Position numbers and translations under genes: made by a program | The notes under the pieces: model-generated | Seen by the model: only the letters and a program-made list of their open reading frames with translations | What the model was told of the DNA's origin: nothing | The model's database searches: none | In this document: positions 1-64,000 of the stretch, piece after piece | Layout: the number at the start of each line of letters is the position of its first letter | How positions within the stretch are numbered: position 1 is the first letter of the stretch | Assembly: GCA_001898485.1 (NCBI GenBank) | Contig: MKTY01000019.1 | Coordinates: 124,001-188,000, forward strand | Length of the DNA: 64,000 nt | Reading direction: 5' to 3' | Source: Sphingobacteriales bacterium 46-32 | GTDB taxonomy: Bacteria > Bacteroidota > Bacteroidia > Chitinophagales > Chitinophagaceae

Positions 1-331
1 AGTTATTGCGGTCATCAGCATTTACCAGGCGGCTTGTCTGGGCAAGAACCGGTCCCCAACTGCGTTGCTTTGTATCAAATGCATGAAGTGTCAGTAACAG
101 TTCGCCTGCTACCGGTATAGCAGTAGCAAATAGCTGAATATTGTCAAGCCGTCCTTCTGCCGGACAAACGAAAGTCTGTCCGCCATAGTGATCAGCAGGA
201 TCTGTTTGCAAATGCCCGATCCACAGGGTGGTGTTGCTGGCAGTTTGTGTTAATACGGGTTTGATGGCGGCGCCAGTACGTGGCGATGTTTGTTTCTGCT
301 GGGGAATACCGCCGGAATTGTCATGTTTCAT
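1..331 (-). CDS. Hypothetical protein, 3' part cut by the window edge
   Basis: An open minus-strand frame starts at an ATG (positions 329-331) and stays open for about 110 codons to the window edge, so only the N-terminal part is visible. It begins MKHDNSGGIPQQKQTSPRTG, a polar stretch without a signal peptide, followed by alternating hydrophobic and polar residues (for example FVCPAEGRLDNIQLFATAI) that suggest a beta-sandwich. I do not recognise the family. A second in-frame ATG is absent nearby, so the first one is used. It is transcribed away from dnaB. Confidence 0.55.
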   Translation of the reverse strand, partial: MKHDNSGGIPQQKQTSPRTGAAIKPVLTQTASNTTLWIGHLQTDPADHYGGQTFVCPAEGRLDNIQLFATAIPVAGELLLTLHAFDTKQRSWGPVLAQTSRLVNADDRNN

Positions 332-831
332 AGTCCACTTTTTTTAATAATCAAAATAGCAGGCGGATGGTAAGGTGGGTTAGTTAAATCAATAACTGAT
401 CCAGACCCTCATTTATTGTGCAAAAACCTGTGATTTCCTGATATTAAAATTGTTAACAGGAGGGTATAAAAATATCCGGGAAACCGGTGTATTTTTGCTA
501 AATTGTTTATCAAAAAAAAGGGTGATGCGGAGGTCCGAAAAGGTCATAATGTGGATAACCCTGCATAACCCGGTAGAAAAATGGTTAACAAAGAAAAAAT
601 CCGGTAAAGGGAACAGTGATTGGGTACAGACCTTTATTTTCGCCGTCTGACTACAGGAACATTCCGATAACATAGAAGTAATATTTTCTTAATATAAGAC
701 TGGAATAAGAACCCTGAAGTCGAGGACTGCCGGATACAAATCTTTACCGGAAAGAGCAGCAACGGATAGTACCGGGCTGCGCTGGCAGGCTTTGATGACA
801 GGTTTTTTATCGCCCTAACCGAACCTCAAAA
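332..831. promoter_or_regulatory. 500-bp gene-free region upstream of dnaB with a DnaA box
   Basis: No convincing gene is seen; the only forward open frame (450-650) is short, lysine-rich and without family resemblance. The region separates a minus-strand gene from dnaB, so it should hold promoters for both. A perfect DnaA box (TGTGGATAA, the complement of TTATCCACA) lies at 550-558 in AT-rich sequence. A TATTTTTG string at 490-497 fits the Bacteroidota -7 consensus TAnnTTTG but has no clear -33 partner at normal spacing. Promoter placement is uncertain. Confidence 0.4.
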
Positions 832-2391
832 ATGGATTTGACGAATCTAAATAGTAAAGACCGGAAGCAGAAGAGACGTGGAGCTTCGATGGACCTGAGC
901 ACAATGGTATATGGTAAAATACCGCCACAGGCCAAGGATCTGGAAGAAGCCGTACTGGGTGCGGTGATGCTGGAGAAGACAGCTTTTGATACGGTCATAG
1001 AAATATTAAAGCCCGAGTGTTTTTATGTGGAGGCGCATCAGCGTATCTTCCGTGCCATGCAGGGACTGGCCAATAAAAGCCAGCCCATCGATATCCTCAC
1101 TGTTGCAGAAGAGTTGCGCAGCCGCGAAGAGCTGGATGTAGTAGGCGGTGCCTATTATGTCACCAAGCTCACCAATGCAGTGGTATCTGCTGCCAACATT
1201 GAAGCACACGCACGTATCATTCTGCAAAAATTCATTCAGCGTGAACTCATACGTATCAGCGGTGAGATCATCAGTGATGCTTACGAAGACTCTACAGACG
1301 TTTTTGATCTGTTGGATGATGCCGAAGGAAAACTCTTTGAGATTACCAACAATCACCTGCGTAAAAACTTCGATACCATCGATTCTGTGCTGGTAAAAAC
1401 CATTCAGCGTATCGAAGATATGCGGCATAAGAACGAAGATGTAACCGGTGTTCCCAGTGGATTTTCCCAACTCGATAAAGTGACCTATGGCTGGCAGAAT
1501 ACGGATCTTATCATCCTGGCTGCGCGGCCTGCCGTGGGTAAAACCGCTTTCGCCCTTAACCTGGCACGCAATGCTGCCATGAACCCCAGCAAGCCAACCG
1601 GTGTGGCCCTGTTCTCGCTGGAGATGAGTGCCGGTCAGCTGGTACAACGTATCCTTTCTGCCGAAAGCGAAATATGGCTCGAAAAAATTGCCCGCGGTAA
1701 ACTCGAAGAGCATGAGATGAAACAACTCTATGCCCGCGGTATTCAGCGCCTGGCACAGGCGCCCCTGTTTATCGACGATACACCTGCGCTCAACATCTTT
1801 GAGCTGCGTGCCAAGTGCCGTCGTCTTAAAAACAAGCACAATATTGGCATGGTGATCATTGACTACCTGCAGCTCATGAGCGGCAGCAATGAGAACCGCC
1901 AGACCAACCGTGAGCAGGAGATCAGTAATATTTCCCGGAACCTCAAAGGCCTGGCCAAAGAATTGAGTATCCCTATCATCGCCCTTTCTCAGTTAAGCCG
2001 GGCGGTTGAGCAGCGGGGTGCCAAGGAAGGAAGCCGTGTGCCGCAGCTGAGTGACCTTCGGGAGTCAGGTGCCATCGAGCAGGATGCCGACATGGTTATG
2101 TTCCTGTATCGCCCTGAATATTATGAGATGTCGCAAAATGCCGAAGGGGAAAGTGTAAAAGGGCTTACCGAAGTAAAAATCGCCAAACACCGTAATGGTT
2201 CACTGGAAACGATCAAGCTGAAAGCATTGCTGCATATCCAGAAGTTTACCAACTGGGATGAAGATCCTTATAGCGGCATTGGCCTGCCTGCTGGCGGCTG
2301 GCGCCCGGTAGATGAAGGCGGCGGCGAAAAGCTCTATATCCAGACCGGCAGCCGCATGAATGATATTGCAGATGATGAAGACCCGTTTTGA
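832..2391 (+). CDS. dnaB: Replicative DNA helicase DnaB
   Basis: Hexameric helicase that unwinds DNA at the replication fork and binds primase. The 519-residue protein has the all-helical N-terminal domain (about 30-130) and a RecA-like ATPase domain with Walker A ARPAVGKT (231-238), Walker B VIIDYLQ (341-347), and the later motifs LSQLSRAVEQR and DLRESGAIEQDADMVMFLYR typical of DnaB. No intein is present. The start at 832 gives a basic leader (DRKQKRRG); an in-frame ATG at 889 would also leave all known domains intact. The gene lies downstream of a perfect DnaA box and is followed by an inverted-repeat element that starts right after the stop codon. Confidence 0.97.
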   Translation: MDLTNLNSKDRKQKRRGASMDLSTMVYGKIPPQAKDLEEAVLGAVMLEKTAFDTVIEILKPECFYVEAHQRIFRAMQGLANKSQPIDILTVAEELRSREELDVVGGAYYVTKLTNAVVSAANIEAHARIILQKFIQRELIRISGEIISDAYEDSTDVFDLLDDAEGKLFEITNNHLRKNFDTIDSVLVKTIQRIEDMRHKNEDVTGVPSGFSQLDKVTYGWQNTDLIILAARPAVGKTAFALNLARNAAMNPSKPTGVALFSLEMSAGQLVQRILSAESEIWLEKIARGKLEEHEMKQLYARGIQRLAQAPLFIDDTPALNIFELRAKCRRLKNKHNIGMVIIDYLQLMSGSNENRQTNREQEISNISRNLKGLAKELSIPIIALSQLSRAVEQRGAKEGSRVPQLSDLRESGAIEQDADMVMFLYRPEYYEMSQNAEGESVKGLTEVKIAKHRNGSLETIKLKALLHIQKFTNWDEDPYSGIGLPAGGWRPVDEGGGEKLYIQTGSRMNDIADDEDPF

Positions 2392-2553
2392 TAATGTGCT
2401 AATGTGCTGATTTGCTAATGTGCTAATGATTAGGACGCCGGAAATACTAAGAGTGTAGCTTAATAAACAAATTATTAAACCAATACGTGCTTAAATTTTA
2501 TAAAAACTCTTCACTCAGGTATTCATTAGCACATCAGCACATTAGCACATCAC
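2392..2553. repeat. Octamer inverted-repeat element, copy A1
   Basis: The left arm (2392-2428) is a run of 8-bp units of the form GTGCTRAT. The right arm (2524-2553) is the same motif on the other strand (ATTAGCAC/ATCAGCAC units). The arms could pair into a stem of about 30 bp around a roughly 95-bp AT-rich centre. It fills the gap between dnaB and rsmE. The same arms recur at five other places in this window. Confidence 0.8.
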
Positions 2554-2587
2554 TCATTGACGCCTTTCCGGCAATTAAAAGTTTGCA

Positions 2588-3295
2588 ATGAATCTCCCCT
2601 TTTTTTACGTAGAATCCTATCTCCCTGCTTCTGATCAGCTTGAGCTGGATGAAGATACTTCGCGTCACGTAGTACAGGTGCTGCGTATGCAGGAAGGTGA
2701 GCAACTGCAGCTTACCGATGGACGCGGCAGCCTGCTCAGGGCCAATATTATTCACGCTCATAAAAAGCATGCGCGTGTGCAGATACTGCAACAGGAACTG
2801 CAACCGGCTCCCACACATAAACTCGCCATCGGTATTTCATTACTTAAAAACGCCAGCCGCTTTGAATGGTTTCTCGAAAAAGCTACTGAGGTCGGCGTCA
2901 CAGAAATATTTCCGCTTCTCTGCACACGCACAGAGAAAGAACGTTTCCGCTTTGACCGGATGAAAGGCATACTGGTAAGTGCCATATTGCAGTCGCAGCA
3001 ATGCTGGCTTCCTGTATTGCATGAGCCGGCAGAACTGGAGCAATTGCTGGCTAAAGATGCCTGTGCCGGGTATACCGATAAATTTATAGCTCACTGCCTG
3101 TCTGAAAAGCAACGTGTTCCTTTGCCTGCATCGGGCAGCGCTGTAGTGCTTATTGGACCCGAAGGAGATTTTACAGAGGAAGAAATAGAAATGGCAATCA
3201 GCAGACAGTTTGTGGCGGTGAGCCTGGGCAATAACCGATTGCGTACAGAAACTGCCGGACTGGTGGCAGCAATCTGTACGCAACGATTACAGTAA
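2588..3295 (+). CDS. rsmE: 16S rRNA m3U1498 methyltransferase RsmE
   Basis: Methylates N3 of U1498 in 16S rRNA using S-adenosylmethionine. The 235-residue protein has normal family length. It has an N-terminal PUA-like domain (about 1-75) and a SPOUT domain ending in the trefoil-knot motifs IGPEGDF (189-195) and SLGNNRLRTETA (212-223), which are diagnostic. It follows dnaB across repeat element A1 and converges on the terC-like gene with only three bases between the stop codons. Confidence 0.95.
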   Translation: MNLPFFYVESYLPASDQLELDEDTSRHVVQVLRMQEGEQLQLTDGRGSLLRANIIHAHKKHARVQILQQELQPAPTHKLAIGISLLKNASRFEWFLEKATEVGVTEIFPLLCTRTEKERFRFDRMKGILVSAILQSQQCWLPVLHEPAELEQLLAKDACAGYTDKFIAHCLSEKQRVPLPASGSAVVLIGPEGDFTEEEIEMAISRQFVAVSLGNNRLRTETAGLVAAICTQRLQ

Positions 3296-3298
3296 CTG

Positions 3299-4096
3299 TT
3301 ATTCTTTCTCTTTGGCCTGATCTTCTTCGAGACGCGGTTCATTGAGTTTTACGACACGCTGTTTTCCTGCTTTTTTTCGCATCACCATGTTGAGCACTTC
3401 AACAATAAAGGAGAACGCCATACCGAAGTAAATATAATTTTTCAGATGCAGCTCATGTGCCTGCTCTGCATCCCAGCCTTCAATTACCAGGCTTAAGCCA
3501 ATCATAACCAGAAAGGAAAGGGCCAGCATTTTGAGCGTGGGATGTTTATGTATAAAGGCAGAGATTGCCGGGCTGAAAGTAAACATGATAAACATAGCGA
3601 TGATAACTGCTGCTATCATGATCTCAACATGTTTGGCTGTACCGCCCGCGGTGATAATGCTGTCGAAAGAAAATACGGCGTCAATAAGCATGATTTGCCC
3701 GATTGCCTGTCCGAATCCAATCGATTTTTTCTGACCTGCCTGCTCGGAGGGGTCTTCTCCTTCGAGTTTGTGGTGAATTTCCATTACCGATTTATAAATA
3801 AGAAACAAGCCGCCTGCCAGCATGACGAGGCTGGCCAGATCAAATCCTTTCCCGAACGCATAAAAGAGGGCTTTGCCTTTTTGTTCGAGCAACCAGCTGA
3901 GACCAAGCAGCATCAGGCTGCGGGAAATAATACCGGTGATCATCCAGATGCGCCTGGCACGGCGCTGATCTTTCATCTTATTGAGCCGGTTGAGGATAAT
4001 ACTTACAAAGATTACATTGTCGATTCCTAAAACGACTTCAAGAATAACAAGTATCAGGAAACTGATAATACTTTCGCTGGTAAAGAGATGTTCCAT
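3299..4096 (-). CDS. TerC family integral membrane protein
   Basis: Polytopic inner membrane protein of 265 residues with about seven hydrophobic segments. The TerC signature acidic motifs are visible: LEVVLGIDNVIF near residue 19-30 and DAVFSFDSI near residue 140. Family members are linked to metal ion (often manganese) efflux or to loading exported metalloproteins; the substrate cannot be told from sequence. It lies 20 bp downstream of pyrD on the same strand, so the two may be co-transcribed. The C-terminal tail is charged and probably cytoplasmic. Confidence 0.9.
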   Translation of the reverse strand: MEHLFTSESIISFLILVILEVVLGIDNVIFVSIILNRLNKMKDQRRARRIWMITGIISRSLMLLGLSWLLEQKGKALFYAFGKGFDLASLVMLAGGLFLIYKSVMEIHHKLEGEDPSEQAGQKKSIGFGQAIGQIMLIDAVFSFDSIITAGGTAKHVEIMIAAVIIAMFIMFTFSPAISAFIHKHPTLKMLALSFLVMIGLSLVIEGWDAEQAHELHLKNYIYFGMAFSFIVEVLNMVMRKKAGKQRVVKLNEPRLEEDQAKEKE

Positions 4097-4116
4097 TGCA
4101 GTTTACGGAATGTTGA

Positions 4117-5151
4117 TTACAGTTGATTACAGATTTTTTTAACGATCGAAGGGCCTACATAGATAAAGCCGGTCCATACCTGCACGAGGCTGGCGCCTGC
4201 CTGCAGTTTTTCGCGCGCATCATCGGCAGTAAAAATACCACCTGAAGCAATTACCGGAATTTCGCCATTGGTTTTTTCCGCGATATAACTTACCAGTGCT
4301 GTACTGCGCTCGCGTACGGGCTTGCCGCTAAGACCACCGGCACCAATAGCCTCCACTTCTGCGGCAGGAGTCATCAGGCCGGAACGACTGATGGTGGTGT
4401 TGCTTACAACAAGTCCATCGAGTTTGATCTCCAGGGCCAGGTCTACCACATCATCTACCTGCTCGGGAGTAAGATCAGGAGCTATTTTGAGTAAGATCGG
4501 TTTGGCTTTTGCTTTACCATTATTGATCATTTGCAGATGCATCAGAATCTTGCGCAGCGATTCTTTTTCCTGCAATTCGCGCAGACCGGGTGTATTGGGT
4601 GAACTTACATTTACTACGAAATAATCAACATAGGGATGCAGTTCTTTGAAACAGATTTCATAATCCTTCCAGGCGTCTTCGTTGGGAGTTTGTTTGTTTT
4701 TCCCAATATTGCCTCCAATAATCAGTCTTCCCTTTCTTTCTGATTGTTTTTCTTTCCAGGCCTGCAGGCGTTGCGTAATAACTTTTACGCCATCGTTATT
4801 AAATCCCATCCGGTTGATGAGGGCTTCATCCTTCGGCAGCCTGAACAGGCGGGGTTTTTCATTGCCAGCCTGGGCCAGTGGAGTCACCGTTCCTATTTCT
4901 ACAAAACCAAAACCCAGTGTTTCCAGTTCGCGCAGGTAGCGGGCATTCTTATCAAATCCGGCACCCAGACCTACCTTGTTGCTGAAGTCGATGCCCAGAA
5001 ATGAGCTGATTTTTTTAGGAGGAGTAAAACTCCGGGCCAGCAGCCAGCGAAGCGGTGGAATGCCGCAGGCCAGCCGGAGGCAGTTCATGGAGAAATAGTG
5101 TACCCACTCAGGCGAAAAATTGAAAAGGATCTTACGGATCAGTGTATACAT
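4117..5151 (-). CDS. pyrD: Dihydroorotate dehydrogenase (quinone), class 2
   Basis: Oxidises dihydroorotate to orotate in pyrimidine synthesis and passes electrons to the membrane quinone pool. The 344-residue protein has an N-terminal amphipathic segment (FNFSPEWVHYFSMNCLRLA) for membrane association, which marks class 2 enzymes, and the FMN barrel motifs GLGAGFDKNA (61-70), NVSSPNTPGLRELQ (181-194, with the catalytic Ser) and ASGGIFTADDA near the C-terminus. It is divergent from the thiolase gene across a 209-bp gap. Its ubiquitous pathway partner, a dihydroorotase, is at 23.3-24.6 kb, not adjacent. Confidence 0.96.
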   Translation of the reverse strand: MYTLIRKILFNFSPEWVHYFSMNCLRLACGIPPLRWLLARSFTPPKKISSFLGIDFSNKVGLGAGFDKNARYLRELETLGFGFVEIGTVTPLAQAGNEKPRLFRLPKDEALINRMGFNNDGVKVITQRLQAWKEKQSERKGRLIIGGNIGKNKQTPNEDAWKDYEICFKELHPYVDYFVVNVSSPNTPGLRELQEKESLRKILMHLQMINNGKAKAKPILLKIAPDLTPEQVDDVVDLALEIKLDGLVVSNTTISRSGLMTPAAEVEAIGAGGLSGKPVRERSTALVSYIAEKTNGEIPVIASGGIFTADDAREKLQAGASLVQVWTGFIYVGPSIVKKICNQL

Positions 5152-5260
5152 GTAGCGATTTTGGTTATTTTACGGGTTGCCGGTCTTTTTATGAAACACT
5201 ATGATTCTCTTGAACATAAGCGGCAAAAAAAAGGACCGGCAACGGTACCCACAAAAAAAT

Positions 5261-5290
5261 TTTGCGACAAAGATATAACTGTTAATTTTG
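5261..5290 (+). promoter_or_regulatory. Bacteroidota-type promoter for the thiolase gene
   Basis: TTTG at 5261-5264 and TAATTTTG at 5283-5290 are separated by 18 bases. This fits the Bacteroidota housekeeping consensus TTTG-N~19-TAnnTTTG closely. Transcription would start near 5297, giving a leader of about 60 nt before the thiolase ATG at 5361. It also argues against an upstream start codon at 5301. Confidence 0.6.
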
Positions 5291-5360
5291 GTATAGAAAG
5301 TTGCATAAACAACTAAGTGAGATTTGGATTGTTAGTAATTGCAAGTCTGTTCATCAAAAA

Positions 5361-6545
5361 ATGAATATTATGCAGGAAGCATACATCGTAGCAGGGTATC
5401 GTACAGCGGTAGGAAAGTCCAAAAAAGGCGGATTCCGCTTTTATCGTCCCGATGATCTGGCTATTGAAGTGATTAAAGGTGTGATGGCCAGTGTGCCTGC
5501 ACTCGATCCTTCGCGTGTCGATGATGTGATTGTAGGCAATGCGGTACCGGAGGCTGAGCAGGGCCTGCAGGTTGGGCGTATTATTGCTGCCCGCGCATTG
5601 GGCTACGAAGTACCGGGTGTGACGGTAAATCGTTATTGCGCCTCCGGTCTGGAGACAATTGCCATGGCCACAGCCAAGATTCGTACCGGTCAGGCAGACT
5701 GCATCATTGCAGGCGGTACCGAAAGTATGAGCCTGGTTCCCACAGCAGGCTGGAAAACCGTACCTGCCTGGTCGATTGCCAAAGACGAGCCCGATTATTA
5801 CCTGAGCATGGGACTTACTGCCGAGGCAGTAGCCAAAGATTATAAAGTGAGCCGCGATGACCAGGATCTGTTTTCTTACCAGTCGCATCAAAAAGCGCTG
5901 AAGGCAATCAATGAAGGCTATTTCAAATCAGGCATTCTGCCCATTACAGTCGAAGAGATATACCTGGACGAAAAAGGGAAAAAACAAAAACGCAATTATG
6001 TAATGGATACCGATGAGGGGCCACGTGCAGATACTTCGGTAGAAGCGCTGGGTAAACTCAAACCGGTATTTGCTGCCGGAGGTGTGGTTACAGCCGGTAA
6101 TTCTTCACAGACTTCCGACGGTGCAGCTTTTGTGATAGTGATGAGTGAAAGAATGGTGAATGAACTGGGACTAAAACCGATTGGCCGCCTGGTAGCCTGT
6201 GCTTCTGCAGGTGTACATCCGCGTATCATGGGTATTGGTCCGGTAGCAGCTATTCCCAAAGTACTGAAGCAATCAGGCATGAGCCTGAGTGATATCGACC
6301 TGATAGAACTCAATGAAGCCTTTGCTTCGCAGTCGCTGGCTGTGATTCGCGAAGCAGGACTCGATCCTGAAAAGGTAAACATTAATGGCGGAGCCATTGC
6401 GCTGGGTCACCCCCTGGGCTGTACCGGTTGTAAACTCACCATACAGGTGCTGAATGATATGAAACGCCTGCAGAAAAAATATGGTATGGTCACAGCATGT
6501 GTTGGCGGAGGGCAGGGGATTGCAGGAATTATAGAGAATTTATAA
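5361..6545 (+). CDS. Thiolase / acetyl-CoA C-acyltransferase
   Basis: Condenses or cleaves acyl-CoA units (beta-oxidation or acetoacetyl-CoA formation). The protein is 394 residues from the ATG at 5361; nine bases later a second ATG gives the family-typical start MQEAYIVAGYRTAVG. Both thiolase catalytic centres are present: nucleophilic Cys93 in NRYCASGLE, His350 in GHPLGCTG and Cys380 in ACVGGGQG. No other fatty acid oxidation gene is adjacent, so the physiological direction is open; sequence features such as the long 40-70 loop resemble FadA/FadI-like degradative thiolases. The reading frame stays open upstream to 5301, but that stretch overlaps the promoter. Confidence 0.93.
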   Translation: MNIMQEAYIVAGYRTAVGKSKKGGFRFYRPDDLAIEVIKGVMASVPALDPSRVDDVIVGNAVPEAEQGLQVGRIIAARALGYEVPGVTVNRYCASGLETIAMATAKIRTGQADCIIAGGTESMSLVPTAGWKTVPAWSIAKDEPDYYLSMGLTAEAVAKDYKVSRDDQDLFSYQSHQKALKAINEGYFKSGILPITVEEIYLDEKGKKQKRNYVMDTDEGPRADTSVEALGKLKPVFAAGGVVTAGNSSQTSDGAAFVIVMSERMVNELGLKPIGRLVACASAGVHPRIMGIGPVAAIPKVLKQSGMSLSDIDLIELNEAFASQSLAVIREAGLDPEKVNINGGAIALGHPLGCTGCKLTIQVLNDMKRLQKKYGMVTACVGGGQGIAGIIENL

Positions 6546-6617
6546 AGTAGAAAAGTATAAAGGTTTAAAAGTTTAAAGGGTATAAAGAGTTTAAAGAGTC
6601 TTTTATACTTAAAGCTT
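6543..6617. repeat. TATAAAG/TTTAAAG short-period repeat, copy B1
   Basis: Directly after the thiolase stop codon come tandem units of 8-10 bp such as GTATAAAGG, GTTTAAAAG and GTTTAAAGG. A short complementary segment (CTTTTATACTTAAAG) follows at about 6599-6613, so part of it can form a hairpin. It lies between the convergent thiolase gene and the secreted protein gene at 6629. Confidence 0.7.
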
Positions 6618-6628
6618 AATAATGTCCG

Positions 6629-7249
6629 CTACAAAATAATGTGCTCGATTTTTCTCCAACGCTTCCATTCGCCGGTATTACTTTTTTGATAGATCAGCAA
6701 AACGGTACCAAAGTAAGCATCGTTGATGCCGGTGGTTTCTGCCGTTTTGTGTAAGATGCCCAGGTCAATAAAACAGTATTGTTGGTTGGGCGTAAAAACG
6801 GGACCGCTACTCACAAAGAAAAAACCAGCAGGTACGTCTTCATATCGTTTCATCAATGAGTAAGCTTTACTGTTACTAATTAATTTTTCTGCTCTTTGCT
6901 GCTGCGCACTTTGATAAAGCTCTTCTTTAATGGGGTCAGCAAACAGACTGTCGAGGGAGCCGTCTCTGAAAATATAGGTATGGTGATAGGGATGATGCTC
7001 ATCGCGTTCCATTTTTTTGAGAAAACCGGGATCATGCACATTCTCTTTTAGCTTAAACCGGTTGAGATTCCAGGATTGAGTACTATCCAGAAAGAAATAA
7101 GTGTGCGGCATGCTGTCGCCAAAGAATCGCGTAAGCGTAAAATTGCTGCTGTCGCTACAGATCAGCGTAGTCCAGGTCGTAACCGGCTCCTGGGCGTAAG
7201 GTCGCAATCCGGTCAGCAGGCAATAGAAGAAGAGTAAGATTTTTTTCAT
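6629..7249 (-). CDS. Hypothetical secreted protein
   Basis: From the ATG at 7249 the 206-residue product starts with a clear signal peptide (MKKILLFFYCLLTGLRPYAQ) and would be exported. The open frame continues upstream to 7318, but that adds 23 residues before the signal peptide, so the inner start is preferred. The mature part is polar with no membrane segment; it holds DSLFADPIKEELYQSAQQQR and a C-terminal section rich in aromatic residues. I do not recognise the family. It is divergent from the DUF1800 gene. Confidence 0.6.
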   Translation of the reverse strand: MKKILLFFYCLLTGLRPYAQEPVTTWTTLICSDSSNFTLTRFFGDSMPHTYFFLDSTQSWNLNRFKLKENVHDPGFLKKMERDEHHPYHHTYIFRDGSLDSLFADPIKEELYQSAQQQRAEKLISNSKAYSLMKRYEDVPAGFFFVSSGPVFTPNQQYCFIDLGILHKTAETTGINDAYFGTVLLIYQKSNTGEWKRWRKIEHIIL

Positions 7250-7504
7250 GGCAGTGGTAATAATGGTGATGGTCCTTAACAGGAAGATAAAAAGTTTTGG
7301 ACTGATTAACCTTAACACGACCGGTTAAGAGGCAATCTTCACAATTTCTTTGCAGAAAGCAGTATCCGCAAAACCCACCGGATATTTACCCATAGCGTCA
7401 TGAATTTTCCCGATAGATAGAAGAAGGGCTTAATATTTGCAAGCATAGGTAAGAACAGTTCCGGTATCCTCAGATTCCGAAAAACCTGAACCAAAACAAC
7501 GCCT

Positions 7505-9160
7505 ATGGATCGCCGCGATTTCCTGACGCTCAAACGAAAAAGAACAGAACAACCTGTAGTTTCTTCCGGTCGCCGTACCTATACCGGCATAGCCCCTTAC
7601 AATGGCCCCTGGACCCACAATGAAGTGCAGCACCTGCTCAAACGTACTTTATTTGGTTCACGCAGAGCTGACCTGGATTATTTTGCTTCGCGTACGCTTG
7701 ACCAGGCCGTAGATGAGCTGCTGGCTCCCACAGCTCCGCTTCCCACTCCTCCGGTCAATGATTATGAAATGGATATGCCCGATCCGAATGTACCGGCAGG
7801 CAGCACCTGGATCAACGATTTGACGGCCGATGAAGAGTTGAATGCGGTCCGCCGCCTCTCTTTCAAAAAATGGTGGGCCGGAGTAATGCTCCGCCAGGAT
7901 CGGAGTATACGTGAAAAGCTAACGCTTTTCTGGGCCGATCATTTTGGTACCGAGACCAATACTATCCGTATCGCCAATTTTGTATACCGGCACAATGATT
8001 TACTGCGTCGCAATGCACTGGGTAATTTTCGCAGCCTTATAAAAGGAGTGACGATCGATGCGGGCATGCTTATTTATCTCAACGGTTATCTTAATGCCGC
8101 TTCGGCGCCAGACGAAAACTATGCTCGCGAACTGATGGAGCTGTACACTTTGGGCAAGGGTCCTACAGTGGCCTATACCGAACCCGATGTGCGCACCGCT
8201 GCCCGCATACTTACCGGCTGGCGTATTGATCTGACTACCGGCCAGGTGTTTTTTGAGCCCGCTCAGCATGATACAAACAACAAACAGTTTTCGGCATATT
8301 ATAATAATACGGTCATTAATGGTCAGACGGGCGCAGCGGGTGCTGCTGAGACCGATGCACTGATCAATATGCTGCTGGCCAAAGAAGAAACGGCCCGGTA
8401 TATTGTGCGTTGTCTTTATCGCTGGTTTGTATACTATAAAATTGATGATGGTGAAGAACAGGATGTGATCGGGCCGCTGGCCGCCATCTTACGCAACAAC
8501 AATTACGATATTCATCCGGTACTGGAAACACTTTTCAAAAGTGAACACTTCTTTGATGTGCTCAATCAGGGCTGCCTGATCAAGCCGCCCGTAGATCATG
8601 TCATCGGAACCATGCGCGAGTTTGGGGTGAGTTTTCCTGATGCCACCAGTGCTTATGAAGATGCCTATGGCATGTGGGGTTATCTCAGCAACTGGACAGC
8701 AGCAATGGGGCAAAACGTAGGCGACCCGCCAGATGTATCGGGCTGGCCTGCATTTTACCAGGAACCCGCTTTTCACGAAATGTGGATCAATCACGATACA
8801 CTGCCCAAGCGAAATCAGTTTACCGATATCATGGTATGGAATGGATATACCAGAAATGATTTTACTATACAGATCGATGTGATCGCATTTACCAAAACAT
8901 TACCTGCACCGGCAGACCCCAATGCGCTGATCAATGATGCATTGAATGTGCTGTACCGTGTGCCGCTGTCTGAAACAGCGCGGCAACAGATCAAACAATC
9001 CATTTTGCTGAGCGGACAAACGCAGGACTATTACTGGACCAATGCCTGGAATGGCTATATCGCTGATCCCACCAATATGGCGGCGGCAGCCATTATTGCC
9101 AACCGGTTGAAAAGCCTGTATCAATACCTGATGAATTTACCCGAATACCAATTATCCTAA
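7505..9160 (+). CDS. DUF1800 family protein
   Basis: The 551-residue protein shows the DUF1800 pattern: HLLKRTLFGSRRADLDYF near residue 42, LTLFWADHFGTETN near 140, YARELMELYTLGKG near 205 and a C-terminal helical part ending in LYQYLMNLPEYQLS. It begins MDRRDFLTLKRKR, an arginine-pair leader like the one on its neighbour but without a clear hydrophobic core. DUF1800 genes are commonly paired with DUF1501 genes, as here with an 11-bp gap, so the two very likely work together at the cell envelope. The biochemical role of the pair is not established. Confidence 0.88.
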   Translation: MDRRDFLTLKRKRTEQPVVSSGRRTYTGIAPYNGPWTHNEVQHLLKRTLFGSRRADLDYFASRTLDQAVDELLAPTAPLPTPPVNDYEMDMPDPNVPAGSTWINDLTADEELNAVRRLSFKKWWAGVMLRQDRSIREKLTLFWADHFGTETNTIRIANFVYRHNDLLRRNALGNFRSLIKGVTIDAGMLIYLNGYLNAASAPDENYARELMELYTLGKGPTVAYTEPDVRTAARILTGWRIDLTTGQVFFEPAQHDTNNKQFSAYYNNTVINGQTGAAGAAETDALINMLLAKEETARYIVRCLYRWFVYYKIDDGEEQDVIGPLAAILRNNNYDIHPVLETLFKSEHFFDVLNQGCLIKPPVDHVIGTMREFGVSFPDATSAYEDAYGMWGYLSNWTAAMGQNVGDPPDVSGWPAFYQEPAFHEMWINHDTLPKRNQFTDIMVWNGYTRNDFTIQIDVIAFTKTLPAPADPNALINDALNVLYRVPLSETARQQIKQSILLSGQTQDYYWTNAWNGYIADPTNMAAAAIIANRLKSLYQYLMNLPEYQLS

Positions 9161-9171
9161 AAACCTATGTT

Positions 9172-10761
9172 ATGCGGAGGAGAGATTTTTTACGCAATAC
9201 CCTGCCGGCTGCAGCCTTGCTGCCTGCTGTGGTAGATGGCTATTCCGTTAAGGCATTTCATGCCAATTCCCCTTTATTGCAGGCATTGATGAATCCGCCG
9301 GTAGAAACAGATCATGTGCTGGTGATCATTCAGCTGAGTGGTGGTAATGATGGGCTCAACATGGTAATCCCTGTTGCCGACTACAGCAACTATTACAATG
9401 CACGCAGTAATGTGGCGATTGCCGAAAACAAAATACTTCGTCTGAATGGATATGATAAAACCGGCCTGCACCCGGCCATGACGGGTTTGCAGACGCTCTA
9501 TAATAAAGAACAACTCAATATTGTACAGGCCGTAGGTTATCCAACACCCAACTTCTCGCATTTTCGCGCTACCGATATCTGGATGAGCGGCTCAGCCAGC
9601 GATGAAGTGATCAATACGGGGTGGACGGGACGTTACCTTAATACAGAGTATCCCAACTATCCCGATGGATATCCTAATGCAACCATGCCCGATCCGCTTG
9701 CAATACAGATCGGTTCCATCACTTCACTCACACTGCAGGGGCCATCGATTAATATGGGTATGAGCATTACCAATCCCACCAGCTTTTATAACCTGATTGA
9801 TAATGTAATTGATCCGGCGCCAGATACGCCTATGGGTCATGAGCTGACTTACATACGCACCATCGCCAATCAGACCAACAAGTTTGCCACGCGTATTGTG
9901 GAAGCAGCCCGGGCTGTACCGCAGCAGGCGGCCTATCCGGCCGACAACTACCTGGCCGCACAACTAAAGATAGTGGCACGCCTTATTAAAGGCGGATTGA
10001 AAACGCGTATCTATATGGTAGGTATGGGCGGATTTGATAATCACTCTTCACAGGTTGAAGCCAGCGATACCAGTACAGGTACACATGCCAACCTGCTGAA
10101 GACTTTGTCGGATGGTATTAAGGCATTTATGGATGATTGTACGTTTTTGCAGATTCAGGATCGTGTACTGGGAATGACCTTTTCTGAATTTGGACGCCGT
10201 ATCAAGTCCAACTCCAGCATGGGAACCGATCATGGCGCAGCTGCTCCCTTATTTCTTTTCGGCGGACAGGTAATACCTGGTGTCACCGGCAACAACCCCA
10301 CTATTCCTGGCGGTGCTTCTGTGCAGGACAATATCCCTTTTCAGTACGACTTCCGGAGTATCTATGCCAGTATCCTGGAAAAATGGTTTTGTATACCGCC
10401 GGCTACTCTGCAGACTATTTTGTTTCGCAACTTTCAGAGCCTGCCTGTTATTAACGATAAAGACTGTACGGGAGTGAATCCGGAGAATCCCAATCAGAAT
10501 GCCGGTACGGAACTGATCAGCAACTATCCCAATCCTTTCACACAAAGCACTACTATTCGTTATACCACACGCGGAGGACATACATTGATACAGATTATCG
10601 ATATGCTGGGTCGGGTATTGCGCACACCGGTAGATCGGGAGATAGCATTGGGTACCTATACAGTTAGCTGGGATAGCGGCACATTGCCAACCGGCGTATA
10701 CTATGCCCGGCTTCAGAACGGATCAACACAGCAGGTGAGGGCCATGCTCAAAGTGAGGTAG
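9172..10761 (+). CDS. DUF1501 family protein with T9SS sorting domain
   Basis: A 529-residue exported protein. The N-terminus MRRRDFLRNTLPAAALLPAV resembles a twin-arginine signal. The body has the DUF1501 (sulfatase-like fold) motifs VIIQLSGGNDGLNMVIP near residue 50, TPNFSHFRATDIW near 125 and FSEFGRRIKSNSSMGTDHG near 338. The last 85 residues form a type A T9SS sorting domain (NYPNPFTQSTTIRYTT to the terminal RAMLKVR), so the protein should cross the outer membrane by type IX secretion. It forms an operon with the DUF1800 gene 11 bp upstream. Confidence 0.9.
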   Translation: MRRRDFLRNTLPAAALLPAVVDGYSVKAFHANSPLLQALMNPPVETDHVLVIIQLSGGNDGLNMVIPVADYSNYYNARSNVAIAENKILRLNGYDKTGLHPAMTGLQTLYNKEQLNIVQAVGYPTPNFSHFRATDIWMSGSASDEVINTGWTGRYLNTEYPNYPDGYPNATMPDPLAIQIGSITSLTLQGPSINMGMSITNPTSFYNLIDNVIDPAPDTPMGHELTYIRTIANQTNKFATRIVEAARAVPQQAAYPADNYLAAQLKIVARLIKGGLKTRIYMVGMGGFDNHSSQVEASDTSTGTHANLLKTLSDGIKAFMDDCTFLQIQDRVLGMTFSEFGRRIKSNSSMGTDHGAAAPLFLFGGQVIPGVTGNNPTIPGGASVQDNIPFQYDFRSIYASILEKWFCIPPATLQTILFRNFQSLPVINDKDCTGVNPENPNQNAGTELISNYPNPFTQSTTIRYTTRGGHTLIQIIDMLGRVLRTPVDREIALGTYTVSWDSGTLPTGVYYARLQNGSTQQVRAMLKVR

Positions 10762-10763
10762 CT

Positions 10764-10852
10764 GAAAAAGTTTAATAGTTTAAAAGTATAAAGGGTATAA
10801 AGAGTTTAAAGTGCCTATTCTTATTACTTAAAACTTATAACTCAGAACTTAT
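10764..10852. repeat. TATAAAG/TTTAAAG short-period repeat, copy B2
   Basis: After the DUF1501 stop codon there are tandem units (GTTTAATAG, GTTTAAAAG, GTATAAAGG, GTATAAAGA, GTTTAAAG), followed by inverted units of the related AAGTTATAAG type (ACTTAAAACTTATAACT at about 10827-10843). The two halves are imperfectly complementary. Confidence 0.65.
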
Positions 10853-10909
10853 TACGGTCCTAAAATAATTTGAACTGTTGTTGCATTTTTTCTCTAACTT
10901 GCGTGTCTG

Positions 10910-11254
10910 ATGAAAGTTAGGGCTGGCATACTGCGTTTTGCAGCTTTTTTGCTGATTCTGGTCTTTATGCAAAAGACCGGGGCTGGTCTCTTTCTTCACA
11001 ACCTGCTTCACACCCAGTCTATTGCAGGTAAGGCGCAATTGCCTGATGAAAAGGGAAAGGAAATCAGTTACGCCTGTAGCTGTCTCGATGACCTGCAGGT
11101 ACCCTTTCTGCCATCAGGTCTAGAGATGCCTTCTCCATTGCCGTTGGTACACGTTGCGGCTGTTGCTCATTATAATTTTGCTCTGCCGCTTGCAGAAGAG
11201 ACACATACTTCATTGCGCGGCCCTCCCGCAGCATTCGTTTCATTATTTGTCTGA
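10910..11254 (+). CDS. Small exported protein upstream of a TonB-dependent receptor
   Basis: A 114-residue protein with an N-terminal hydrophobic segment (FAAFLLILVFMQKTGAGLFL). Later it has a CSC pair (YACSCLDDLQVPFLPSG) and a terminal RGPPAAFV. The arrangement of His/Cys followed by a C-terminal PP loosely recalls small proteins found next to metal-efflux or receptor genes in Bacteroidota, but the match is weak. It lies 83 bp ahead of the receptor gene on the same strand, so co-expression is likely. Function is unknown. Confidence 0.55.
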   Translation: MKVRAGILRFAAFLLILVFMQKTGAGLFLHNLLHTQSIAGKAQLPDEKGKEISYACSCLDDLQVPFLPSGLEMPSPLPLVHVAAVAHYNFALPLAEETHTSLRGPPAAFVSLFV

Positions 11255-11337
11255 GCCGGATACCTCTGGCCAGTTGTCCCTACTATCTATTTTAATTTAT
11301 TGAAATCAGGTGCCCTGTGCCTGTCAACCTATTATTT

Positions 11338-13725
11338 ATGAAACGAATTCATACTTCGCTGCTATTTCTGTTTATACTGGCTGTACAAAGCGTTTTTGCG
11401 CAGAATAAATTTACCCTCTCCGGCAAAGTGACCAATGGCTCAAACGGCGCGGCACTGGTTGGTGCAACCGTGCATATACATGATGCTAACCGGGAACTGG
11501 TTACCGATGCGGATGGTCAATACAAAACCAGTGCATTGCCAGCAGGTAAATACCTGGTAGAGGTATCTTATGTTGGTTTTGAAAGTCGCGTGGAGCTGGT
11601 AGAGGTGAGTGGTAATACTACCTTTAATTTCTCCCTGGCAACTGCGGTAGTAGAGCAGGAAGGGGTGACGGTGACAGGTGTATCGGCTGCAACCCGCCTT
11701 CGTCAGTCGCCACAGCCGGTTACAATCATTAAGAAAGCAGATCTGACCCGTACCAGCTCTACCAATATCATCAACAGCCTTTCACATATCCCCGGCGTGT
11801 CGGCACTATCAACCGGGCCTGCTATTGCCAAGCCATTTATCCGGGGTCTTGGTTACAACCGCGTGGTGGTGGTCAATGATGGTATTCGCCAGGAAGGTCA
11901 GCAGTGGGGCGATGAGCATGGTATCGAGATTGATGATTACAGTGCTCAACGCATCGAAGTATTGAAAGGACCGGCTTCATTGATGTATGGTTCAGATGCG
12001 CTGGCGGGGGTAATAAATATTCAATCGCTGATACCTGCACCTGACGGAAAGATCAGGGCCAATGTGCTGAGCGAATACCAGACCAATAGCCGGCTGCGTG
12101 GGTTTTATGCAGATGTATCTGGTACCAAAAACGGATTTTCCTTTGGTGCCTATGGTTCTTATAAAGGAGCAGAAGATTATAAGAACAAATATGATGGCTA
12201 TGTTTTCAATTCAAAATTCTATAATAAAAATGCCGGCCTCATGCTGGGCTATGGTGGTGGCTGGGGACGCTCTTATCTCCGTGCAACTATTTTTGATCAG
12301 CATACCGGAATGGTTGAAGGGGAACGTGATGAAACTACCGGTGAATTTCTGAAACCGGTACCCGGCGGTGATGAAGAAATTGCCACTTCGGCCGATTTTC
12401 ATAGAATAAAACCATTTGTACCCTTCCAACATATACAACACTATAAGCTGACGAGCGAAAACAGCTTTAATCTGGGCAGCAGCAAGCTGGATGTAACAGT
12501 AGGTTATCAGCGTAACAAACGCCGCGAGTTTGGTAATCCAGACGATATTAAAGAACCGGAAGCATTCTTCGACCTTGAAACGGTTAACTATACTGCCAAA
12601 TTGAATTTGCCTTATCGTGGAGCGTGGCGCAGCAGTGTGGGACTCACCGGCATGGTGCAATCGAATACTAACCGTGCAGAAGAAGCGCTGATACCTAATT
12701 ACAATCTGTTTGACCTGGGAGGCTTTTTCTTTACCCAGTATCACCGCAATAAATTATCGGTGAGTGGCGGACTGCGTTTCGACAACCGTCATGTAAATGG
12801 AAAAGAAATGCTGGAAGATAACGAGGTGAAGTTTGCAGCTTTCTCCAAAGACTTTTCCAATATATCCGGCAGTGCCGGATTGAGCTACGAGGCGACTAAA
12901 GCACTTACATTAAAACTGAATGTGGCCCGCGGTTTCCGTGCGCCCACACTGGCCGAACTGGCCAGCAATGGCGCGCATGAAGGCACCATTCGTTATGAAG
13001 TAGGTAATAACGACCTCAAATCGGAGACCAGCCTGCAGGTAGATGGCGGTATAGAATTGAATACAGAGCACATTACCCTGGGAGCCGGCGTGTTCTACAA
13101 TCGCGTAAACCGTTTTATCTTTTATGAAAAAGTGCTGACAACCGGTGGCGCAGACTCCCTGATTACCGACCCCGAAACTGGTGACGAACTGAATGTATTC
13201 CGCTTCGATCAGCAGGATGCTAATCTCTATGGTGCCGAATTCAACATGGATATTCACCCACATCCGCTCGACTGGCTGCATTTTGAGAATACATTCTCCT
13301 TTACCCGCGCACGTTTTACCCAGGCTATTGATGGATCACGCAATGTGCCTTCTATACCAGCGGCCCGGTATATTGCACAGCTGAAAGGAAACTTTCTGCC
13401 CAATGGCAAGCAGCTGCGTAACCTGTATGTAGGCCTGGAAAGTGACTATACTTTCCGCCAGAAAAACGCCTTTTTCGGCTACAATACCGAAACTGCTACG
13501 TCTGGTTACTGGCTGATAAATGTAAATGCGGGTACAGATATTATAAGCAAAGGAAAAACTTTGTTCAGTATTCATCTCAGTGCTGCCAACCTGGGCGATG
13601 TGGCTTATCAAAATCACCTGAGCCGCCTCAAATATGCTGCTGTCAATAATGTAACCGGCCGCCAGGGCGTATTTAATGTGGGAAGAAATTTCGGCATTAA
13701 GATCAATGTACCGCTTGAGTTTTAA
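11338..13725 (+). CDS. TonB-dependent outer membrane receptor
   Basis: From the ATG at 11338 the protein is 795 residues with signal peptide MKRIHTSLLFLFILAVQSVF. It has an N-terminal carboxypeptidase-regulatory-like repeat (about 25-105, GATVHIHDANRELVTDADGQ), a plug domain (about 115-235, with IRGLGYNRVVVVNDGIRQEG and VLKGPASLMYGSDALAGVIN) and a long beta-barrel ending in LEF. The plug segment QQWGDEHGIEID has charged and His residues reminiscent of metal or haem receptors, and the small Cys protein upstream fits a metal role, but the substrate is not proven. An alternative GTG start at 11317 adds seven residues before the signal peptide and is less likely. Confidence 0.9.
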   Translation: MKRIHTSLLFLFILAVQSVFAQNKFTLSGKVTNGSNGAALVGATVHIHDANRELVTDADGQYKTSALPAGKYLVEVSYVGFESRVELVEVSGNTTFNFSLATAVVEQEGVTVTGVSAATRLRQSPQPVTIIKKADLTRTSSTNIINSLSHIPGVSALSTGPAIAKPFIRGLGYNRVVVVNDGIRQEGQQWGDEHGIEIDDYSAQRIEVLKGPASLMYGSDALAGVINIQSLIPAPDGKIRANVLSEYQTNSRLRGFYADVSGTKNGFSFGAYGSYKGAEDYKNKYDGYVFNSKFYNKNAGLMLGYGGGWGRSYLRATIFDQHTGMVEGERDETTGEFLKPVPGGDEEIATSADFHRIKPFVPFQHIQHYKLTSENSFNLGSSKLDVTVGYQRNKRREFGNPDDIKEPEAFFDLETVNYTAKLNLPYRGAWRSSVGLTGMVQSNTNRAEEALIPNYNLFDLGGFFFTQYHRNKLSVSGGLRFDNRHVNGKEMLEDNEVKFAAFSKDFSNISGSAGLSYEATKALTLKLNVARGFRAPTLAELASNGAHEGTIRYEVGNNDLKSETSLQVDGGIELNTEHITLGAGVFYNRVNRFIFYEKVLTTGGADSLITDPETGDELNVFRFDQQDANLYGAEFNMDIHPHPLDWLHFENTFSFTRARFTQAIDGSRNVPSIPAARYIAQLKGNFLPNGKQLRNLYVGLESDYTFRQKNAFFGYNTETATSGYWLINVNAGTDIISKGKTLFSIHLSAANLGDVAYQNHLSRLKYAAVNNVTGRQGVFNVGRNFGIKINVPLEF

Positions 13726-14144
13726 GTTGTAAGTTTTGAGTTATAGGTTTTAAGTTATAAGTGAAGTGAAAGGTAGAAGGTGAAAGGTAGAGGGTATAGG
13801 GAAAAGAGCTGTATAACTTATTACTTAAAATGCAATAGTCAGGATTTGACCTTACAGACATTGTCAGATAAGTTTAAACTAATCGTACGGTTTTGAACCT
13901 TTAATATTTTGCCGGCAATGTCCTCCCACATTGAAGAGGACTTGCCGGCAAAATAATTGATCCGGCAGGGTCAATCCTCTTGGTCAAGATTACTTGTCAG
14001 ATCAAATACTGGGGTTTACATATAACTTATTGCTTAAAACCTATAACCTAAAGTGTAAAAACAAAAGCCCTTTTACCTTCTACCTCTCACCTTTTACCTC
14101 TTCTTTCGCCTAAAACTTATAACTTAGAACTTATAACTTAACAC
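13726..14144. repeat. Composite long inverted repeat, about 420 bp (family D)
   Basis: This gene-free gap begins at the receptor stop codon and ends at the start of the next gene. The left arm (about 13726-13800) has an outer block of AAGTTATAAGTTTT-type units and an inner block of GGTGAAAGGTAGAAGG-type units. The right arm (about 14024-14144) carries the same two blocks, inverted and in mirrored order (CCTTCTACCTCTCACC, then AACTTATAACTTAGAAC). A separate strong hairpin sits in the middle. The right arm reaches within a few bases of the DUF2721 start codon at 14148. Confidence 0.75.
13905..13955. repeat. Strong hairpin in the centre of the family D element
   Basis: TATTTTGCCGGCAA plus GTCCTC (13905-13925) is complementary to GAGGAC plus TTGCCGGCAAAATA (13936-13955), with one bulged T and a ten-base loop. 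This gives a stem of about 20 bp. No T-run follows on either strand, so it is not a classic terminator. Confidence 0.65.
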
Positions 14145-14147
14145 TTG

Positions 14148-14588
14148 ATGGAAATTACCTTCAATACGCCTGCCCTTTTGTTTCCCGCTATCAGTTTGCT
14201 GTTGCTGGCTTATACCAATCGTTATCTGGCACTGGCCAACCTTATCCGCAAACTGCATGATGAATATATGCGTGGCGAAAAAAATCACCTGCTGCTCAAG
14301 CAGATCAAGATACTGCGTACCCGCATCAACCTGGTACGGTCGATGCAGGCGTTGGGCGTATTCAGTTTTGTATGCTGCGTAGTGACCATGTATGGTGTGT
14401 ACCAGCAATGGACGGCTGTGGTAGAATATATTTTTGCAATAAGTCTGCTGAGCCTGCTGGCTTCACTGGTACTCTCGCTCATAGAAATATCACAGAGCAC
14501 CAAAGCACTGGAGTGGGAGCTCAGCGATATGGAAGAACTGGAGAAGGGAAATATTTTTACCGACTGGCTGCGTCGTAAAGAAGACTGA
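14148..14588 (+). CDS. DUF2721 family membrane protein
   Basis: A 146-residue protein with an N-terminal membrane segment (PALLFPAISLLLLAYTNRYL) and two more (about 68-90 and 97-120), separated by a charged helix (LIRKLHDEYMRGEKNHLLLK). The pattern fits DUF2721, a family of small bacterial membrane proteins of unknown role. The ATG at 14148 is used; a TTG one codon earlier is also open. The right arm of the upstream repeat ends only a few bases before the start, leaving almost no conventional leader. Confidence 0.8.
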   Translation: MEITFNTPALLFPAISLLLLAYTNRYLALANLIRKLHDEYMRGEKNHLLLKQIKILRTRINLVRSMQALGVFSFVCCVVTMYGVYQQWTAVVEYIFAISLLSLLASLVLSLIEISQSTKALEWELSDMEELEKGNIFTDWLRRKED

Positions 14589-14598
14589 TGGCCAGCTC

Positions 14599-16419
14599 TT
14601 AGCTGACCACCAGTTTATTTTTACGCTCACCAATCTGCTGCCGCCACATGGCATAGTAAAGCCCTTTTTCTTCGAGCAGCTTTTCGTGACTGCCTGTTTC
14701 CACTACATCACCTTTCTCAAGCACATAAATGCGGTCGGCATGCATAATGGTCGACAGGCGGTGAGCAATCAGAATAGTGATCTGGTTGCCCTGCTGCGAT
14801 ATCTCGCGGATGGTATCGGTTATTTCTTCTTCTGTCAGTGAGTCAAGTGCCGAAGTGGCTTCGTCAAACAAGAGCAACTTGGGTTGACGAATCAGTGCGC
14901 GGGCAATAGACAGGCGCTGCTTTTCTCCACCCGAAAGTTTGAGGCCCCCTTCACCAATGGTAGTGTCCAGGCCTTTTTCGGCCCGGATAAGCAGGTTCTG
15001 ACAGGATGCTTTATTTAATGCGGCATAAATTTCTTCTTCGGTGGCAGCGGGATTTACAAACAACAGGTTTTCGCGGATGGTACCGGAAAAGAGCTGGGTA
15101 TCCTGTGTTACGAAACCGATCTGACTGCGCAGGTCATCGAAGCTGATCTCATTTTCATCGAGCTGGTTGTACAATATCTTACCCTGTTGTGGCCGGTAGA
15201 GGCCCACCAGTAGCTTCATGAGTGTGGTTTTGCCTGAGCCGGAAGGGCCAACAAAGGCAATGGTCTCACCGGTTTTTACCTTAAAGCTGATATCGTTGAT
15301 GGCGCTTTGCTGGGCCGACTGATGTTTGAAGCCTACATGATCAAACTCCAGCGTGGCAATAGGACCCAGGTGTTTGGGATTGCTGGCCTGCGGCTCATGT
15401 TTTTTCTGCATCAGCGCCTCAAAATTATTGAGTGAGGCTTCTGCCTCGCGATAGGAGAGAATGATATTACCAATCTCCTGCAGGGGACCAAATACAAAGA
15501 AGGAGAATATCTGCATGGTCACGATCTCGCCGGGTTGCAATTGCCCTTTAAATACCAGCCACATGAGCATAAAAAGTATAACCTGGCGCAGGGTATTTAC
15601 AAATGTACCCTGGATGAAGCTGATGCTGCGAATGCGTTTTACCTTGGTCAATTCAAGACCGAGTATTTTAAATGTATTTTTATTGAGGCGATCTACTTCC
15701 TGGTGGGTGAGCCCCAGGCTTTTTACCAGCTCAATATTACGCAGCGATTCGGTGGTGGCACCGGCCAGTGATGTTGTTTGCGACACAATTTTTTTCTGGA
15801 TCACCTTTACCTTTTTGCTGAGCAGGTTGCTGATGACGGTAAGTAGAAAAATCCCTCCGAAATAAATAAAGGGCAGTCGCCAGTCTTTGGCAAATGCATA
15901 TACCGCTACAAACACGATACCCACGATCACCGGGAACAGCACGTTGATGAACATGGCGATGAACTTCTCTGTATCGGTACGCACTTTTTGCAGAATGCCC
16001 AGTGTTTCGCCACTGCGCTGGTCTTCAAAATCGGAATAAGGCAGCTTCATAGCATGTTGCAAACCGTCTGTAAATACGGTCGCTCCAAATTTCTGGGTCA
16101 CTTTATTCAAAAAATAGTCCTGGAAAGCCTTGGCTATGCGGCTGATCATGGCTACCGTAATGGAAGCCAGCAGCAGCCACATTACCCCATGCACGATATC
16201 GGGTTTATTAACCGAGTTGGTGTATGAAATATTGGCAAACAGGTAGTCATGCCAGTCTAGCGGAGCATGTCCTTTATCCTGGTGATAGGTGGCCAGTTCT
16301 ACCAGCTCACCAAAGATAATCGGGTCAAAAAGCGAAAAGCCAATATTGATGCCGGCCAGGGCCAACACAAGGGCAACCAGCCATTTATATGGTTTTAAGT
16401 AGCGAAATAATGTCTTCAT
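14599..16419 (-). CDS. ABC transporter, fused permease and ATPase (MsbA-like exporter)
   Basis: A 606-residue half transporter from the ATG at 16419 (MKTLFRYLKPYKW); 12 further upstream codons are open but lack exporter character. The N-terminal half holds six membrane helices. The C-terminal ATPase has Walker A GPSGSGKTT, the signature LSGGEKQRLSIARA, Walker B KLLLFDEATSALD and the switch His in IAHRLST. Such homodimers export lipids or drugs; no neighbouring gene narrows the substrate. It converges on the DUF2721 gene with a 10-bp gap. Confidence 0.93.
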   Translation of the reverse strand: MKTLFRYLKPYKWLVALVLALAGINIGFSLFDPIIFGELVELATYHQDKGHAPLDWHDYLFANISYTNSVNKPDIVHGVMWLLLASITVAMISRIAKAFQDYFLNKVTQKFGATVFTDGLQHAMKLPYSDFEDQRSGETLGILQKVRTDTEKFIAMFINVLFPVIVGIVFVAVYAFAKDWRLPFIYFGGIFLLTVISNLLSKKVKVIQKKIVSQTTSLAGATTESLRNIELVKSLGLTHQEVDRLNKNTFKILGLELTKVKRIRSISFIQGTFVNTLRQVILFMLMWLVFKGQLQPGEIVTMQIFSFFVFGPLQEIGNIILSYREAEASLNNFEALMQKKHEPQASNPKHLGPIATLEFDHVGFKHQSAQQSAINDISFKVKTGETIAFVGPSGSGKTTLMKLLVGLYRPQQGKILYNQLDENEISFDDLRSQIGFVTQDTQLFSGTIRENLLFVNPAATEEEIYAALNKASCQNLLIRAEKGLDTTIGEGGLKLSGGEKQRLSIARALIRQPKLLLFDEATSALDSLTEEEITDTIREISQQGNQITILIAHRLSTIMHADRIYVLEKGDVVETGSHEKLLEEKGLYYAMWRQQIGERKNKLVVS

Positions 16420-16645
16420 ATATGAAAATGAAAAGGGCGTGAAGCAGTAGAACAATCAAATACCATACAAGTTCGGGAAAAATGACAAGATAGCAGAGAT
16501 CAGTTGACCGTGAACAGATAACAGTGGACAGAATGGGAAATTACCCGATTCAATGGGGATTTTGAGCCGATAGCGGGCCAGAAAAAAACATTTTCAGGAC
16601 GTTTTTTCACCACGGCTGTCATTGTGCTTTCGCTTAATTTGCCCC

Positions 16646-18196
16646 ATGCTTGTAAAAACCTTTGGTAGCGCTGTATATGGTGTAGAGGCTATCACTATTA
16701 CTATTGAGGTCAACTGGATTTCGTCTTCGGGTAAGGATACAGTTATTGTAGGCTTACCCGATGGGGCCGTAAAGGAAAGCCTGCAACGGGTAGAGAGTAC
16801 TTTTAAAACAAACGGCTTTCAGATGCCCCGAACCAAGCTGGTGGTGAACCTGGCCCCGGCAGACCTGAAAAAGAGTGGTACCGCATTTGATCTGCCCATT
16901 GCTATTGGCATCCTGGGTGCGTCTGAGCAGATCAATAATCCGGAAGCCCTGGCTCAGTATGTAATAATGGGTGAATTGAGCCTTGATGGAATTGTGCGGC
17001 CTATTAAAGGTGCATTGCCAATAGCCATACAGGCACGCAAAGAAGGGTTTAAAGGACTTATTGTGCCTTCGGCAAATGCGCGGGAGGCAGGTATGGTCAA
17101 CAACCTGCAGGTATATGGTGTGGATCACATCAGCCAGGTAATCAGTTTTTTTGAATCTTCAGAGCAGGGATTAACACCTGTACAGGTCAATACACGTGAA
17201 GAGTTTTTTCATTCACAATACGATTTTGAGATCGACTTTGCCGATGTAAAAGGGCAGGATACAATCAAACGGGCGCTCGAAATTGCAGCAGCCGGTGGGC
17301 ACAATGCCGTACTGATTGGTCCACCCGGGGCGGGGAAAACCATGCTGGCAAAACGATTGCCTACTATACTGCCACCCCTTAGTTTGCAGGAAGCACTGGA
17401 GACAACCAAGATCCATAGTGTGGCGGGCAAATTGCCTGAGCATGCTACTTTACTGGCGCGCCGTCCTTTTCGGAGCCCGCATCATACCATCAGCGATGTT
17501 GCGCTTGTAGGAGGCGGTGGCATGCCACAGCCGGGAGAAATTTCGCTGGCACATAATGGCGTCTTATTTCTCGATGAATTGCCCGAGTTTAAACGCACTG
17601 TACTGGAAGTAATGCGGCAGCCCATGGAAGAGCGGCGTGTTACGATCAGCCGGGCAAAGGTGGCTGTTGATTTCCCCGCATCATTTATGCTGATAGCTTC
17701 AATGAATCCATGTCCCTGCGGTTATTATAATCATCCTGAGCGGGAGTGTACCTGTCCGCCGGGTGCCGTACAGAAATATCTCAACAAGGTATCGGGGCCC
17801 TTGCTAGATCGCATCGATCTGCATGTGGAAGTGACGCCCGTGTCTTTTAATGAATTATCTGCAACAAGAAAACAGGAAGACTCTGCAGCTATCCGCGAGC
17901 GGGTGATACTGGCCCGTGAGCGCCAGGCTGCACGTTACGGAGACACCGAAGGCATTTACTGCAATGCACAAATGAGCAGTAAACAATTGAAGGAAGTGTG
18001 TGCCATCAGCCAGGTAGGACAGAACCTGCTGCGTATTGCTATGCAAAAACTTAATCTCTCTGCGCGGGCCTATGATCGGATATTAAAAGTAGCGCGCACC
18101 ATTGCCGATCTGGCGGGCAGCGACGACATCAAACCCGAACACCTCGCAGAAGCCATTCAGTACAGAAGTCTTGATCGGGAGACATGGGCAGGATGA
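16646..18196 (+). CDS. comM: YifB/ComM family AAA+ ATPase (Mg-chelatase-like)
   Basis: ComM-type helicases promote branch migration during natural transformation and recombination. The 516-residue protein from the ATG at 16646 has an N-terminal Lon-protease-like subdomain (about 20-175), an AAA+ core with Walker A GPPGAGKTML near residue 226 and Walker B VLFLDELPEF near 310, a Cys cluster CPCGYYNHPERECTC near 360 and the C-terminal LDRIDLHVEV region. Length and order are normal. A TAATTTG box sits only a few bases before the ATG, which suggests a very short or leaderless mRNA. Element A2 follows the stop codon. Confidence 0.93.
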   Translation: MLVKTFGSAVYGVEAITITIEVNWISSSGKDTVIVGLPDGAVKESLQRVESTFKTNGFQMPRTKLVVNLAPADLKKSGTAFDLPIAIGILGASEQINNPEALAQYVIMGELSLDGIVRPIKGALPIAIQARKEGFKGLIVPSANAREAGMVNNLQVYGVDHISQVISFFESSEQGLTPVQVNTREEFFHSQYDFEIDFADVKGQDTIKRALEIAAAGGHNAVLIGPPGAGKTMLAKRLPTILPPLSLQEALETTKIHSVAGKLPEHATLLARRPFRSPHHTISDVALVGGGGMPQPGEISLAHNGVLFLDELPEFKRTVLEVMRQPMEERRVTISRAKVAVDFPASFMLIASMNPCPCGYYNHPERECTCPPGAVQKYLNKVSGPLLDRIDLHVEVTPVSFNELSATRKQEDSAAIRERVILARERQAARYGDTEGIYCNAQMSSKQLKEVCAISQVGQNLLRIAMQKLNLSARAYDRILKVARTIADLAGSDDIKPEHLAEAIQYRSLDRETWAG

Positions 18197-18202
18197 TAGT
18201 TC

Positions 18203-18329
18203 AATGTGCTGATGCGATAAATGTGCTGATGTGCTAATGGAAAAAATCTATGTTTACAGTCTGTACTAAACAGAAACTGCTTCTGATTGATCAATTAGCA
18301 CATCAGCATATCAGCACACCAGCACATCA
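18203..18329. repeat. Octamer inverted-repeat element, copy A2
   Basis: Left arm 18203-18239 (ATGTGCTGAT and GTGCTAAT units) and right arm 18294-18329 (ATTAGCAC, ATCAGCAC units) are inverted. The 54-bp centre contains AATCT, GTTTACA, GAAACTG and CTTCTGA in the same order as in copy A4. It fills the gap between the convergent comM gene and the next minus-strand gene. Confidence 0.8.
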
Positions 18330-18332
18330 AAC

Positions 18333-19337
18333 TTACTTTCGTACCAGCTTATAATAATTGTACGGCTCTTTCGTGAGCACCATCGAAAAGCTTTTTTCTT
18401 CTGCATTTGAGAGGTTGAATTCCCAGATTGCATTTTTCCCATTTTGCGGGTTGGTCATATTCATGACCAGTCGTTCATTCATAATTTTCCAGCTGCCTTT
18501 GGCTTCGGTATTCTGTGCAGGCACCAGCCACGATGCTTTACCATCTGTTGTAAACTGTATAGTGGCTCCGCTGGCATCCCATTTACCATTGAGGTAGTTG
18601 CCCCAGGTGCTGCCCAGGGGGCCGCTGCCGGCGCCACCCAGTTTGCTGTTGGGGTCATCGGGTGGTTTGGTGCCCTTGCTGTCGTCGAGCATGGCGATGG
18701 GGTCCAGTTTTTTGCGGGCAATCTGTACGCTCAGAAAATCTTCTACATTAAAATCGTGATCATATCGCTCAGAAAGTACTTTGGCCAGTCCTTCTATATC
18801 GTTGATAGAGCGGTCTACGATGCCCTGACTCTCTTTTCCAAAACGTGTCATGAAGGCAAGTACGCTATCGGTGACCTGCTGCTCTGTCCAGTCGTTGTCA
18901 ATACCGCGATTGATGTAATCGTCGAGATCATTGAAGAATTTAGTAGTGGCTTTTATCTGTACTTTTTCATTTTCGATGCGGCGCTCCAGCATGGCGCGCA
19001 TGTCTTTGTCGATGCCTTCTGTTTCGAGGAGTTTCTGCAGACTGTTGACAAACTTGGCGGATTCTTTCTGGCTTTCATCGCCCACGGCTTTATAGCTGCC
19101 GAAATTTTTGGCATCGCGCAGCAGTGATACGCCGTTTTTAGCATAGATATTTTCTACGGTCACCAGTGTTTTCCAGGCGTCGATCGTATGCTCTTCCATT
19201 TCCAGTTTGGATGGGCCGGAAGATTTATTGTTAAAGCCCAGGAAATAGATGGCAAGGGCGCCTACCACTGTTGTGGTAACGCTGATGACCATATTTTTGA
19301 GAATGTTCTTACTATCTGAACCCATGATTTTGGCCAT
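18333..19337 (-). CDS. Membrane-anchored protein with C-terminal lipocalin-like domain; paralogue of the next gene
   Basis: The 334-residue protein has one N-terminal membrane segment (VISVTTTVVGALAIYFLGFN, residues 17-36), a helical middle part (about 45-215) and a linker rich in Gly/Pro. The C-terminus (about 235-334, GKWDASGATIQFTTDGKASW, ending YYKLVRK) looks like a small lipocalin-like beta-barrel. The first 220 residues resemble the product of the gene at 19418: both have YFLGFN, an Asn/Thr-Ile-x-x-Trp-Lys motif and VENIY/AENML. Function is unknown. It is the second gene of an apparent two-gene operon. Confidence 0.65.
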   Translation of the reverse strand: MAKIMGSDSKNILKNMVISVTTTVVGALAIYFLGFNNKSSGPSKLEMEEHTIDAWKTLVTVENIYAKNGVSLLRDAKNFGSYKAVGDESQKESAKFVNSLQKLLETEGIDKDMRAMLERRIENEKVQIKATTKFFNDLDDYINRGIDNDWTEQQVTDSVLAFMTRFGKESQGIVDRSINDIEGLAKVLSERYDHDFNVEDFLSVQIARKKLDPIAMLDDSKGTKPPDDPNSKLGGAGSGPLGSTWGNYLNGKWDASGATIQFTTDGKASWLVPAQNTEAKGSWKIMNERLVMNMTNPQNGKNAIWEFNLSNAEEKSFSMVLTKEPYNYYKLVRK

Positions 19338-19417
19338 GATTGGTTGGTTTTTTGCGAAGGCAAAATACCCTGAGCCTGCGCGTGCGCCAATACTCTATTT
19401 GATGTAGTAAGGCCGTA

Positions 19418-20101
19418 TCAGTTCAGATCGGGCAGATCGCTCTTTGGGCCGACCTCTGCCTGGCGGGCAGCCTTGATAGACTGGTAGAGATCGTTGAAAT
19501 GGAAATCTTTGATCCGGAAGGGATATTTATATTTTTTCTCCAGGGCCGCGGCCTGTTCTTCTATATTGCGGCCCAGCCGCTCGGTAGCGCTGGAGCGGCG
19601 GCCATTGTTGAGGTCATTGAGCTCCTTGATGAGATAGTTGCGGTAGTCGTTTGTCATCAGGCTATCGCGAAATACGATAAAGCGGTCTATATAGTATCGC
19701 GAAAAATCCATTTCCTGTCTCTTGTATTCAATACGATCTGTGAGCAGGATGCTGAGGTCCTTGTCAATATCAGGGGTTTCCCGCAGGGTGTTGATTTCTC
19801 TGATAAAATTTTCACTAGTCAGGCTGTCCTGGTTCCGGCTTTCTTCCATAGTAAGCTCACCGCGTACAGTGCGGGCGAAAACCGTATCATGTCTGGGCTG
19901 CAGCATGTTTTCTGCCTGCACATACTGTTTCCATACCCGGATGGTATTTTTTTTGACCTCTGTACTGCTGACAGCTGGTTTTGAGCGGTTGAAGCCCAGA
20001 AAATAAATAGTAGCCGAGGTGACTACAGCCGTGGCTACTCCAATCCCAATACGCCTGGCAGCGGATTTGGTTTCTTCGGCCCATTTCTTTTGCTGAGTCA
20101 T
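19418..20101 (-). CDS. Membrane-anchored protein, shorter paralogue
   Basis: A 227-residue protein with one N-terminal membrane segment (GIGVATAVVTSATIYFLGFN, 19-38) and a charged helical remainder that matches the first two thirds of its neighbour (KKNTIRVWKQYVQAENML). It lacks the C-terminal lipocalin-like domain. The two genes are 80 bp apart on the same strand, pointing to a tandem duplication followed by loss or gain of the tail domain. A TATTTTG string lies about 20-25 bases upstream of the start, perhaps a -7 box. Confidence 0.6.
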   Translation of the reverse strand: MTQQKKWAEETKSAARRIGIGVATAVVTSATIYFLGFNRSKPAVSSTEVKKNTIRVWKQYVQAENMLQPRHDTVFARTVRGELTMEESRNQDSLTSENFIREINTLRETPDIDKDLSILLTDRIEYKRQEMDFSRYYIDRFIVFRDSLMTNDYRNYLIKELNDLNNGRRSSATERLGRNIEEQAAALEKKYKYPFRIKDFHFNDLYQSIKAARQAEVGPKSDLPDLN

Positions 20102-20151
20102 ACCCGTTTATTATTGCTGCCAAAATACAAATTTGTAAGAAAGCAGCCGTA

Positions 20152-21744
20152 TTATTTACCGGTTACGGTTCCTTCATACAGCAGTTCTGTGTCGGGATCG
20201 GCCAACACGCTGGAAGCAGTACCGGTCAGAGAGAAGCTGAATGTGTCTGTGTTGTTCTTTACCTGCAATACCTGGGTTTGTGTTTTACCACCGCTGCACT
20301 GGATGGCTATTTTGAGCGGAAAACTGAATGCCTGTGGTTGTAATTGTTTTACGGTGATGGTAATCTTTTTTGTACGTGGGGCATAATTCCATTTGATATC
20401 CAGCTGTGGTATACCGGGTTGGTACAGCCACTGATCAAAGAATGTTTTAAGTGACTTGCCGCTTACCTGTTCAAAAACATGTTGCAGATCGCGTGTATCT
20501 GCATTAGAGCCGGCATATTGGGCATAGTATTTCTTAATGGCTTTCATGAAAACCTCATGGCCCAGTTGCTGGCGCAGCATGTGTAAGACCCAGCCGCCTT
20601 TCTGATAGCTGTTGGCGTTGAGTAATTTCATGAAGTCGGGGTCTTCATCTACGATAGCGCGGTTGCTCTTACGTGCAAATGCTGCTACCTGTCTGCGGTC
20701 TTCTTCCAGCATTTTTACAGCCGTATCTCTTCCATACTTGCTTTCCATATAGTAAATGGTCATGTAGGTGGCAAAACCTTCACTGAGCCAGAGATGGGCA
20801 AAGCTTTTTTCGGTAGCCATATTGCCAAACCACTGGTGAGCTATTTCATGTGTCAGCAATCCTTCAGACCGGCGATCGCCGCGAACACTGCCTTCGGCAT
20901 AAAAAATAGTATTGGCATTTTCCAGTCCGCCAAAGATGGTTTTTGATTGCACATTGGCCAGTTTGCGATAACCATAGGGGCCAACTTCGCGGATGAAGAA
21001 AGGCAAAATCTCATTGGCCTGTTCATAATCATAAAAACCTTTATCGCGGTCTTCGGGGTATACCCAGCTGTAAACAGGAATGCATCCGGCAATGGTACCG
21101 GATCGTTGTACGGCAAATGCTGCAACACCAATTACCATTACCTTGGTATTGATCGGTACATCTTCGCGCCAGTGTGTGAGTTTTTTATCGGCTGATAAAC
21201 TCGTTTCTTCTATCAGCAGGCCATTTGATACTACCTGATAATGTTGTGGTGCGGTGACGATGAAATCGACTGAAGCCTTATCTCCGGGATCGTCTACGCA
21301 GGGTAGCCAGTTGTGTCCGCGATTGGGCCAGTTGTCGGCAAAGAAAGTGCGGTGACCGTATTTGTTTTTGGAAATGATCAGTCCATCTGAAGGCACACCG
21401 CTGTACTGTATCTGTATTTCGGCTGTGTCGCCGGCAGACACGATGGCACCCAGGCTGATATTCAGTTGTTGTTCGGTTTGTGTATAGGTGAGCGGGAGGC
21501 CTTTCATCATAACCTTTCCCGCTTTCATTCCTTTTGAAGTGGCTGGATTGACAGCGGCGAGGTCGATCAGCAGGTTGGGCGTTGTCTCGAGCATACGAAA
21601 ACGGATGAGCGCATCACCCGTGATATTGTCTGAGCTGTCGCTGAGCCCGATTCGGAAGGTATAATGCAGTACATCGATCTTGCGCTGGGCATGCAGCAGT
21701 ACACAACTAATCAATGCCAGGCCGAAAAGGATTATCCGGTTCAT
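20152..21744 (-). CDS. M1 family zinc metallopeptidase
   Basis: Secreted aminopeptidase-like protein. The ATG at 21744 gives a 530-residue product with signal peptide MNRIILFGLALISCVLLHAQ; the open frame runs upstream to 21861 across repeat B3 and is rejected. Motifs are the zinc site HEIAHQWFG with its downstream Glu (LWLSEGFATYM) and the exopeptidase loop GGLENANT (GAMEN-like). A later Tyr-containing segment precedes a C-terminal part of beta type. A second M1 peptidase is at 28.1 kb; they are only distantly alike. Confidence 0.92.
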   Translation of the reverse strand: MNRIILFGLALISCVLLHAQRKIDVLHYTFRIGLSDSSDNITGDALIRFRMLETTPNLLIDLAAVNPATSKGMKAGKVMMKGLPLTYTQTEQQLNISLGAIVSAGDTAEIQIQYSGVPSDGLIISKNKYGHRTFFADNWPNRGHNWLPCVDDPGDKASVDFIVTAPQHYQVVSNGLLIEETSLSADKKLTHWREDVPINTKVMVIGVAAFAVQRSGTIAGCIPVYSWVYPEDRDKGFYDYEQANEILPFFIREVGPYGYRKLANVQSKTIFGGLENANTIFYAEGSVRGDRRSEGLLTHEIAHQWFGNMATEKSFAHLWLSEGFATYMTIYYMESKYGRDTAVKMLEEDRRQVAAFARKSNRAIVDEDPDFMKLLNANSYQKGGWVLHMLRQQLGHEVFMKAIKKYYAQYAGSNADTRDLQHVFEQVSGKSLKTFFDQWLYQPGIPQLDIKWNYAPRTKKITITVKQLQPQAFSFPLKIAIQCSGGKTQTQVLQVKNNTDTFSFSLTGTASSVLADPDTELLYEGTVTGK

Positions 21745-21800
21745 AAGTAGAAGAATGGAGGATGAAAGTAAGAAAATTAGCGGAGAGAGGGGAGCGGAAA

Positions 21801-21906
21801 GGGTTAAAAGTTTAAAGGTATAAAAGTATAAAGGTGAATGCAGAAATGGAATGCACACCACTCTATTATACTTTTAAACCTTTATACCTTTAAGCCTTTA
21901 TACCTT
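21801..21906. repeat. TATAAAG/TTTAAAG inverted repeat, copy B3
   Basis: Left arm 21801-21834 (GGTTAAAAG, TTTAAAGG, TATAAAAG, TATAAAGG units) and right arm 21865-21906 (TTATACTTTTAAACC, TTTATACC, TTTAAGCC units) are inverted around a 30-bp centre. The element spans the gap between the MutS-like gene stop codon and the M1 peptidase gene start. Confidence 0.75.
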
Positions 21907-21908
21907 AC

Positions 21909-23225
21909 TTACAACTTCTCCAGCATATCCACCACCTTCTCTCTTTTCAGGATTACATAGCCGAGGCGGTCGTTGCTGATGCCTTCTTTAAGCTGGTAAG
22001 AAAATTCGAGTTGCTCATTGTTGACATGTGTTTCGAAAAAGCGGAAAGAGATATTGGGATAAGCTTTCAGCTCTTCGCCTATTTCGTAGAGATGGGTAGA
22101 AAGGATGAAGAGGGAATTTTTTATCTTGATGAGTCCTTTAATAACGGTGAGTGAACATTTCATAGCATCCTGCACATTGGTGCCTTTAAAAAGTTCATCG
22201 ATGAGTACCAGCCATTTTTGTCCGTTGTTGATGGTTTCGATCGTATGCTTGATACGCTGCACTTCGTTGAAGAAATAACTTTCGCCGCGGGCGATATTAT
22301 CCATTACGTTGATATTGCTCAACAGTCCATCAAACAGCGTTAGTCGCATATTACGGGCAGGTACGCCCATACCGATATGAGCCAGGAAAACGGCCGCGCC
22401 CACCGATTTGATAAGAGTGCTTTTTCCGGCCATATTGGCACCGGTGAGAAAGAGAAAGTTGTGCGATGGGCTCATCTGCAGATCATAAGGTATGGGTTGC
22501 GGTATGAGAATATGATACAGTCCCTTCGCCTCTACGAGCGGAGTATCCTGCTCCACAAATTCAGGAAAGGAAAGGTTATAGGTTTTTACGGCTACTGCCA
22601 TGGAATACCAGGCATCGAGGCGGCAGAAAATATCCATCAGCTCGAGGATATTGCTGCGGTAGCGGCCGCGCAGGTGAAAACCAAAATACAGGTTTTGCCG
22701 CGGACTGAACCTGTGCCCCTGTGGCAGAGCAGCGAGCTCGCCCAGCGGAGCTTCTTTCAGCAATTGAATGATGCGTTCAATATAGATGCGGATATGCGGA
22801 GGCAGGTTGAGGCCTTCGAGCAGGTCGGCAATACGGGAGAGGCCGCGGAAGAAATCGGCAAAATGCCCCACACTGTATTTGACCATGGAGTAGTCTTCGC
22901 TATGCAGCCATCGGTAGATGGTGCTGTTTACAGCATTCTGATGCTGGCTGATGGGGTCCAGGGCGTAGTCGAGAAACTTATCCATTACCAGGATGGTGCC
23001 GTTGCTGATATCAGTAGGCCAGTTCTGTACCCGCTCCATCAGGGTGCGAATGACCCGTTGGGTGCCGCGAATCTTTTCGAGGTCGTGATGGGGTTCTGTA
23101 AAAAAACGGCGCAGCCATTCTTTGCCACCAACTGTGCGGGTAAAATTGAGTTTATGGAAAACAGAAAACTCTTCTTCCGGATGAAAGATCGCAATATCGT
23201 TAAAAGAAATATGATCTATCTGCAT
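21909..23225 (-). CDS. MutS-like ATPase lacking the mismatch-binding domains
   Basis: A 438-residue protein with a MutS lever/core-like helical region (about 60-250) and a MutS ATPase domain: Walker A TGANMAGKSTLIKSVG, the downstream MDNIARGESYFFNEVQRIKH, Walker B LVLIDELFKGTN and a final IGEELKAYPN region. The N-terminal mismatch-recognition and connector domains of true MutS are missing, so it belongs to the short MutS-related group common in Bacteroidota. Its DNA substrate is unknown. It lies 34 bp downstream of the dihydroorotase gene on the same strand. Confidence 0.85.
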   Translation of the reverse strand: MQIDHISFNDIAIFHPEEEFSVFHKLNFTRTVGGKEWLRRFFTEPHHDLEKIRGTQRVIRTLMERVQNWPTDISNGTILVMDKFLDYALDPISQHQNAVNSTIYRWLHSEDYSMVKYSVGHFADFFRGLSRIADLLEGLNLPPHIRIYIERIIQLLKEAPLGELAALPQGHRFSPRQNLYFGFHLRGRYRSNILELMDIFCRLDAWYSMAVAVKTYNLSFPEFVEQDTPLVEAKGLYHILIPQPIPYDLQMSPSHNFLFLTGANMAGKSTLIKSVGAAVFLAHIGMGVPARNMRLTLFDGLLSNINVMDNIARGESYFFNEVQRIKHTIETINNGQKWLVLIDELFKGTNVQDAMKCSLTVIKGLIKIKNSLFILSTHLYEIGEELKAYPNISFRFFETHVNNEQLEFSYQLKEGISNDRLGYVILKREKVVDMLEKL

Positions 23226-23259
23226 GGTTATGTGGCTGCGTTACTGAATAATGCCGGTA

Positions 23260-24603
23260 TCAGCGGTTGAATGACAGGCGTTGACCCTTCTGAGATTCAT
23301 CCCATACGCCATTTCCATAAACCAGTTGTCCGTTTACAAAAGTATGTGTGATGCTGGAAGGCATATGGAACCCTTCCAGCGGGCTCCAGCCGCATTTATA
23401 CAGGATATTTTCTTTTTCGATCGTCTGGCCGGTATTAAGGTCGGCGATCACCAGATCTGCCTGGTAACCTTCGCGGATATATCCGCGGTTCTGAATCTGG
23501 TAACAATCGGCTACGGCATGACTCATTTTCTCCACTACTTTTTCGAGCGTGATCTTTCCCTGTTTTACATAGTACAACATCAGTGGCAGCGAGTGCTGTA
23601 CCAGTGGCAGGCCGGCATGTGCTTTTTCGTAAGGTTCCATTTTTTCTTCCCAGGTATGTGGGGCATGGTCGGTGGCAATTACATCGAGCCGGTCATCGAG
23701 CAGGGCTGTCCACAGGGCATCGCGGTTATGTGCAGCCTTGATAGCGGGATTACATTTGATGCGGTTACCCAGCTGTTCGTAATCATTGGCTGTGAAATGA
23801 AGGTGATGGACACAAACCTCGGCTGTGATCCTTTTCTCTTTCAGCGGGAGCATATTGCCAAAAAGCTGTAATTCTTTTTCGGTACTGATGTGGAGAATAT
23901 GCAGACGCGTATTATATTTTTTTGCGAGCTGAATGGCGTAGAACGATGATTCAAAACAGGCTTCTTCATTGCGGATGATGGGATGATCTGCCGCTGTGAG
24001 TTCGCGGCCTTCCTGTTTGAGGCGGGCCAGGTTTTCGCGGATGATGCGCTCATCTTCGCAATGAGTGGCAATGAGCAGTTCGCTTTCGCTGAATACCTTT
24101 TCCAGTGTAAGCGGATTATCTACCAGCAGATTGCCTGTAGAGGAGCCCATAAAGATTTTTATTCCGCAAATTGACTGACGATGCTCATTGGCACGAAGCG
24201 CCTCTTCGGCATTTTCATTGGATGTACCAATATAAAAGGAGTAGTTGGCCAGCGAGTTTTGCGCGGCAATGGCATACTTCTGTTCCAATAGCTCCAGTGT
24301 AAAGGCTGGCGGCACGGTATTGGGCATTTCCATAAAGCTGGTGACACCACCCGCCACAGCAGCTTTTGCTTCTGTATAGATGGTTGCCTTATGGGTAAGC
24401 CCCGGCTCGCGAAAATGAACCTGGTCATCGATGACTCCGGGCAGCAGATGTAACCCTTCGCCATTAATTTCGGTACAGGCTTTGCCTGCAACATCCAGGT
24501 TTTGCCCGATCTTATCAATACGTCCATTACTGATCAGCACATCTGCTGCATGAATGGTGCCTTCATTGACGATCTGGATGTTTTTTATCAGATATATTTG
24601 CAT
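23260..24603 (-). CDS. pyrC: Dihydroorotase
   Basis: Cyclises carbamoyl-aspartate to dihydroorotate in pyrimidine synthesis. The 447-residue length and the motifs GVIDDQVHFREPG near residue 57, HCEDE near 178, HILHIST near 230 and the metal Asp in VIATDHAPHTWEEK near 310 are of the long amidohydrolase type. In the first motif a Gln replaces the first His of the usual DxHxH pair (DQVHF), a variant I believe is common in this phylum. It is divergent from the Wzi-like gene with only 25 bp between start codons. Confidence 0.9.
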   Translation of the reverse strand: MQIYLIKNIQIVNEGTIHAADVLISNGRIDKIGQNLDVAGKACTEINGEGLHLLPGVIDDQVHFREPGLTHKATIYTEAKAAVAGGVTSFMEMPNTVPPAFTLELLEQKYAIAAQNSLANYSFYIGTSNENAEEALRANEHRQSICGIKIFMGSSTGNLLVDNPLTLEKVFSESELLIATHCEDERIIRENLARLKQEGRELTAADHPIIRNEEACFESSFYAIQLAKKYNTRLHILHISTEKELQLFGNMLPLKEKRITAEVCVHHLHFTANDYEQLGNRIKCNPAIKAAHNRDALWTALLDDRLDVIATDHAPHTWEEKMEPYEKAHAGLPLVQHSLPLMLYYVKQGKITLEKVVEKMSHAVADCYQIQNRGYIREGYQADLVIADLNTGQTIEKENILYKCGWSPLEGFHMPSSITHTFVNGQLVYGNGVWDESQKGQRLSFNR

Positions 24604-24628
24604 AATTTGTTGTCTATTATATAGCTAA

Positions 24629-26380
24629 ATGCTCAACATGCAATTTATAAAAACCCGCGTAAGCAAGCCCGGATTTCTTTATGTTCAGATGATGCTGAGG
24701 GTGGCTGCGGCGGCTTTAGCCATAATATGCCTGCCTTTGCTGGGCGCCGGCCAGTCTGTATTCCTGCCCCAGGGCGATAAGCAGCAGGTTTTGCTGGAGC
24801 GGCTGGAAATAAAAGCTCAAAACGATTCTGTACTTAATTTTTCCAAAACGCGCCCGTTTAGCCGCAATAAATATGTAATCCCCGGTATTAAAAATTATAT
24901 CAGCCGGTTTGGAGAAAGCGCTCTTTCGCGCGTAGATGCCTGGAACGTACGAAGCGCGTGGATGAGCAATACCTCTTTCCTGACAGAGGCAGAGCGGGCA
25001 GGCATACAAAGCAAAAAACCGATCTGGAAGAATTTTTATAAAACTCCCGCTAACTTATACGAAGTACATACAGGCGATTTCGACCTCGTAGTTAACCCCG
25101 TGTTTCAATATGTTATATCAAAAGAAAAAGATAATGATCAGCATCTTTTTCTCAATACCCGCGGTCTGACGCTGCATGGTATGATCGGTAAAAAGATTGG
25201 CTTTGCTGCTTATCTGACAGACAACCAGGAGCGTGACCCATCCTGGGCGCAGCAATTTATAGCCGCGAGGGATGCCGTACCCGGAAACGGTTTTTATAAG
25301 GATTTTAAAGATCCGGGGGGAGTTGACTATTTCGAAGGAAGGGGATATTTTTCGGTTAGCGCTACACGATTTATAGACATTACTTTCGGATATGATAAAC
25401 AATTTATCGGCAATGGCTATCGGAGTTTATTCCTGAGCGATTTTGGCGCCAATGCCCTGTTCCTGAAATTGAATACACGTATCTGGCGGTTCAATTATCA
25501 GAACCTGTTTATGGAGTTGCAGAATGCACACAGAACGGGCGGCGATAAACTTATCGGAAAAAAATATGCCGCGGTGCATCATCTCGATATCAATGTGACC
25601 AAATGGCTGAATATCGGTTTGTTTGAAGGCATAGTTTTTGGACGCCCCAACCGGTTCGATTTTGCCTATCTCAACCCCATCATATTTTACCGTTCTGCAG
25701 AGCAGCAAAACGGAAGTTTTGATAATGCACTGGCGGGACTTGATTTCAAAGCCAACCTGGCACATAAATTCCAGGTGTATGGTCAGCTGCTGCTCGATGA
25801 GTTTAAGCTGAATGAGATAAAGGCTGGCAATGGCTGGTGGGCCAATAAATATGGTTTCCAGCTCGGGGCCAAATACATTGATGCCTTTAATGTCCGTAAC
25901 CTCGATCTGCAGTTGGAGCATAACCGCGTGCGCCCGTTTACCTATTCGCACAACGATTCTGTAGCCAACTATACACACTACAATCAGCCACTGGCTCACC
26001 CGCTGATGGCCAATTTTTCGGAATGGATAGGAGTAGCCCGTTATCAGCCTGCACCGCGCTGGCTGCTGATCGGTAAACTGATTTATTATACGCAGGGCCG
26101 CGATAGCAGTGCCGCCAGTTTTGGCAGCAATATATTTTATCCCAACCAGGCACCGTTTCGTACCAAAGATTATGGCTTCGATATCGGTTCGGGATGGAAA
26201 ACACAGGTGCTGTATGGCTCTCTGCAACTGTCGTACGAATTAAAAGAAAACCTGTTTATTGACCTCAATGCGGTTTACCGTCGCCAGCAGGGAAAAACCG
26301 CTCCGGTATATTCTGCCAATACATCTGTAGTATCGCTGGGAGTGAGGTGGAATATGTACAGGAGAGAGTTTGATTTTTGA
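24629..26380 (+). CDS. Wzi-like outer membrane beta-barrel protein
   Basis: A 583-residue exported protein; the hydrophobic segment VAAAALAIICLPLLGAG ends in a possible signal cleavage near residue 40. The body is a chain of amphipathic beta strands, with DKQFIGNGYRSLFLSDFGAN and FDFAYLNPIIFYRSAEQ, which resemble the Bacteroidota capsule-assembly (Wzi) family, and it ends in an aromatic residue (EFDF) as barrels do. ATGs at 24629, 24638 and 24686-24689 could all serve as starts. No capsule genes are nearby, so a different ligand is possible. Confidence 0.7.
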   Translation: MLNMQFIKTRVSKPGFLYVQMMLRVAAAALAIICLPLLGAGQSVFLPQGDKQQVLLERLEIKAQNDSVLNFSKTRPFSRNKYVIPGIKNYISRFGESALSRVDAWNVRSAWMSNTSFLTEAERAGIQSKKPIWKNFYKTPANLYEVHTGDFDLVVNPVFQYVISKEKDNDQHLFLNTRGLTLHGMIGKKIGFAAYLTDNQERDPSWAQQFIAARDAVPGNGFYKDFKDPGGVDYFEGRGYFSVSATRFIDITFGYDKQFIGNGYRSLFLSDFGANALFLKLNTRIWRFNYQNLFMELQNAHRTGGDKLIGKKYAAVHHLDINVTKWLNIGLFEGIVFGRPNRFDFAYLNPIIFYRSAEQQNGSFDNALAGLDFKANLAHKFQVYGQLLLDEFKLNEIKAGNGWWANKYGFQLGAKYIDAFNVRNLDLQLEHNRVRPFTYSHNDSVANYTHYNQPLAHPLMANFSEWIGVARYQPAPRWLLIGKLIYYTQGRDSSAASFGSNIFYPNQAPFRTKDYGFDIGSGWKTQVLYGSLQLSYELKENLFIDLNAVYRRQQGKTAPVYSANTSVVSLGVRWNMYRREFDF

Positions 26381-26534
26381 TGTGCTGATTCGCCAATGTG
26401 CTAATGATATTCCTTTTAAAATTTATTAATGAGTTTATTGAAGCGCTTTAATATGCGCCCGGTGAATTCCCAACTGCTTAAATTACCGGATATTCTTTCA
26501 TTAGCACATCAGCAAATTAGCACATCAGCACATT
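26380..26534. repeat. Octamer inverted-repeat element, copy A3
   Basis: Left arm 26380-26406 overlaps the last base of the upstream stop codon (ATGTGCTGAT, ATGTGCTAATG). Right arm 26499-26534 has the inverted units. The centre is about 92 bp. It separates two convergent genes and ends 7 bp before the porT stop codon. Confidence 0.8.
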
Positions 26535-26540
26535 GCTTTC

Positions 26541-27275
26541 TCATCCTTCAATGTGTATCGAAAACGAAATTGTTCTTGACTGAATCTTATCAAATACGCT
26601 GGAGTATTTGAGGCCGGCATCGCGGCTGTGGATGTTGGGGATGCCGTTGCTGATCTTAATCTCAGGGCTTAGGATAAAGTTGGGGAAGAAAAAGTTGAAG
26701 CCAATACCCAGTTCGGGGCCATAGTCGAAGCTTTTGATCTTTACCAGTTCTTCGGCTTTTTTGGCGCGGGCATTACTGGCCAGGTCAATATCTCCGCGAA
26801 TACCCGCCATCATGTATACACGGAAGTTGCCGATACGGTCTGATTGCAGTTTAACCTGCAGGGGAAATGATACAATCACCGATTCAACGGTTTTGGTGAT
26901 ATCTGTTTCGCCGGCATCGGGATATTTTAGTTTATAGAAAATGCTTCGTTCCACAAAAGCCAGTTGCGGGTTGAAGCGCAGCTGAAAACGGTCAGAGAGA
27001 CGTGCTGTGGCAGAAAGTCCCAGTGCAAAGCCGCCTGAGTTATTGGGTTCTGCAATATAAACGCTGTCATTTTGCAGAAACTGTGAATGCATTTGCGGGT
27101 GAAAACGGGAAGAATTTATTCCCAGTGTGATACCGAAATAGTAGGGTTTGGTATCGTGATCGTATAAATTGATCTCACGTTGCTGGGCACGGGATACGGA
27201 TACAAGGGTCATCAATAGAACTACTACAGATGTGATGCGTATCAGGACGGTTTTAGACCGGTGTAAATGCAACAT
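26541..27275 (-). CDS. porT: PorT-like outer membrane protein of the type IX secretion system
   Basis: A 244-residue protein with signal peptide (ITSVVVLLMTLVSVSRAQ) and an eight-strand-type barrel (KPYYFGITLGINSSRFHPQM, RFNPQLAFVERSIFYKLK, FSFHI-like final strand). In Bacteroidota, porT is required for T9SS and often lies directly after ubiE, exactly as here, where the start lies inside the last 34 bases of ubiE. This context plus the family pattern supports the call. Two predicted T9SS cargo proteins are in the same window (9172 and 31800). Confidence 0.8.
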   Translation of the reverse strand: MLHLHRSKTVLIRITSVVVLLMTLVSVSRAQQREINLYDHDTKPYYFGITLGINSSRFHPQMHSQFLQNDSVYIAEPNNSGGFALGLSATARLSDRFQLRFNPQLAFVERSIFYKLKYPDAGETDITKTVESVIVSFPLQVKLQSDRIGNFRVYMMAGIRGDIDLASNARAKKAEELVKIKSFDYGPELGIGFNFFFPNFILSPEIKISNGIPNIHSRDAGLKYSSVFDKIQSRTISFSIHIEG

Positions 27276-27991
27276 ATTCCTAAGCTTAGCGATTTGTAGC
27301 GGGTATCGGAAAAACCTACTTTGTTTAAAATATTCACCAGACGGTCGCGGTCAGGAAATGCATTGGCTGATTCGTTCAGATATTTATAGGCATCTTTATT
27401 CTGTTTGAACCAGCGAGCCAGTTGCGGAGCCATCAGGCCCATATACAGGTTATAAAGACTGCGTATAGGTTGCCGTGGTTTCGCAAATTCAAGGATCAGC
27501 AATTGTCCGCCCGGCTTCAGCACACGCAGTATTTCAGAAAGTCCTTTTTCCAGGTTTTCGAAATTGCGTACACCAAAGGCCACCATCCCGGCATCAAACG
27601 TATTTTCCCCAAAGTTTATTGTTTCGGAATCTCCCAGCTGTAACTGGATTTTCCCTGCAAGACCCTCTTTTTCAACTTTTTTTCTGCCAACTTCCAGCAT
27701 TTGAGCAGATATGTCGATGCCGGTTACCTGGTCCGGATTAAGCAATTTGCAGGCCATGATGGCCATATCGGCTGTGCCGGTGGCTATATCCAGTATATTT
27801 TTAGGATTTCTTTTGGCAAGAAGGCGGATGCCCTTACGGCGCCAGCCCACATCGGTACGGGCGCTCAGGAAGCGGTTCATGAAGTCGTAGCGGCCTGCAA
27901 TGTTATCAAACATTTCGGCCACCTGTTCTTTTTTGCCTTTATCGGACCCTTTGAAAGGGGTAATATGATCGTGAGGTAGGGGAGTAGACAT
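27242..27991 (-). CDS. ubiE: Demethylmenaquinone/ubiquinone methyltransferase UbiE/MenG
   Basis: Methylates demethylmenaquinone in the last step of menaquinone synthesis. The 249-residue protein has the family motifs VAEMFDNIAGRYDFMNRFLS near residue 25, the SAM-binding LDIATGTADMAI near 65 and FGVRNFENLEKGLSEILRVL near 130. The ATG at 27991 is used; a TTG three codons upstream overlaps the -7 box. A TACCTTTG box (minus strand, 27998-28005) ends seven bases before the start, so the mRNA is probably nearly leaderless. porT overlaps its 3' end. Confidence 0.94.
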   Translation of the reverse strand: MSTPLPHDHITPFKGSDKGKKEQVAEMFDNIAGRYDFMNRFLSARTDVGWRRKGIRLLAKRNPKNILDIATGTADMAIMACKLLNPDQVTGIDISAQMLEVGRKKVEKEGLAGKIQLQLGDSETINFGENTFDAGMVAFGVRNFENLEKGLSEILRVLKPGGQLLILEFAKPRQPIRSLYNLYMGLMAPQLARWFKQNKDAYKYLNESANAFPDRDRLVNILNKVGFSDTRYKSLSLGICCIYTGLKPS

Positions 27992-28000
27992 GGGCTGCAA

Positions 28001-28036
28001 AGGTAAGGACTGATAAATGTTTATCAGTCCTTACCT
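28001..28036. promoter_or_regulatory. 17-bp perfect inverted repeat at the ubiE promoter
   Basis: AGGTAAGGACTGATAAA (28001-28017) and TTTATCAGTCCTTACCT (28020-28036) are exactly complementary with two bases between. The ubiE-proximal arm supplies most of the -7 box TACCTTTG. No T-run follows on the minus strand, so it could be an operator, or a terminator of unusual form for the M1 peptidase gene ending at 28074. Confidence 0.55.
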
Positions 28037-28073
28037 CAACAGTCTGTATATAGATTTGTTTGGATTGCCGGTA

Positions 28074-29666
28074 TTATTCCTGGGTCACTTTTTTCATATA
28101 AAAGCCCTGCGGGTCGACCCGTACGCCTGAGGTGCTGGTAACGGTAATGCCTTTGGCATCAACCATTTGGCGTTTGCTTCCTTCACTGGTTACCAGTTCC
28201 AGTGGAATGCTCATATTGAGATTGCGTACCTGTACCAGGTAAGTGGTATCGGTAAGCTGTTTTACACCCACATCCAGTTTATCGGTTGTATACAGGAAAA
28301 GATGAAATAAGGGTTCGAGACTTTTGCCATAGGCGCCGGAGAAAAGTTGCTCCACATCTTTGGTCACTACAGTGTTGTCGTAGGTATAAGCCGGATCGGT
28401 AGCCAGTTTTTTGAGGGTGGGGAAGAAGATATCATCGCCGATCACATAGCGAAGCGTATGCATGAAATAGGCGCCTTTGCCGTATATATCGCCATAGTAA
28501 GCCTGGTCTGAATCGACTTCATCGCCCTGCACAATAGGAAGTTTGTTGCCGGCACGGCGGGCTGTCTGGCGCATCCGCTGGTTATAGGCTTCTTCTCCTT
28601 CCATATCACGTACAATGAGGGCATCGCCGTAGGTACAGATACCTTCCTGTATCCACATATGTCCCCAGTCGCGGTTGGTTACTTTATTGGCCCACCATTC
28701 GTGTCCGAATTCGTGGTGCATGAGCCAGTCAAAGTCCTGACCTGCCAGTTTGGAGTAGTTGAATTTATTGCCATAGGCATTCATGGTTTGATGCTCCATA
28801 CCCAGGTGCGGTGTTTCGGCCAGTCCTATCTTCTCTTTTGCCCAGGGATATTCGCCAAAGTATTTTTCCAGTACACGGCAGGAGCGTTCCAGCAGTTCGA
28901 GGTGATAAGGTGCTTTATCGGCATGCTCTTCGAGTACATAAAAATGCATGGGAATTTTGTTGCCATCGATGCTGGTATATTCGCGCGTTACCAGTTTGTA
29001 TTTGCCTACATTAAACAGGATACAATAGTTGCTGATGGTATAATTTGTTTTCCAGTGAAAGGTGGATTGGTTCTTTGAGTTCTTTACGCTCTTTAATAAT
29101 CCCGGTCCGGCAACGGTCAGTCCTTTGGGTACGGTGATGATGAGATCTGCGCCTTCGTTGGGTTCATCGCTGGGGTGGTCTTTGCAGGGGAAATAGATCT
29201 TTGCGCCTTCGCCCTGGCAGGTGATGGATATCCAGGGATTGCCCTGGCTGTCTTTTTCCCATTGAAAACCGCCTACCCAGGGGGCACGTTCCGCTACACC
29301 AGGTACACCGCCGTATGCAATCTTAACGCGTATGCGTGCGGCAGGAAAAGGCTTTGTGCCAGTAATATAAATGCGATCTCCTGCAGCCTCATGTTTCATT
29401 TCTTTTCCATCTACCCATACTTTTTTTACCTGCAGCAGGTGTACCAGGTCAAATACCAGTTTTTCTGCCTGTTGCGACAGTATCAGATCTATTTCTGTGT
29501 AGCCGTCAATAGATTTTTGGGTCGGGTCTACCGTCAGCACCACTGTATAATGGCGAATGTCCATAATAGCCTGTTCGGGTATCAGTTTGCCGCCCGATTT
29601 CAGATTCTGCGCAGTGGCGTGCCCAATGCCGGCCAGCAGCAGGAGAATGAATAAACAAAAACGCAT
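28074..29666 (-). CDS. M1 family zinc metallopeptidase
   Basis: A 530-residue secreted peptidase with signal peptide MRFCLFILLLLAGIGHATAQ. The zinc motif HHEFGHEWW with downstream Glu in MWIQEGICTYGDAL is clear, and the exopeptidase motif is present as LGMEHQTMNAYG. The N-terminal beta domain carries FPCKDHPSDEPNEGAD. The protein is similar in plan to leukotriene A4 hydrolase/aminopeptidase-like members common in Bacteroidota. It is divergent from engB across element A4. Confidence 0.92.
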   Translation of the reverse strand: MRFCLFILLLLAGIGHATAQNLKSGGKLIPEQAIMDIRHYTVVLTVDPTQKSIDGYTEIDLILSQQAEKLVFDLVHLLQVKKVWVDGKEMKHEAAGDRIYITGTKPFPAARIRVKIAYGGVPGVAERAPWVGGFQWEKDSQGNPWISITCQGEGAKIYFPCKDHPSDEPNEGADLIITVPKGLTVAGPGLLKSVKNSKNQSTFHWKTNYTISNYCILFNVGKYKLVTREYTSIDGNKIPMHFYVLEEHADKAPYHLELLERSCRVLEKYFGEYPWAKEKIGLAETPHLGMEHQTMNAYGNKFNYSKLAGQDFDWLMHHEFGHEWWANKVTNRDWGHMWIQEGICTYGDALIVRDMEGEEAYNQRMRQTARRAGNKLPIVQGDEVDSDQAYYGDIYGKGAYFMHTLRYVIGDDIFFPTLKKLATDPAYTYDNTVVTKDVEQLFSGAYGKSLEPLFHLFLYTTDKLDVGVKQLTDTTYLVQVRNLNMSIPLELVTSEGSKRQMVDAKGITVTSTSGVRVDPQGFYMKKVTQE

Positions 29667-29698
29667 AGCAGTTGAATTTGGGGGAAGATACGATAAAT

Positions 29699-29897
29699 AA
29701 TGTGCTGATTGGTTAATGTGCTGATGTGCTAATGAGGTAGAATCTGTTTACAAGCCCAGTCCATTAGTAATGAAACTGCCTGCTTCTGAGCATTGAATAA
29801 TATTGCAAAACTTGGATTAAATGTATATCCGGAGACTATCCGGTTGTTCAATTAAAAAGACCATTAGCACATCAGCAAATTAGCACATCAGCACATT
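29699..29897. repeat. Octamer inverted-repeat element, copy A4
   Basis: Left arm 29699-29734 and right arm 29862-29897 are inverted copies made of four to five GTGCTRAT units; nearly the whole 36-bp length can pair. The 127-bp centre shares the ordered words AATCT, GTTTACA, GAAACTG and CTTCTGA with copy A2. It lies between two divergent genes, so it also separates or overlaps their promoters. Confidence 0.85.
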
Positions 29898-29911
29898 AAC
29901 CCCATTGTTCT

Positions 29912-29919
29912 TACTTTTG
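29912..29919 (+). promoter_or_regulatory. -7 box TACTTTTG directly before engB
   Basis: TACTTTTG matches TAnnTTTG and ends six bases before the engB ATG at 29925. Transcription would begin at or next to the start codon, implying a leaderless mRNA. No TTTG is present at the usual -33 distance; that position falls inside the right arm of repeat A4. Confidence 0.45.
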
Positions 29920-29924
29920 CTTTC

Positions 29925-30551
29925 ATGGAAATCAAAGATGCTCACTACCTGATCAGTAATGCCGACTATACCAAATGCCCGAAGCCGGACCGGCCGGAGT
30001 ATGCATTTATTGGCCGGAGTAATGTGGGCAAATCGTCTTTGATCAATATGCTCTGCAACAAAACGGCCCTGGCAAAAACTTCGGCCACACCCGGAAAGAC
30101 ACAGCTTATCAACCACTTTGAGATTACAGACAATACAAAAAAACGTTGGTATATAGTGGACCTCCCCGGCTATGGTTATGCCAAGGTGTCGCAAAGCAGC
30201 CGGCGCCGCTGGGAAGAAATGATCACCCATTATATACGAAAGCGCGAAAACCTGCAATGTCTTTTTGTGCTGATCGACAGCCGCCATGAACCGCAGCGGA
30301 TCGATGTGGAGTTTATCAATGATCTGGGTAAATGGGGCATCCCCTTTGCCATTATTTTCACCAAGGCAGATAAGAATAAACCAGGCGCTACTCAGCGCAA
30401 TGTGAAAGCATTTGTAGAAGTGTTATTGCAGCAATGGGAAGAAATGCCACCCTTTTTTGTAACATCTGCCCTTACACGTGAGGGCCGCGATCTGATACTG
30501 GATTACCTGCACGATCTCAATAAACAATTTGTTGCCGGCAACAAGGATTAA
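29925..30551 (+). CDS. engB: Ribosome biogenesis GTPase EngB (YsxC/YihA)
   Basis: Small GTPase needed for assembly of the large ribosomal subunit. The 208-residue protein shows G1 GRSNVGKSS near residue 29, switch I with SATPGKTQ near 55, G3 DLPGYGYAK near 80, G4 TKADK near 145 and G5 TSALTREG near 180. Length is normal. A -7 box just before the ATG suggests leaderless expression. Two small membrane protein genes follow on the same strand. Confidence 0.95.
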   Translation: MEIKDAHYLISNADYTKCPKPDRPEYAFIGRSNVGKSSLINMLCNKTALAKTSATPGKTQLINHFEITDNTKKRWYIVDLPGYGYAKVSQSSRRRWEEMITHYIRKRENLQCLFVLIDSRHEPQRIDVEFINDLGKWGIPFAIIFTKADKNKPGATQRNVKAFVEVLLQQWEEMPPFFVTSALTREGRDLILDYLHDLNKQFVAGNKD

Positions 30552-30613
30552 TCTGCCAAAACTTTTCTGAAAGACGTTCGTAAAGAATACTGTAATTTCG
30601 GCCCACTGACTTT

Positions 30614-30799
30614 ATGAGAAAAAAGAAGAAAGAACAATACCTCGTTGCTTTTTTGTTTGTTATTACAGTGGGCGTGTATCAGCTGGCGCAGACTGCTACG
30701 CGTGAGCTTGACGTCAGGATGCACCCGTACCGGAATTCTTCTGTTTTCATACCAGCAGCCGACAGTAGCCGTACCAGTGGTACAGCAGCCAATCAATAA
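30614..30799 (+). CDS. Small single-pass membrane protein
   Basis: A 61-residue protein: a basic start (MRKKKKEQY), one hydrophobic helix (LVAFLFVITVGVYQL) and a polar tail (RNSSVFIPAADSSRTSG). The basic N-terminus suggests the tail is outside the cytoplasm. I know no family. It lies 62 bp after engB; a GTAATTTCG string about 20 bases upstream may be a degenerate -7 box. Codon use is plain and there is no antisense gene, so it is probably real. Confidence 0.45.
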   Translation: MRKKKKEQYLVAFLFVITVGVYQLAQTATRELDVRMHPYRNSSVFIPAADSSRTSGTAANQ

Positions 30800-30857
30800 A
30801 TACCATCTGGCGGGTATTGCCCCCGCGAAGCAACGGTATTAGGTTGCAGAAAAAAAG

Positions 30858-31181
30858 ATGCTCCGTTTTTTCCTGCTATTGTTTATCAGTTGTCTGTTCA
30901 TCACTAAGACACCTGCTCAAAATCCTCTTAAAGATTCCGTTGTCAGTTTTTCCGATTCAATGAAACAGGTGCTGGCCGCTCAGATGGCCTATCAGGATAG
31001 TGTAGACAAAGCCCGATCGATGGAAAGCATGAGCCGTAATCTTGATTCGTTTGTAAAGGAGCAAAAAGCACGGGAAAACAGGGAATGGAAAAGGGCCGTG
31101 CTCCGGCTGGGCATCGGCATTTTCTTTTTGATCGTATTTATCTGGGGAATGCTGCGGAAGCGCAAGAAAAAGCAGGGTTGA
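30858..31181 (+). CDS. Small exported protein with C-terminal membrane helix
   Basis: A 107-residue protein with signal peptide MLRFFLLLFISCLFITKTPA, a charged helical middle (about 25-75, with SDSMKQVLAAQMAYQDSVDK, likely coiled coil) and a C-terminal membrane helix (LGIGIFFLIVFIWGML) ending in a stop-transfer RKRKKKQG. It should be a type I membrane protein with the helical part in the periplasm. Family unknown. A short hairpin (CTGCAGG at 31191-31197, CCTGCAG at 31203-31209) follows the stop codon. Confidence 0.55.
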   Translation: MLRFFLLLFISCLFITKTPAQNPLKDSVVSFSDSMKQVLAAQMAYQDSVDKARSMESMSRNLDSFVKEQKARENREWKRAVLRLGIGIFFLIVFIWGMLRKRKKKQG

Positions 31182-31235
31182 CAAGGCCTTCTGCAGGGGA
31201 CGCCTGCAGTATACAATGTGCGGGCGGCAGTGAGA

Positions 31236-31709
31236 TCAGTTGACCACTTTGTTGGCGCAACTGCTGCTGGCAAAGGCTTCGGGCTTGGCCTTGAAGGCAA
31301 ATCCCATACCCAGGATGTAGCCCATAGCTTCTTTCAGTGCATCATTGCTTTTGAAGTGCGGGTTGGTATTGATGTCTGCATGCACTTCCATGTCTACATG
31401 ATACACCGTAAAAAGATTGCATAGCTCATAAGCAATTTCAATGCTTTTGGCTACTTCCATCAGCATCCGTTCCTTAATGGTAAAAGGCTGACGTGTTTTC
31501 TCATTGTGGATAAACATAAAGCCGCCATGTCCTTCGCGCAGAAACACGATGACGGTGGCAAATTCTGTTTCCTTTCCTTTTACCTGTGAATCGGTGCCGA
31601 TGCATACTTTGAGGCGGAAGCCGGCTGCGGTCTCTCTCCTGATCGCATTTTCGACGGCGTTTTTGATCGGCAGATCAATAGGGTCGCCATTAAATCTTCT
31701 CCAACGCAT
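31236..31709 (-). CDS. YkuK-like (DUF458) ribonuclease H-fold protein
   Basis: A 157-residue protein with the family pattern: CIGTDSQVKGKETEFATVIV near residue 36, EVAKSIEIAYEL near 86 and VHADINTNPHFKSND near 110, where conserved Asp residues would line an RNase H-like site. Family members such as B. subtilis YkuK are of uncertain function. The ATG at 31709 is immediately preceded on the minus strand by the T-run of a strong hairpin, so there is no room for a standard ribosome binding site. Confidence 0.75.
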   Translation of the reverse strand: MRWRRFNGDPIDLPIKNAVENAIRRETAAGFRLKVCIGTDSQVKGKETEFATVIVFLREGHGGFMFIHNEKTRQPFTIKERMLMEVAKSIEIAYELCNLFTVYHVDMEVHADINTNPHFKSNDALKEAMGYILGMGFAFKAKPEAFASSSCANKVVN

Positions 31710-31745
31710 AAAAAAAGAGGTTTTCCTAAGTTATAGAAAAACCTC
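31710..31745 (-). terminator. Intrinsic terminator after the metalloprotease gene
   Basis: On the minus strand GAGGTTTT (complement of 31738-31745) pairs with AAAACCTC (complement of 31717-31724), with a 13-base loop, followed by seven Ts (31710-31716). It ends transcription from the metalloprotease gene 54 bp upstream. The T-run touches the ATG of the YkuK-like gene. Confidence 0.75.
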
Positions 31746-31799
31746 CAATTTGCAATAAGGGAACGGATTATTGTTCTGTTAACAGAACCGGGAAAACGT

Positions 31800-33410
31800 T
31801 TATCGGACCAGCAATTTATCAGTCCATTGCTGATCGTTTATGGTAAATTGAATCATATACAGGCCATGTACCAGTTGAGCGGAATTAACCGTATGAGAAC
31901 CCTGGCTGAGCTGACCACGTACTATGATACGGCCATTCAGGTCCATGATCCGGTAAGTAAAGGCAGCAGGACTGCTTACCTGTACCGTACCGGCAGTGGC
32001 AGGGTTGGCAATAAGTCTCGGACGCCCGCCCGTTTCATATTCACGGATATTGACGGTATTGGAATAATAACGGCGTCCATCGGCGAGATCGGCACGCAGC
32101 CGGTAATAGATCGGATTGCCCGTCTCCTGCGGACGATAAATATAATTACGGCTTTCAACACCTGTCTCGGCGAGCTCTTCAAAACGACGACCATCCAGCG
32201 ATCTTTCTATAACCTGTCCCTTCACCGCCTCATCGGCTTCAAAGGTCCAGTCGAGTTGGTGTTTGTCGCCATTTTTGCTGCCGCGCAGCTGAAATTTACG
32301 TAAAGGCAATATCTCACCACCGCCTACTTCAATACGCCCCAGTAATGAATAAGAGCCAAGGCTGGCATAAGCAGGTGCATACTGGTTACCCTTGCCTTCT
32401 ACTTTGAGATAATACGTACCGGCACTCAGGGTGGTATCAGCAACTGAATTAAGCAGCGTACCGGGATTATATATACTCAGCAGCTGCTGCGCTCCATCGT
32501 ACAGAGAAACCTGCAGATCAAGGTCGGAGCCGGCATTGCCTGTGCCTACATTGTAAGGAGTGGCATTCAGTTCAAAACGACCGGCACCGGGCATAATAAA
32601 GCGAAAGAAATCTTTGTCTGTATTACGTTCAACAATGCCTTCCATTTCAAACTCATTGGCCGCAAATACCGGCACAGTAGCGGTAGAGAAATCGGTGCCA
32701 TGATCGTCTACACGGTAGCCGAAGCCATTACCCGCCGAAGTAATGATATCAAGATCGCTCTGCATATTGGTGCAGCCGAAAGTGTTGGGACCATAATTCC
32801 ACAGAGTGAAATTTTTGGAATAACCCACACCCATGATAGGAGCCCAGCCAATTTCGCCTGTGCCCTGGCCACTGTTGTATTCAGAAACCTTGTAACAATC
32901 GGCATCGTATTTTGACTGGTGCGATAAACCCAGGGTGTGACCTGCTTCGTGCGAAGTCGCTTCTGCAATATCTTTTACCCGGTAGCCATGCAGGGCGGAG
33001 AAAACAAATGCAGGAGTATTGTCGCCCCAGGAAAATGAGCCGGTAAAAGCCACGCCACCTGCTGTACCATACCAACTGGAACTGATGGTAATGATCACCC
33101 GGGTACGCTGCATGACAGGCGCAGACCAGTAAAGTGTGGAATCGGTAGTGATATTGATATTAAAAGGACGATAATCTTCTGCTACCCGGTTGAATACTTC
33201 AATGATTTTGGCTGTAGTGAGACCGGAAGCGCCGCATACAATGGGACCTGCATAGTTCCAGCTGGTACCCTGTACGGTATGACCATCAAAGTCGAGGAAG
33301 ATAACTGCCTGTGCAGAAGGGTAACTGCTCATGACAGGAACCTGTGCATGCAGGCTTACCTGCATATTCCAGGCTACCAGCAAGGCAATGAAACGGAAAA
33401 GATTTTTCAT
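31800..33410 (-). CDS. Secreted zinc metalloprotease (metzincin type) with T9SS sorting domain
   Basis: A 536-residue exported protease. After signal peptide (MKNLFRFIALLVAWNMQVSL) comes a metalloprotease domain with the metzincin site HEAGHTLGLSHQ (154-165) and a downstream Met-containing turn (APIMGVGYS). A bacterial pre-peptidase C-terminal-like beta domain (about 285-350, TTLSAGTYYLKVEGKG region) follows, then a linker and a C-terminal T9SS sorting domain ending in QWTDKLLVR. It should be secreted by the T9SS and may be anchored or released outside. It is the second gene after a small exported protein. Confidence 0.88.
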   Translation of the reverse strand: MKNLFRFIALLVAWNMQVSLHAQVPVMSSYPSAQAVIFLDFDGHTVQGTSWNYAGPIVCGASGLTTAKIIEVFNRVAEDYRPFNINITTDSTLYWSAPVMQRTRVIITISSSWYGTAGGVAFTGSFSWGDNTPAFVFSALHGYRVKDIAEATSHEAGHTLGLSHQSKYDADCYKVSEYNSGQGTGEIGWAPIMGVGYSKNFTLWNYGPNTFGCTNMQSDLDIITSAGNGFGYRVDDHGTDFSTATVPVFAANEFEMEGIVERNTDKDFFRFIMPGAGRFELNATPYNVGTGNAGSDLDLQVSLYDGAQQLLSIYNPGTLLNSVADTTLSAGTYYLKVEGKGNQYAPAYASLGSYSLLGRIEVGGGEILPLRKFQLRGSKNGDKHQLDWTFEADEAVKGQVIERSLDGRRFEELAETGVESRNYIYRPQETGNPIYYRLRADLADGRRYYSNTVNIREYETGGRPRLIANPATAGTVQVSSPAAFTYRIMDLNGRIIVRGQLSQGSHTVNSAQLVHGLYMIQFTINDQQWTDKLLVR

Positions 33411-33480
33411 AACACACGGATTGGATGAATGAGGACGGATCTGATTGGATATTGGACAACAACTGATAAAGAGTCAACAA

Positions 33481-33957
33481 CTACTCATATACCAGTTCAT
33501 AGAAACTCTTTTTTACTAATACATACTGGTTGTCGCGCTGCTGCAACTCATAGGCATCACCATGTTTAAAACTGATGATGCGGCCACGATAAGTAACCGT
33601 ACCATCCGGATTGGTGATTGAAGACAGCGTGAGCGTGGCACCATTAAATGCTTCTGTACGAATCACTACACTGCGCATTTTTTGTTCTTTGGCAGCAGAA
33701 ACCACTGTGCCTTTGAAAGGCGACAGTTTCGCGTCGGCGTCACCGGTATTGGCTTGTTTACCAACAGTGATCTCGCCGCTGAGAAGACGGTTCAGTTCGG
33801 CTGTGCTGACGGGAATTTCGGCGGGTAATTTTTCAAACAGACGGGGCCTGTTAAAGTCCGGCTCATTGAGTGGAGCATGTTCTTTATACTGGGCATTAGC
33901 CAGTGTAGTAAACAGAAGAGCGATCAGGACCAGGCCTGTATATGCACGGTAATTCAT
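33481..33957 (-). CDS. Small exported protein upstream of the metalloprotease
   Basis: A 158-residue protein from the ATG at 33957 (MNYRAYTGLVLIALLFTTLA); twelve upstream codons lack signal character. The mature part has LNEPDFNRPRLFEKLPAEIP and a beta-rich C-terminus (GTVTYRGRIISFKHGDAYEL, VLVKKSFYELVYE). It lies 70 bp ahead of the protease on the same strand. I do not recognise the family; it could be a propeptide-like inhibitor or a cofactor of the protease, judged by context only. Confidence 0.6.
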   Translation of the reverse strand: MNYRAYTGLVLIALLFTTLANAQYKEHAPLNEPDFNRPRLFEKLPAEIPVSTAELNRLLSGEITVGKQANTGDADAKLSPFKGTVVSAAKEQKMRSVVIRTEAFNGATLTLSSITNPDGTVTYRGRIISFKHGDAYELQQRDNQYVLVKKSFYELVYE

Positions 33958-34140
33958 TGGACGGAAATTTGGATAATAGGATATAATCAGCAACAGCAGG
34001 CTGTTGCAGTTTTCAGGGGGGACGGTGATACAAGATTCCTGAAATTTTTTATCCTACCCAAGAATTGGTACCTGCAAATCTGTAAAATAGGGGGGTAGTA
34101 CGATTAACTCTTTCGTAAATCTGCGACAGTTAAGGGTTTC

Positions 34141-34512
34141 TCAATACTGTCCGGTACTTAATAGCACGAGTGTGCAGGCCTCCATGGCCTCAATACCCTG
34201 AGCGCTTACCAGGGCCTCAAGTTCGGGATTTTCGGCACCGGGGTTAAAGATTACCCGGCGTGGTTTTAATGACAAAATATAGTCATAGTATGCGCGCTGA
34301 TGATCTGGATTGAGGTACAAAGTAATCGTATCAAGACCCTCGATAGGGTGAGGTACGGTTTCTATTTCTACATCCTGCACATGGGTGGCTTTGCGGCCAA
34401 TAGCTGTTACGGGATGGCCATGCTGGCGAAGTCGGGTCAGTGCGAGGTAACTGTAACGTTCGGGATTATCAGAGGCTCCTAAGATCAGCGTGCTTTTAGT
34501 ACCAGTTGTCAT
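34141..34512 (-). CDS. CoA-binding (YccU-like) Rossmann protein
   Basis: A 123-residue single-domain protein of the CoA_binding_2 family: TLILGASDNPERYSYLA near residue 8, PVTAIGRKATHVQDVEI near 34 and VIFNPGAENPELEALVSAQG near 89. Such proteins bind CoA or a nucleotide through a Rossmann fold; the role in cells is not settled. It is the last gene of a four-gene operon, 9 bp after the TIGR01777 gene. Confidence 0.85.
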   Translation of the reverse strand: MTTGTKSTLILGASDNPERYSYLALTRLRQHGHPVTAIGRKATHVQDVEIETVPHPIEGLDTITLYLNPDHQRAYYDYILSLKPRRVIFNPGAENPELEALVSAQGIEAMEACTLVLLSTGQY

Positions 34513-34521
34513 GCGGCTAAA

Positions 34522-35484
34522 TTAATTAATATAACAACCCATATCCCGGTTTTGTTGCAATGGCATGGTGTCAATAATATCTTCCAGCGCCTGCTGCAGA
34601 TGCGGATAGCGGAAGACGAAACCGGACTGCAACAGGCGGGTGGGTACTACCCAGCGGCTTTTGAGCACCAGTTCGGGTGAAGTACCAATCAGTAATGCAC
34701 CCATACGTATGAACGGTTCAGGCATGGGTATGCCGAAGGGTATACCGGCAGCCTTTCTCAGCGTTTGCATGAAGTGGTTGTTGCTAACAGCATTGGGGCT
34801 GCAGCAATTGAAAATGCCTTCCATTTTAGGATGTTTCCAGATCCAGTACATAATGCCGATGAGATCGAGATAATGTATCCAGGTTACTTTCTGCCGCCCA
34901 CTGCCCTGGCGGCCACCTAATCCTGTTTTGGCCAGGCGCAATAATGTATCGAGGGCTGAACCAGCACCGAGGGTAATACCAATACGTAATGCTACTTTAC
35001 GGGTCAGTGCTGTATCCTGCTCAAAGAAACATCGCTCCCATGCATGGCAGACATCCATGGAGAAATCGTGTCCCGTTTCGCCGGTATATTCATCCTGCGC
35101 ATGGTCTTCGGCATGCCGGTAGATGGTGGCCGAAGAGGCATTGATCCAGCAGGCAGGCGGTATGGCGGCTTGTTTAATTGCGCGGCCAAGCGCCGCGGTA
35201 GCCTGTATGCGGCTTTGCAGGATGGCTTCCCTGTTTTTTTCAGTATAACGGCAATTGACCGATTTGCCCGTCAGATTAATTAACAGGTCTGCCCCATCAA
35301 CAACCCGCATCCACTCAGCATCCTGCGGCGGATTCCAACATACATAGCGGACTGAGGCCTGCGTATGCCGGTTGCATTGCCGGCGGGTCAGTACAACAAT
35401 ATCATGGCGGGAAGCCCAGGCGTTAATCAAAAATTTTCCAATAAATCCGGTACCCCCGGCAATGACAATTCGCGGACGTGGCAT
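34522..35484 (-). CDS. TIGR01777 family epimerase/SDR protein (YfcH-like)
   Basis: A 320-residue extended short-chain dehydrogenase-like protein. It has the NAD(P)-binding GGTGFIGKFLI at residues 9-19, and in the body WINASSATIYRHAEDHAQDE near 112 with a Tyr in place of the usual YxxxK form, HYLDLIGIMYWIWKHP near 204 and the family-typical C-terminus (PELVLKSRWVVPTRLLQSGF). E. coli YfcH is the best known member; function is unclear. Third gene of the operon, 2 bp after the DCC gene. Confidence 0.85.
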   Translation of the reverse strand: MPRPRIVIAGGTGFIGKFLINAWASRHDIVVLTRRQCNRHTQASVRYVCWNPPQDAEWMRVVDGADLLINLTGKSVNCRYTEKNREAILQSRIQATAALGRAIKQAAIPPACWINASSATIYRHAEDHAQDEYTGETGHDFSMDVCHAWERCFFEQDTALTRKVALRIGITLGAGSALDTLLRLAKTGLGGRQGSGRQKVTWIHYLDLIGIMYWIWKHPKMEGIFNCCSPNAVSNNHFMQTLRKAAGIPFGIPMPEPFIRMGALLIGTSPELVLKSRWVVPTRLLQSGFVFRYPHLQQALEDIIDTMPLQQNRDMGCYIN

Positions 35485-35486
35485 GA

Positions 35487-36314
35487 TCAGGATTTAAATA
35501 TGAATAAAAGAAAGGCAGTCATACAGGCGAGATTGAAGGCGGCCATCCACTGGTGGCGGATCAGTAAACCTGCATAATCCATACGACGCAGGTACTCGCG
35601 GAATACGATCAGCGATGAGCCACCAAAGTAGATAATCAGCAGCCAGGAAGGAGGCGTCATGAAAACGGATAGAAATAGCAATGGCAACTGCAACAAGAGG
35701 GCAATGAGGGCCAGCATGGTAACCTGACCCAGGTATTCGAGTGCCCGTTGTTTTTTGAGTATACAGGCAAGGGTGAGGTTGATGCCTACCAGTAAAAAGT
35801 GGCCGGTCTGTATCTGTGCAGGGCTGAGTGTATTGCCCGGTAAGTACTGAAGCAGCCTGTCATATACCAGTGCGAGTAAACCTGTATTGATCAGCAGGGT
35901 GATAAACAGAAACAGGAAACGATACCGTTGGTTAAAGTCTGGAGCACAATCAAAGCTGCCGGGGCTACAGCGGCTGGCCACCACTATTTTGCGGTTATAG
36001 GAAATGAGCCTGTAAAGCCGTGTGAGTACCCAGTAAACGGGGCGCCAGCGGCCGATACGTTTTACGAGGGGAAACCGCTGGCCCAGTACCTCGAGCAGCG
36101 CATCGAGCCCGTACCAGGTTTGTCCGGTCTGCAGATCGATCAGTGGTATCTGGTTACGTCCCTTATCTGCATCAATACGTGCCTGTAGCTGGGTAGATAT
36201 GGTAGAATAAGGAATTCGCCCTTCTGCAGGTAATAAACCTGTGTTAACGAACACCTGCGTGTACCACTGGCAGAGCGGACAATTGTCGTCGTAGATAAGC
36301 AGTAGTTGCGACAT
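35487..36314 (-). CDS. DCC (DUF393) thiol-disulfide oxidoreductase-like membrane protein
   Basis: A 275-residue protein. The N-terminal thioredoxin-like domain has the hallmark YDDNCPLCQWYTQVF (residues 8-22), a CxxC near the start that gives the family its name (DCC). The C-terminal half holds about four membrane helices (for example FLFLFITLLINTGLLALVY and LIALLLQLPLLFLSVF). This fusion to a membrane part is less common than the stand-alone DCC protein. It sits 2 bp after the small membrane protein and 2 bp before the epimerase gene. Confidence 0.82.
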   Translation of the reverse strand: MSQLLLIYDDNCPLCQWYTQVFVNTGLLPAEGRIPYSTISTQLQARIDADKGRNQIPLIDLQTGQTWYGLDALLEVLGQRFPLVKRIGRWRPVYWVLTRLYRLISYNRKIVVASRCSPGSFDCAPDFNQRYRFLFLFITLLINTGLLALVYDRLLQYLPGNTLSPAQIQTGHFLLVGINLTLACILKKQRALEYLGQVTMLALIALLLQLPLLFLSVFMTPPSWLLIIYFGGSSLIVFREYLRRMDYAGLLIRHQWMAAFNLACMTAFLLFIFKS

Positions 36315-36316
36315 GA

Positions 36317-36682
36317 TCAGCGTTTTAAGTGAACGGCTTTTTTAAATGTCAACAATGAAAATTCCCGGCAACAGATATAGAAATACCATGCAGCCATGAT
36401 GGGCCCAGCGATCAGCATTATAAAACCTGCGATTATTGAACCCAGTAGGAGGGTGGCTAGCAGTAATACCCCGAGGAACAGAAACCAGTGATAAAGCCGG
36501 CGGTGTTTGTGCACATAGTAATGACTCCGAAAGCCGGCATGTACGCTGGTGCTGATCACCTGCCAGCCGCCCACCAGCGGGTAGAACAGAAGTCCCAAGT
36601 CTGAGCCTTTGACTGCTATCCAAACACAGAAAAAAGTGCATAGCGCCTGTATGAGAAGATCTATTTTCTTAAATAGTATCAT
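36317..36682 (-). CDS. Small polytopic membrane protein, first gene of operon
   Basis: A 121-residue protein with about three to four hydrophobic helices (LIQALCTFFCVWIAVKG, LYHWFLFLGVLLLATLLLG, IAGFIMLIAGPIMAAWYFYI) and a His/Tyr-rich loop (HYYVHKHRRLYHW). No family recognised. It is first in a compact operon and lies just behind a TTTTCA-N8-TGAAAA palindrome that also precedes the regulator gene at 36761. Confidence 0.65.
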   Translation of the reverse strand: MILFKKIDLLIQALCTFFCVWIAVKGSDLGLLFYPLVGGWQVISTSVHAGFRSHYYVHKHRRLYHWFLFLGVLLLATLLLGSIIAGFIMLIAGPIMAAWYFYICCREFSLLTFKKAVHLKR

Positions 36683-36698
36683 TTTTAAAACTTTTAAA

Positions 36699-36718
36699 TT
36701 TTCAGAAAAAAATGAAAA
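36699..36718. promoter_or_regulatory. Predicted operator 1 of the GbsR/MarR-type regulator
   Basis: TTTTCA (36699-36704), eight bases, then TGAAAA (36713-36718) form an inverted repeat 17 bp before the ATG of the membrane protein gene. The same half-sites with the same spacing occur before the regulator gene. Binding is inferred from position and identity of the palindromes. Confidence 0.55.
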
Positions 36719-36731
36719 TAAAGGGTCTTAA

Positions 36732-36754
36732 AAAACCGGCATTGCCGGTTTTTA
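36732..36754 (-). terminator. Intrinsic terminator of the GbsR-like gene
   Basis: AAAAACCGGC (36732-36741) and GCCGGTTTTT (36745-36754) form a perfect 10-bp stem with a three-base loop, 7 bp after the regulator stop codon. It is symmetrical, with a T-rich side on both strands, and isolates the regulator from the operon downstream. Confidence 0.8.
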
Positions 36755-36760
36755 TACTAA

Positions 36761-37267
36761 TTATTTAAAGAGCTTGACGAGATTGCTTACAAACCAGTTT
36801 TCTTCTGCTTTGATCATGGTATCGAGTGTGCGGTCTGCCTGCCTGCCCAGTTTCTTGATGCCACCAACGGTATCGAGGAAAGCTTTTACATCTTTATCTT
36901 TCTTATCGCCCTCCACTGTTTCGAGTTTGTCGAGCAGTTGCAGCATGGGCTCCAGTTCTCTTTTTTTCCGTTCTTTCACGATCTGCTTTACTACTTTCCA
37001 GATATCTTTTTCGGCGGTAAAATACTCTTTGCGTTCACCGGGTAGCAGCACACGCTCTACCAGGCCCCAGTTGATGAGCTCGCGGATATTCATATTCACA
37101 TTGCCCCGGCTGATGTTGAGCTCGGCCATCATATCATCCTGGGTAAGGGGATCGGGACTCACCAGCAGCAATGCATGTATCTGGGCCATGGTGCGGTTGA
37201 TACCCCAATGGGTTCCGAATGCGCCCCAACTGCTGATAAATTGCTGCCTTGCTTCTGTCAGTTTCAT
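36761..37267 (-). CDS. GbsR/MarR-type transcriptional regulator
   Basis: A 168-residue DNA-binding protein. A winged helix-turn-helix at about 20-85 shows MAQIHALLLVSPDPLTQDDM followed by the recognition helix NISRGNVNMNIRELINWGLV and the wing VERVLLPGERKEYFTAE; the rest is a helical dimerisation part. GbsR-type proteins repress osmoprotectant or membrane-related genes. Here the gene is next to a four-gene operon with the same palindrome upstream, so it probably controls both itself and that operon. Confidence 0.85.
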   Translation of the reverse strand: MKLTEARQQFISSWGAFGTHWGINRTMAQIHALLLVSPDPLTQDDMMAELNISRGNVNMNIRELINWGLVERVLLPGERKEYFTAEKDIWKVVKQIVKERKKRELEPMLQLLDKLETVEGDKKDKDVKAFLDTVGGIKKLGRQADRTLDTMIKAEENWFVSNLVKLFK

Positions 37268-37294
37268 GACACGAAGCTACGAACTGGTTTTGAA

Positions 37295-37314
37295 TTTTCA
37301 AAACTTACTGAAAA
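37295..37314. promoter_or_regulatory. Predicted operator 2 of the GbsR/MarR-type regulator
   Basis: TTTTCA (37295-37300), eight bases, then TGAAAA (37309-37314), 28 bp before the regulator ATG. Half-sites and spacing are identical to the site at 36699-36718, while the eight central bases differ, as expected for an operator rather than a copied repeat. Confidence 0.55.
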
Positions 37315-37327
37315 TATAGGTAGAGAT

Positions 37328-37423
37328 TAAAGGGTAAAAGGTATAGGGTTGAGGAGGAGGTTTAAAGAAAAAGGTGAAAGACCTAATGCCTTCCACCTTT
37401 TACGTTATTCCTTATACCTCGCT
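37328..37423. repeat. AAAGGTATAGGG-type inverted repeat (family D/E)
   Basis: Left units (AAAGGGTAAAAGGTATAGGG, AAAAAGGTGAAAG) and right units (CTTCCACCTTTTAC, CCTTATACCTC) are partly complementary. It lies between the regulator and the pyruvate dehydrogenase E2 gene and resembles the inner block of the element at 13726-14144. Confidence 0.55.
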
Positions 37424-37425
37424 CG

Positions 37426-39078
37426 TTAGACCAGCATACGCAGCGGCTCTTCCAGCAGGCTTTTCAGCGTTTGCAGGAAAGCAGATCCGGTGGCGCCGTC
37501 TACTACGCGGTGGTCGCAGCTGAGGGTTACTTTCATTACGTTGCCGGGTACAATAGCGCCATTCTTTACTACAGGTACCTGGCTGATGCCGCCTACAGCA
37601 AGTATACAGGCATCGGGTGGGTTGATGATGGCAGTGAACTCTTCAATGCCAAACATACCCAGGTTAGAGATGGTGAATGTATTGCCTTCCCAGTCGGAAG
37701 GTTGCAGTTTTTTATCTTTTGCTTTTTGGGCGTACTCTTTTACTTCGCCGGCAATCTGTGAGAGCGACTTGGTATCGGCAAAACGAACCACAGGTACCAG
37801 CAGGCCGTCTTCCACGGCTACTGCCACACCAATGTTTACATGATGGTTTACGCGGATTTTATCGCCGAGCCAGCTGCTGTTTACAGCAGGGTGTTGCTTC
37901 AGGGCGACTGCGCAGGCTTTCAGCACCATGTCGTTGAAGGAGATTTTTATCTTGCTCACTTCATTGAGACGGGCGCGGCTGGCTACAGCGGCATCCATAT
38001 CAATGCTCATGGTGAGGTAGAAATGCGGCGCAGTGAATTTGCTTTCGGCCAGGCGTTTGGCAATCACTTTACGCATTTGGGATACCGGTACTTCGTCGAA
38101 GCTCACCTGTCCGGCTGGTGCGGCAGGTGCTTTGGATGAAGCTGCGGCAGGTGCAGCAGCGCTTGCTGCAGCAGGAGCAGCGGCTTTATAATTATCTATA
38201 TCCGATTTTACAATACGTCCGCCATCGCCGGAGCCACTTACTTTATTGATGTCGATACCTTTTTCGGCAGCGAGGCGTCGGGCCAGGGGAGAGGCTTTTA
38301 CACGGCCATTGGCTGTGCCGGCGGTTTCCGCAGTTACTTCTTCGGCAGCAGCGTCACCGGCTTGTGGAGCTGCAGGTGCAGCAGCGCTTGCAGCGGTATT
38401 GCTTGCAGCAGGAACACCTCCTTTGGCGGCCGCTACAATCGCCTCCACATTTACCTTACCGGCATCGCCGATAATGCAAAGCAGATCATTCACGGCAATT
38501 TTTTCGCCTTTGGCCGCACCCTGGTACAGGAGAGTACCATTTTTATAGCTTTCCAGTTCCATGGTGGCTTTATCTGTTTCGATCTCGGCCAGCACATCGC
38601 CTTTTTTTACGGCATCGCCTACATTTTTGTTCCAGGAGGCAATCACACCTTCTGTCATGGTATCGCTGAGGCGGGGCATGAGCACTACCTCTTCCATTTT
38701 TGAAAGATCCATGTCAGCTTTGGCCGGAGCAGCTGCCGGAGCGGCTTCTTTTGCGGGTGGGGCCTGTGCGGGCTCTGCAGCTTTGGGAGCCGGAGTTGTA
38801 CCTGCACCGGAACCTTTTACCAGGCCAGAAATATCTTCGCCGGGATTGCCGATAATGGCCAGCAGGTCATTTACCTGCAGCTTGCCTCCCTTCTCTGTAC
38901 CAATATGTAATAAAGTACCATCTTTATAGCTTTCCAGTTCCATGGTAGCCTTGTCTGTCTCGACCTCGGCCAGGAGGTCACCCTTTTTCACGGGGTCGCC
39001 CACTTTCTTGTGCCAGGCAGCGATTACGCCTTCTGTCATCGTGTCGCTCAAACGGGGCATTAATATCGATTCAGCCAT
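37426..39078 (-). CDS. pdhC: Pyruvate dehydrogenase E2, dihydrolipoamide acetyltransferase
   Basis: Core of the pyruvate dehydrogenase complex, transferring acetyl groups from lipoyl arms to CoA. The 550-residue protein has two lipoyl domains with lipoylation sites ETDKATMELES (Lys43 and Lys170), Ala/Pro-rich flexible linkers, an E1/E3-binding domain (VKASPLARRLAAEKGIDINK, about 265-300) and the catalytic domain with SCDHRVVDGATG near the C-terminus. E1 and E3 genes are not adjacent. The closeness of the two lipoyl domains suggests duplication within the gene. Confidence 0.95.
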   Translation of the reverse strand: MAESILMPRLSDTMTEGVIAAWHKKVGDPVKKGDLLAEVETDKATMELESYKDGTLLHIGTEKGGKLQVNDLLAIIGNPGEDISGLVKGSGAGTTPAPKAAEPAQAPPAKEAAPAAAPAKADMDLSKMEEVVLMPRLSDTMTEGVIASWNKNVGDAVKKGDVLAEIETDKATMELESYKNGTLLYQGAAKGEKIAVNDLLCIIGDAGKVNVEAIVAAAKGGVPAASNTAASAAAPAAPQAGDAAAEEVTAETAGTANGRVKASPLARRLAAEKGIDINKVSGSGDGGRIVKSDIDNYKAAAPAAASAAAPAAASSKAPAAPAGQVSFDEVPVSQMRKVIAKRLAESKFTAPHFYLTMSIDMDAAVASRARLNEVSKIKISFNDMVLKACAVALKQHPAVNSSWLGDKIRVNHHVNIGVAVAVEDGLLVPVVRFADTKSLSQIAGEVKEYAQKAKDKKLQPSDWEGNTFTISNLGMFGIEEFTAIINPPDACILAVGGISQVPVVKNGAIVPGNVMKVTLSCDHRVVDGATGSAFLQTLKSLLEEPLRMLV

Positions 39079-39234
39079 TACCTCTAAATTTTCGCCGAAA
39101 TTAAGGTAAAATGATGAATTGGAAGGGGGAATGAGGACTTGTCTGCTACCGGTGATCTTTCACCAGATAATTATTATTTTGCCGGTATACTGTTTTCCTA
39201 ACAGTCGTTTTGTTTATCTCAACCAGGCCTTGAT

Positions 39235-41361
39235 ATGCAAGCAACCAGTCATTTGTATCCGCCATCACCTGCTCATGTACCCACGTCTGTAACCGAAGTC
39301 TCACCTGCCTTCCGTAAAGAAGTAAAGGGAGTTATGACCAATCTCCTGCTATTTTTCGGGGTATATGTATTGTTATTTATTTTCTCACTGGTCCTCATAG
39401 CAGCCTGCGTACTTGTAGGCATCACTATTATGGGAGCGCTTCGCCATTTTATAGGGATCGTGATTGGCGTGGGCCTGATAGGGCTGGGAGTTATGATTTT
39501 TATATTCCTGATTAAATTCCTGTTTGCCGTTTCGCGCCGTGATCTTTCGGATGCTGTTGAAATAAAAGAAAAAGATCAGCCCGAACTATTCGCCTTCATC
39601 AGGCAGCTTACGGCTGATACACAAACACGTTTCCCGAAAAAAATCTACCTGACGCCCGACGTCAATGCCAGCGTATTTTATAATGCCAGTTTCCTGAGTA
39701 TGTTTCTGCCCGTACGCAAGAACCTGCAGATTGGCCTGGGCCTCGTCAATTCGCTGAATGTAGGAGAGTTTAAAGCAGTAATGGCACATGAGTTCGGCCA
39801 TTTCTCTCAGCGAAGTATGAAGCTGGGAAGTTATGTATATAATGTCAACCGCGTTATCTATAACATGCTGTTTGAAAACAACAGCTATGGCAATATGCTG
39901 AGCCGTTGGGCATCGGCCGGAGATGTGTTTCTGTTTTTTGCAAAAATCACGGCCTGGATTGTGACAGGGATCCAAAAAATCCTGGCATCTATGTATGAGC
40001 TGGTCAATAAACGTTATCGCAGTCTTTCGCGCGAAATGGAGTTTCATGCAGATGCGGTAGCAGCCAGCGTAAGTGGAAGTGAAAACCTGGTAACCGCTCT
40101 CCGCCGTATTGAGTTTTCGGCACAGGCTTATCACTTGCTGCAGGGCTATTGCGAAGAACAGGCGAGGGAAAAGAAATGGCCTGACAATATTTACCCGGTA
40201 CATCACAGCATCCTGCTCCGGATGGCTGCCGATAATGATATACCGGTTGCAGGCGGGCTGCCTGTTATAGATGATGCGAAGGTGACAGCCACCAGCAACA
40301 GCCGTATTATATACCGCGATCAGTGGGCTTCGCACCCTGTTACACAGGACCGGGTGGAAAAACTAAGGGAATGGGCGGTATCAACCAAGGTAGTACAGGA
40401 ACCGGCCTGGACTTTGTTCAGGCAGGCCGGCCAATTGCAGCAGGCGCTCACTGTTAAAATGTATGGTGAAACAGCCGCAAAACCAGACATGCAGCAATTA
40501 CCCAGCGCAGCTTTTACAGAAGAGGTTTTGCAGCGTAGCAGACAATACCAGGTTCCTGCGGCTTACAACGGTGTCTATAACCAGCGGGTGGTTTCACTTT
40601 TATCGCCAGAGCAATTGCAGACCTTGTTGCCGGATACAGCAATATCCTTTACTGATATTTTCAATTCTGCATTTACATCGCTGGTGAATACTGTTGCTGC
40701 ATTGGAAACGGATATAAATATCCTGCAGGCTATGAGAGACGGCCAGCTCACTGTTTCTTCCTTTGATTTCAATGGGCAGAAGTATGACCTGTCAGACGCA
40801 GAAAAGGTTCAGCAGCAACTGCAACTGGAGCTGGAGGAAAATAATCGCAAGCTGGAAGCGCTGGATCGTCAGGCTGTGACCTACTTTCTGGGTAAAGTGC
40901 AACAGCGCGATGGCCAGACAACTGCATTACTTAAAAAATATGAAAAGCTATATGAATGGAGTGAACGGATTAAAGAAACCGCTACACACATCAATGAAAT
41001 GTTCACATTGCTGCAACCAGTATATGCAGGACAGGCGATGAACGTACAGGCTATTCATAGTATGATTGCTGATCTGAAAGCAAAACATGAACCTGTATTT
41101 AAGACAGATCTGACATACTGGAGAGAGGCGGGTGTGTTTATGCAACACGCCGAACTGGAAAAGATGCTGGGACAGCTTTTGGCGGCAGACTTTCACTACT
41201 TTGACGGGGAGCATTACATTGAAGCCGAACTGATTCTGCTGCATCGTCTGGGGCAGGAGGGCTACGGTGCTATTCAGGCATTTTTTATACGTGAGTTTAT
41301 AAACCTGCTCGAGTGGCAATTGACGCTGGTGCCTGCAGCAGAGCTTAGCCAGCAGCACTGA
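39235..41361 (+). CDS. M48 family membrane metallopeptidase
   Basis: A 708-residue protein. Two membrane segments (about 34-66 and 70-98) are followed by the zinc site HEFGHFSQ (185-192) and the downstream Glu in REMEFHADAVA near 265, as in HtpX/Ste24-like proteases. The catalytic domain is followed by a long C-terminal helical extension (about 400-700, with likely coiled coil LQLELEENNRKLEALDR) unlike short HtpX proteins. The active site probably faces the cytoplasm. It converges on dnaX with a 6-bp gap. Confidence 0.87.
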   Translation: MQATSHLYPPSPAHVPTSVTEVSPAFRKEVKGVMTNLLLFFGVYVLLFIFSLVLIAACVLVGITIMGALRHFIGIVIGVGLIGLGVMIFIFLIKFLFAVSRRDLSDAVEIKEKDQPELFAFIRQLTADTQTRFPKKIYLTPDVNASVFYNASFLSMFLPVRKNLQIGLGLVNSLNVGEFKAVMAHEFGHFSQRSMKLGSYVYNVNRVIYNMLFENNSYGNMLSRWASAGDVFLFFAKITAWIVTGIQKILASMYELVNKRYRSLSREMEFHADAVAASVSGSENLVTALRRIEFSAQAYHLLQGYCEEQAREKKWPDNIYPVHHSILLRMAADNDIPVAGGLPVIDDAKVTATSNSRIIYRDQWASHPVTQDRVEKLREWAVSTKVVQEPAWTLFRQAGQLQQALTVKMYGETAAKPDMQQLPSAAFTEEVLQRSRQYQVPAAYNGVYNQRVVSLLSPEQLQTLLPDTAISFTDIFNSAFTSLVNTVAALETDINILQAMRDGQLTVSSFDFNGQKYDLSDAEKVQQQLQLELEENNRKLEALDRQAVTYFLGKVQQRDGQTTALLKKYEKLYEWSERIKETATHINEMFTLLQPVYAGQAMNVQAIHSMIADLKAKHEPVFKTDLTYWREAGVFMQHAELEKMLGQLLAADFHYFDGEHYIEAELILLHRLGQEGYGAIQAFFIREFINLLEWQLTLVPAAELSQQH

Positions 41362-41367
41362 CCGGTT

Positions 41368-43185
41368 TTAAAAATCCAGTTCGAGTCTCAACCGCTCCTT
41401 CAATTCCAGCACATGGGGGTATTGCTCAATGATTTTCAGGAACTGGTCTTTGGAAGACATCGGCATTTCGATGGGCTCACGCTGTACCTGTGTTTCGGAA
41501 ACTGAAACGTTGAACTGTATGATGCGGTTCTGTAGTTTTTCCTGCAGAAAACTAAACAGCCGGTTGCGTTCCTGCTCTATAAACTTTTGTTCAATATTAT
41601 TGGCTGTAATGACTTCGAAAGAGTTTTCGTCTTTGATCTGCAACTGCGCCAGAGAAAATGGCTGTACTGCAGGATTGCGGCCTTCACGCAATACATCGAT
41701 ATAGGCATTCCAGGCCTGTTGCAGGCTTTCTGACTCGAGGGGCTGATTTACCTGGTCACGCCCCAGCAACGCATTGTCTTTATACTGACGGCGAATCTTG
41801 TCGAGTGCAGAGATTTTTTTACCTTCTGCCGGTGAGGCAGGGGCCGCAGGTGCAGCAGCGTTTGGCCGTTGTGGTACTGCTGGCTGACCAGTAGTAACAG
41901 GCTGAGCTTTGGCCGCCGGTTTGGTATCGATCGTAAGCCGGGCCTGATCGGCCGGGGCGGGAGCGCTTTTAACGCTACCGGCACTGCGCGGCTCACTTAC
42001 TACAGGCCGCAACTGGCGAAAAGGAACAGCACGTGGACCGTCAACTAGTTTTTTTTTACTTAAACCGCTTCCGTCGGTAGTAATTTCGATGGCTTGCTGC
42101 AGGTAGCATAACCTGATGAGAGCCAGCTCTACGTGCAGGCGTTTGTTGCGGGCTCCTTTATAATTGATTTCGGCCTCATTCAGGATATTAAGGGCGCTGA
42201 TGAGTACAGCAGCCGACACATCGCGTGCAGTGGCTGTATATTTTTCCTTAAAGCTCTCTACGACATCGAGCAGGGCGGCCGCTTTTTCATCTTTACATAC
42301 CAGCAGGTTGCGCATGAACTCGGCAAACCCGTTGATGACGAGGTCGCCTTCAAAACCTTTGCGGTTGATATCGTCGTAGAGCAGCATGGCGCCGGCCAGA
42401 TCCTGTTTGAGCATAGCATCCAGCATCTTGAAATAATAATCGGCGTCCAGAATGTTGAGATGCTCCAGCGTATTGGCATAGTTCAATTCACCGCCGGTAA
42501 AACTCACGATTTTGTCCATGATGCTGAGTGCATCACGCATACATCCTTCGCTTTTCTGGGCAATTACCTGCAGCGCTGCTTTTTCGGCGGTTACATCCTC
42601 TTTGTTGCAGATATCCTGCAAATGTTCTACGGTATCGTTGGTGGTGATACGTTTGAAATCAAATATCTGGCAGCGGCTCAGGATGGTAGGAAGGATCTTG
42701 TGTTTTTCGGTGGTGGCCAGGATGAAAATGGCATACGGAGGCGGCTCCTCCAGCGTTTTCAGAAAAGCGTTGAAGGCCGATGAGCTGAGCATGTGCACCT
42801 CATCGATGATATATACTTTGTATTTACCGGCCTGCGGAGCAAAACGTACCTGCTCTACCAGCGTACGGATATCGTCTACCGAGTTGTTGCTGGCCGCATC
42901 GAGCTCATGGATATTCATGGATATGCCATCATTGAAAGCCACGCAGGAAGGGCAGGTATTGCATGCCTCGCCTTCGGAAGTCTGATTCTGACAGTTGATG
43001 GTTTTAGCCAGAATACGCGCACAGGTGGTTTTGCCCACACCGCGCGGGCCACAAAACAGAAAGGCATGCGCCAGATGGCCACTTTTAATGGCATTTTTAA
43101 GCGTAGTAGTAATATGAGCCTGACCAACTACTGTGTCGAAGGTTTGAGGCCGGTATTTTCGGGCAGAAACTATAAACTTATCCAT
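41368..43185 (-). CDS. dnaX: DNA polymerase III subunits gamma/tau
   Basis: Clamp-loader ATPase. From the ATG at 43185 the 605-residue protein starts MDKFIVSARKYRPQTFDTVV and has Walker A GPRGVGKTT near residue 44, a zinc site with Cys residues of the NCQNQTSEGEACNTCPSC segment, a DE-box YIIDEVHM near 118 and the sensor SRCQIFDFKR. Domains I-III end near residue 370, followed by a Pro/Ala-rich linker and a tau-specific C-terminus. A nine-A run codes KKK at residues 377-379; adding or losing one A meets a stop within a few codons. The upstream open frame to 43221 is not needed. Confidence 0.95.
   Translation of the reverse strand: MDKFIVSARKYRPQTFDTVVGQAHITTTLKNAIKSGHLAHAFLFCGPRGVGKTTCARILAKTINCQNQTSEGEACNTCPSCVAFNDGISMNIHELDAASNNSVDDIRTLVEQVRFAPQAGKYKVYIIDEVHMLSSSAFNAFLKTLEEPPPYAIFILATTEKHKILPTILSRCQIFDFKRITTNDTVEHLQDICNKEDVTAEKAALQVIAQKSEGCMRDALSIMDKIVSFTGGELNYANTLEHLNILDADYYFKMLDAMLKQDLAGAMLLYDDINRKGFEGDLVINGFAEFMRNLLVCKDEKAAALLDVVESFKEKYTATARDVSAAVLISALNILNEAEINYKGARNKRLHVELALIRLCYLQQAIEITTDGSGLSKKKLVDGPRAVPFRQLRPVVSEPRSAGSVKSAPAPADQARLTIDTKPAAKAQPVTTGQPAVPQRPNAAAPAAPASPAEGKKISALDKIRRQYKDNALLGRDQVNQPLESESLQQAWNAYIDVLREGRNPAVQPFSLAQLQIKDENSFEVITANNIEQKFIEQERNRLFSFLQEKLQNRIIQFNVSVSETQVQREPIEMPMSSKDQFLKIIEQYPHVLELKERLRLELDF
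42049..42057 (-). other. A9 candidate slippage site in dnaX
   Basis: Nine consecutive As on the coding strand encode Lys-Lys-Lys directly after domain III. In the +A frame the next codons are ACT AGT TGA; in the -A frame they are AAC TAG. Either slip would give a protein of about 380 residues with domains I-III, equivalent to gamma. Confidence 0.55.
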
Positions 43186-43194
43186 ATCCGGCGG

Positions 43195-43223
43195 CAAATT
43201 AGCCAATATTCGGCAATGCACAA
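43195..43223 (-). promoter_or_regulatory. Possible dnaX promoter
   Basis: On the minus strand TTG (complement of 43221-43223) is followed after 19 bases by TAATTTG (complement of 43195-43201), close to the Bacteroidota pattern but one base short in the -7 box. Transcription would start within a few bases of the dnaX ATG at 43185. Confidence 0.35.
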
Positions 43224-43303
43224 TTGGCCCGGCCGGTGCTACCTCTGCCGTCCTTCAAATATTAAGACGTTTTGTTAACTAATTGTGTCAATTTGCACTG
43301 GCA

Positions 43304-44050
43304 ATGCGCAGCTATCTGCAGATACTATTAGCCGTCGCCTGTTTCTCTTTCCTGTCGCCGGTACAGGCAAGGCAACAAACACGCTCCAATCCCGATGTAC
43401 AGGCCGTAAACGGGTTTGTGGGATTACAGGTGGGTATTCCCTCTGCAGAAATGCAACGGGCTATCCGCAACCGCATGGGCAACCTGGGGTTTGGGCTTGG
43501 ATTGATAATACTTAGCGATCCGGGTACCTGGGGAGCACATAAGTATAAAAGTTCATTCCGGTTGGGTGGTGAGCTGGGGTACAGTTATTATGGTCGTTTT
43601 TTGTCAGATGTCAGCATCAATGGATATGAGGGTAGCTACAAGACCAGTTATGGCCTGGCTCAACTCAATGTGGTGATACAGGTTCGTCCACCTCAGTTGC
43701 AGCGTATCAGCCCGTTTGTGGATGTAATAGCCGGCGGCAATTTTTATTTGTCACGTACAAAGGAAAACCTGAATGCCATTGAGTCGGCCCTGGGTATTCA
43801 GGGTTTTGAAATCGATAGTTATGCCAGTGTGGGATTTAATAAAGGAATTGCAGCCGGATTCAGTTTTGGCGACCCGGATCTGTACCGCGCGCCACGGCTT
43901 ACGATTCGCCTTTCGTACAACATGGGTTCCGATATCCATTATGTAGAGCGTAATTCACTTACCTATAATCCCGGTGCTAACCGTCTCGAATACCAGGTCG
44001 GCCGGGCACCGGTCAGATATTTTATGGCACAGCTGGGAGTGAGTTTTTGA
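43304..44050 (+). CDS. Exported beta-barrel-like protein
   Basis: A 248-residue protein from the ATG at 43304 with signal peptide MRSYLQILLAVACFSFLSPV; seven upstream codons are open but lack signal character. The mature part shows alternating strands (VNGFVGLQVGIPSAEM, YSYYGRFLSDVSING, LTIRLSYNMGSDIHY) and ends in a terminal Phe (AQLGVSF) typical of outer membrane barrels. Family not recognised. It is divergent from dnaX, with 118 bp between start codons. Confidence 0.65.
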   Translation: MRSYLQILLAVACFSFLSPVQARQQTRSNPDVQAVNGFVGLQVGIPSAEMQRAIRNRMGNLGFGLGLIILSDPGTWGAHKYKSSFRLGGELGYSYYGRFLSDVSINGYEGSYKTSYGLAQLNVVIQVRPPQLQRISPFVDVIAGGNFYLSRTKENLNAIESALGIQGFEIDSYASVGFNKGIAAGFSFGDPDLYRAPRLTIRLSYNMGSDIHYVERNSLTYNPGANRLEYQVGRAPVRYFMAQLGVSF

Positions 44051-44172
44051 TTTGAAGATTTGGTGATTTGAAAATTTGAAGATGGACGATTATAGCGTTC
44101 ATTTATCACCCGTCCAAATGATTCATTTGATGACAGCTGAAAGATATTTTAGTGTAGAGCAAAGCTTTAACC

Positions 44173-44202
44173 TGTAGGCCCGCGATGCATCGCGGGCCTA
44201 CA
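44173..44202. repeat. 30-bp perfect palindrome
   Basis: TGTAGGCCCGCGATG (44173-44187) is directly followed by its exact complement (44188-44202). It lies 122 bp after the barrel gene stop codon. The core GTAGGCCC recurs in the hairpin after ftsL at 63920-63964. Confidence 0.75.
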
Positions 44203-44409
44203 ATATTTTGATAGGGTCCGAGCCATTTTCAAATCATATGTAGAGTGCGCTGAATTGCCGATCAGCGTTCGGAACCCTGAACCGAGCGTGGCAACAGACG
44301 ATGATAGTAGCAATGCAGCCGGGAAAAAAAAGAAAGGTTTAAAAAGTATAAAGGTATAAAGGTTTAAAGGTTGCAAAGGGCGCAAAGAGCATGAAGCGAG
44401 CAAAGGATG

Positions 44410-44445
44410 CATTAGCACATCAGCACATTTTCACATCAGCACATT
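44410..44445. repeat. Octamer repeat, solitary arm, copy A5
   Basis: A 36-bp run of ATTAGCAC/ATCAGCAC units directly before the GNAT-like gene stop codon, in the orientation of the right arms elsewhere. No GTGCTRAT left arm is found within the gap; a TATAAAGG-type array occupies its place. Confidence 0.75.
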
Positions 44446-44458
44446 AATATCAGTATCA

Positions 44459-45652
44459 CTACAGTTTTGGGTGTGGTTCAAACTCCTTACTGCGATCGAA
44501 CAGGTAGCGGTATGTAGTGAGAATACGGCTGCGGTAGGTGCCGAGGTTTTCGGCTACATTGATCATTTTGGGATTGAACTCGCCGATCCATTGCATTTCA
44601 TAATCTTCATAGATAGGTTGTCCAATAATATATTCTCCATTTTCGATACGCAGGCGCTGAATATGTTTGCAGCCTTCCACGATCATATAACTATCTACAC
44701 CCTTGCCCTGCCATTCCGGAACAATGCCGAATACGAGGCCCACAAACTTTTTACAGGGCTTTGTTTTTTTGACCCAGAGAAATTTAAGTTTTTGGAGCAG
44801 TCCAAACCGGCCATGCAGGTGTTTGAACCATTGATTAAGATCGGGCAGGTTGATCCAGATGGCAATGGGTTCATTGTTGTGATAAACAAACCAGTTGATT
44901 TTTTCATCCATTACCGGCTTCATGGCTTTGAACATCTTGCGCACTACTTTTTCTTCGAGTTGTTTCATACCACCATGTCCGGCCCAGGCTTTATTGTATA
45001 CGATGGTAAAATCGCGGGCAAATTTGTCGAGCTCATTTTTCCGGATATGTGCTGCGCTGAATGCGGGATTACTTGCCACGTCGGCATGGCGGTCATAAAA
45101 CTTCTGCTGCAGCCGGTCTTTTGCCTTTAATGCAAAGCAGACCTGGTTGTAATAGTTGCGAAAGCCATAGCGCTCAAACAACTCCTGGTAATAAGGCTGA
45201 TTGTAGTTGAGGCAATATACGGGCGGTTCAAAGCCCTTTACCAGCAGGCCCCACCAGCGGTCACGTTCTCCAAAATTGATGGGACCGTCCATCGCCGTCA
45301 TGCCATGCTGCAGGAGCCAGTGTTTGGCCACATCAAACAACATATCTGCTGCTTCCTGGTCATTGATGCAATCGAAGAAGCCGATGCCGCCTACTGGACC
45401 CTCATCGTTTTTGTTTTTATATTTTTTATTGATAAAAGCGGCTATCCGGCCAATGAGTTGGCCGTTTTTATCGCGTAATATCCAGCGGATAGCCTGCCCC
45501 TGGCGAAAGGTTTTATTTTTAGCGGGGTCAAAAACGTCTTCCACGTCTTTGTGAAGCGGCTGAATATAGTTGGGGTCTTTTCCGTTGATGATCGTATTAA
45601 CCTGTAAAAAAGCTTTGGCGGTAGCGGTATCTTTTACTTCTGTCAATTGCAT
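44459..45652 (-). CDS. GNAT-like acetyltransferase family protein
   Basis: A 397-residue protein from the ATG at 45652. The N-terminal half has ILRDKNGQLIGRIAAFINKK near residue 57 and GFFDCINDQEAADMLFDVAK near 92. The C-terminal half has the CoA-loop-like segment VFGIVPEWQGKGVDSYMIVE near 310. The pattern is of the long GNAT-like proteins seen in Bacteroidota whose substrates are unknown. A weaker upstream start adds eight residues. It lies 25 bp after the sigma factor gene on the same strand. Confidence 0.7.
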   Translation of the reverse strand: MQLTEVKDTATAKAFLQVNTIINGKDPNYIQPLHKDVEDVFDPAKNKTFRQGQAIRWILRDKNGQLIGRIAAFINKKYKNKNDEGPVGGIGFFDCINDQEAADMLFDVAKHWLLQHGMTAMDGPINFGERDRWWGLLVKGFEPPVYCLNYNQPYYQELFERYGFRNYYNQVCFALKAKDRLQQKFYDRHADVASNPAFSAAHIRKNELDKFARDFTIVYNKAWAGHGGMKQLEEKVVRKMFKAMKPVMDEKINWFVYHNNEPIAIWINLPDLNQWFKHLHGRFGLLQKLKFLWVKKTKPCKKFVGLVFGIVPEWQGKGVDSYMIVEGCKHIQRLRIENGEYIIGQPIYEDYEMQWIGEFNPKMINVAENLGTYRSRILTTYRYLFDRSKEFEPHPKL

Positions 45653-45677
45653 GCGCAAAAGTAATGAAGTCGGCAAA

Positions 45678-46865
45678 CTAGCAGCCTTTCATCTTTTCTT
45701 TTAACAAGGCAGCTTCAGCCGGCGAGGGAGCCAGTGCCAGGGCCTCGAGGTAGCAGATACGGGCCTGATGGGGCCGGCCCAGCAGCTGGTATACCTGGCC
45801 GAGTGATGCATGGTAGAGATAATAGTTGTCAAGTCCTTTGATAGCTTTCAGCTCCAGCAGCGCCTGATCGGGACTTTCTGCCCAGGCTGCCGCAATGGCT
45901 TTATTCATGGCTACAATAGCGCCAGGGCAGACCCGGTACAGGTGCTCATATAAAGTATAGATGGTTTTCCAGTCGGTGGATGCGAAATCTGCGGCAGATG
46001 CATGCAGCGAAGCAATTGACGCCTCGAGATGATAACGCGATACTTCGAAAGGAAGGGAGGCTTCTTCCAAATAATGAAAGCCCTGTTGCAACAGCCCTTT
46101 ATGCCAGAGGCTGCGGTCCTGGTGGCTTAATAATACAAGTTGCTGCTGCTCATTAATGCGTGCAGGCAGACGTGCCGCCTGGAAGCAGAGCAGTGCCATC
46201 AGTGCCCTGGTACGAGGCAATGAAGTATAGGCATGGCAGCAAAGAATGAGGCAGAGCCGCATGGCTTCGCGGCAAAGATCTTCGCGAATAGTCTGATCGG
46301 GGTGAGCAGATAGATAGCCTTCATTGAATAAAAGATAAATACAATGCAGAATTACATCTATCCGTACCTGCAGTTCGCGTGCCTGCGGTACTTCCAGTTC
46401 TATATTTTCCTGGCGTATACGCTCACGGGCACGATAGATGCGTTTGGCAATAGTTTCTTCATTACTAAGAAAAGCTCTTGCTATCTCGGCATTGCTGAGT
46501 CCGCAAAGTGTTTTTAATACCAGCGCCATCTGTACTTCTTCCGGAATGCCGGGGTGGCAACAGGCAAACATCATCCGCAGCTGGCTGTCTTCAATCTCAG
46601 CATCGAGGAAGGTCGTGAAGTTATCATCGCTGTTTAATAATTCGGTTTGCTGTTGCTGCTGATAAGCCGGCAGATGGGTATGTTGAAACCGTTGTTGACG
46701 GCGCAGGTGGTCAATAGCTTTATTGCGGGCTACGCGGTGCAGCCAGGCAACCGGCGAATCGGGAATGCCACCATACCCCCACGAGTTCATGGCCTGTAGC
46801 AGGGTGTCCTGTACCAGGTCATGCGCCAGCTCCAGTTGCTGCATACCCAATACGCGGGTAAGCAC
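45678..46865 (-). CDS. ECF sigma factor with C-terminal extension (ECF42/DUF6596 type), 5' end altered
   Basis: Regulator of RNA polymerase promoter choice. The 395 residues from GTG at 46865 hold region 2 (VQDTLLQAMNSW; AWLHRVARNKAIDHLRR), region 4 (LCGLSNAEIARAF, AKRIYRARERIR) and the long C-terminal helical-repeat part typical of ECF42 sigma factors. Homologous sequence continues upstream in frame (VDHLFRTEAGRLVAV), so the GTG start is too late by about 14-25 residues, yet no ATG, GTG or TTG is in frame before the upstream TAG. The further upstream codons lie inside a repeat element. Its usual partner, a YCII gene, lies just upstream. Confidence 0.85.
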   Translation of the reverse strand: MLTRVLGMQQLELAHDLVQDTLLQAMNSWGYGGIPDSPVAWLHRVARNKAIDHLRRQQRFQHTHLPAYQQQQQTELLNSDDNFTTFLDAEIEDSQLRMMFACCHPGIPEEVQMALVLKTLCGLSNAEIARAFLSNEETIAKRIYRARERIRQENIELEVPQARELQVRIDVILHCIYLLFNEGYLSAHPDQTIREDLCREAMRLCLILCCHAYTSLPRTRALMALLCFQAARLPARINEQQQLVLLSHQDRSLWHKGLLQQGFHYLEEASLPFEVSRYHLEASIASLHASAADFASTDWKTIYTLYEHLYRVCPGAIVAMNKAIAAAWAESPDQALLELKAIKGLDNYYLYHASLGQVYQLLGRPHQARICYLEALALAPSPAEAALLKEKMKGC

Positions 46866-46909
46866 GGCAACCAGGCGTCCGGCTTCCGTACGAAAAAGAT
46901 GATCGACGA

Positions 46910-47030
46910 GTTGATTAACGGGTTGCGTTGATAATGATTTTAAATTCCCTGGTCTGTCTGAGACCTAATTACAATCCCCTGGTCGGTCTGAGACCGACCA
47001 AGGGGTGTTTGTCTGAGACCGACCAGGGGG
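46910..47030. repeat. Palindromic repeat array, family F copy 1
   Basis: A 32-bp sequence (46910-46941) is shared with 49278-49309 at 30 of 32 positions. It is followed by about two and a half copies of a palindromic unit with arms CCCTGGTCGGTCT and AGACCGACCAGGG: 46947-46965 (half), 46976-47005 (full, one extra A in the right arm) and 47008-47030 (half). The array fills the gap between the YCII gene and the sigma gene and supplies the sigma gene's first in-frame codons. Confidence 0.75.
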
Positions 47031-47035
47031 ATTTT

Positions 47036-47380
47036 TTACATATCCATCTTCATGACCTGGCGTACCTGCACAGTACCGCCGAGCTCAAAGTCAGGACAGG
47101 CTTTGGCAATCGATATGGCTTCGTCCATGTCTTTGGCATTGACGATAAAGTAACCACCCACAACTTCCTTACCTTCTGTATATGGGCCATCGGTGACTAC
47201 TTTACCACCGGCACCACTCAGCAGTTTACCGCCTGGCAGCAGCGGCTCACCGGAGTCATAGCGACCTTCCTGGCTCAGTTGCTGTACCCAGGCCAGCCAT
47301 TTACCCATGTGGGCCTGCATTTCATCGGGACTAAGGTGATCGGCCTGGCCGCCATGAAAGATGAGCATAAATTTTTCCAT
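47036..47380 (-). CDS. YCII domain protein, partner of the ECF sigma factor
   Basis: A 114-residue protein of the YCII/DGPF family: MEKFMLIFHGG at the start, ALLPGG-type EPLLPGGKLLSGAG near residue 47, VTDGPYTEGKEVVGGYFIV near 61-80 with the DGP core, and AKACPDFELGGTVQVRQV at the end. Such genes are often the target or partner of ECF41/42-type sigma factors, as the next gene downstream is here. Its biochemical role is unknown. Confidence 0.88.
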   Translation of the reverse strand: MEKFMLIFHGGQADHLSPDEMQAHMGKWLAWVQQLSQEGRYDSGEPLLPGGKLLSGAGGKVVTDGPYTEGKEVVGGYFIVNAKDMDEAISIAKACPDFELGGTVQVRQVMKMDM

Positions 47381-47451
47381 ACGTTTAATTTTTTAGTTAA
47401 AAAGAGATTGTCATCCTAATGACGAATGAGCGGACGGGAATCGGACAGGGA

Positions 47452-47610
47452 GATTTGAAGATTTGATGATTTGAAAATTTGAAGATGTGAGGAGGCGAGC
47501 CGATGTAAGTATTAACGGCTTGCGTATAATAATTGTAAATCATTCAATTAGTACACTAGAAAGCCATATTGACCATCTTCAAATTTTCAAATCATCAAAT
47601 CTTCAAATTC
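47452..47610. repeat. nnnATTTG inverted repeat, family C
   Basis: Left arm 47452-47487 is a run of 8-9-bp units ending in ATTTG (GATTTGAAG, ATTTGATG, ATTTGAAA). Right arm 47574-47610 is its exact complement over at least 33 bp. The 86-bp centre has no open frame. It lies between the YCII gene start and the L,D-transpeptidase gene stop. Confidence 0.85.
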
Positions 47611-47632
47611 ATAGGTGCTTTTACAAAACAAC

Positions 47633-49228
47633 TCATCGCTCCCCAAACAGCTGCTCCGCCATTTTTTTATCATGACCATAAATATCATCGCGGAAGTTGA
47701 GCAGGCCTTCACTGTCTACCCAGGCGGTGAAGTAGCCGATAAAGACGGGAATGGTTTGTGGCAGGGTCACCCATGTCTCTTTACCGCCTTTCATCGTCTT
47801 ATCGATTTTGTCAACCGGCCAGTCTTTATTGCCTTCGAGCAGGTAAAGCGCCAGTTTGCGCGGCTCGGCCAGGCGAATGCAGCCATGGCTGAAGGCGCGG
47901 CTGGTTTCGTTAAACAGGCTCTTGGCCGGAGTATCGTGCAGGTAAATATTATAGCTGTTGGGAAAAAGAAATTTCACCAGTCCCAGTGAGTTGCCCGGTC
48001 CGGGTTTTTGACGAACCGATCCGTTGATCATTTCCATATTGTGGCGGGCCAGGTAGTTTTTGTTTTTGCGGATACCGGGCAGGATTTCTTTCTGTACAAT
48101 GCTGTTGGGTACATTCCAGTAGGGGCTGAATACAATATACTTCATGTCGCCCCGGAAAATAACGGTGTTGTGCGCAGCACTGCCCACCACCACATTCATC
48201 TTCCAGTTGAGTTTACCATCCTTAAATACAAAAAGCTGGTAGGCGGGGATATTTACGAGCAGGTAATCGGCGGGTGGGTTGGCCGGTACCCAGCGCATAC
48301 GTTCCATATTGACGAGCAGTTGACGAATGCGATCTTCGAGCGGGCGGTTGAGTTCTTTGATCATGGAAGTGCCGATGACGCCATCTTCTTTGATGCCATA
48401 GCGGCGTTGAAATTGCTTCACTGCTTTTACCATTATACTGTCAAAGACCTGCAGGCTGTCGGTGGTTTTAAGATCGCCCAGGCTTTGCAGCCGTTTGCGG
48501 ATGGCGCCAATGGCTACCGAACTGTCGCCGGGCTTATACGATTTCTGGGTAAGGTTAATAGGTTGCCAGGCGCCTTCTTTTTCCAGTTCGTAATAGCGCA
48601 GCAATTGCTGGCGCAGCAGGTTGTACTGTACGTATACCGGATCATATTTGTCGATGTCCTTTCCTTTATTGCTGATCAGCGAGTCGAGTACACTGGTCAG
48701 GTTGAGTTTTTTGCGGGGAATATACCAGCCCAGGTCGCGGGCATTGATCTTGTCGTTGCCCTGGTAGGCTTTGGCTGCATAGCGGAAAAAGCTGCTCGTA
48801 AGCAGCAACTCCAGTTTTGTGCGATCTTCCTGCAGCGGCTGATAACGTCCGCTATCGGCTTCCATGGTATCGAGCAGATGATGCAACTCAGGGTTGTAAA
48901 TGGAACTGTCTTTGGCATAGCTGATATACTGGTTCTGCATCTGCAGAAAGCTATAGGCATACTCCGTAAGTCCGCTGCTGTCGAACCAGGCCATCTGGTA
49001 GTTGCGGCCATTATAAAAATTACGAACCTGCAGGGCGAGGCTGTCGGGCAGTTTTTCGGCCTGCACATAATTTTCCATACGGGTACTGTCAAAAAAAAGT
49101 TCGGTGTAGGAGTTGGCCACATTGATGGTTGTATCGCGCGGCACGATCACTGTGTTTTTCTGCGGGTCAGCATTCTGACAGGCTGCGGCCAGTAATACGA
49201 TACTAAATACAAAGAGAATTTGTTTCAT
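47633..49228 (-). CDS. L,D-transpeptidase (YcbB-like), lipoprotein
   Basis: Crosslinks peptidoglycan by 3-3 bonds or anchors proteins to it. The 531-residue protein has a lipoprotein signal (FSIVLLAAACQ), an N-terminal helical part, a peptidoglycan-binding domain (about 255-290, VKQFQRRYGIKEDGVIGTSM) and the YkuD domain with VNIPAYQLFVFKDGK near 320 and the catalytic motif SHGCIRLAEP near 460. Length and order match the YcbB group. It is divergent from the lipoprotein cassette. Confidence 0.92.
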   Translation of the reverse strand: MKQILFVFSIVLLAAACQNADPQKNTVIVPRDTTINVANSYTELFFDSTRMENYVQAEKLPDSLALQVRNFYNGRNYQMAWFDSSGLTEYAYSFLQMQNQYISYAKDSSIYNPELHHLLDTMEADSGRYQPLQEDRTKLELLLTSSFFRYAAKAYQGNDKINARDLGWYIPRKKLNLTSVLDSLISNKGKDIDKYDPVYVQYNLLRQQLLRYYELEKEGAWQPINLTQKSYKPGDSSVAIGAIRKRLQSLGDLKTTDSLQVFDSIMVKAVKQFQRRYGIKEDGVIGTSMIKELNRPLEDRIRQLLVNMERMRWVPANPPADYLLVNIPAYQLFVFKDGKLNWKMNVVVGSAAHNTVIFRGDMKYIVFSPYWNVPNSIVQKEILPGIRKNKNYLARHNMEMINGSVRQKPGPGNSLGLVKFLFPNSYNIYLHDTPAKSLFNETSRAFSHGCIRLAEPRKLALYLLEGNKDWPVDKIDKTMKGGKETWVTLPQTIPVFIGYFTAWVDSEGLLNFRDDIYGHDKKMAEQLFGER

Positions 49229-49620
49229 GAGGATAGCTGTTGAAAAGGTGTAAGGTATAGGGGGTGAAGGTACGAAGGTTGATTAACAGGTTGGGTTGAT
49301 AATGATTTTGCCCCCCTGGTCGGTCTGAGACCGACCAGGGGGATGAGGGGGAGCAAGGCTATTCATTTTTTTATGATTAAACTCCGATCTTCCAAATTGC
49401 TAAACTAGCTTAAACAGAAAGTCTTTGTGGGTGGAAGGGAACTTAATTACTTCTAAGGGTATATATGTTATTGGGGAGAGATGATTTTTTAAGTTTATCC
49501 AAAGAATAATATTAATCCTGTTTTAATTATTTTGGTTGCTTTCTGTTTTTTTTAATAAGAGTTTTTTTAGTCTAAAATTATTTATTTTGTGGACCATTCT
49601 AAATACTTAAACCTTTTACT
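49229..49620. other. Gene-free AT-rich gap
   Basis: Apart from repeat F at its left end the gap has no gene. From about 49380 base composition shifts to clearly AT-rich, with long T-runs (for example near 49545-49570), and stays so through the next two genes. It should contain the promoter of the lipoprotein cassette; a TTATTTTGTGG near 49590 resembles a -7 box but is not a perfect match. Confidence 0.5.
49278..49342. repeat. Palindromic repeat, family F copy 2
   Basis: The 32-bp sequence shared with 46910-46941 is at 49278-49309. It is followed at 49312-49342 by a perfect 31-bp palindrome (arms CCCCCTGGTCGGTCT and AGACCGACCAGGGGG with one central G). It sits 50 bp upstream of the L,D-transpeptidase start. 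Confidence 0.8.
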
Positions 49621-49669
49621 ATGAGAAGAACGCTATCGGCGTTCTCGATGCATTTTTTGCACTTTTTTT

Positions 49670-50293
49670 ATGCTTTTGGGCTGTCAAAAAGAAAATAGAA
49701 GTCTTTCCCAATTTCCTGATCTTGAAAGTTCTGTACAATTTAGTTTAGCAGAAGACAAAGCTTGGTTTGATTATAAGAAACAAAACGAACTAGTTTCAAA
49801 GCGTGATGAAGAAGGGAACCTTTTTTCAACTGCGCGGGCTGATTCGGGTACAACTCCCACCGTTGACCAGAACTGTACAGAGGTAAAAGAAAGTATGGCA
49901 GGTCATGCAGTGTCGATACCAGAAAGCATTAGTTTAATTAGTGAGAATACATCAGCTCAAACTCCAACGAGGACAAAAGCGTATGTTTGGGTGCTATATC
50001 AGCAGAATTGGGGACTTTGGAGTTTTTCCAGTCACGAAGAAGGCGTTCATAAAAAAAATGGAACCAATTGGCAATGGCAGTCTTTAACACATAAGTCGAT
50101 TAGCAGATCAGGTCTTTTTGCTGGCGGTACAGTTAACTGCGAAGTAAATACATCTATTCCTGAAATTGGGGTTTATAATGCAGGTATGCAATTAAATTAC
50201 ACGATTACAATAAGCGTCCTTTGTAAGGGGTCTCCCCTTGGTGCCTCCGGGACATATACTACCAACAGCCCAATCTGGAATGTCAATGATTGA
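49670..50293 (+). CDS. Lipoprotein-like gene with signal peptide split by a T7 run
   Basis: From ATG 49670 the product is 207 residues and starts MLLGCQKENRS, which is only the lipobox end of a lipoprotein signal. The missing part is encoded just upstream in another frame from ATG 49621 (MRRTLSAFSMHFLHFF). Removing one T from the seven at 49663-49669 joins the two into a perfect lipoprotein signal ending LLGC. So this is phase variation, a sequencing error or recent loss. The mature protein has a beta-rich part (AYVWVLYQQNWGLWSFSSHE) of no known family. Codon use is AT-rich unlike the neighbours. Confidence 0.6.
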   Translation: MLLGCQKENRSLSQFPDLESSVQFSLAEDKAWFDYKKQNELVSKRDEEGNLFSTARADSGTTPTVDQNCTEVKESMAGHAVSIPESISLISENTSAQTPTRTKAYVWVLYQQNWGLWSFSSHEEGVHKKNGTNWQWQSLTHKSISRSGLFAGGTVNCEVNTSIPEIGVYNAGMQLNYTITISVLCKGSPLGASGTYTTNSPIWNVND

Positions 50294-51068
50294 TCACATA
50301 TATACCAAGCCCGGAAAACGGTACGTGGGTATAGCTATTGTCTTACTTATAATGATAGTAGCCTGTGCTTATAAGCCGATGAGTAGGGATGATTTACTCG
50401 CAATACGATTAAAAGTGACCTTTCAGATGATGGGGAAAGATTCGCCCGGACTTCTTAATGGCGGATTCTCTTACAATATCGTTTACTATAAAGGATTGAC
50501 ATTGTATTATTCAACAGATACCCTTATTGCAGTGAAATCTTATTCAGAGACATCGGGTAAGCCTGATACAGTCGAAATCCCTGGCAGCACTTTTTTCGTT
50601 TTTCAGGAAAAGCAAAAGCATGGCCTGCTGTTTACTTCGCTGGAAGATAAAAAACCGCGTATTGTCAACGCCGACTCAGCACTTAATGCCATGTTATCGC
50701 TCGATTCAAAAATGTTTGACGTGGAAGATGGTATTCTTGTCTACAAAAATACGGTAGGTGATTCTGCCTGGCATGAATCTTATTGTTATTTGAATAAGAA
50801 AGATGCTTCTTACCCGGATACCATGAATTTGTTTTTTTCAGATGAGCTGAAAGAAATAAAATTCTCGCTTTCGCCAAACGAAGAGCGGGCGAGGAACAAA
50901 AAACTGGTAAAAGCCGAATTTGTATATAATCCATACTATGATCAAACACAGTTGCAGCAAATGCCGGGTCGCAAAATGAGTTTTGAGATTTCGCCGGTTG
51001 AACTGGCGGCACCTCAGAAATTCGTTACTTTTTTTGAAGCAGCAGAAAAAACGATCCTATTAAAGTAA
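50286..51068 (+). CDS. Hypothetical membrane-anchored protein
   Basis: The ATG at 50286 overlaps the end of the upstream gene by eight bases, so the two are translationally coupled. The 260-residue product has an N-terminal hydrophobic segment ending in a lipobox-like IMIVAC (VGIAIVLLIMIVACAYKP), then a polar, beta-rich part (GGFSYNIVYYKGLTLYYST; IVYKNTVGDSAWHESYCYLN). No family recognised. An upstream start at 50238 lies inside the other gene and is rejected. Both genes of the pair may act together at the envelope. Confidence 0.6.
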   Translation: MIDHIYTKPGKRYVGIAIVLLIMIVACAYKPMSRDDLLAIRLKVTFQMMGKDSPGLLNGGFSYNIVYYKGLTLYYSTDTLIAVKSYSETSGKPDTVEIPGSTFFVFQEKQKHGLLFTSLEDKKPRIVNADSALNAMLSLDSKMFDVEDGILVYKNTVGDSAWHESYCYLNKKDASYPDTMNLFFSDELKEIKFSLSPNEERARNKKLVKAEFVYNPYYDQTQLQQMPGRKMSFEISPVELAAPQKFVTFFEAAEKTILLK

Positions 51069-51200
51069 GATTTTATCAGGGAAGAATTGTTTTTCGCGGG
51101 AAAGATGATACAATGGAAATACACTGGAGTAGTGCAGAAACGCGAATTGGATGATCTTGTGTGTAAATTTTTACCCTGCAGGTGTTTTTTCAAGAGATAA

Positions 51201-51252
51201 ATAACCGGAACGCCCTGTCTATGCAGTAATGCAGGCAGGGCGTTCCGGTTAT
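51201..51252. terminator. 17-bp perfect hairpin between convergent genes
   Basis: ATAACCGGAACGCCCTG (51201-51217) and its complement (51236-51252) enclose an 18-base loop. It lies between the cassette gene ending at 51068 and the S9 peptidase ending at 51336. There is no adjacent T-run, so it may block transcription from both sides or be a repeat. Confidence 0.5.
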
Positions 51253-51335
51253 GGTGTTCCAAAACTTATTAGCTTCGGTCGGGGAAGCAGTCATTCAGCA
51301 GTTGTGCTGCGGGTTTAGTTAGAGACATATTTGCT

Positions 51336-53249
51336 TTAATCCTTCCCGCTCTTCACCTTTTCTCCTTTCAGATGCTGATCCAGGAATTTTAATATTTCTC
51401 CGTAGCCTTTTATTTCATTTTCCTTTTTCACAAAACCATGGCCTTCGTCGGGGAATACAATATAGTCAACAGGAACGCCATTCTTTTTGACCGCAGCCAC
51501 GACTTCGTCGCTTTCAATTTTTAATACACGGGGATCGTTGGCGCCCTGCAGTACCATCAGTGGTTTGTTGATCTTGTCGGCATGCAGCAGCGGCGAGTAT
51601 TCTTTGAGGCGTACGGTGTCGGCTGTGTTAGGGTCGCCGATCTCTTCGTACAGCGCCTTGCGGAACGACTCCCAGTATGGAGGTATCTCACGAAGTGTAC
51701 GCAGCCAGTTAGCCACACCAAAGAGATCTACACCAGTTTTGAATTCGTTGGGATGGAAGCATAAAGCAGCGAGTGTCATATAGCCGCCATAAGATCCGCC
51801 GAGGATGCCAATTTTGGACGAGTCGATATAGGGGAGCGTGGTCAGGTATTTTTTGCCCCATACCACGTCTTTAAGATCCTTATCGCCATGGTTGCGGTTG
51901 TCCATCTTATAAAATGTTTTGCCATAACCGCTGCTGCCGCGATTGTTTACATCGAGTACGGCATAACCGTGGTTCACGAGGTACTGGATCAGTGAGAAGT
52001 AGTACTGACCAGCCTGTCCGCCAGGGCCGCCATGTACGAATACTACAGCCGGAACTTTATTTTTTTCAGAAGCCTGGTGAGGTTTGTAATAGATGGCCGG
52101 TATTTCGAGCCCGTCAAATGATTTGTAGCGTACGACCTGTGCCGATACGAGATCGTCTGCATTTATTTCGGGGTTGAGTGTATTCGTAAGCTGTTTCAGT
52201 TCTTTACTTTCAAAGTCGTAACTATAGAGATTACCCGGGGCTTTTGAACTGCCTACATAAAGAATCATTTTGCGTTCTGAGCGGGAGATGCTTACACTCA
52301 TGATGCTGCCATCGGCAATAGCAGGGAAGGACAGCTCTTTGCCGGTCTGGTGATCAAAGAGGTGCAGTTTGTTGGCGCCATCTTCATTGACATAGATGAC
52401 CCGATATTTCTCATTATAGCTGATGCTCATGCCGGTCACGTCCCATTTGTCTTCATATACTTTTTCCTTACGGCCGGTAGCTATTTCGTAGCGGGCGGCA
52501 TAGACAAACTCGCTGCCTTCATCGGTCAGGTAGTAGAGGTATTTACCATCGAGGGAAAATTGTACAGCCGAATTGGTACTTTCGGTGCTGTCGGCGTTTA
52601 CTTTTTTCTGCTGGTGGGTTTGCTGGTCGAGTACAAAAAGGTTAGATGAACTGGTGGTGATGGTCTGGCCCAGGGCGAGGTAACGTTCATCGCCGGAGAT
52701 GGCGCTCACGTCAAAACCGTTATCGTTTTTATACATAAGGAGGCCGGTCCAGCTGCTGGTATCCATTTTATATAGGTCAAAAAAGCGGGCATCGCGTTTG
52801 TTGGAACTATAAAATAAGGAGCGCCCATCGCGCGCCCAGCCATAAAAATTGGCTTTTTCGAGCGAGTCGGGCGTAAGCTCGCGCACCTGTCCATTGGCTC
52901 GTAGCAGAAACAGGTGCGTATTTTCATTACCCCCTTTGTCGGAGTTGTAGATTATATCGCGGGTGCCCGGTACAAAGCTGTTGGCAAACATGGATTCTTT
53001 GGCAGAAAAGGTGAGCTGTTCTTTTTTATCATCCAGCAGGTTGATTTTAAATACATTAAAAATGCCTGTCTCATTACTGGTAATCAGCAGTTGCTGATCA
53101 TCGGAGGTGAGGGAGCCGCCAAAAATGCTGGGGCTTTTGTAAAACTGCTCGATCGTATAGCTTTTTACTTCGCGGGGCTGATTGCTGTCCTGCTGGTTGC
53201 AGGCGGCAAGTGTCAGGGCCAGCAGGCTGGCGGCAAGGATCTTTTTCAT
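51336..53249 (-). CDS. S9 family prolyl oligopeptidase-like peptidase, lipoprotein
   Basis: A 637-residue serine peptidase. It has a lipoprotein signal (MKKILAASLLALTLAACNQQ), a beta-propeller (about 30-370) and an alpha/beta hydrolase domain with oxyanion loop HGGPGGQAGQYY near 405, the nucleophile in GILGGSYGGYMT near 488, the Asp in LQGANDPRV near 570 and the His in FPDEGHGFVKK near 602. It probably degrades peptides outside the inner membrane. Upstream sequence contains TATCTTTTTG on the minus strand as a possible -7 box. Confidence 0.93.
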   Translation of the reverse strand: MKKILAASLLALTLAACNQQDSNQPREVKSYTIEQFYKSPSIFGGSLTSDDQQLLITSNETGIFNVFKINLLDDKKEQLTFSAKESMFANSFVPGTRDIIYNSDKGGNENTHLFLLRANGQVRELTPDSLEKANFYGWARDGRSLFYSSNKRDARFFDLYKMDTSSWTGLLMYKNDNGFDVSAISGDERYLALGQTITTSSSNLFVLDQQTHQQKKVNADSTESTNSAVQFSLDGKYLYYLTDEGSEFVYAARYEIATGRKEKVYEDKWDVTGMSISYNEKYRVIYVNEDGANKLHLFDHQTGKELSFPAIADGSIMSVSISRSERKMILYVGSSKAPGNLYSYDFESKELKQLTNTLNPEINADDLVSAQVVRYKSFDGLEIPAIYYKPHQASEKNKVPAVVFVHGGPGGQAGQYYFSLIQYLVNHGYAVLDVNNRGSSGYGKTFYKMDNRNHGDKDLKDVVWGKKYLTTLPYIDSSKIGILGGSYGGYMTLAALCFHPNEFKTGVDLFGVANWLRTLREIPPYWESFRKALYEEIGDPNTADTVRLKEYSPLLHADKINKPLMVLQGANDPRVLKIESDEVVAAVKKNGVPVDYIVFPDEGHGFVKKENEIKGYGEILKFLDQHLKGEKVKSGKD

Positions 53250-53363
53250 GTGCAGAGGGGGTTAAATGGGGAATAGAGGCAAAAAGATAGGGAATTGAGG
53301 GTGGGTTGACAAAACTCTTTTGGTCAGCGGATTAAAGCCGGGTGGGATGGCGAAATCAAGGGC

Positions 53364-54954
<1,591 letters not shown>

Positions 54955-54955
<1 letters not shown>

Positions 54956-55020
54956 TTTGAAAATTTGGCGATGCGCAAAAAAGCTCATCAACGAATCATT
55001 TTCAATTCACCAATTTTCAA
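54955..55020. repeat. nnnATTTG inverted repeat between atpD and atpC
   Basis: A left piece (54955-54974, ATTTGAAAATTTGGCGATG) and a right piece (about 54998-55020, CATTTTCAATTCACCAATTTT) are imperfectly inverted. They belong to the same family as the element at 47452-47610. The stem would separate the two coding regions of one mRNA and could lower or tune atpC translation. Confidence 0.6.
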
Positions 55021-55023
55021 AGC

Positions 55024-55287
55024 ATGAATTTAGAGATACTGACACCTGAAAAGAAACTGTACAGCGGCGAAGTGTATGGCGTGCAAATGCCGGGCATCAG
55101 TGGTTCACTGGGTGTACTGGACAAACACGCTCCGCTGGTGAGTGCGCTCACAGCCGGTCGTATTAAGGTCTTAAAGGATAAGAATAATCATTTTGTATAC
55201 TTCGATATACAGGGCGGTTTTGTGGAAGTACTGAACAACCGCGTTACCATCCTGGCCGAAGGCGCGAAGTCCGTTGAAAACGACTGA
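55024..55287 (+). CDS. atpC: F1 ATP synthase subunit epsilon
   Basis: An 87-residue form with the N-terminal beta-sandwich (MNLEILTPEKKLYSGEVYGV, MPGISGSLGVLDKHAPLVSA) and no C-terminal helical domain, so the inhibitory helical hairpin of longer epsilon subunits is absent. Short epsilon proteins of this length are usual in Bacteroidota. It is co-transcribed with atpD and ends close to a strong terminator. Confidence 0.95.
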   Translation: MNLEILTPEKKLYSGEVYGVQMPGISGSLGVLDKHAPLVSALTAGRIKVLKDKNNHFVYFDIQGGFVEVLNNRVTILAEGAKSVEND

Positions 55288-55380
55288 TATCCGGAAAAGA
55301 GTCCCTCCGTCAAACGAAGGCTTGATGTAAACTAACCCAGGGAACTCTAACAGACTGGCGAAAAACCAGCCTATCCGGAT
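55288..55380 (+). ncRNA. Candidate structured RNA in the atpDC 3' region
   Basis: About 93 nt between atpC and its terminator form a possible branched fold: outer stem ATCCGG (55289-55294) with CCGGAT (55375-55380), inner stem AGAGTCCCT (55298-55306) with AGGG-A-ACTCT (55339-55348, one bulge), and a hairpin CTGG (55355-55358) with CCAG (55366-55369). I do not recognise a known class. It may be a 3' UTR structure or a processed small RNA. Confidence 0.35.
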
Positions 55381-55397
55381 TGTGAAAACTGTTATGC

Positions 55398-55432
55398 AGC
55401 CCTCCTGATTTGTTCAGGGGGGCTTTCTTTTT
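55398..55432 (+). terminator. Intrinsic terminator of the atpDC operon
   Basis: AGCCCTCCTGA (55398-55408) pairs with TCAGGGGGGCT (55414-55424) including one G-U pair, loop of five bases, followed by the T-rich tail TTCTTTTT (55425-55432). Confidence 0.9.
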
Positions 55433-55520
55433 CCTTCATCCGCCTTCGGCGGATGAAGGAAAAAGGTATAAAGGGTTTAAAAGTTTAAAGGGTAAAAGGC
55501 AGAAGGAAAAAGGTTGAGGG
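55427..55520. repeat. 18-bp hairpin plus TATAAAGG/TTTAAAGG array, copy B5
   Basis: CTTTTTCCTTCATCCGCC (55427-55444) and its exact complement (55448-55465) enclose a three-base loop; the left arm overlaps the T-tail of the atpDC terminator. It is followed by TATAAAGGG, TTTAAAAG, TTTAAAGGG and AGAAGGAAAAAGG units to about 55520. Confidence 0.7.
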
Positions 55521-55583
55521 CTAAAGAGGGGGTTGCGAACATTCGGGCACTGTGTTTGTATAAAATATATAAACTACGGTGCC

Positions 55584-56204
55584 ATGAAAAGACTAGTATA
55601 TGCCCTGTTGGGGATGGCCCTGCTAAGCAGTTGTTCCAAAGATGCCGTCCGCAACCTCGACCCCGATGAAACCAATCTTTATATCACCAATAAAGACGAG
55701 GCGGTCAGTTTTGCCAGTTACCACACATTTGCCCTTTCCGATTCAGCTGTTGTTATCCGCAACAATGAACTTGTGGAGAAAGTGCGGACAGATTTCGACG
55801 CCGCGTTCATTGATGCACTGGCTGCACAAATGACCGCACGTGGTTATACCCGTGTAAGCCACGACAATAACCCCGACCTGGGTCTTACTGTCAATCGCAT
55901 TTATAATGATTACTCAGGGGTGATCGATTATTATGATTACTGGAACTATTATGGTGGTTACTGGGATCCCTATTACTGGGGGTATCCCGGCTACAGCTAT
56001 TATCCCGGATTTTTCGGCATCTATACTATAACAGATGGCGGGGTAATGGTAGATATGATTGATATTAAAAATGCCAGCACCAGCAGCCAGCTTAAACTGA
56101 TCTGGAATGGTCTGGTGCGTGGCTCAGGTACATTTGGTGTAAATCGTGCCGCAGGTCATGTCAATGCCCTCTTTGCCCAATCACCCTATATTACCACTCC
56201 TTAA
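55584..56204 (+). CDS. DUF4136 lipoprotein
   Basis: A 206-residue lipoprotein from the ATG at 55584 (MKRLVYALLGMALLSSCSKD, lipobox LSSC); the open frame further upstream is not needed. The mature part matches DUF4136: YHTFALSDSAVVIRNNELVE near residue 45, MTARGYTRVSHDNNPDLGLT near 90 and GTFGVNRAAGHVNALFAQSP at the end. A Tyr/Gly/Asp-rich loop (YYDYWNYYGGYWDPYYWGYP) is prominent. Function is unknown. It is followed 11 bp later by a barrel protein gene. Confidence 0.85.
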   Translation: MKRLVYALLGMALLSSCSKDAVRNLDPDETNLYITNKDEAVSFASYHTFALSDSAVVIRNNELVEKVRTDFDAAFIDALAAQMTARGYTRVSHDNNPDLGLTVNRIYNDYSGVIDYYDYWNYYGGYWDPYYWGYPGYSYYPGFFGIYTITDGGVMVDMIDIKNASTSSQLKLIWNGLVRGSGTFGVNRAAGHVNALFAQSPYITTP

Positions 56205-56215
56205 ACTGAATAACT

Positions 56216-56827
56216 ATGAAAAAGAATCTGTTTTTAGTGATAGCGTTATTTCTGGTTGCAGGATTACAGGCCCAGCAGGGTGAGTTGAAAATGCAGATAA
56301 ATATCAGTGGCGCTATTCCCGGTTCATCATTAAAAGATCTTACCAATAACGCCAGTCTGCGTGGTGGCGAAATGGGATTATTATATGGTGTAAGCGACAA
56401 ATTATCTGTTGGCCTGCAGGTCGCCTACCAGGATTTTTATGAAAAATTTCCCCGTGCTATTTACAAACTCGATGATGGCAGTGATATATCGGCTGTACTT
56501 ACAAATAGTGTACAGGTAATACCTATACTGGCAACAGTTAGGTATGAGTTTACTCCCGAAGCACGTTTACGCCCTTATGTGGCCGCAGGCCTTGGTGGTG
56601 GATTGTCGTTTTACAAACAATATCTGGGAGAGTATCCCAGCTCTGCCAACAAGTTTGGCTTTGCTGCACGTCCTGAAGCAGGTGTGTATTTGCCTTTCAA
56701 ACCACAATCACCGAGCGGTCTTCAGCTGGGTGTTTATTACAATTATATGTCGTATAACAAGTATGGAATAAAAGACCTGAGTTATATGGGAGCGAAGCTG
56801 GGAGTGGTGTTTCCGCTGCGGGACTAA
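56216..56827 (+). CDS. Outer membrane beta-barrel protein
   Basis: A 203-residue protein with signal peptide MKKNLFLVIALFLVAGLQAQ and eight amphipathic strands (MGLLYGVSDKLSVGLQVAYQ, ILATVRYEFTPEARLRPYVA, LQLGVYYNYMSYNKYG). It resembles small OmpW/OmpA-like barrels. It is encoded 11 bp after the DUF4136 lipoprotein gene, so the two form an operon and may be partners in the outer membrane. Confidence 0.75.
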   Translation: MKKNLFLVIALFLVAGLQAQQGELKMQINISGAIPGSSLKDLTNNASLRGGEMGLLYGVSDKLSVGLQVAYQDFYEKFPRAIYKLDDGSDISAVLTNSVQVIPILATVRYEFTPEARLRPYVAAGLGGGLSFYKQYLGEYPSSANKFGFAARPEAGVYLPFKPQSPSGLQLGVYYNYMSYNKYGIKDLSYMGAKLGVVFPLRD

Positions 56828-56834
56828 GTTGGAG

Positions 56835-57020
56835 AATATGCTAATGTGCTGATATGCTAATGAATATTATATTGAACGTTTCCTATTATTCATAGAGCCA
56901 TTATTAATAAGGCATTAAAAACTACCGGCGACGCCGGCAGTGTTCATTCATTTACTAACAGGTCAATGCTTCAGACAGTAACATCCATCAGCACACTAGC
57001 AAATCAGCACATTAGCATAT
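56835..57020. repeat. Octamer inverted-repeat element, copy A6
   Basis: Left arm 56835-56862 (ATGCTAAT, GTGCTGAT, ATGCTAATG) and right arm 56986-57020 (ATCAGCAC, ACTAGCAA, ATCAGCAC, ATTAGCAT units) are inverted. The 123-bp centre contains a palindrome CCGGCGACGCCGG (about 56925-56937). It separates two convergent genes. Confidence 0.75.
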
Positions 57021-57027
57021 CGATTGA

Positions 57028-57759
57028 TCATCCTCCGCTCGACTGTTTCTTCTTCAATTGCTCATCCGCATATCCAAATACTTTCTTCATCAGGTCTGTT
57101 TTACGGAATTCGAGTTTGGTGCGGATCTTTTCTTCTTCCTGGGCTACTTCATTGAACATACCGTCGATAGCGCGGGCGGCAATAAAGTCGGTCAGGCTGC
57201 TCTCAAGTGGTTTATTGATAAAGGGGATCTTATTGTAAGCATTCGCAATGTTGGCCCATTCTTTATTGGCACCATTCAGGTTGGCCGTACTGTCTACAAT
57301 GGGGCGGAAAGCTGTCATTAGCTCGGGCGACATCGCTGTTTTGAAATATTCTGTAGCCGCATGTGTGTTGTCGGTGATGAGCAGGCCCGTTACATCACGG
57401 AGATTCATCTGCTTTACCGAATTAAGGAAAATGGGTTTGGCAGCTTTTACCGAAGCAGTCATGGCATTGGTGAATTTTGCTGTGACCTGGTTGAGCAGGC
57501 TGCTCATGCCAATATCTTTCAGTGTTTTTTCAATTTTAGCCGCATCCCCGGGCAGAGCAAAACGAAGCAGGGGATTGCCATTGCTGGGGTTGGCAAAGGC
57601 GTCAAAACCTGTGTATAGTCCCTGGGTCAGGGCTTCGCGTAAGCCACCAGCCATTTCAAATTCGGAAGGGGCGATGGCAGAAGCGATTTTCTGAAGAGTA
57701 TCACAGGAGCTGAGCATCATAGTACCGCTGAGGCAGAGGCCAAGTAGAAGACGTTTCAT
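57028..57759 (-). CDS. DUF4197 lipoprotein
   Basis: A 243-residue lipoprotein (LSGTMMLSSCDTLQK signal). The DUF4197 pattern is clear: GLREALTQGLYTGFDAFANP near residue 39, LRFALPGDAAKIEKTLKDIG near 65, GLLITDNTHAATEYFKTAMS near 125 and KPLESSLTDFIAARAIDGMF near 185. Function is unknown. Neighbouring genes do not suggest one. Confidence 0.88.
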   Translation of the reverse strand: MKRLLLGLCLSGTMMLSSCDTLQKIASAIAPSEFEMAGGLREALTQGLYTGFDAFANPSNGNPLLRFALPGDAAKIEKTLKDIGMSSLLNQVTAKFTNAMTASVKAAKPIFLNSVKQMNLRDVTGLLITDNTHAATEYFKTAMSPELMTAFRPIVDSTANLNGANKEWANIANAYNKIPFINKPLESSLTDFIAARAIDGMFNEVAQEEEKIRTKLEFRKTDLMKKVFGYADEQLKKKQSSGG

Positions 57760-57825
57760 AGTCAGTAATGATTATTTTTTTAACAGGATGCGAAAGGAGT
57801 CGTTGAGGTTGCGTACAGTCACAGA

Positions 57826-58377
57826 TCAATTTAGCTGCGGATCGATCGGATAATGGATCATCATTTCATATTCACCGCCCAGTTGCCTTAGAGCGTCTTT
57901 CCAGATATCACCCGGCTGTGCATGAAAGACCAGCTGGCGATTGGCATTTACGGTAAGCCATGTTTTTTCCTGCATTTCCGATTGCAACTGGCCGGCATCC
58001 CAGCCTGAATAACCTATATAAAAGCGGATCCGGTTCAGGTCAATCCGACCGCTCTTGATCATTTCCACGGCTTTTTCAAAAGAGCCACCCCAGTATACGC
58101 CTTTCATGATCTCCTGCCCGCCCGGAATATCGTCAGGATACTGGTGCAGAAAATGGATGGTATCCAGCTGTACAGGTCCGCCATAATAGACCGGAATGGA
58201 ATAGCCGGCAGCATCGGGGATGAGCTCGTCCAGCGTACTTTCATACGGACGGTTGATCACAAAACCAAAACTGCCCTCATCATTGCTTTCGCAAAGAAAT
58301 ACGACTGTACGAAGAAAATTGGGGTCCTTTAAAAAAGGATCCGCAATCAGTAATATGCCGGGGCCAGGGTCAATCAT
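57826..58377 (-). CDS. YqgE/AlgH family protein
   Basis: A 183-residue protein with the family start GILLIADPFLKDPNFLRTVV near residue 8, FGFVINRPYESTLDELI near 37, the conserved VYYGGPVQLDTIHFLHQYP near 64 and YIGYSGWDAGQLQSEMQEKTW near 122. E. coli YqgE and Pseudomonas AlgH are members; AlgH affects alginate but the biochemical role is not clear. Standard length. Confidence 0.9.
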   Translation of the reverse strand: MIDPGPGILLIADPFLKDPNFLRTVVFLCESNDEGSFGFVINRPYESTLDELIPDAAGYSIPVYYGGPVQLDTIHFLHQYPDDIPGGQEIMKGVYWGGSFEKAVEMIKSGRIDLNRIRFYIGYSGWDAGQLQSEMQEKTWLTVNANRQLVFHAQPGDIWKDALRQLGGEYEMMIHYPIDPQLN

Positions 58378-58515
58378 GCTTCAATTTAAGGCATAAAATT
58401 ATTGTCTTTGCATTATACACCGAAAAAATAAGCTGCCTGCCACCCTGATGGTCTAAAGGCAAGTTAAAAATTGCATAGTAATGCTACTGATGCATCCAGT
58501 GCAGGTATCTTAAAC

Positions 58516-58523
58516 TATTTTTG
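58516..58523 (+). promoter_or_regulatory. -7 box TATTTTTG upstream of the histidine kinase
   Basis: TATTTTTG matches TAnnTTTG. No TTTG is seen at the normal -33 distance. It would give a leader of about 55 nt to the GTG start at 58584. Confidence 0.35.
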
Positions 58524-58583
58524 CCCGATGGCTCCGGTATAGAAAAAGCTATTATCTTTCCGTCAACTAATCCATTTGGCCAG

Positions 58584-59930
58584 GTGAAAAGAACGTTTAC
58601 AGTCATTACCATCCTGATTACCATTTCTCTGATCGGTATCATCCTGATTCAGCTTTCGTGGCTGCAGAATATGATATTGCTTACGCAGGAGCAGATCAAG
58701 GAAAAAGTGCAGCAGGCAATAGTAAAGGTGGGCGATGACCTGATGCAATATAAAGGCAACTACACTACCGCTACCCATAAGCTCAACAACAGTATTCTTC
58801 CGGAAGATTTTTCGCTGGAGTTTACCCGCCCCACCACACTGGGCCGCCGGTTTTCGGCCGCTGAGCTGTATGAAAAAATTAAAAGCGCTTTTCGTGCCGT
58901 AGACCTCGATAAGGTCGAGTTTGAGTTTGCACTTACTACCATCAACCCCCGTACCCGGATGTGGGACGTGATAGAGCGCCAGTCGCAGGGGTTCCTGGAA
59001 GCCGTAGAAGACTCTGTCAATAATTTTTACCGGGGATATCAGTTACCCGCACCAACCGGATCAGCTACCGAAAACCTGGCCCCTGATGAATCTATTTTCA
59101 TAGTAGCCAAGAATGTGAAGAAGACGGCTATCAAGTCGCTGCGCTGGCGTATTGCTATCGCACTGCTTTTCTCTATTATAATCGTGGTGGCTTTTTACCT
59201 GACTGTTCGCACCATGCTGCGGCAGAAAAAGCTGGGTGAGATCAAGAACGATTTTATCAACAACATGACGCATGAGTTTAAAACGCCTATTGCCACCATA
59301 TCGCTGGCAGTAGATGCCATGCGCAACGAGAAAGTATTGCAGGACCGGCAAAAGATCAATTATTTTAGTTCTATCATTAAAGAAGAAAACCAGCGGATGA
59401 ACCGCCAGGTAGAAACTATCCTGAAGGCTTCACAACTGGAGAGGCAGGAGGTGAATCTAAATCTTGAGCCACTGCATGTACACGATATTATCTCTGCTGT
59501 GGTGGATACTTTTCAGCTGCAGCTGCAGGAAAAGAATGGTGAAGCGGAAGTTTCACTCGGAGCAACCAATGACCTCATTTCGGCAGATGAAGTGCATTTC
59601 TCCAACCTCGTAAATAACCTTATCGATAACGCGGTTAAATATTCAAAAGACAATGTGCCGCTGAATATCCGCATCTCTACCGAGTCTACCAGCAAATCGT
59701 TTATTATGCGGGTACAGGATAATGGTATCGGTATGAGCAAGGAAACGGTTAAAAGGGTGTTTGAACGCTTCTATCGCGCACATACGGGCAACCTGCACAA
59801 TGTAAAAGGATTTGGGCTCGGACTCAGTTATGTAAAAACCATGGTGCAGGCGCATGGTGGCGAAATACATGTAGACAGTACACTCGGTAAAGGCAGTGTG
59901 TTTACGGTGGAGTTTCCGTTGAAGAAGTAG
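58584..59930 (+). CDS. Membrane sensor histidine kinase (orphan)
   Basis: A 448-residue kinase from GTG 58584; an earlier TTG (58521) falls inside a TATTTTTG -7 box. It has two membrane helices (about 4-24 and 189-210) around a 160-residue periplasmic domain of unknown ligand, then a dimerisation domain with phospho-acceptor His230 (NNMTHEFKTPIATIS), and an ATPase domain with N-box NLVNNLIDNAVKYS, G1 DNGIGMS and G2 GFGLGLSYVK. No response regulator is adjacent, so the partner must lie elsewhere. Confidence 0.88.
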   Translation: MKRTFTVITILITISLIGIILIQLSWLQNMILLTQEQIKEKVQQAIVKVGDDLMQYKGNYTTATHKLNNSILPEDFSLEFTRPTTLGRRFSAAELYEKIKSAFRAVDLDKVEFEFALTTINPRTRMWDVIERQSQGFLEAVEDSVNNFYRGYQLPAPTGSATENLAPDESIFIVAKNVKKTAIKSLRWRIAIALLFSIIIVVAFYLTVRTMLRQKKLGEIKNDFINNMTHEFKTPIATISLAVDAMRNEKVLQDRQKINYFSSIIKEENQRMNRQVETILKASQLERQEVNLNLEPLHVHDIISAVVDTFQLQLQEKNGEAEVSLGATNDLISADEVHFSNLVNNLIDNAVKYSKDNVPLNIRISTESTSKSFIMRVQDNGIGMSKETVKRVFERFYRAHTGNLHNVKGFGLGLSYVKTMVQAHGGEIHVDSTLGKGSVFTVEFPLKK

Positions 59931-59937
59931 AACAACA

Positions 59938-60027
59938 GGTATAAAGAGTATAAAGGGTTTAAAGGGTTTAAAGTGATCTTAAAATCACACCCTTTATACT
60001 CTTTATACCCTTTAAACCCTTTATACC
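59938..60027. repeat. TATAAAGG/TTTAAAGG inverted repeat, copy B6
   Basis: Left arm 59938-59973 (GTATAAAGA, GTATAAAGG, GTTTAAAGG units) and right arm 59987-60027 (the inverse) with an inner GTGAT/ATCAC stem form one long stem of about 40 bp. It lies between the convergent histidine kinase and queA genes and could act as a bidirectional terminator. Confidence 0.8.
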
Positions 60028-60066
60028 AATTAAACAGGGTAAACAGAATATTTCATCTGAGGGGCA

Positions 60067-61287
60067 TCAACTCACCCAAATCAAACACCCGTCTCCATAG
60101 CTTAGAAACCGGAAATCTTTTTCCAGGGCATAATTATACAGATCGCGCCATCCATTTCCTGCGAGTGCAGCTACCAGCAACAGGAGTGTTGATTGTGGCT
60201 GATGAAAATTGGTGATCAGTGCACTGATCACACGCGGTTTATACCCCGGAGCTATCAGTATACGGGTTTTGGTAATAAGCCGGTCTGTTTCTTTTTGCTG
60301 CATCCACTCCAGTAATGCTGTTAATGCTTCTTCTGTACTGAGTCCGGGTTCTGCACGGTCATATACTTCCCATTGCGTGAGTCCATTCTCTGGCGATAAC
60401 TGGTGTAGTTTCCAGTTTACGCCCAGCCAGTAAAGCGATTCCAGTGTGCGTAGTGAAGTGGTGCCCACAGCTACAACGGGATCTTCTTTTTTATTGATTA
60501 GTTGTTGTAAAAGCTGACGGTTAACGTCTATGAACTCGGCATGCATTTCATGATCGGCCATTTGAGCCGCTTTCACCGGTTGAAAGGTGCCGGCACCTAC
60601 ATGCAGTGTCAGGTAAGCGCATTCAATTTCTTTTTTTCGCAGTTGCTGAAATACGTTTGGTGTAAAATGCAGGCCGGCGGTGGGTGCAGCAACTGAACCT
60701 TCCTGCCGTGCATATACGGTTTGATAGCGCTCTGCATCGGTTGCTTCGGGTTTACGTTTAATATAGGGGGGTAATGGTATGGCACCAGCCTGATGCAGCA
60801 GTTCTGCAAAACTGAGATGTGCGGGTGTCCAGCTAAGGCCGATTAAAAAGTAGCCCGGTTTTTTATCGAGGTAAACCGCTTCGAGTGTGCCGCCTGCAGA
60901 TCCGTTCAGGCTGCGCTGAAGTACCTGTCCCGGTTTCCATTTCGAAGCTCCCCCTACCATACATTTCCATACAACCCGTTGCGTTTGCTGCATGGCACTG
61001 TTAATGTCACGGTATTGATCGCCGGGTTCGAGACAGAAAATTTCGATTAGTCCACCAGTCGCTTTTTGAAAAAGAAGGCGGGCTTCAATGACGCGGGTGT
61101 CATTGAATACCAGCAATGAGTTTGCCGGAAGATGTGCAGCGATATTGCGGTACTGATCCTCTCCGGTAATACCATTTCTGTAAATCAGGAGCCGTGAGGC
61201 ATCGCGCTGCTCCAGTGGAAAATGTGCAATCCGGTGAGCAGGGAGATCGTAGGTGAAATCGGCAATAGAAAGTTTACGGGGATGCAT
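60067..61287 (-). CDS. queA: tRNA preQ1 ribosyltransferase-isomerase QueA
   Basis: Adds the cyclopentenediol-forming ribosyl unit from S-adenosylmethionine to 7-aminomethyl-7-deazaguanine in tRNA on the way to queuosine. The 406-residue protein starts MHPRKLSIADFTYDLPAHRI and has the motifs VAAPTAGLHFTPNV near residue 197, GAGTFQPVKAAQMADHEMHA near 231 and ALITNFHQPQSTLLLLVAAL near 357. Queuosine genes are not adjacent. A TATCTTTG -7 box lies 35 bp upstream of the start. Confidence 0.95.
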   Translation of the reverse strand: MHPRKLSIADFTYDLPAHRIAHFPLEQRDASRLLIYRNGITGEDQYRNIAAHLPANSLLVFNDTRVIEARLLFQKATGGLIEIFCLEPGDQYRDINSAMQQTQRVVWKCMVGGASKWKPGQVLQRSLNGSAGGTLEAVYLDKKPGYFLIGLSWTPAHLSFAELLHQAGAIPLPPYIKRKPEATDAERYQTVYARQEGSVAAPTAGLHFTPNVFQQLRKKEIECAYLTLHVGAGTFQPVKAAQMADHEMHAEFIDVNRQLLQQLINKKEDPVVAVGTTSLRTLESLYWLGVNWKLHQLSPENGLTQWEVYDRAEPGLSTEEALTALLEWMQQKETDRLITKTRILIAPGYKPRVISALITNFHQPQSTLLLLVAALAGNGWRDLYNYALEKDFRFLSYGDGCLIWVS

Positions 61288-61321
61288 AGCGGGCGACTAA
61301 CTGTCGTCATTTGTTGAGCCG

Positions 61322-61329
61322 CAAAGATA
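61322..61329 (-). promoter_or_regulatory. queA -7 box TATCTTTG
   Basis: On the minus strand TATCTTTG (complement of 61322-61329) matches TAnnTTTG perfectly and touches the end of the upstream DUF3052 gene. It gives a leader of about 28 nt. No TTTG is visible at the usual -33 distance. Confidence 0.45.
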
Positions 61330-61755
61330 CTAACGGTTAGCCAGTCTGCGCACGAGTTTGAGCCCACTCCACAGCTCATTCACTGCACACACTTTTGTGT
61401 CAACAAGACCCATCGGCAGGGCGAGCTCACGAATAATATCTTCCGTGATATCGGTTGGCATACGGGCTGCTTTTTTATACCACGATATCCAGAGTACCAG
61501 TTTGGGATTTCTGTCAAAGACCGGCTGAAGATGAAACAGGAATTTTTTCAGCTCGACTTTTTTCTCAACAAAAATATGAACCACATCTGGCAGTGAGTGT
61601 GTGGTACAGGCAGTGGGTGGACCATCGGGCTGCAGCCAGTCCATATAACCGGCAGGTGCATGGAAGAGCAGCAGTCGCGTTTCTTTGGTCAGGCCCAGTT
61701 TGCGGGCCAGCGGAGTGCCTGAATAGCCAGCCATTTTTCTGTAAATATCGGCCAT
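61330..61755 (-). CDS. DUF3052 family protein
   Basis: A 141-residue protein from the ATG at 61755 (MADIYRKMAGYSGTPLARKL); a GTG seven codons upstream is rejected because it lengthens the conserved start. The family pattern includes GYSGTPLARKLGLT, KLVLWISWYKKAARMPTDIT near residue 85 and ALPMGLVDTKVCAVNELWSG near 112. Function is unknown. It precedes queA on the same strand, with queA having its own promoter box. Confidence 0.8.
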   Translation of the reverse strand: MADIYRKMAGYSGTPLARKLGLTKETRLLLFHAPAGYMDWLQPDGPPTACTTHSLPDVVHIFVEKKVELKKFLFHLQPVFDRNPKLVLWISWYKKAARMPTDITEDIIRELALPMGLVDTKVCAVNELWSGLKLVRRLANR

Positions 61756-61799
61756 TTTGATTGCCTGTTGGGACACTGGTTACAAACCGCGACCCGGAG

Positions 61800-61943
61800 G
61801 TTTCCACATGGTTTTCCACGCATATACACCGGTTATCCACTGCAATCCACAGTCTATACAGTAGTTTTGATTTCGGTATGCCCTCCCACGAGCTTAAACA
61901 CAATACCAGCCTACGTTTCAGGCTACCCAACAGGTGTGGAAAA
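61800..61943. promoter_or_regulatory. Cluster of DnaA-box-like sites upstream of mraZ
   Basis: Five sites resemble TTATCCACA: GTTTCCACA (61800-61808, 7 of 9), TTTTCCACG (61812-61820, 7 of 9), TTATCCACT (61833-61841, 8 of 9), CAATCCACA (61843-61851, 7 of 9) and, on the other strand, TTTTCCACA (61935-61943, 8 of 9). None is perfect. They share the gap between the DUF3052 gene and mraZ. Confidence 0.4.
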
Positions 61944-61968
61944 AATAAAAACCTTAATTTTTGATATC

Positions 61969-61998
61969 AAAGTGGTAAAAAGTGTTACTTTGTGTCTA
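61969..61998 (+). promoter_or_regulatory. MraZ operator: three 10-bp direct repeats
   Basis: AAAGTGGTAA, AAAGTGTTAC and TTTGTGTCTA lie head to tail at 61969-61998. The first two match the MraZ-box consensus AAAGTGKNNN, the third differs at the first three bases. A TACTTTG -7-like string overlaps the second and third boxes, so bound MraZ would block transcription of its own operon. Confidence 0.65.
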
Positions 61999-62032
61999 GT
62001 AGAGTAAATTTTGATTCAATTCCCTGATACTG

Positions 62033-62500
62033 ATGGACTTTCTTGGAGAATACGAGGCAACTCTGGACTTAAAGGGTCGCTTCCTTCTCCCGGCAGGCTT
62101 TAAAAAGCAGCTGCCGGAAGAGGAAAGTCTTCGCTTTGTTATTAACAGGGGGTTTGAAAAGTGTTTGACCCTGTACCCTTTGAAGAGCTGGGAGCCACTT
62201 TTTGCACGAGTAAAAGCGCTGAATGAGTTTGATCCGAGAGCACGTGAGTTTAAGCGCTGGTTTTTGAACGGGGCCACTTACCTGGAGCCGGATACCGCAG
62301 GCCGACTGCTGGTACCGCCAAACCTGAAGGGCCATGCGGATCTGACAAAAGACATCGTGCTGGTGGCCGTGGGCGACAAAATTGAAATCTGGGATAGTAA
62401 TAAGTACAAACAGTTCTTTGATTCATTCTCACCGGAAGCATTCAGTGACCTGGCCAATGAAGTGATGAATAAGAATCCGGGTATTCCTGGTTTGTCATGA
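62033..62500 (+). CDS. mraZ: MraZ, regulator of the division/cell-wall cluster
   Basis: A 155-residue DNA-binding protein with two AbrB-like SpoVT halves: LGEYEATLDLKGRFLLPAGF (4-23) and ATYLEPDTAGRLLVPPNLKG (about 81-100). MraZ represses its own operon from boxes upstream. The first gene of the dcw cluster; its last four bases overlap rsmH (ATGA), indicating translational coupling. Confidence 0.95.
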   Translation: MDFLGEYEATLDLKGRFLLPAGFKKQLPEEESLRFVINRGFEKCLTLYPLKSWEPLFARVKALNEFDPRAREFKRWFLNGATYLEPDTAGRLLVPPNLKGHADLTKDIVLVAVGDKIEIWDSNKYKQFFDSFSPEAFSDLANEVMNKNPGIPGLS

Positions 62501-63444
62501 GTAATACCCATGACATAGGATCAGGGGTGCCGGATACGGGGGGCAACGATTATCATGTGCCGGTGCTGTTGCATGAAGCCATTGATGGCCTGGCTGTAAA
62601 GCCAGACGGTATCTATGTGGATTGCACGTTTGGTGGCGGAGGCCATGCGCGGGCGATACTGCAAAAACTGGGACCACAGGGGCGACTGATCGCTTTTGAC
62701 CAGGATGCAGATGCCCAGCGTAATCTGCCAGCCGATGATCGCTTGCTGTTTATACCACAGAACTTCAGGCACCTGCAGCGTTTTTTACGCTTGCACCAGG
62801 TGACTGCTGTAGATGGGATCCTTGCCGACCTGGGAGTTAGCAGTCACCAGTTTGATGAAGCAGACCGTGGTTTTTCCACCCGCTTCGATGCTCCCCTCGA
62901 CATGCGCATGGATCAGCGTCAGACGCGAACAGCCTACGATGTGGTGCAAACCTATACTGAACCGCAACTGCATAAGTTGTTTGAGCAGTATGGCGAGGTC
63001 ACCAATTCAAAAACGCTGGCCAAAACCATCGTTCAGATTCGTAACCAGGTATCACTGCAAACCATCAATGGATTCAAGAATGCACTTCGGGGAGTGGTGA
63101 AAGGAAACCCGAATAAGTACTTTGCCCAGGTGTTTCAGGCGTTGCGCATAGAAGTAAATGAGGAGTTGATTGTATTGACAGAACTGCTGCAGCAAATCCC
63201 AAAACTACTGAAGCCCGGTGGCCGGGCCGCTATCATCACCTTTCATTCTCTCGAAGACAGGCTGGTAAAAAATTTCTTCAGACGCGGTTCATTTGATGAG
63301 CCCGAAGAGAATCCTTTTTTCAATACCGAACCTGAGAATGAATTGCTGGTAATAACCCGCAAACCGATCAGTGCTACTGAAGAAGAGTTGAAGCGAAACC
63401 CCCGGGCCAGGAGTGCAAGGCTTCGGGTGGCAGAAAAAAAATAA
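62497..63444 (+). CDS. rsmH: 16S rRNA m4C1402 methyltransferase RsmH (MraW)
   Basis: Methylates N4 of C1402 in 16S rRNA. The 315-residue protein has the start HVPVLLHEAIDGLAVKPDGI (20-39), the SAM motif DCTFGGGGHARAIL near residue 42, GILADLGVSSHQFDEADRGF near 106 and LKPGGRAAIITFHSLEDRLV near 228, all diagnostic. It is co-transcribed with mraZ. Confidence 0.96.
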   Translation: MSNTHDIGSGVPDTGGNDYHVPVLLHEAIDGLAVKPDGIYVDCTFGGGGHARAILQKLGPQGRLIAFDQDADAQRNLPADDRLLFIPQNFRHLQRFLRLHQVTAVDGILADLGVSSHQFDEADRGFSTRFDAPLDMRMDQRQTRTAYDVVQTYTEPQLHKLFEQYGEVTNSKTLAKTIVQIRNQVSLQTINGFKNALRGVVKGNPNKYFAQVFQALRIEVNEELIVLTELLQQIPKLLKPGGRAAIITFHSLEDRLVKNFFRRGSFDEPEENPFFNTEPENELLVITRKPISATEEELKRNPRARSARLRVAEKK

Positions 63445-63552
63445 GGCCTGCTCATTTTCCCCCGGAAAATAAAGGCCCTGACATAATAGAAAGTCTATAT
63501 CCTGTGAGTTGACCATTGGCGAAACCACGTGAAAACCAGAAAAAATTGCGGC

Positions 63553-63903
63553 ATGCAGGAAGCAGCAGAAACAGTGAATGATAATAAGAACGGCATGAAT
63601 GCTGGCTGGAAAAGATGGCTCAACTATCAATCTGTAGTACGCCAGGTTCCTTTCTTTCTTTTCCTCACACTGCTGGCCGTAATCTATATCTATAACGGAC
63701 ACCATGCCGATAAAACAGTGCGCCTTATCAGCCGCACAGCTAAAGAGGTGAAAGAACTGCAATACGAATATAAAACACTGAAAGGTGAAGTGATGTTCCG
63801 TAGCAAGCAGAGTGAACTGGCCAAAGCAGTGGAGCCACTTGGGCTAAAGGAACTGACAGCCTCACCTGTAGTGCTGGGAGTAACGCAGAAGAAAGAACAA
63901 TAG
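63553..63903 (+). CDS. ftsL: FtsL-like cell division protein
   Basis: A 116-residue bitopic membrane protein from ATG 63553 (a GTG eight codons earlier is also open). A short cytoplasmic part is followed by one membrane helix (VPFFLFLTLLAVIYIY) and a periplasmic coiled coil (ISRTAKEVKELQYEYKTLKG). Place after rsmH and this plan identify it as FtsL, which acts with FtsB/FtsQ in septal synthesis; sequence similarity across phyla is low. Just past the window a penicillin-binding protein gene is expected. Confidence 0.8.
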   Translation: MQEAAETVNDNKNGMNAGWKRWLNYQSVVRQVPFFLFLTLLAVIYIYNGHHADKTVRLISRTAKEVKELQYEYKTLKGEVMFRSKQSELAKAVEPLGLKELTASPVVLGVTQKKEQ

Positions 63904-63919
63904 AAATGACTTGGACGGT

Positions 63920-63964
63920 GTTTCGGTATGGCCCCGGCTCTACCAGCGGGGCCTACGCCGAAAC
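63920..63964. repeat. Imperfect hairpin after ftsL
   Basis: GTTTCGG-TATGGCCCCG (63920-63936) is nearly complementary to CGGGGCCTACGCCGAAAC (63947-63964), with one bulge and one mismatch and a ten-base loop. It shares GTAGGCCC with the palindrome at 44173-44202. It lies between ftsL and the next gene and has no T-run, so termination is uncertain. Confidence 0.5.
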
Positions 63965-64000
63965 TGATTAATATAAATAAACCAACTGCCAGACTGGACC

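Follow-up and report, generated by a model that had tools for sequence, protein, structure and literature searches.

Our analysis of a 64,000-nt stretch of DNA from contig MKTY01000019.1 (the window), of which the piece at 46866-47030 was inspected first, suggests that an ECF42-like σ gene lost its TTG start codon to TTA through a single substitution. We give somewhat better than even chances to a joint reading in which this start is native to the gene and changed from TTG to TTA, a little full-length σ is still produced through UUA or a neighbouring ACG, and a stray copy of the gene's 5' end arose in association with a palindrome.

A σ frame without a canonical start codon

The minus-strand σ frame reads TAG GTC TCA GAC AGA CCA GGG AAT TTA AAA TCA TTA TCA ACG CAA CCC GTT AAT CAA CTC GTC GAT CAT CTT TTT. 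Between the TAG (46967-46965) and the GTG (46865-46863), codon reading finds zero ATG, GTG or TTG, as an earlier note on this DNA had claimed; the in-frame near-cognates in this interval are ACG at 46928, ACG at 46889 and CTG at 46874 (Table 1). Frameshifting from the YCII gene into σ was considered and rejected, because the TAG closes the σ frame 20 codons before the DHLF motif.

Table 1 Features of the σ locus and of the second copy of its 5' end (window coordinates)
Feature	Positions	Strand	Basis or remark
ECF42-like σ gene, from TTA codon	45678..46934	-	Open frame, 417 residues after TTA, then stop; Pfam matches; 96% protein identity to the G001 orthologue
ORF with ATG/GTG/TTG starts only (GTG start)	45678..46865	-	Without residues 1-22, among them HLFR and most of the first σ2-domain helix
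32-bp block, first copy	46910..46941	-	25 σ-gene bases from TTA on and 7 leader bases
In-frame ACG	46926..46928	-	Only near-cognate codon found within the usual start zone
TTA codon	46932..46934	-	At the position of the G001 TTG start; base-by-base comparison with G001
Palindrome array between YCII and σ genes	46946..47030		Predicted fold of the 141-nt leader, -52.9 kcal/mol
In-frame TAG stop upstream of σ frame	46965..46967	-	Codon reading
Terminator-like hairpin in σ leader	46976..47004	-	Terminator scan
YCII gene, ATG start	47036..47380	-	Pfam PF03795
L,D-transpeptidase gene, downstream of second block copy	47633..49228	-	Pfam YkuD
32-bp block, second copy	49278..49309	-	Displaced duplicate (best explanation) at edge of homology with G001
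Perfect palindrome beside second block copy	49312..49342		Repeat analysis

The σ product carries Sigma70_r2 (PF04542) and Sigma70_r4_2 (PF08281) above the Pfam cut-offs, so that the core of region 2 and region 4 is present; the Sigma70_r2 match begins at residue 12 of the long frame, and the codons upstream of the GTG therefore encode region 2, as the earlier note had read them. The HLFR motif is kept in 98 of the 102 family members and is invariant in an alignment of 40 sequences (the window and 39 of 80 named loci). DUF6596 lies at residues 190-291, above its cut-off, and TPR_2 matches residues 373-403 with an E-value of 6.5e-5, yet below the Pfam cut-off; the C-terminal part is nearly all helical in the predicted structure model. 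The Pfam results listed and the best 25 of 70 NCBIfam families include no ECF42 group model. The gene has the σ core, a C-terminal extension of ~200 residues with TPR and an adjoining YCII gene that precedes it, the last as the earlier note had said; ECF42 σ factors are likewise described with a long C-terminal extension, TPR matches and an adjoining YCII gene, whereas an unusual start codon is not described in the available part of that account (PMC8999054). These features support its identification as a YCII-linked, ECF42-like σ gene; the earlier note was also right that a normal start codon is missing.

The nearest relative found, G001, belongs to the same genus and is the one close relative used here. 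Its start zone reads TCA-TTG-TCA-ACG vs TCA-TTA-TCA-ACG in the window, its frame then running on as CAG CCC GTC AAT CAA CTG GTC GAT CAT, and the TTG is its sole in-frame ATG, GTG or TTG before DHLF; the 22 codons before the GTG differ between the two genomes by 8 synonymous and 0 nonsynonymous changes. The G001 leader carries a palindrome at the same place (GGTCTGTCTGAGACAGACC); the window leader, by comparison, holds ~30 bp more palindrome sequence and is 6 nt shorter beside the start. Because G001 has the same N-terminal residues, a similar palindrome and a TTG start, the 32-bp block is, on this comparison, the native 5' end of the σ gene, made up of coding sequence and 7 leader bases. The same comparison shows that one substitution (G/A, TTG vs TTA) would account for the loss of the start and that an insertion is not needed; with a single close relative found, the case for an ancestral TTG depends on G001 and on the habit of more distant kin.

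The second copy of the block and its surroundings

The earlier note's 32-bp repeat, with 30 of 32 bases identical, is borne out, and the genome search that it had proposed (5.49 Mb in 27 contigs, two variable sites left open and at most 3 further mismatches) returned these two copies and no third; the reversed control pattern gave 0. The second copy lies 2.3 kb from the σ copy, upstream of an L,D-transpeptidase gene, where ~65 bp (palindrome and block) repeat the σ stretch, and it also reads TTA. Among 29 aligned bases of the σ copy, the second copy and G001, 5 sites vary: at 3 of them, one being the start codon's third base, the second copy matches the window σ gene and not G001; at the other 2 the second copy stands alone, σ being identical to G001. 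Given that all three changes of σ relative to G001 in this stretch, TTA included, are common to both copies, the second copy is best explained as a displaced duplicate of this lineage's σ gene, made after TTG had become TTA. Its TTA argues both against a sequencing error and against a very recent loss of the start. Homology with G001 upstream of the transpeptidase gene stops at the second copy, the alignment resuming at 49278 and below.

The palindrome GGTCGGTCTSAGACCGACC occurs in the window at 46981-46999 and 49318-49336 (0 expected from shuffles), so the earlier note was right to place the same palindrome at both copies; the spacing differs, in that an extra half-palindrome separates the exact palindrome from the block at the σ copy vs a few bases only at the second copy. 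Both block copies lie near palindromes with the same G/C arms, which differ from those of the other matches in the genome, and we infer that the stray copy arose through palindrome-associated template switching or recombination. A mobile REP-like element would appear as dispersed copies of the whole element; what we found is a block present twice and palindrome-like sites that are few and differ in their flanks, as read at the eight other sites fetched. Of 98 family genomes searched, 2 carry similar palindromes; both belong to this genus, whose third member G002 lay outside the set of 98. Two further palindrome sites, the ones to which the comparison between G000 (this genome) and G001 was confined among the remaining G000 sites, are orthologous and apparently intergenic and differ in unit number and arrangement.

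The predicted leader hairpin (-52.9 kcal/mol in the window vs -48.6 in G001) ends 12 nt before the TTA. The main palindrome of G001 stops 17 nt short of the TTG; the outer pairs of the predicted fold end 1 nt before it, and because that fold also nears the start, the shorter spacing in the window may mean nothing. In Flavobacterium johnsoniae the region from -20 to +20 around the start is reported to have less structure, an effect that is stronger in well-translated genes (PMC6847099). Some palindromes are followed by T-runs, which gives them a terminator-like look; the terminator scan alone is weak evidence, because it returned 4 sites in the stretch vs 2.9 expected from shuffles. The promoter scan was without excess (4 sites vs 3.8 expected); 7 Rfam matches, all far below the gathering scores, were taken as chance fits to hairpins; and five spellings of the palindrome found no mention in the literature searched.

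The YCII-σ pair has the L,D-transpeptidase gene on one side and, on the other, a gene encoding a ~400-residue protein (window 44459-49228). Eleven other genomes match both flanking genes, which are direct neighbours in 4 (G002, G005, G006 and G012), with gaps of 41-112 nt between the matched flank stretches and the YCII-σ pair absent; the flanks are 1.3 and 2.2 kb apart in G011 and G010, where the σ matches lie on other contigs, and are on different contigs in 5 of the 11. The pair looks like an acquired cassette and was likely inserted in the G000/G001 lineage.

Other features of this region were also observed. The window has a perfect 35-nt inverted repeat of 8-nt, ATTTGAAG-like units (47453-47487 / 47574-47608) between the transpeptidase and YCII genes, and an array resembling it lies at 44049-44083; the units in G001 between these genes are different (AATGTGCT-like). 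A ~2-kb stretch (49310-51334) contains two ORFs (207 and 276 aa), neither of which matches Pfam or NCBIfam at E 0.001; the stretch was not found in the 11.3-kb G001 contig, where ~0.8 kb at this place lacks a window match. The G002 matches to the transpeptidase and to an oligopeptidase (L135, L161) contain one in-frame stop each.

Start codons across the σ family

Our survey of 110 loci, from which 8 duplicates were dropped, covered 102 distinct σ genes, the window included; for L019, L103, L124 and L125, which have no exact HLF motif, the start distance was set from the alignment. In the start zone (16 to 7 codons before DHLF), 65 of the 102 genes have ATG and 32 only GTG or TTG; in 3 the canonical codons lie only beyond the zone, and 2 have none, namely the window and L044. 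Within the searched zone, the distance from the last ATG, GTG or TTG to DHLF is 8 to 15 codons, mostly 10 to 13; for the TTA of the window it is 10. An in-frame ATG at least 5 codons upstream is absent from 34 of the 102 genes, 31 of which have TTG or GTG in the zone, mostly TTG. As a side observation, L044 (CTG and ATC in its zone) and L034 (with a GTG five codons before the motif) both lack ATG, GTG and TTG in the usual zone and both have CTG there, so CTG starts are possible in these two genes.

A YCII gene lies within 600 nt upstream in 85 of the 102 family members. It starts with ATG in 85/85, vs 25 of the same 85 in which σ is without an in-frame ATG (Fisher p 7.5e-9, a value that overstates the case because the rows are related); the 25 are a strict count, the zone-only count being 28/85, as L032, L052 and L078 have ATG outside the zone. 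On a FastTree tree, in which 35 of 102 rows were labelled weak (L032 and L078 relabelled ATG, L052 left weak), the weak-start label requires at least 16 changes, 10 of them forced by well-supported branches, and clusters more strongly than it does after shuffling (mean, 29 changes). Weak starts therefore recur in this σ gene, as judged from the 34 of 102 without ATG vs the constant ATG of YCII, and the window TTA is, within the family sampled, the extreme of this recurrent weakness.

For comparison, a study of 36 genome groups counted 61,358 AUG, 5,080 GUG and 2,468 UUG ancestral starts, ~11% of them non-AUG (PMC5622118). As here, substitution changes starts there, UUG starts among them; in contrast, its 2,468 ancestral UUG starts switch to AUG, GUG or CUG, and UUA is not mentioned in the available part of that work.

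Life or decay of the σ gene

The σ gene has a gene-wide dN/dS vs G001 of 0.056 (YCII, 0.084; transpeptidase, 0.034); its 18 amino-acid differences all lie at residue 175 or later, the first 174 residues being unchanged. Had the gene been dead since the duplication, the chance of zero core replacements would be 0.0004-0.005 under a rough model that assumes 400 nonsynonymous sites; this second-copy argument for a live gene is itself rough, because it rests on two substitutions. The window branch has 10 derived σ residues vs 4 on the G001 branch (8 vs 3 under a stricter rule), and three neighbouring control genes together have 10 vs 12 (p = 0.18 against σ); the faster window branch is a hint of relaxation.

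The main rival is that the gene is in early decay, its start lost, its translation about nil and other damage yet to accumulate. We regard this as possible, with an appreciable but minor probability: TTA is not a recognised start codon, the window branch gives the hint just described, and the leader differs from that of G001 in the extra palindrome and the shortened stretch at the start; however, the frame is intact across 417 codons, the first 174 residues have zero replacements, and the two private changes of the second copy suggest that the TTA is not brand new. Both the "non-standard codon" and the "dying" readings put forward in the earlier note keep an appreciable probability.

The other alternatives fare worse. 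Translation from the GTG at 46865 would yield an N-terminally shortened σ; no canonical start comes earlier in the frame, and Sigma70_r2 is still recognised in the shorter product from profile position 20 onward, but HLFR would be lost along with 20 of the 26 first-helix residues (predicted model, mean pLDDT 86.6), and the codons upstream differ from G001 by synonymous changes only. We consider a shortened product improbable, and the GTG was rejected as the true start for the loss of HLFR and most of that helix. That the A of TTA is a sequencing or assembly error is highly improbable: it is a single base, but the copy 2.3 kb off also reads TTA. The earlier note had proposed that a repeat element entered between the YCII and σ genes and replaced the original start. 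Palindrome and block do occur twice in one genome; yet G001 has the same N-terminal residues, a palindrome and a TTG start, no third block site exists in the genome and the eight other palindrome sites have different flanks, which leaves the proposal scarcely credible. The note had expected that relatives with the same codons and no repeat would count against it; G001 does have the codons, but it also carries a palindrome.

We return to the joint reading, in which σ is most likely still made, at a low level, from the TTA or the nearby ACG. A single substitution would have turned the TTG start into TTA; UUA 46934-46932 or ACG 46928 would initiate full-length σ inefficiently, preceded by a strong hairpin in the leader that is predicted to end 12 nt before the UUA; and the UUA would represent the extreme of the gene's tendency to weak starts, holding σ below YCII; the stray copy would stem from palindrome-associated copying, by template switching or recombination. 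TTA is two substitutions away from ATG, and in E. coli even CUG is said to yield only 0.86% of AUG (PMC11497404, quoting another paper). The phrase "UUA start codon" was not found among the literature matches listed. The infC reading frame here begins with ATG; this gives no hint of an IF3-type loop and speaks neither for nor against repression by IF3.

The closest precedent is Streptomyces sigR, likewise a σ gene with a start outside ATG, GTG and TTG, whose GTC start is repressed by IF3 and keeps σ low relative to its partner; annotation misplaced that start because the real start codon lies outside the three (PMC5472188). The two cases differ in that Edman sequencing and mutation fixed the position of the sigR start, whereas the window TTA is deduced from sequence; that sigR has an extensive ribosome-binding site, whereas the phylum of the window is described as without Shine-Dalgarno sequences (PMC5472188; PMC6847099); and that the sigR partner is the antisigma factor RsrA (PMC5472188), whereas that of the window is a YCII protein with a putative role.

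The absence of ATG from about one-third of the σ genes, together with ATG in 85/85 YCII genes, suggests a brake on translation of ECF42-like σ relative to YCII, comparable to that on sigR relative to RsrA. A bolder version, which we find rather doubtful, is that weak starts in YCII-ECF42 operons are selected to restrain σ and have changed many times, and that the window would be a case of UUA in a living, selected gene. If σ is still made, this locus would represent natural initiation outside the ATG, GTG and TTG set used in gene calling, and would do so in a phylum whose translation dispenses with Shine-Dalgarno sequences.
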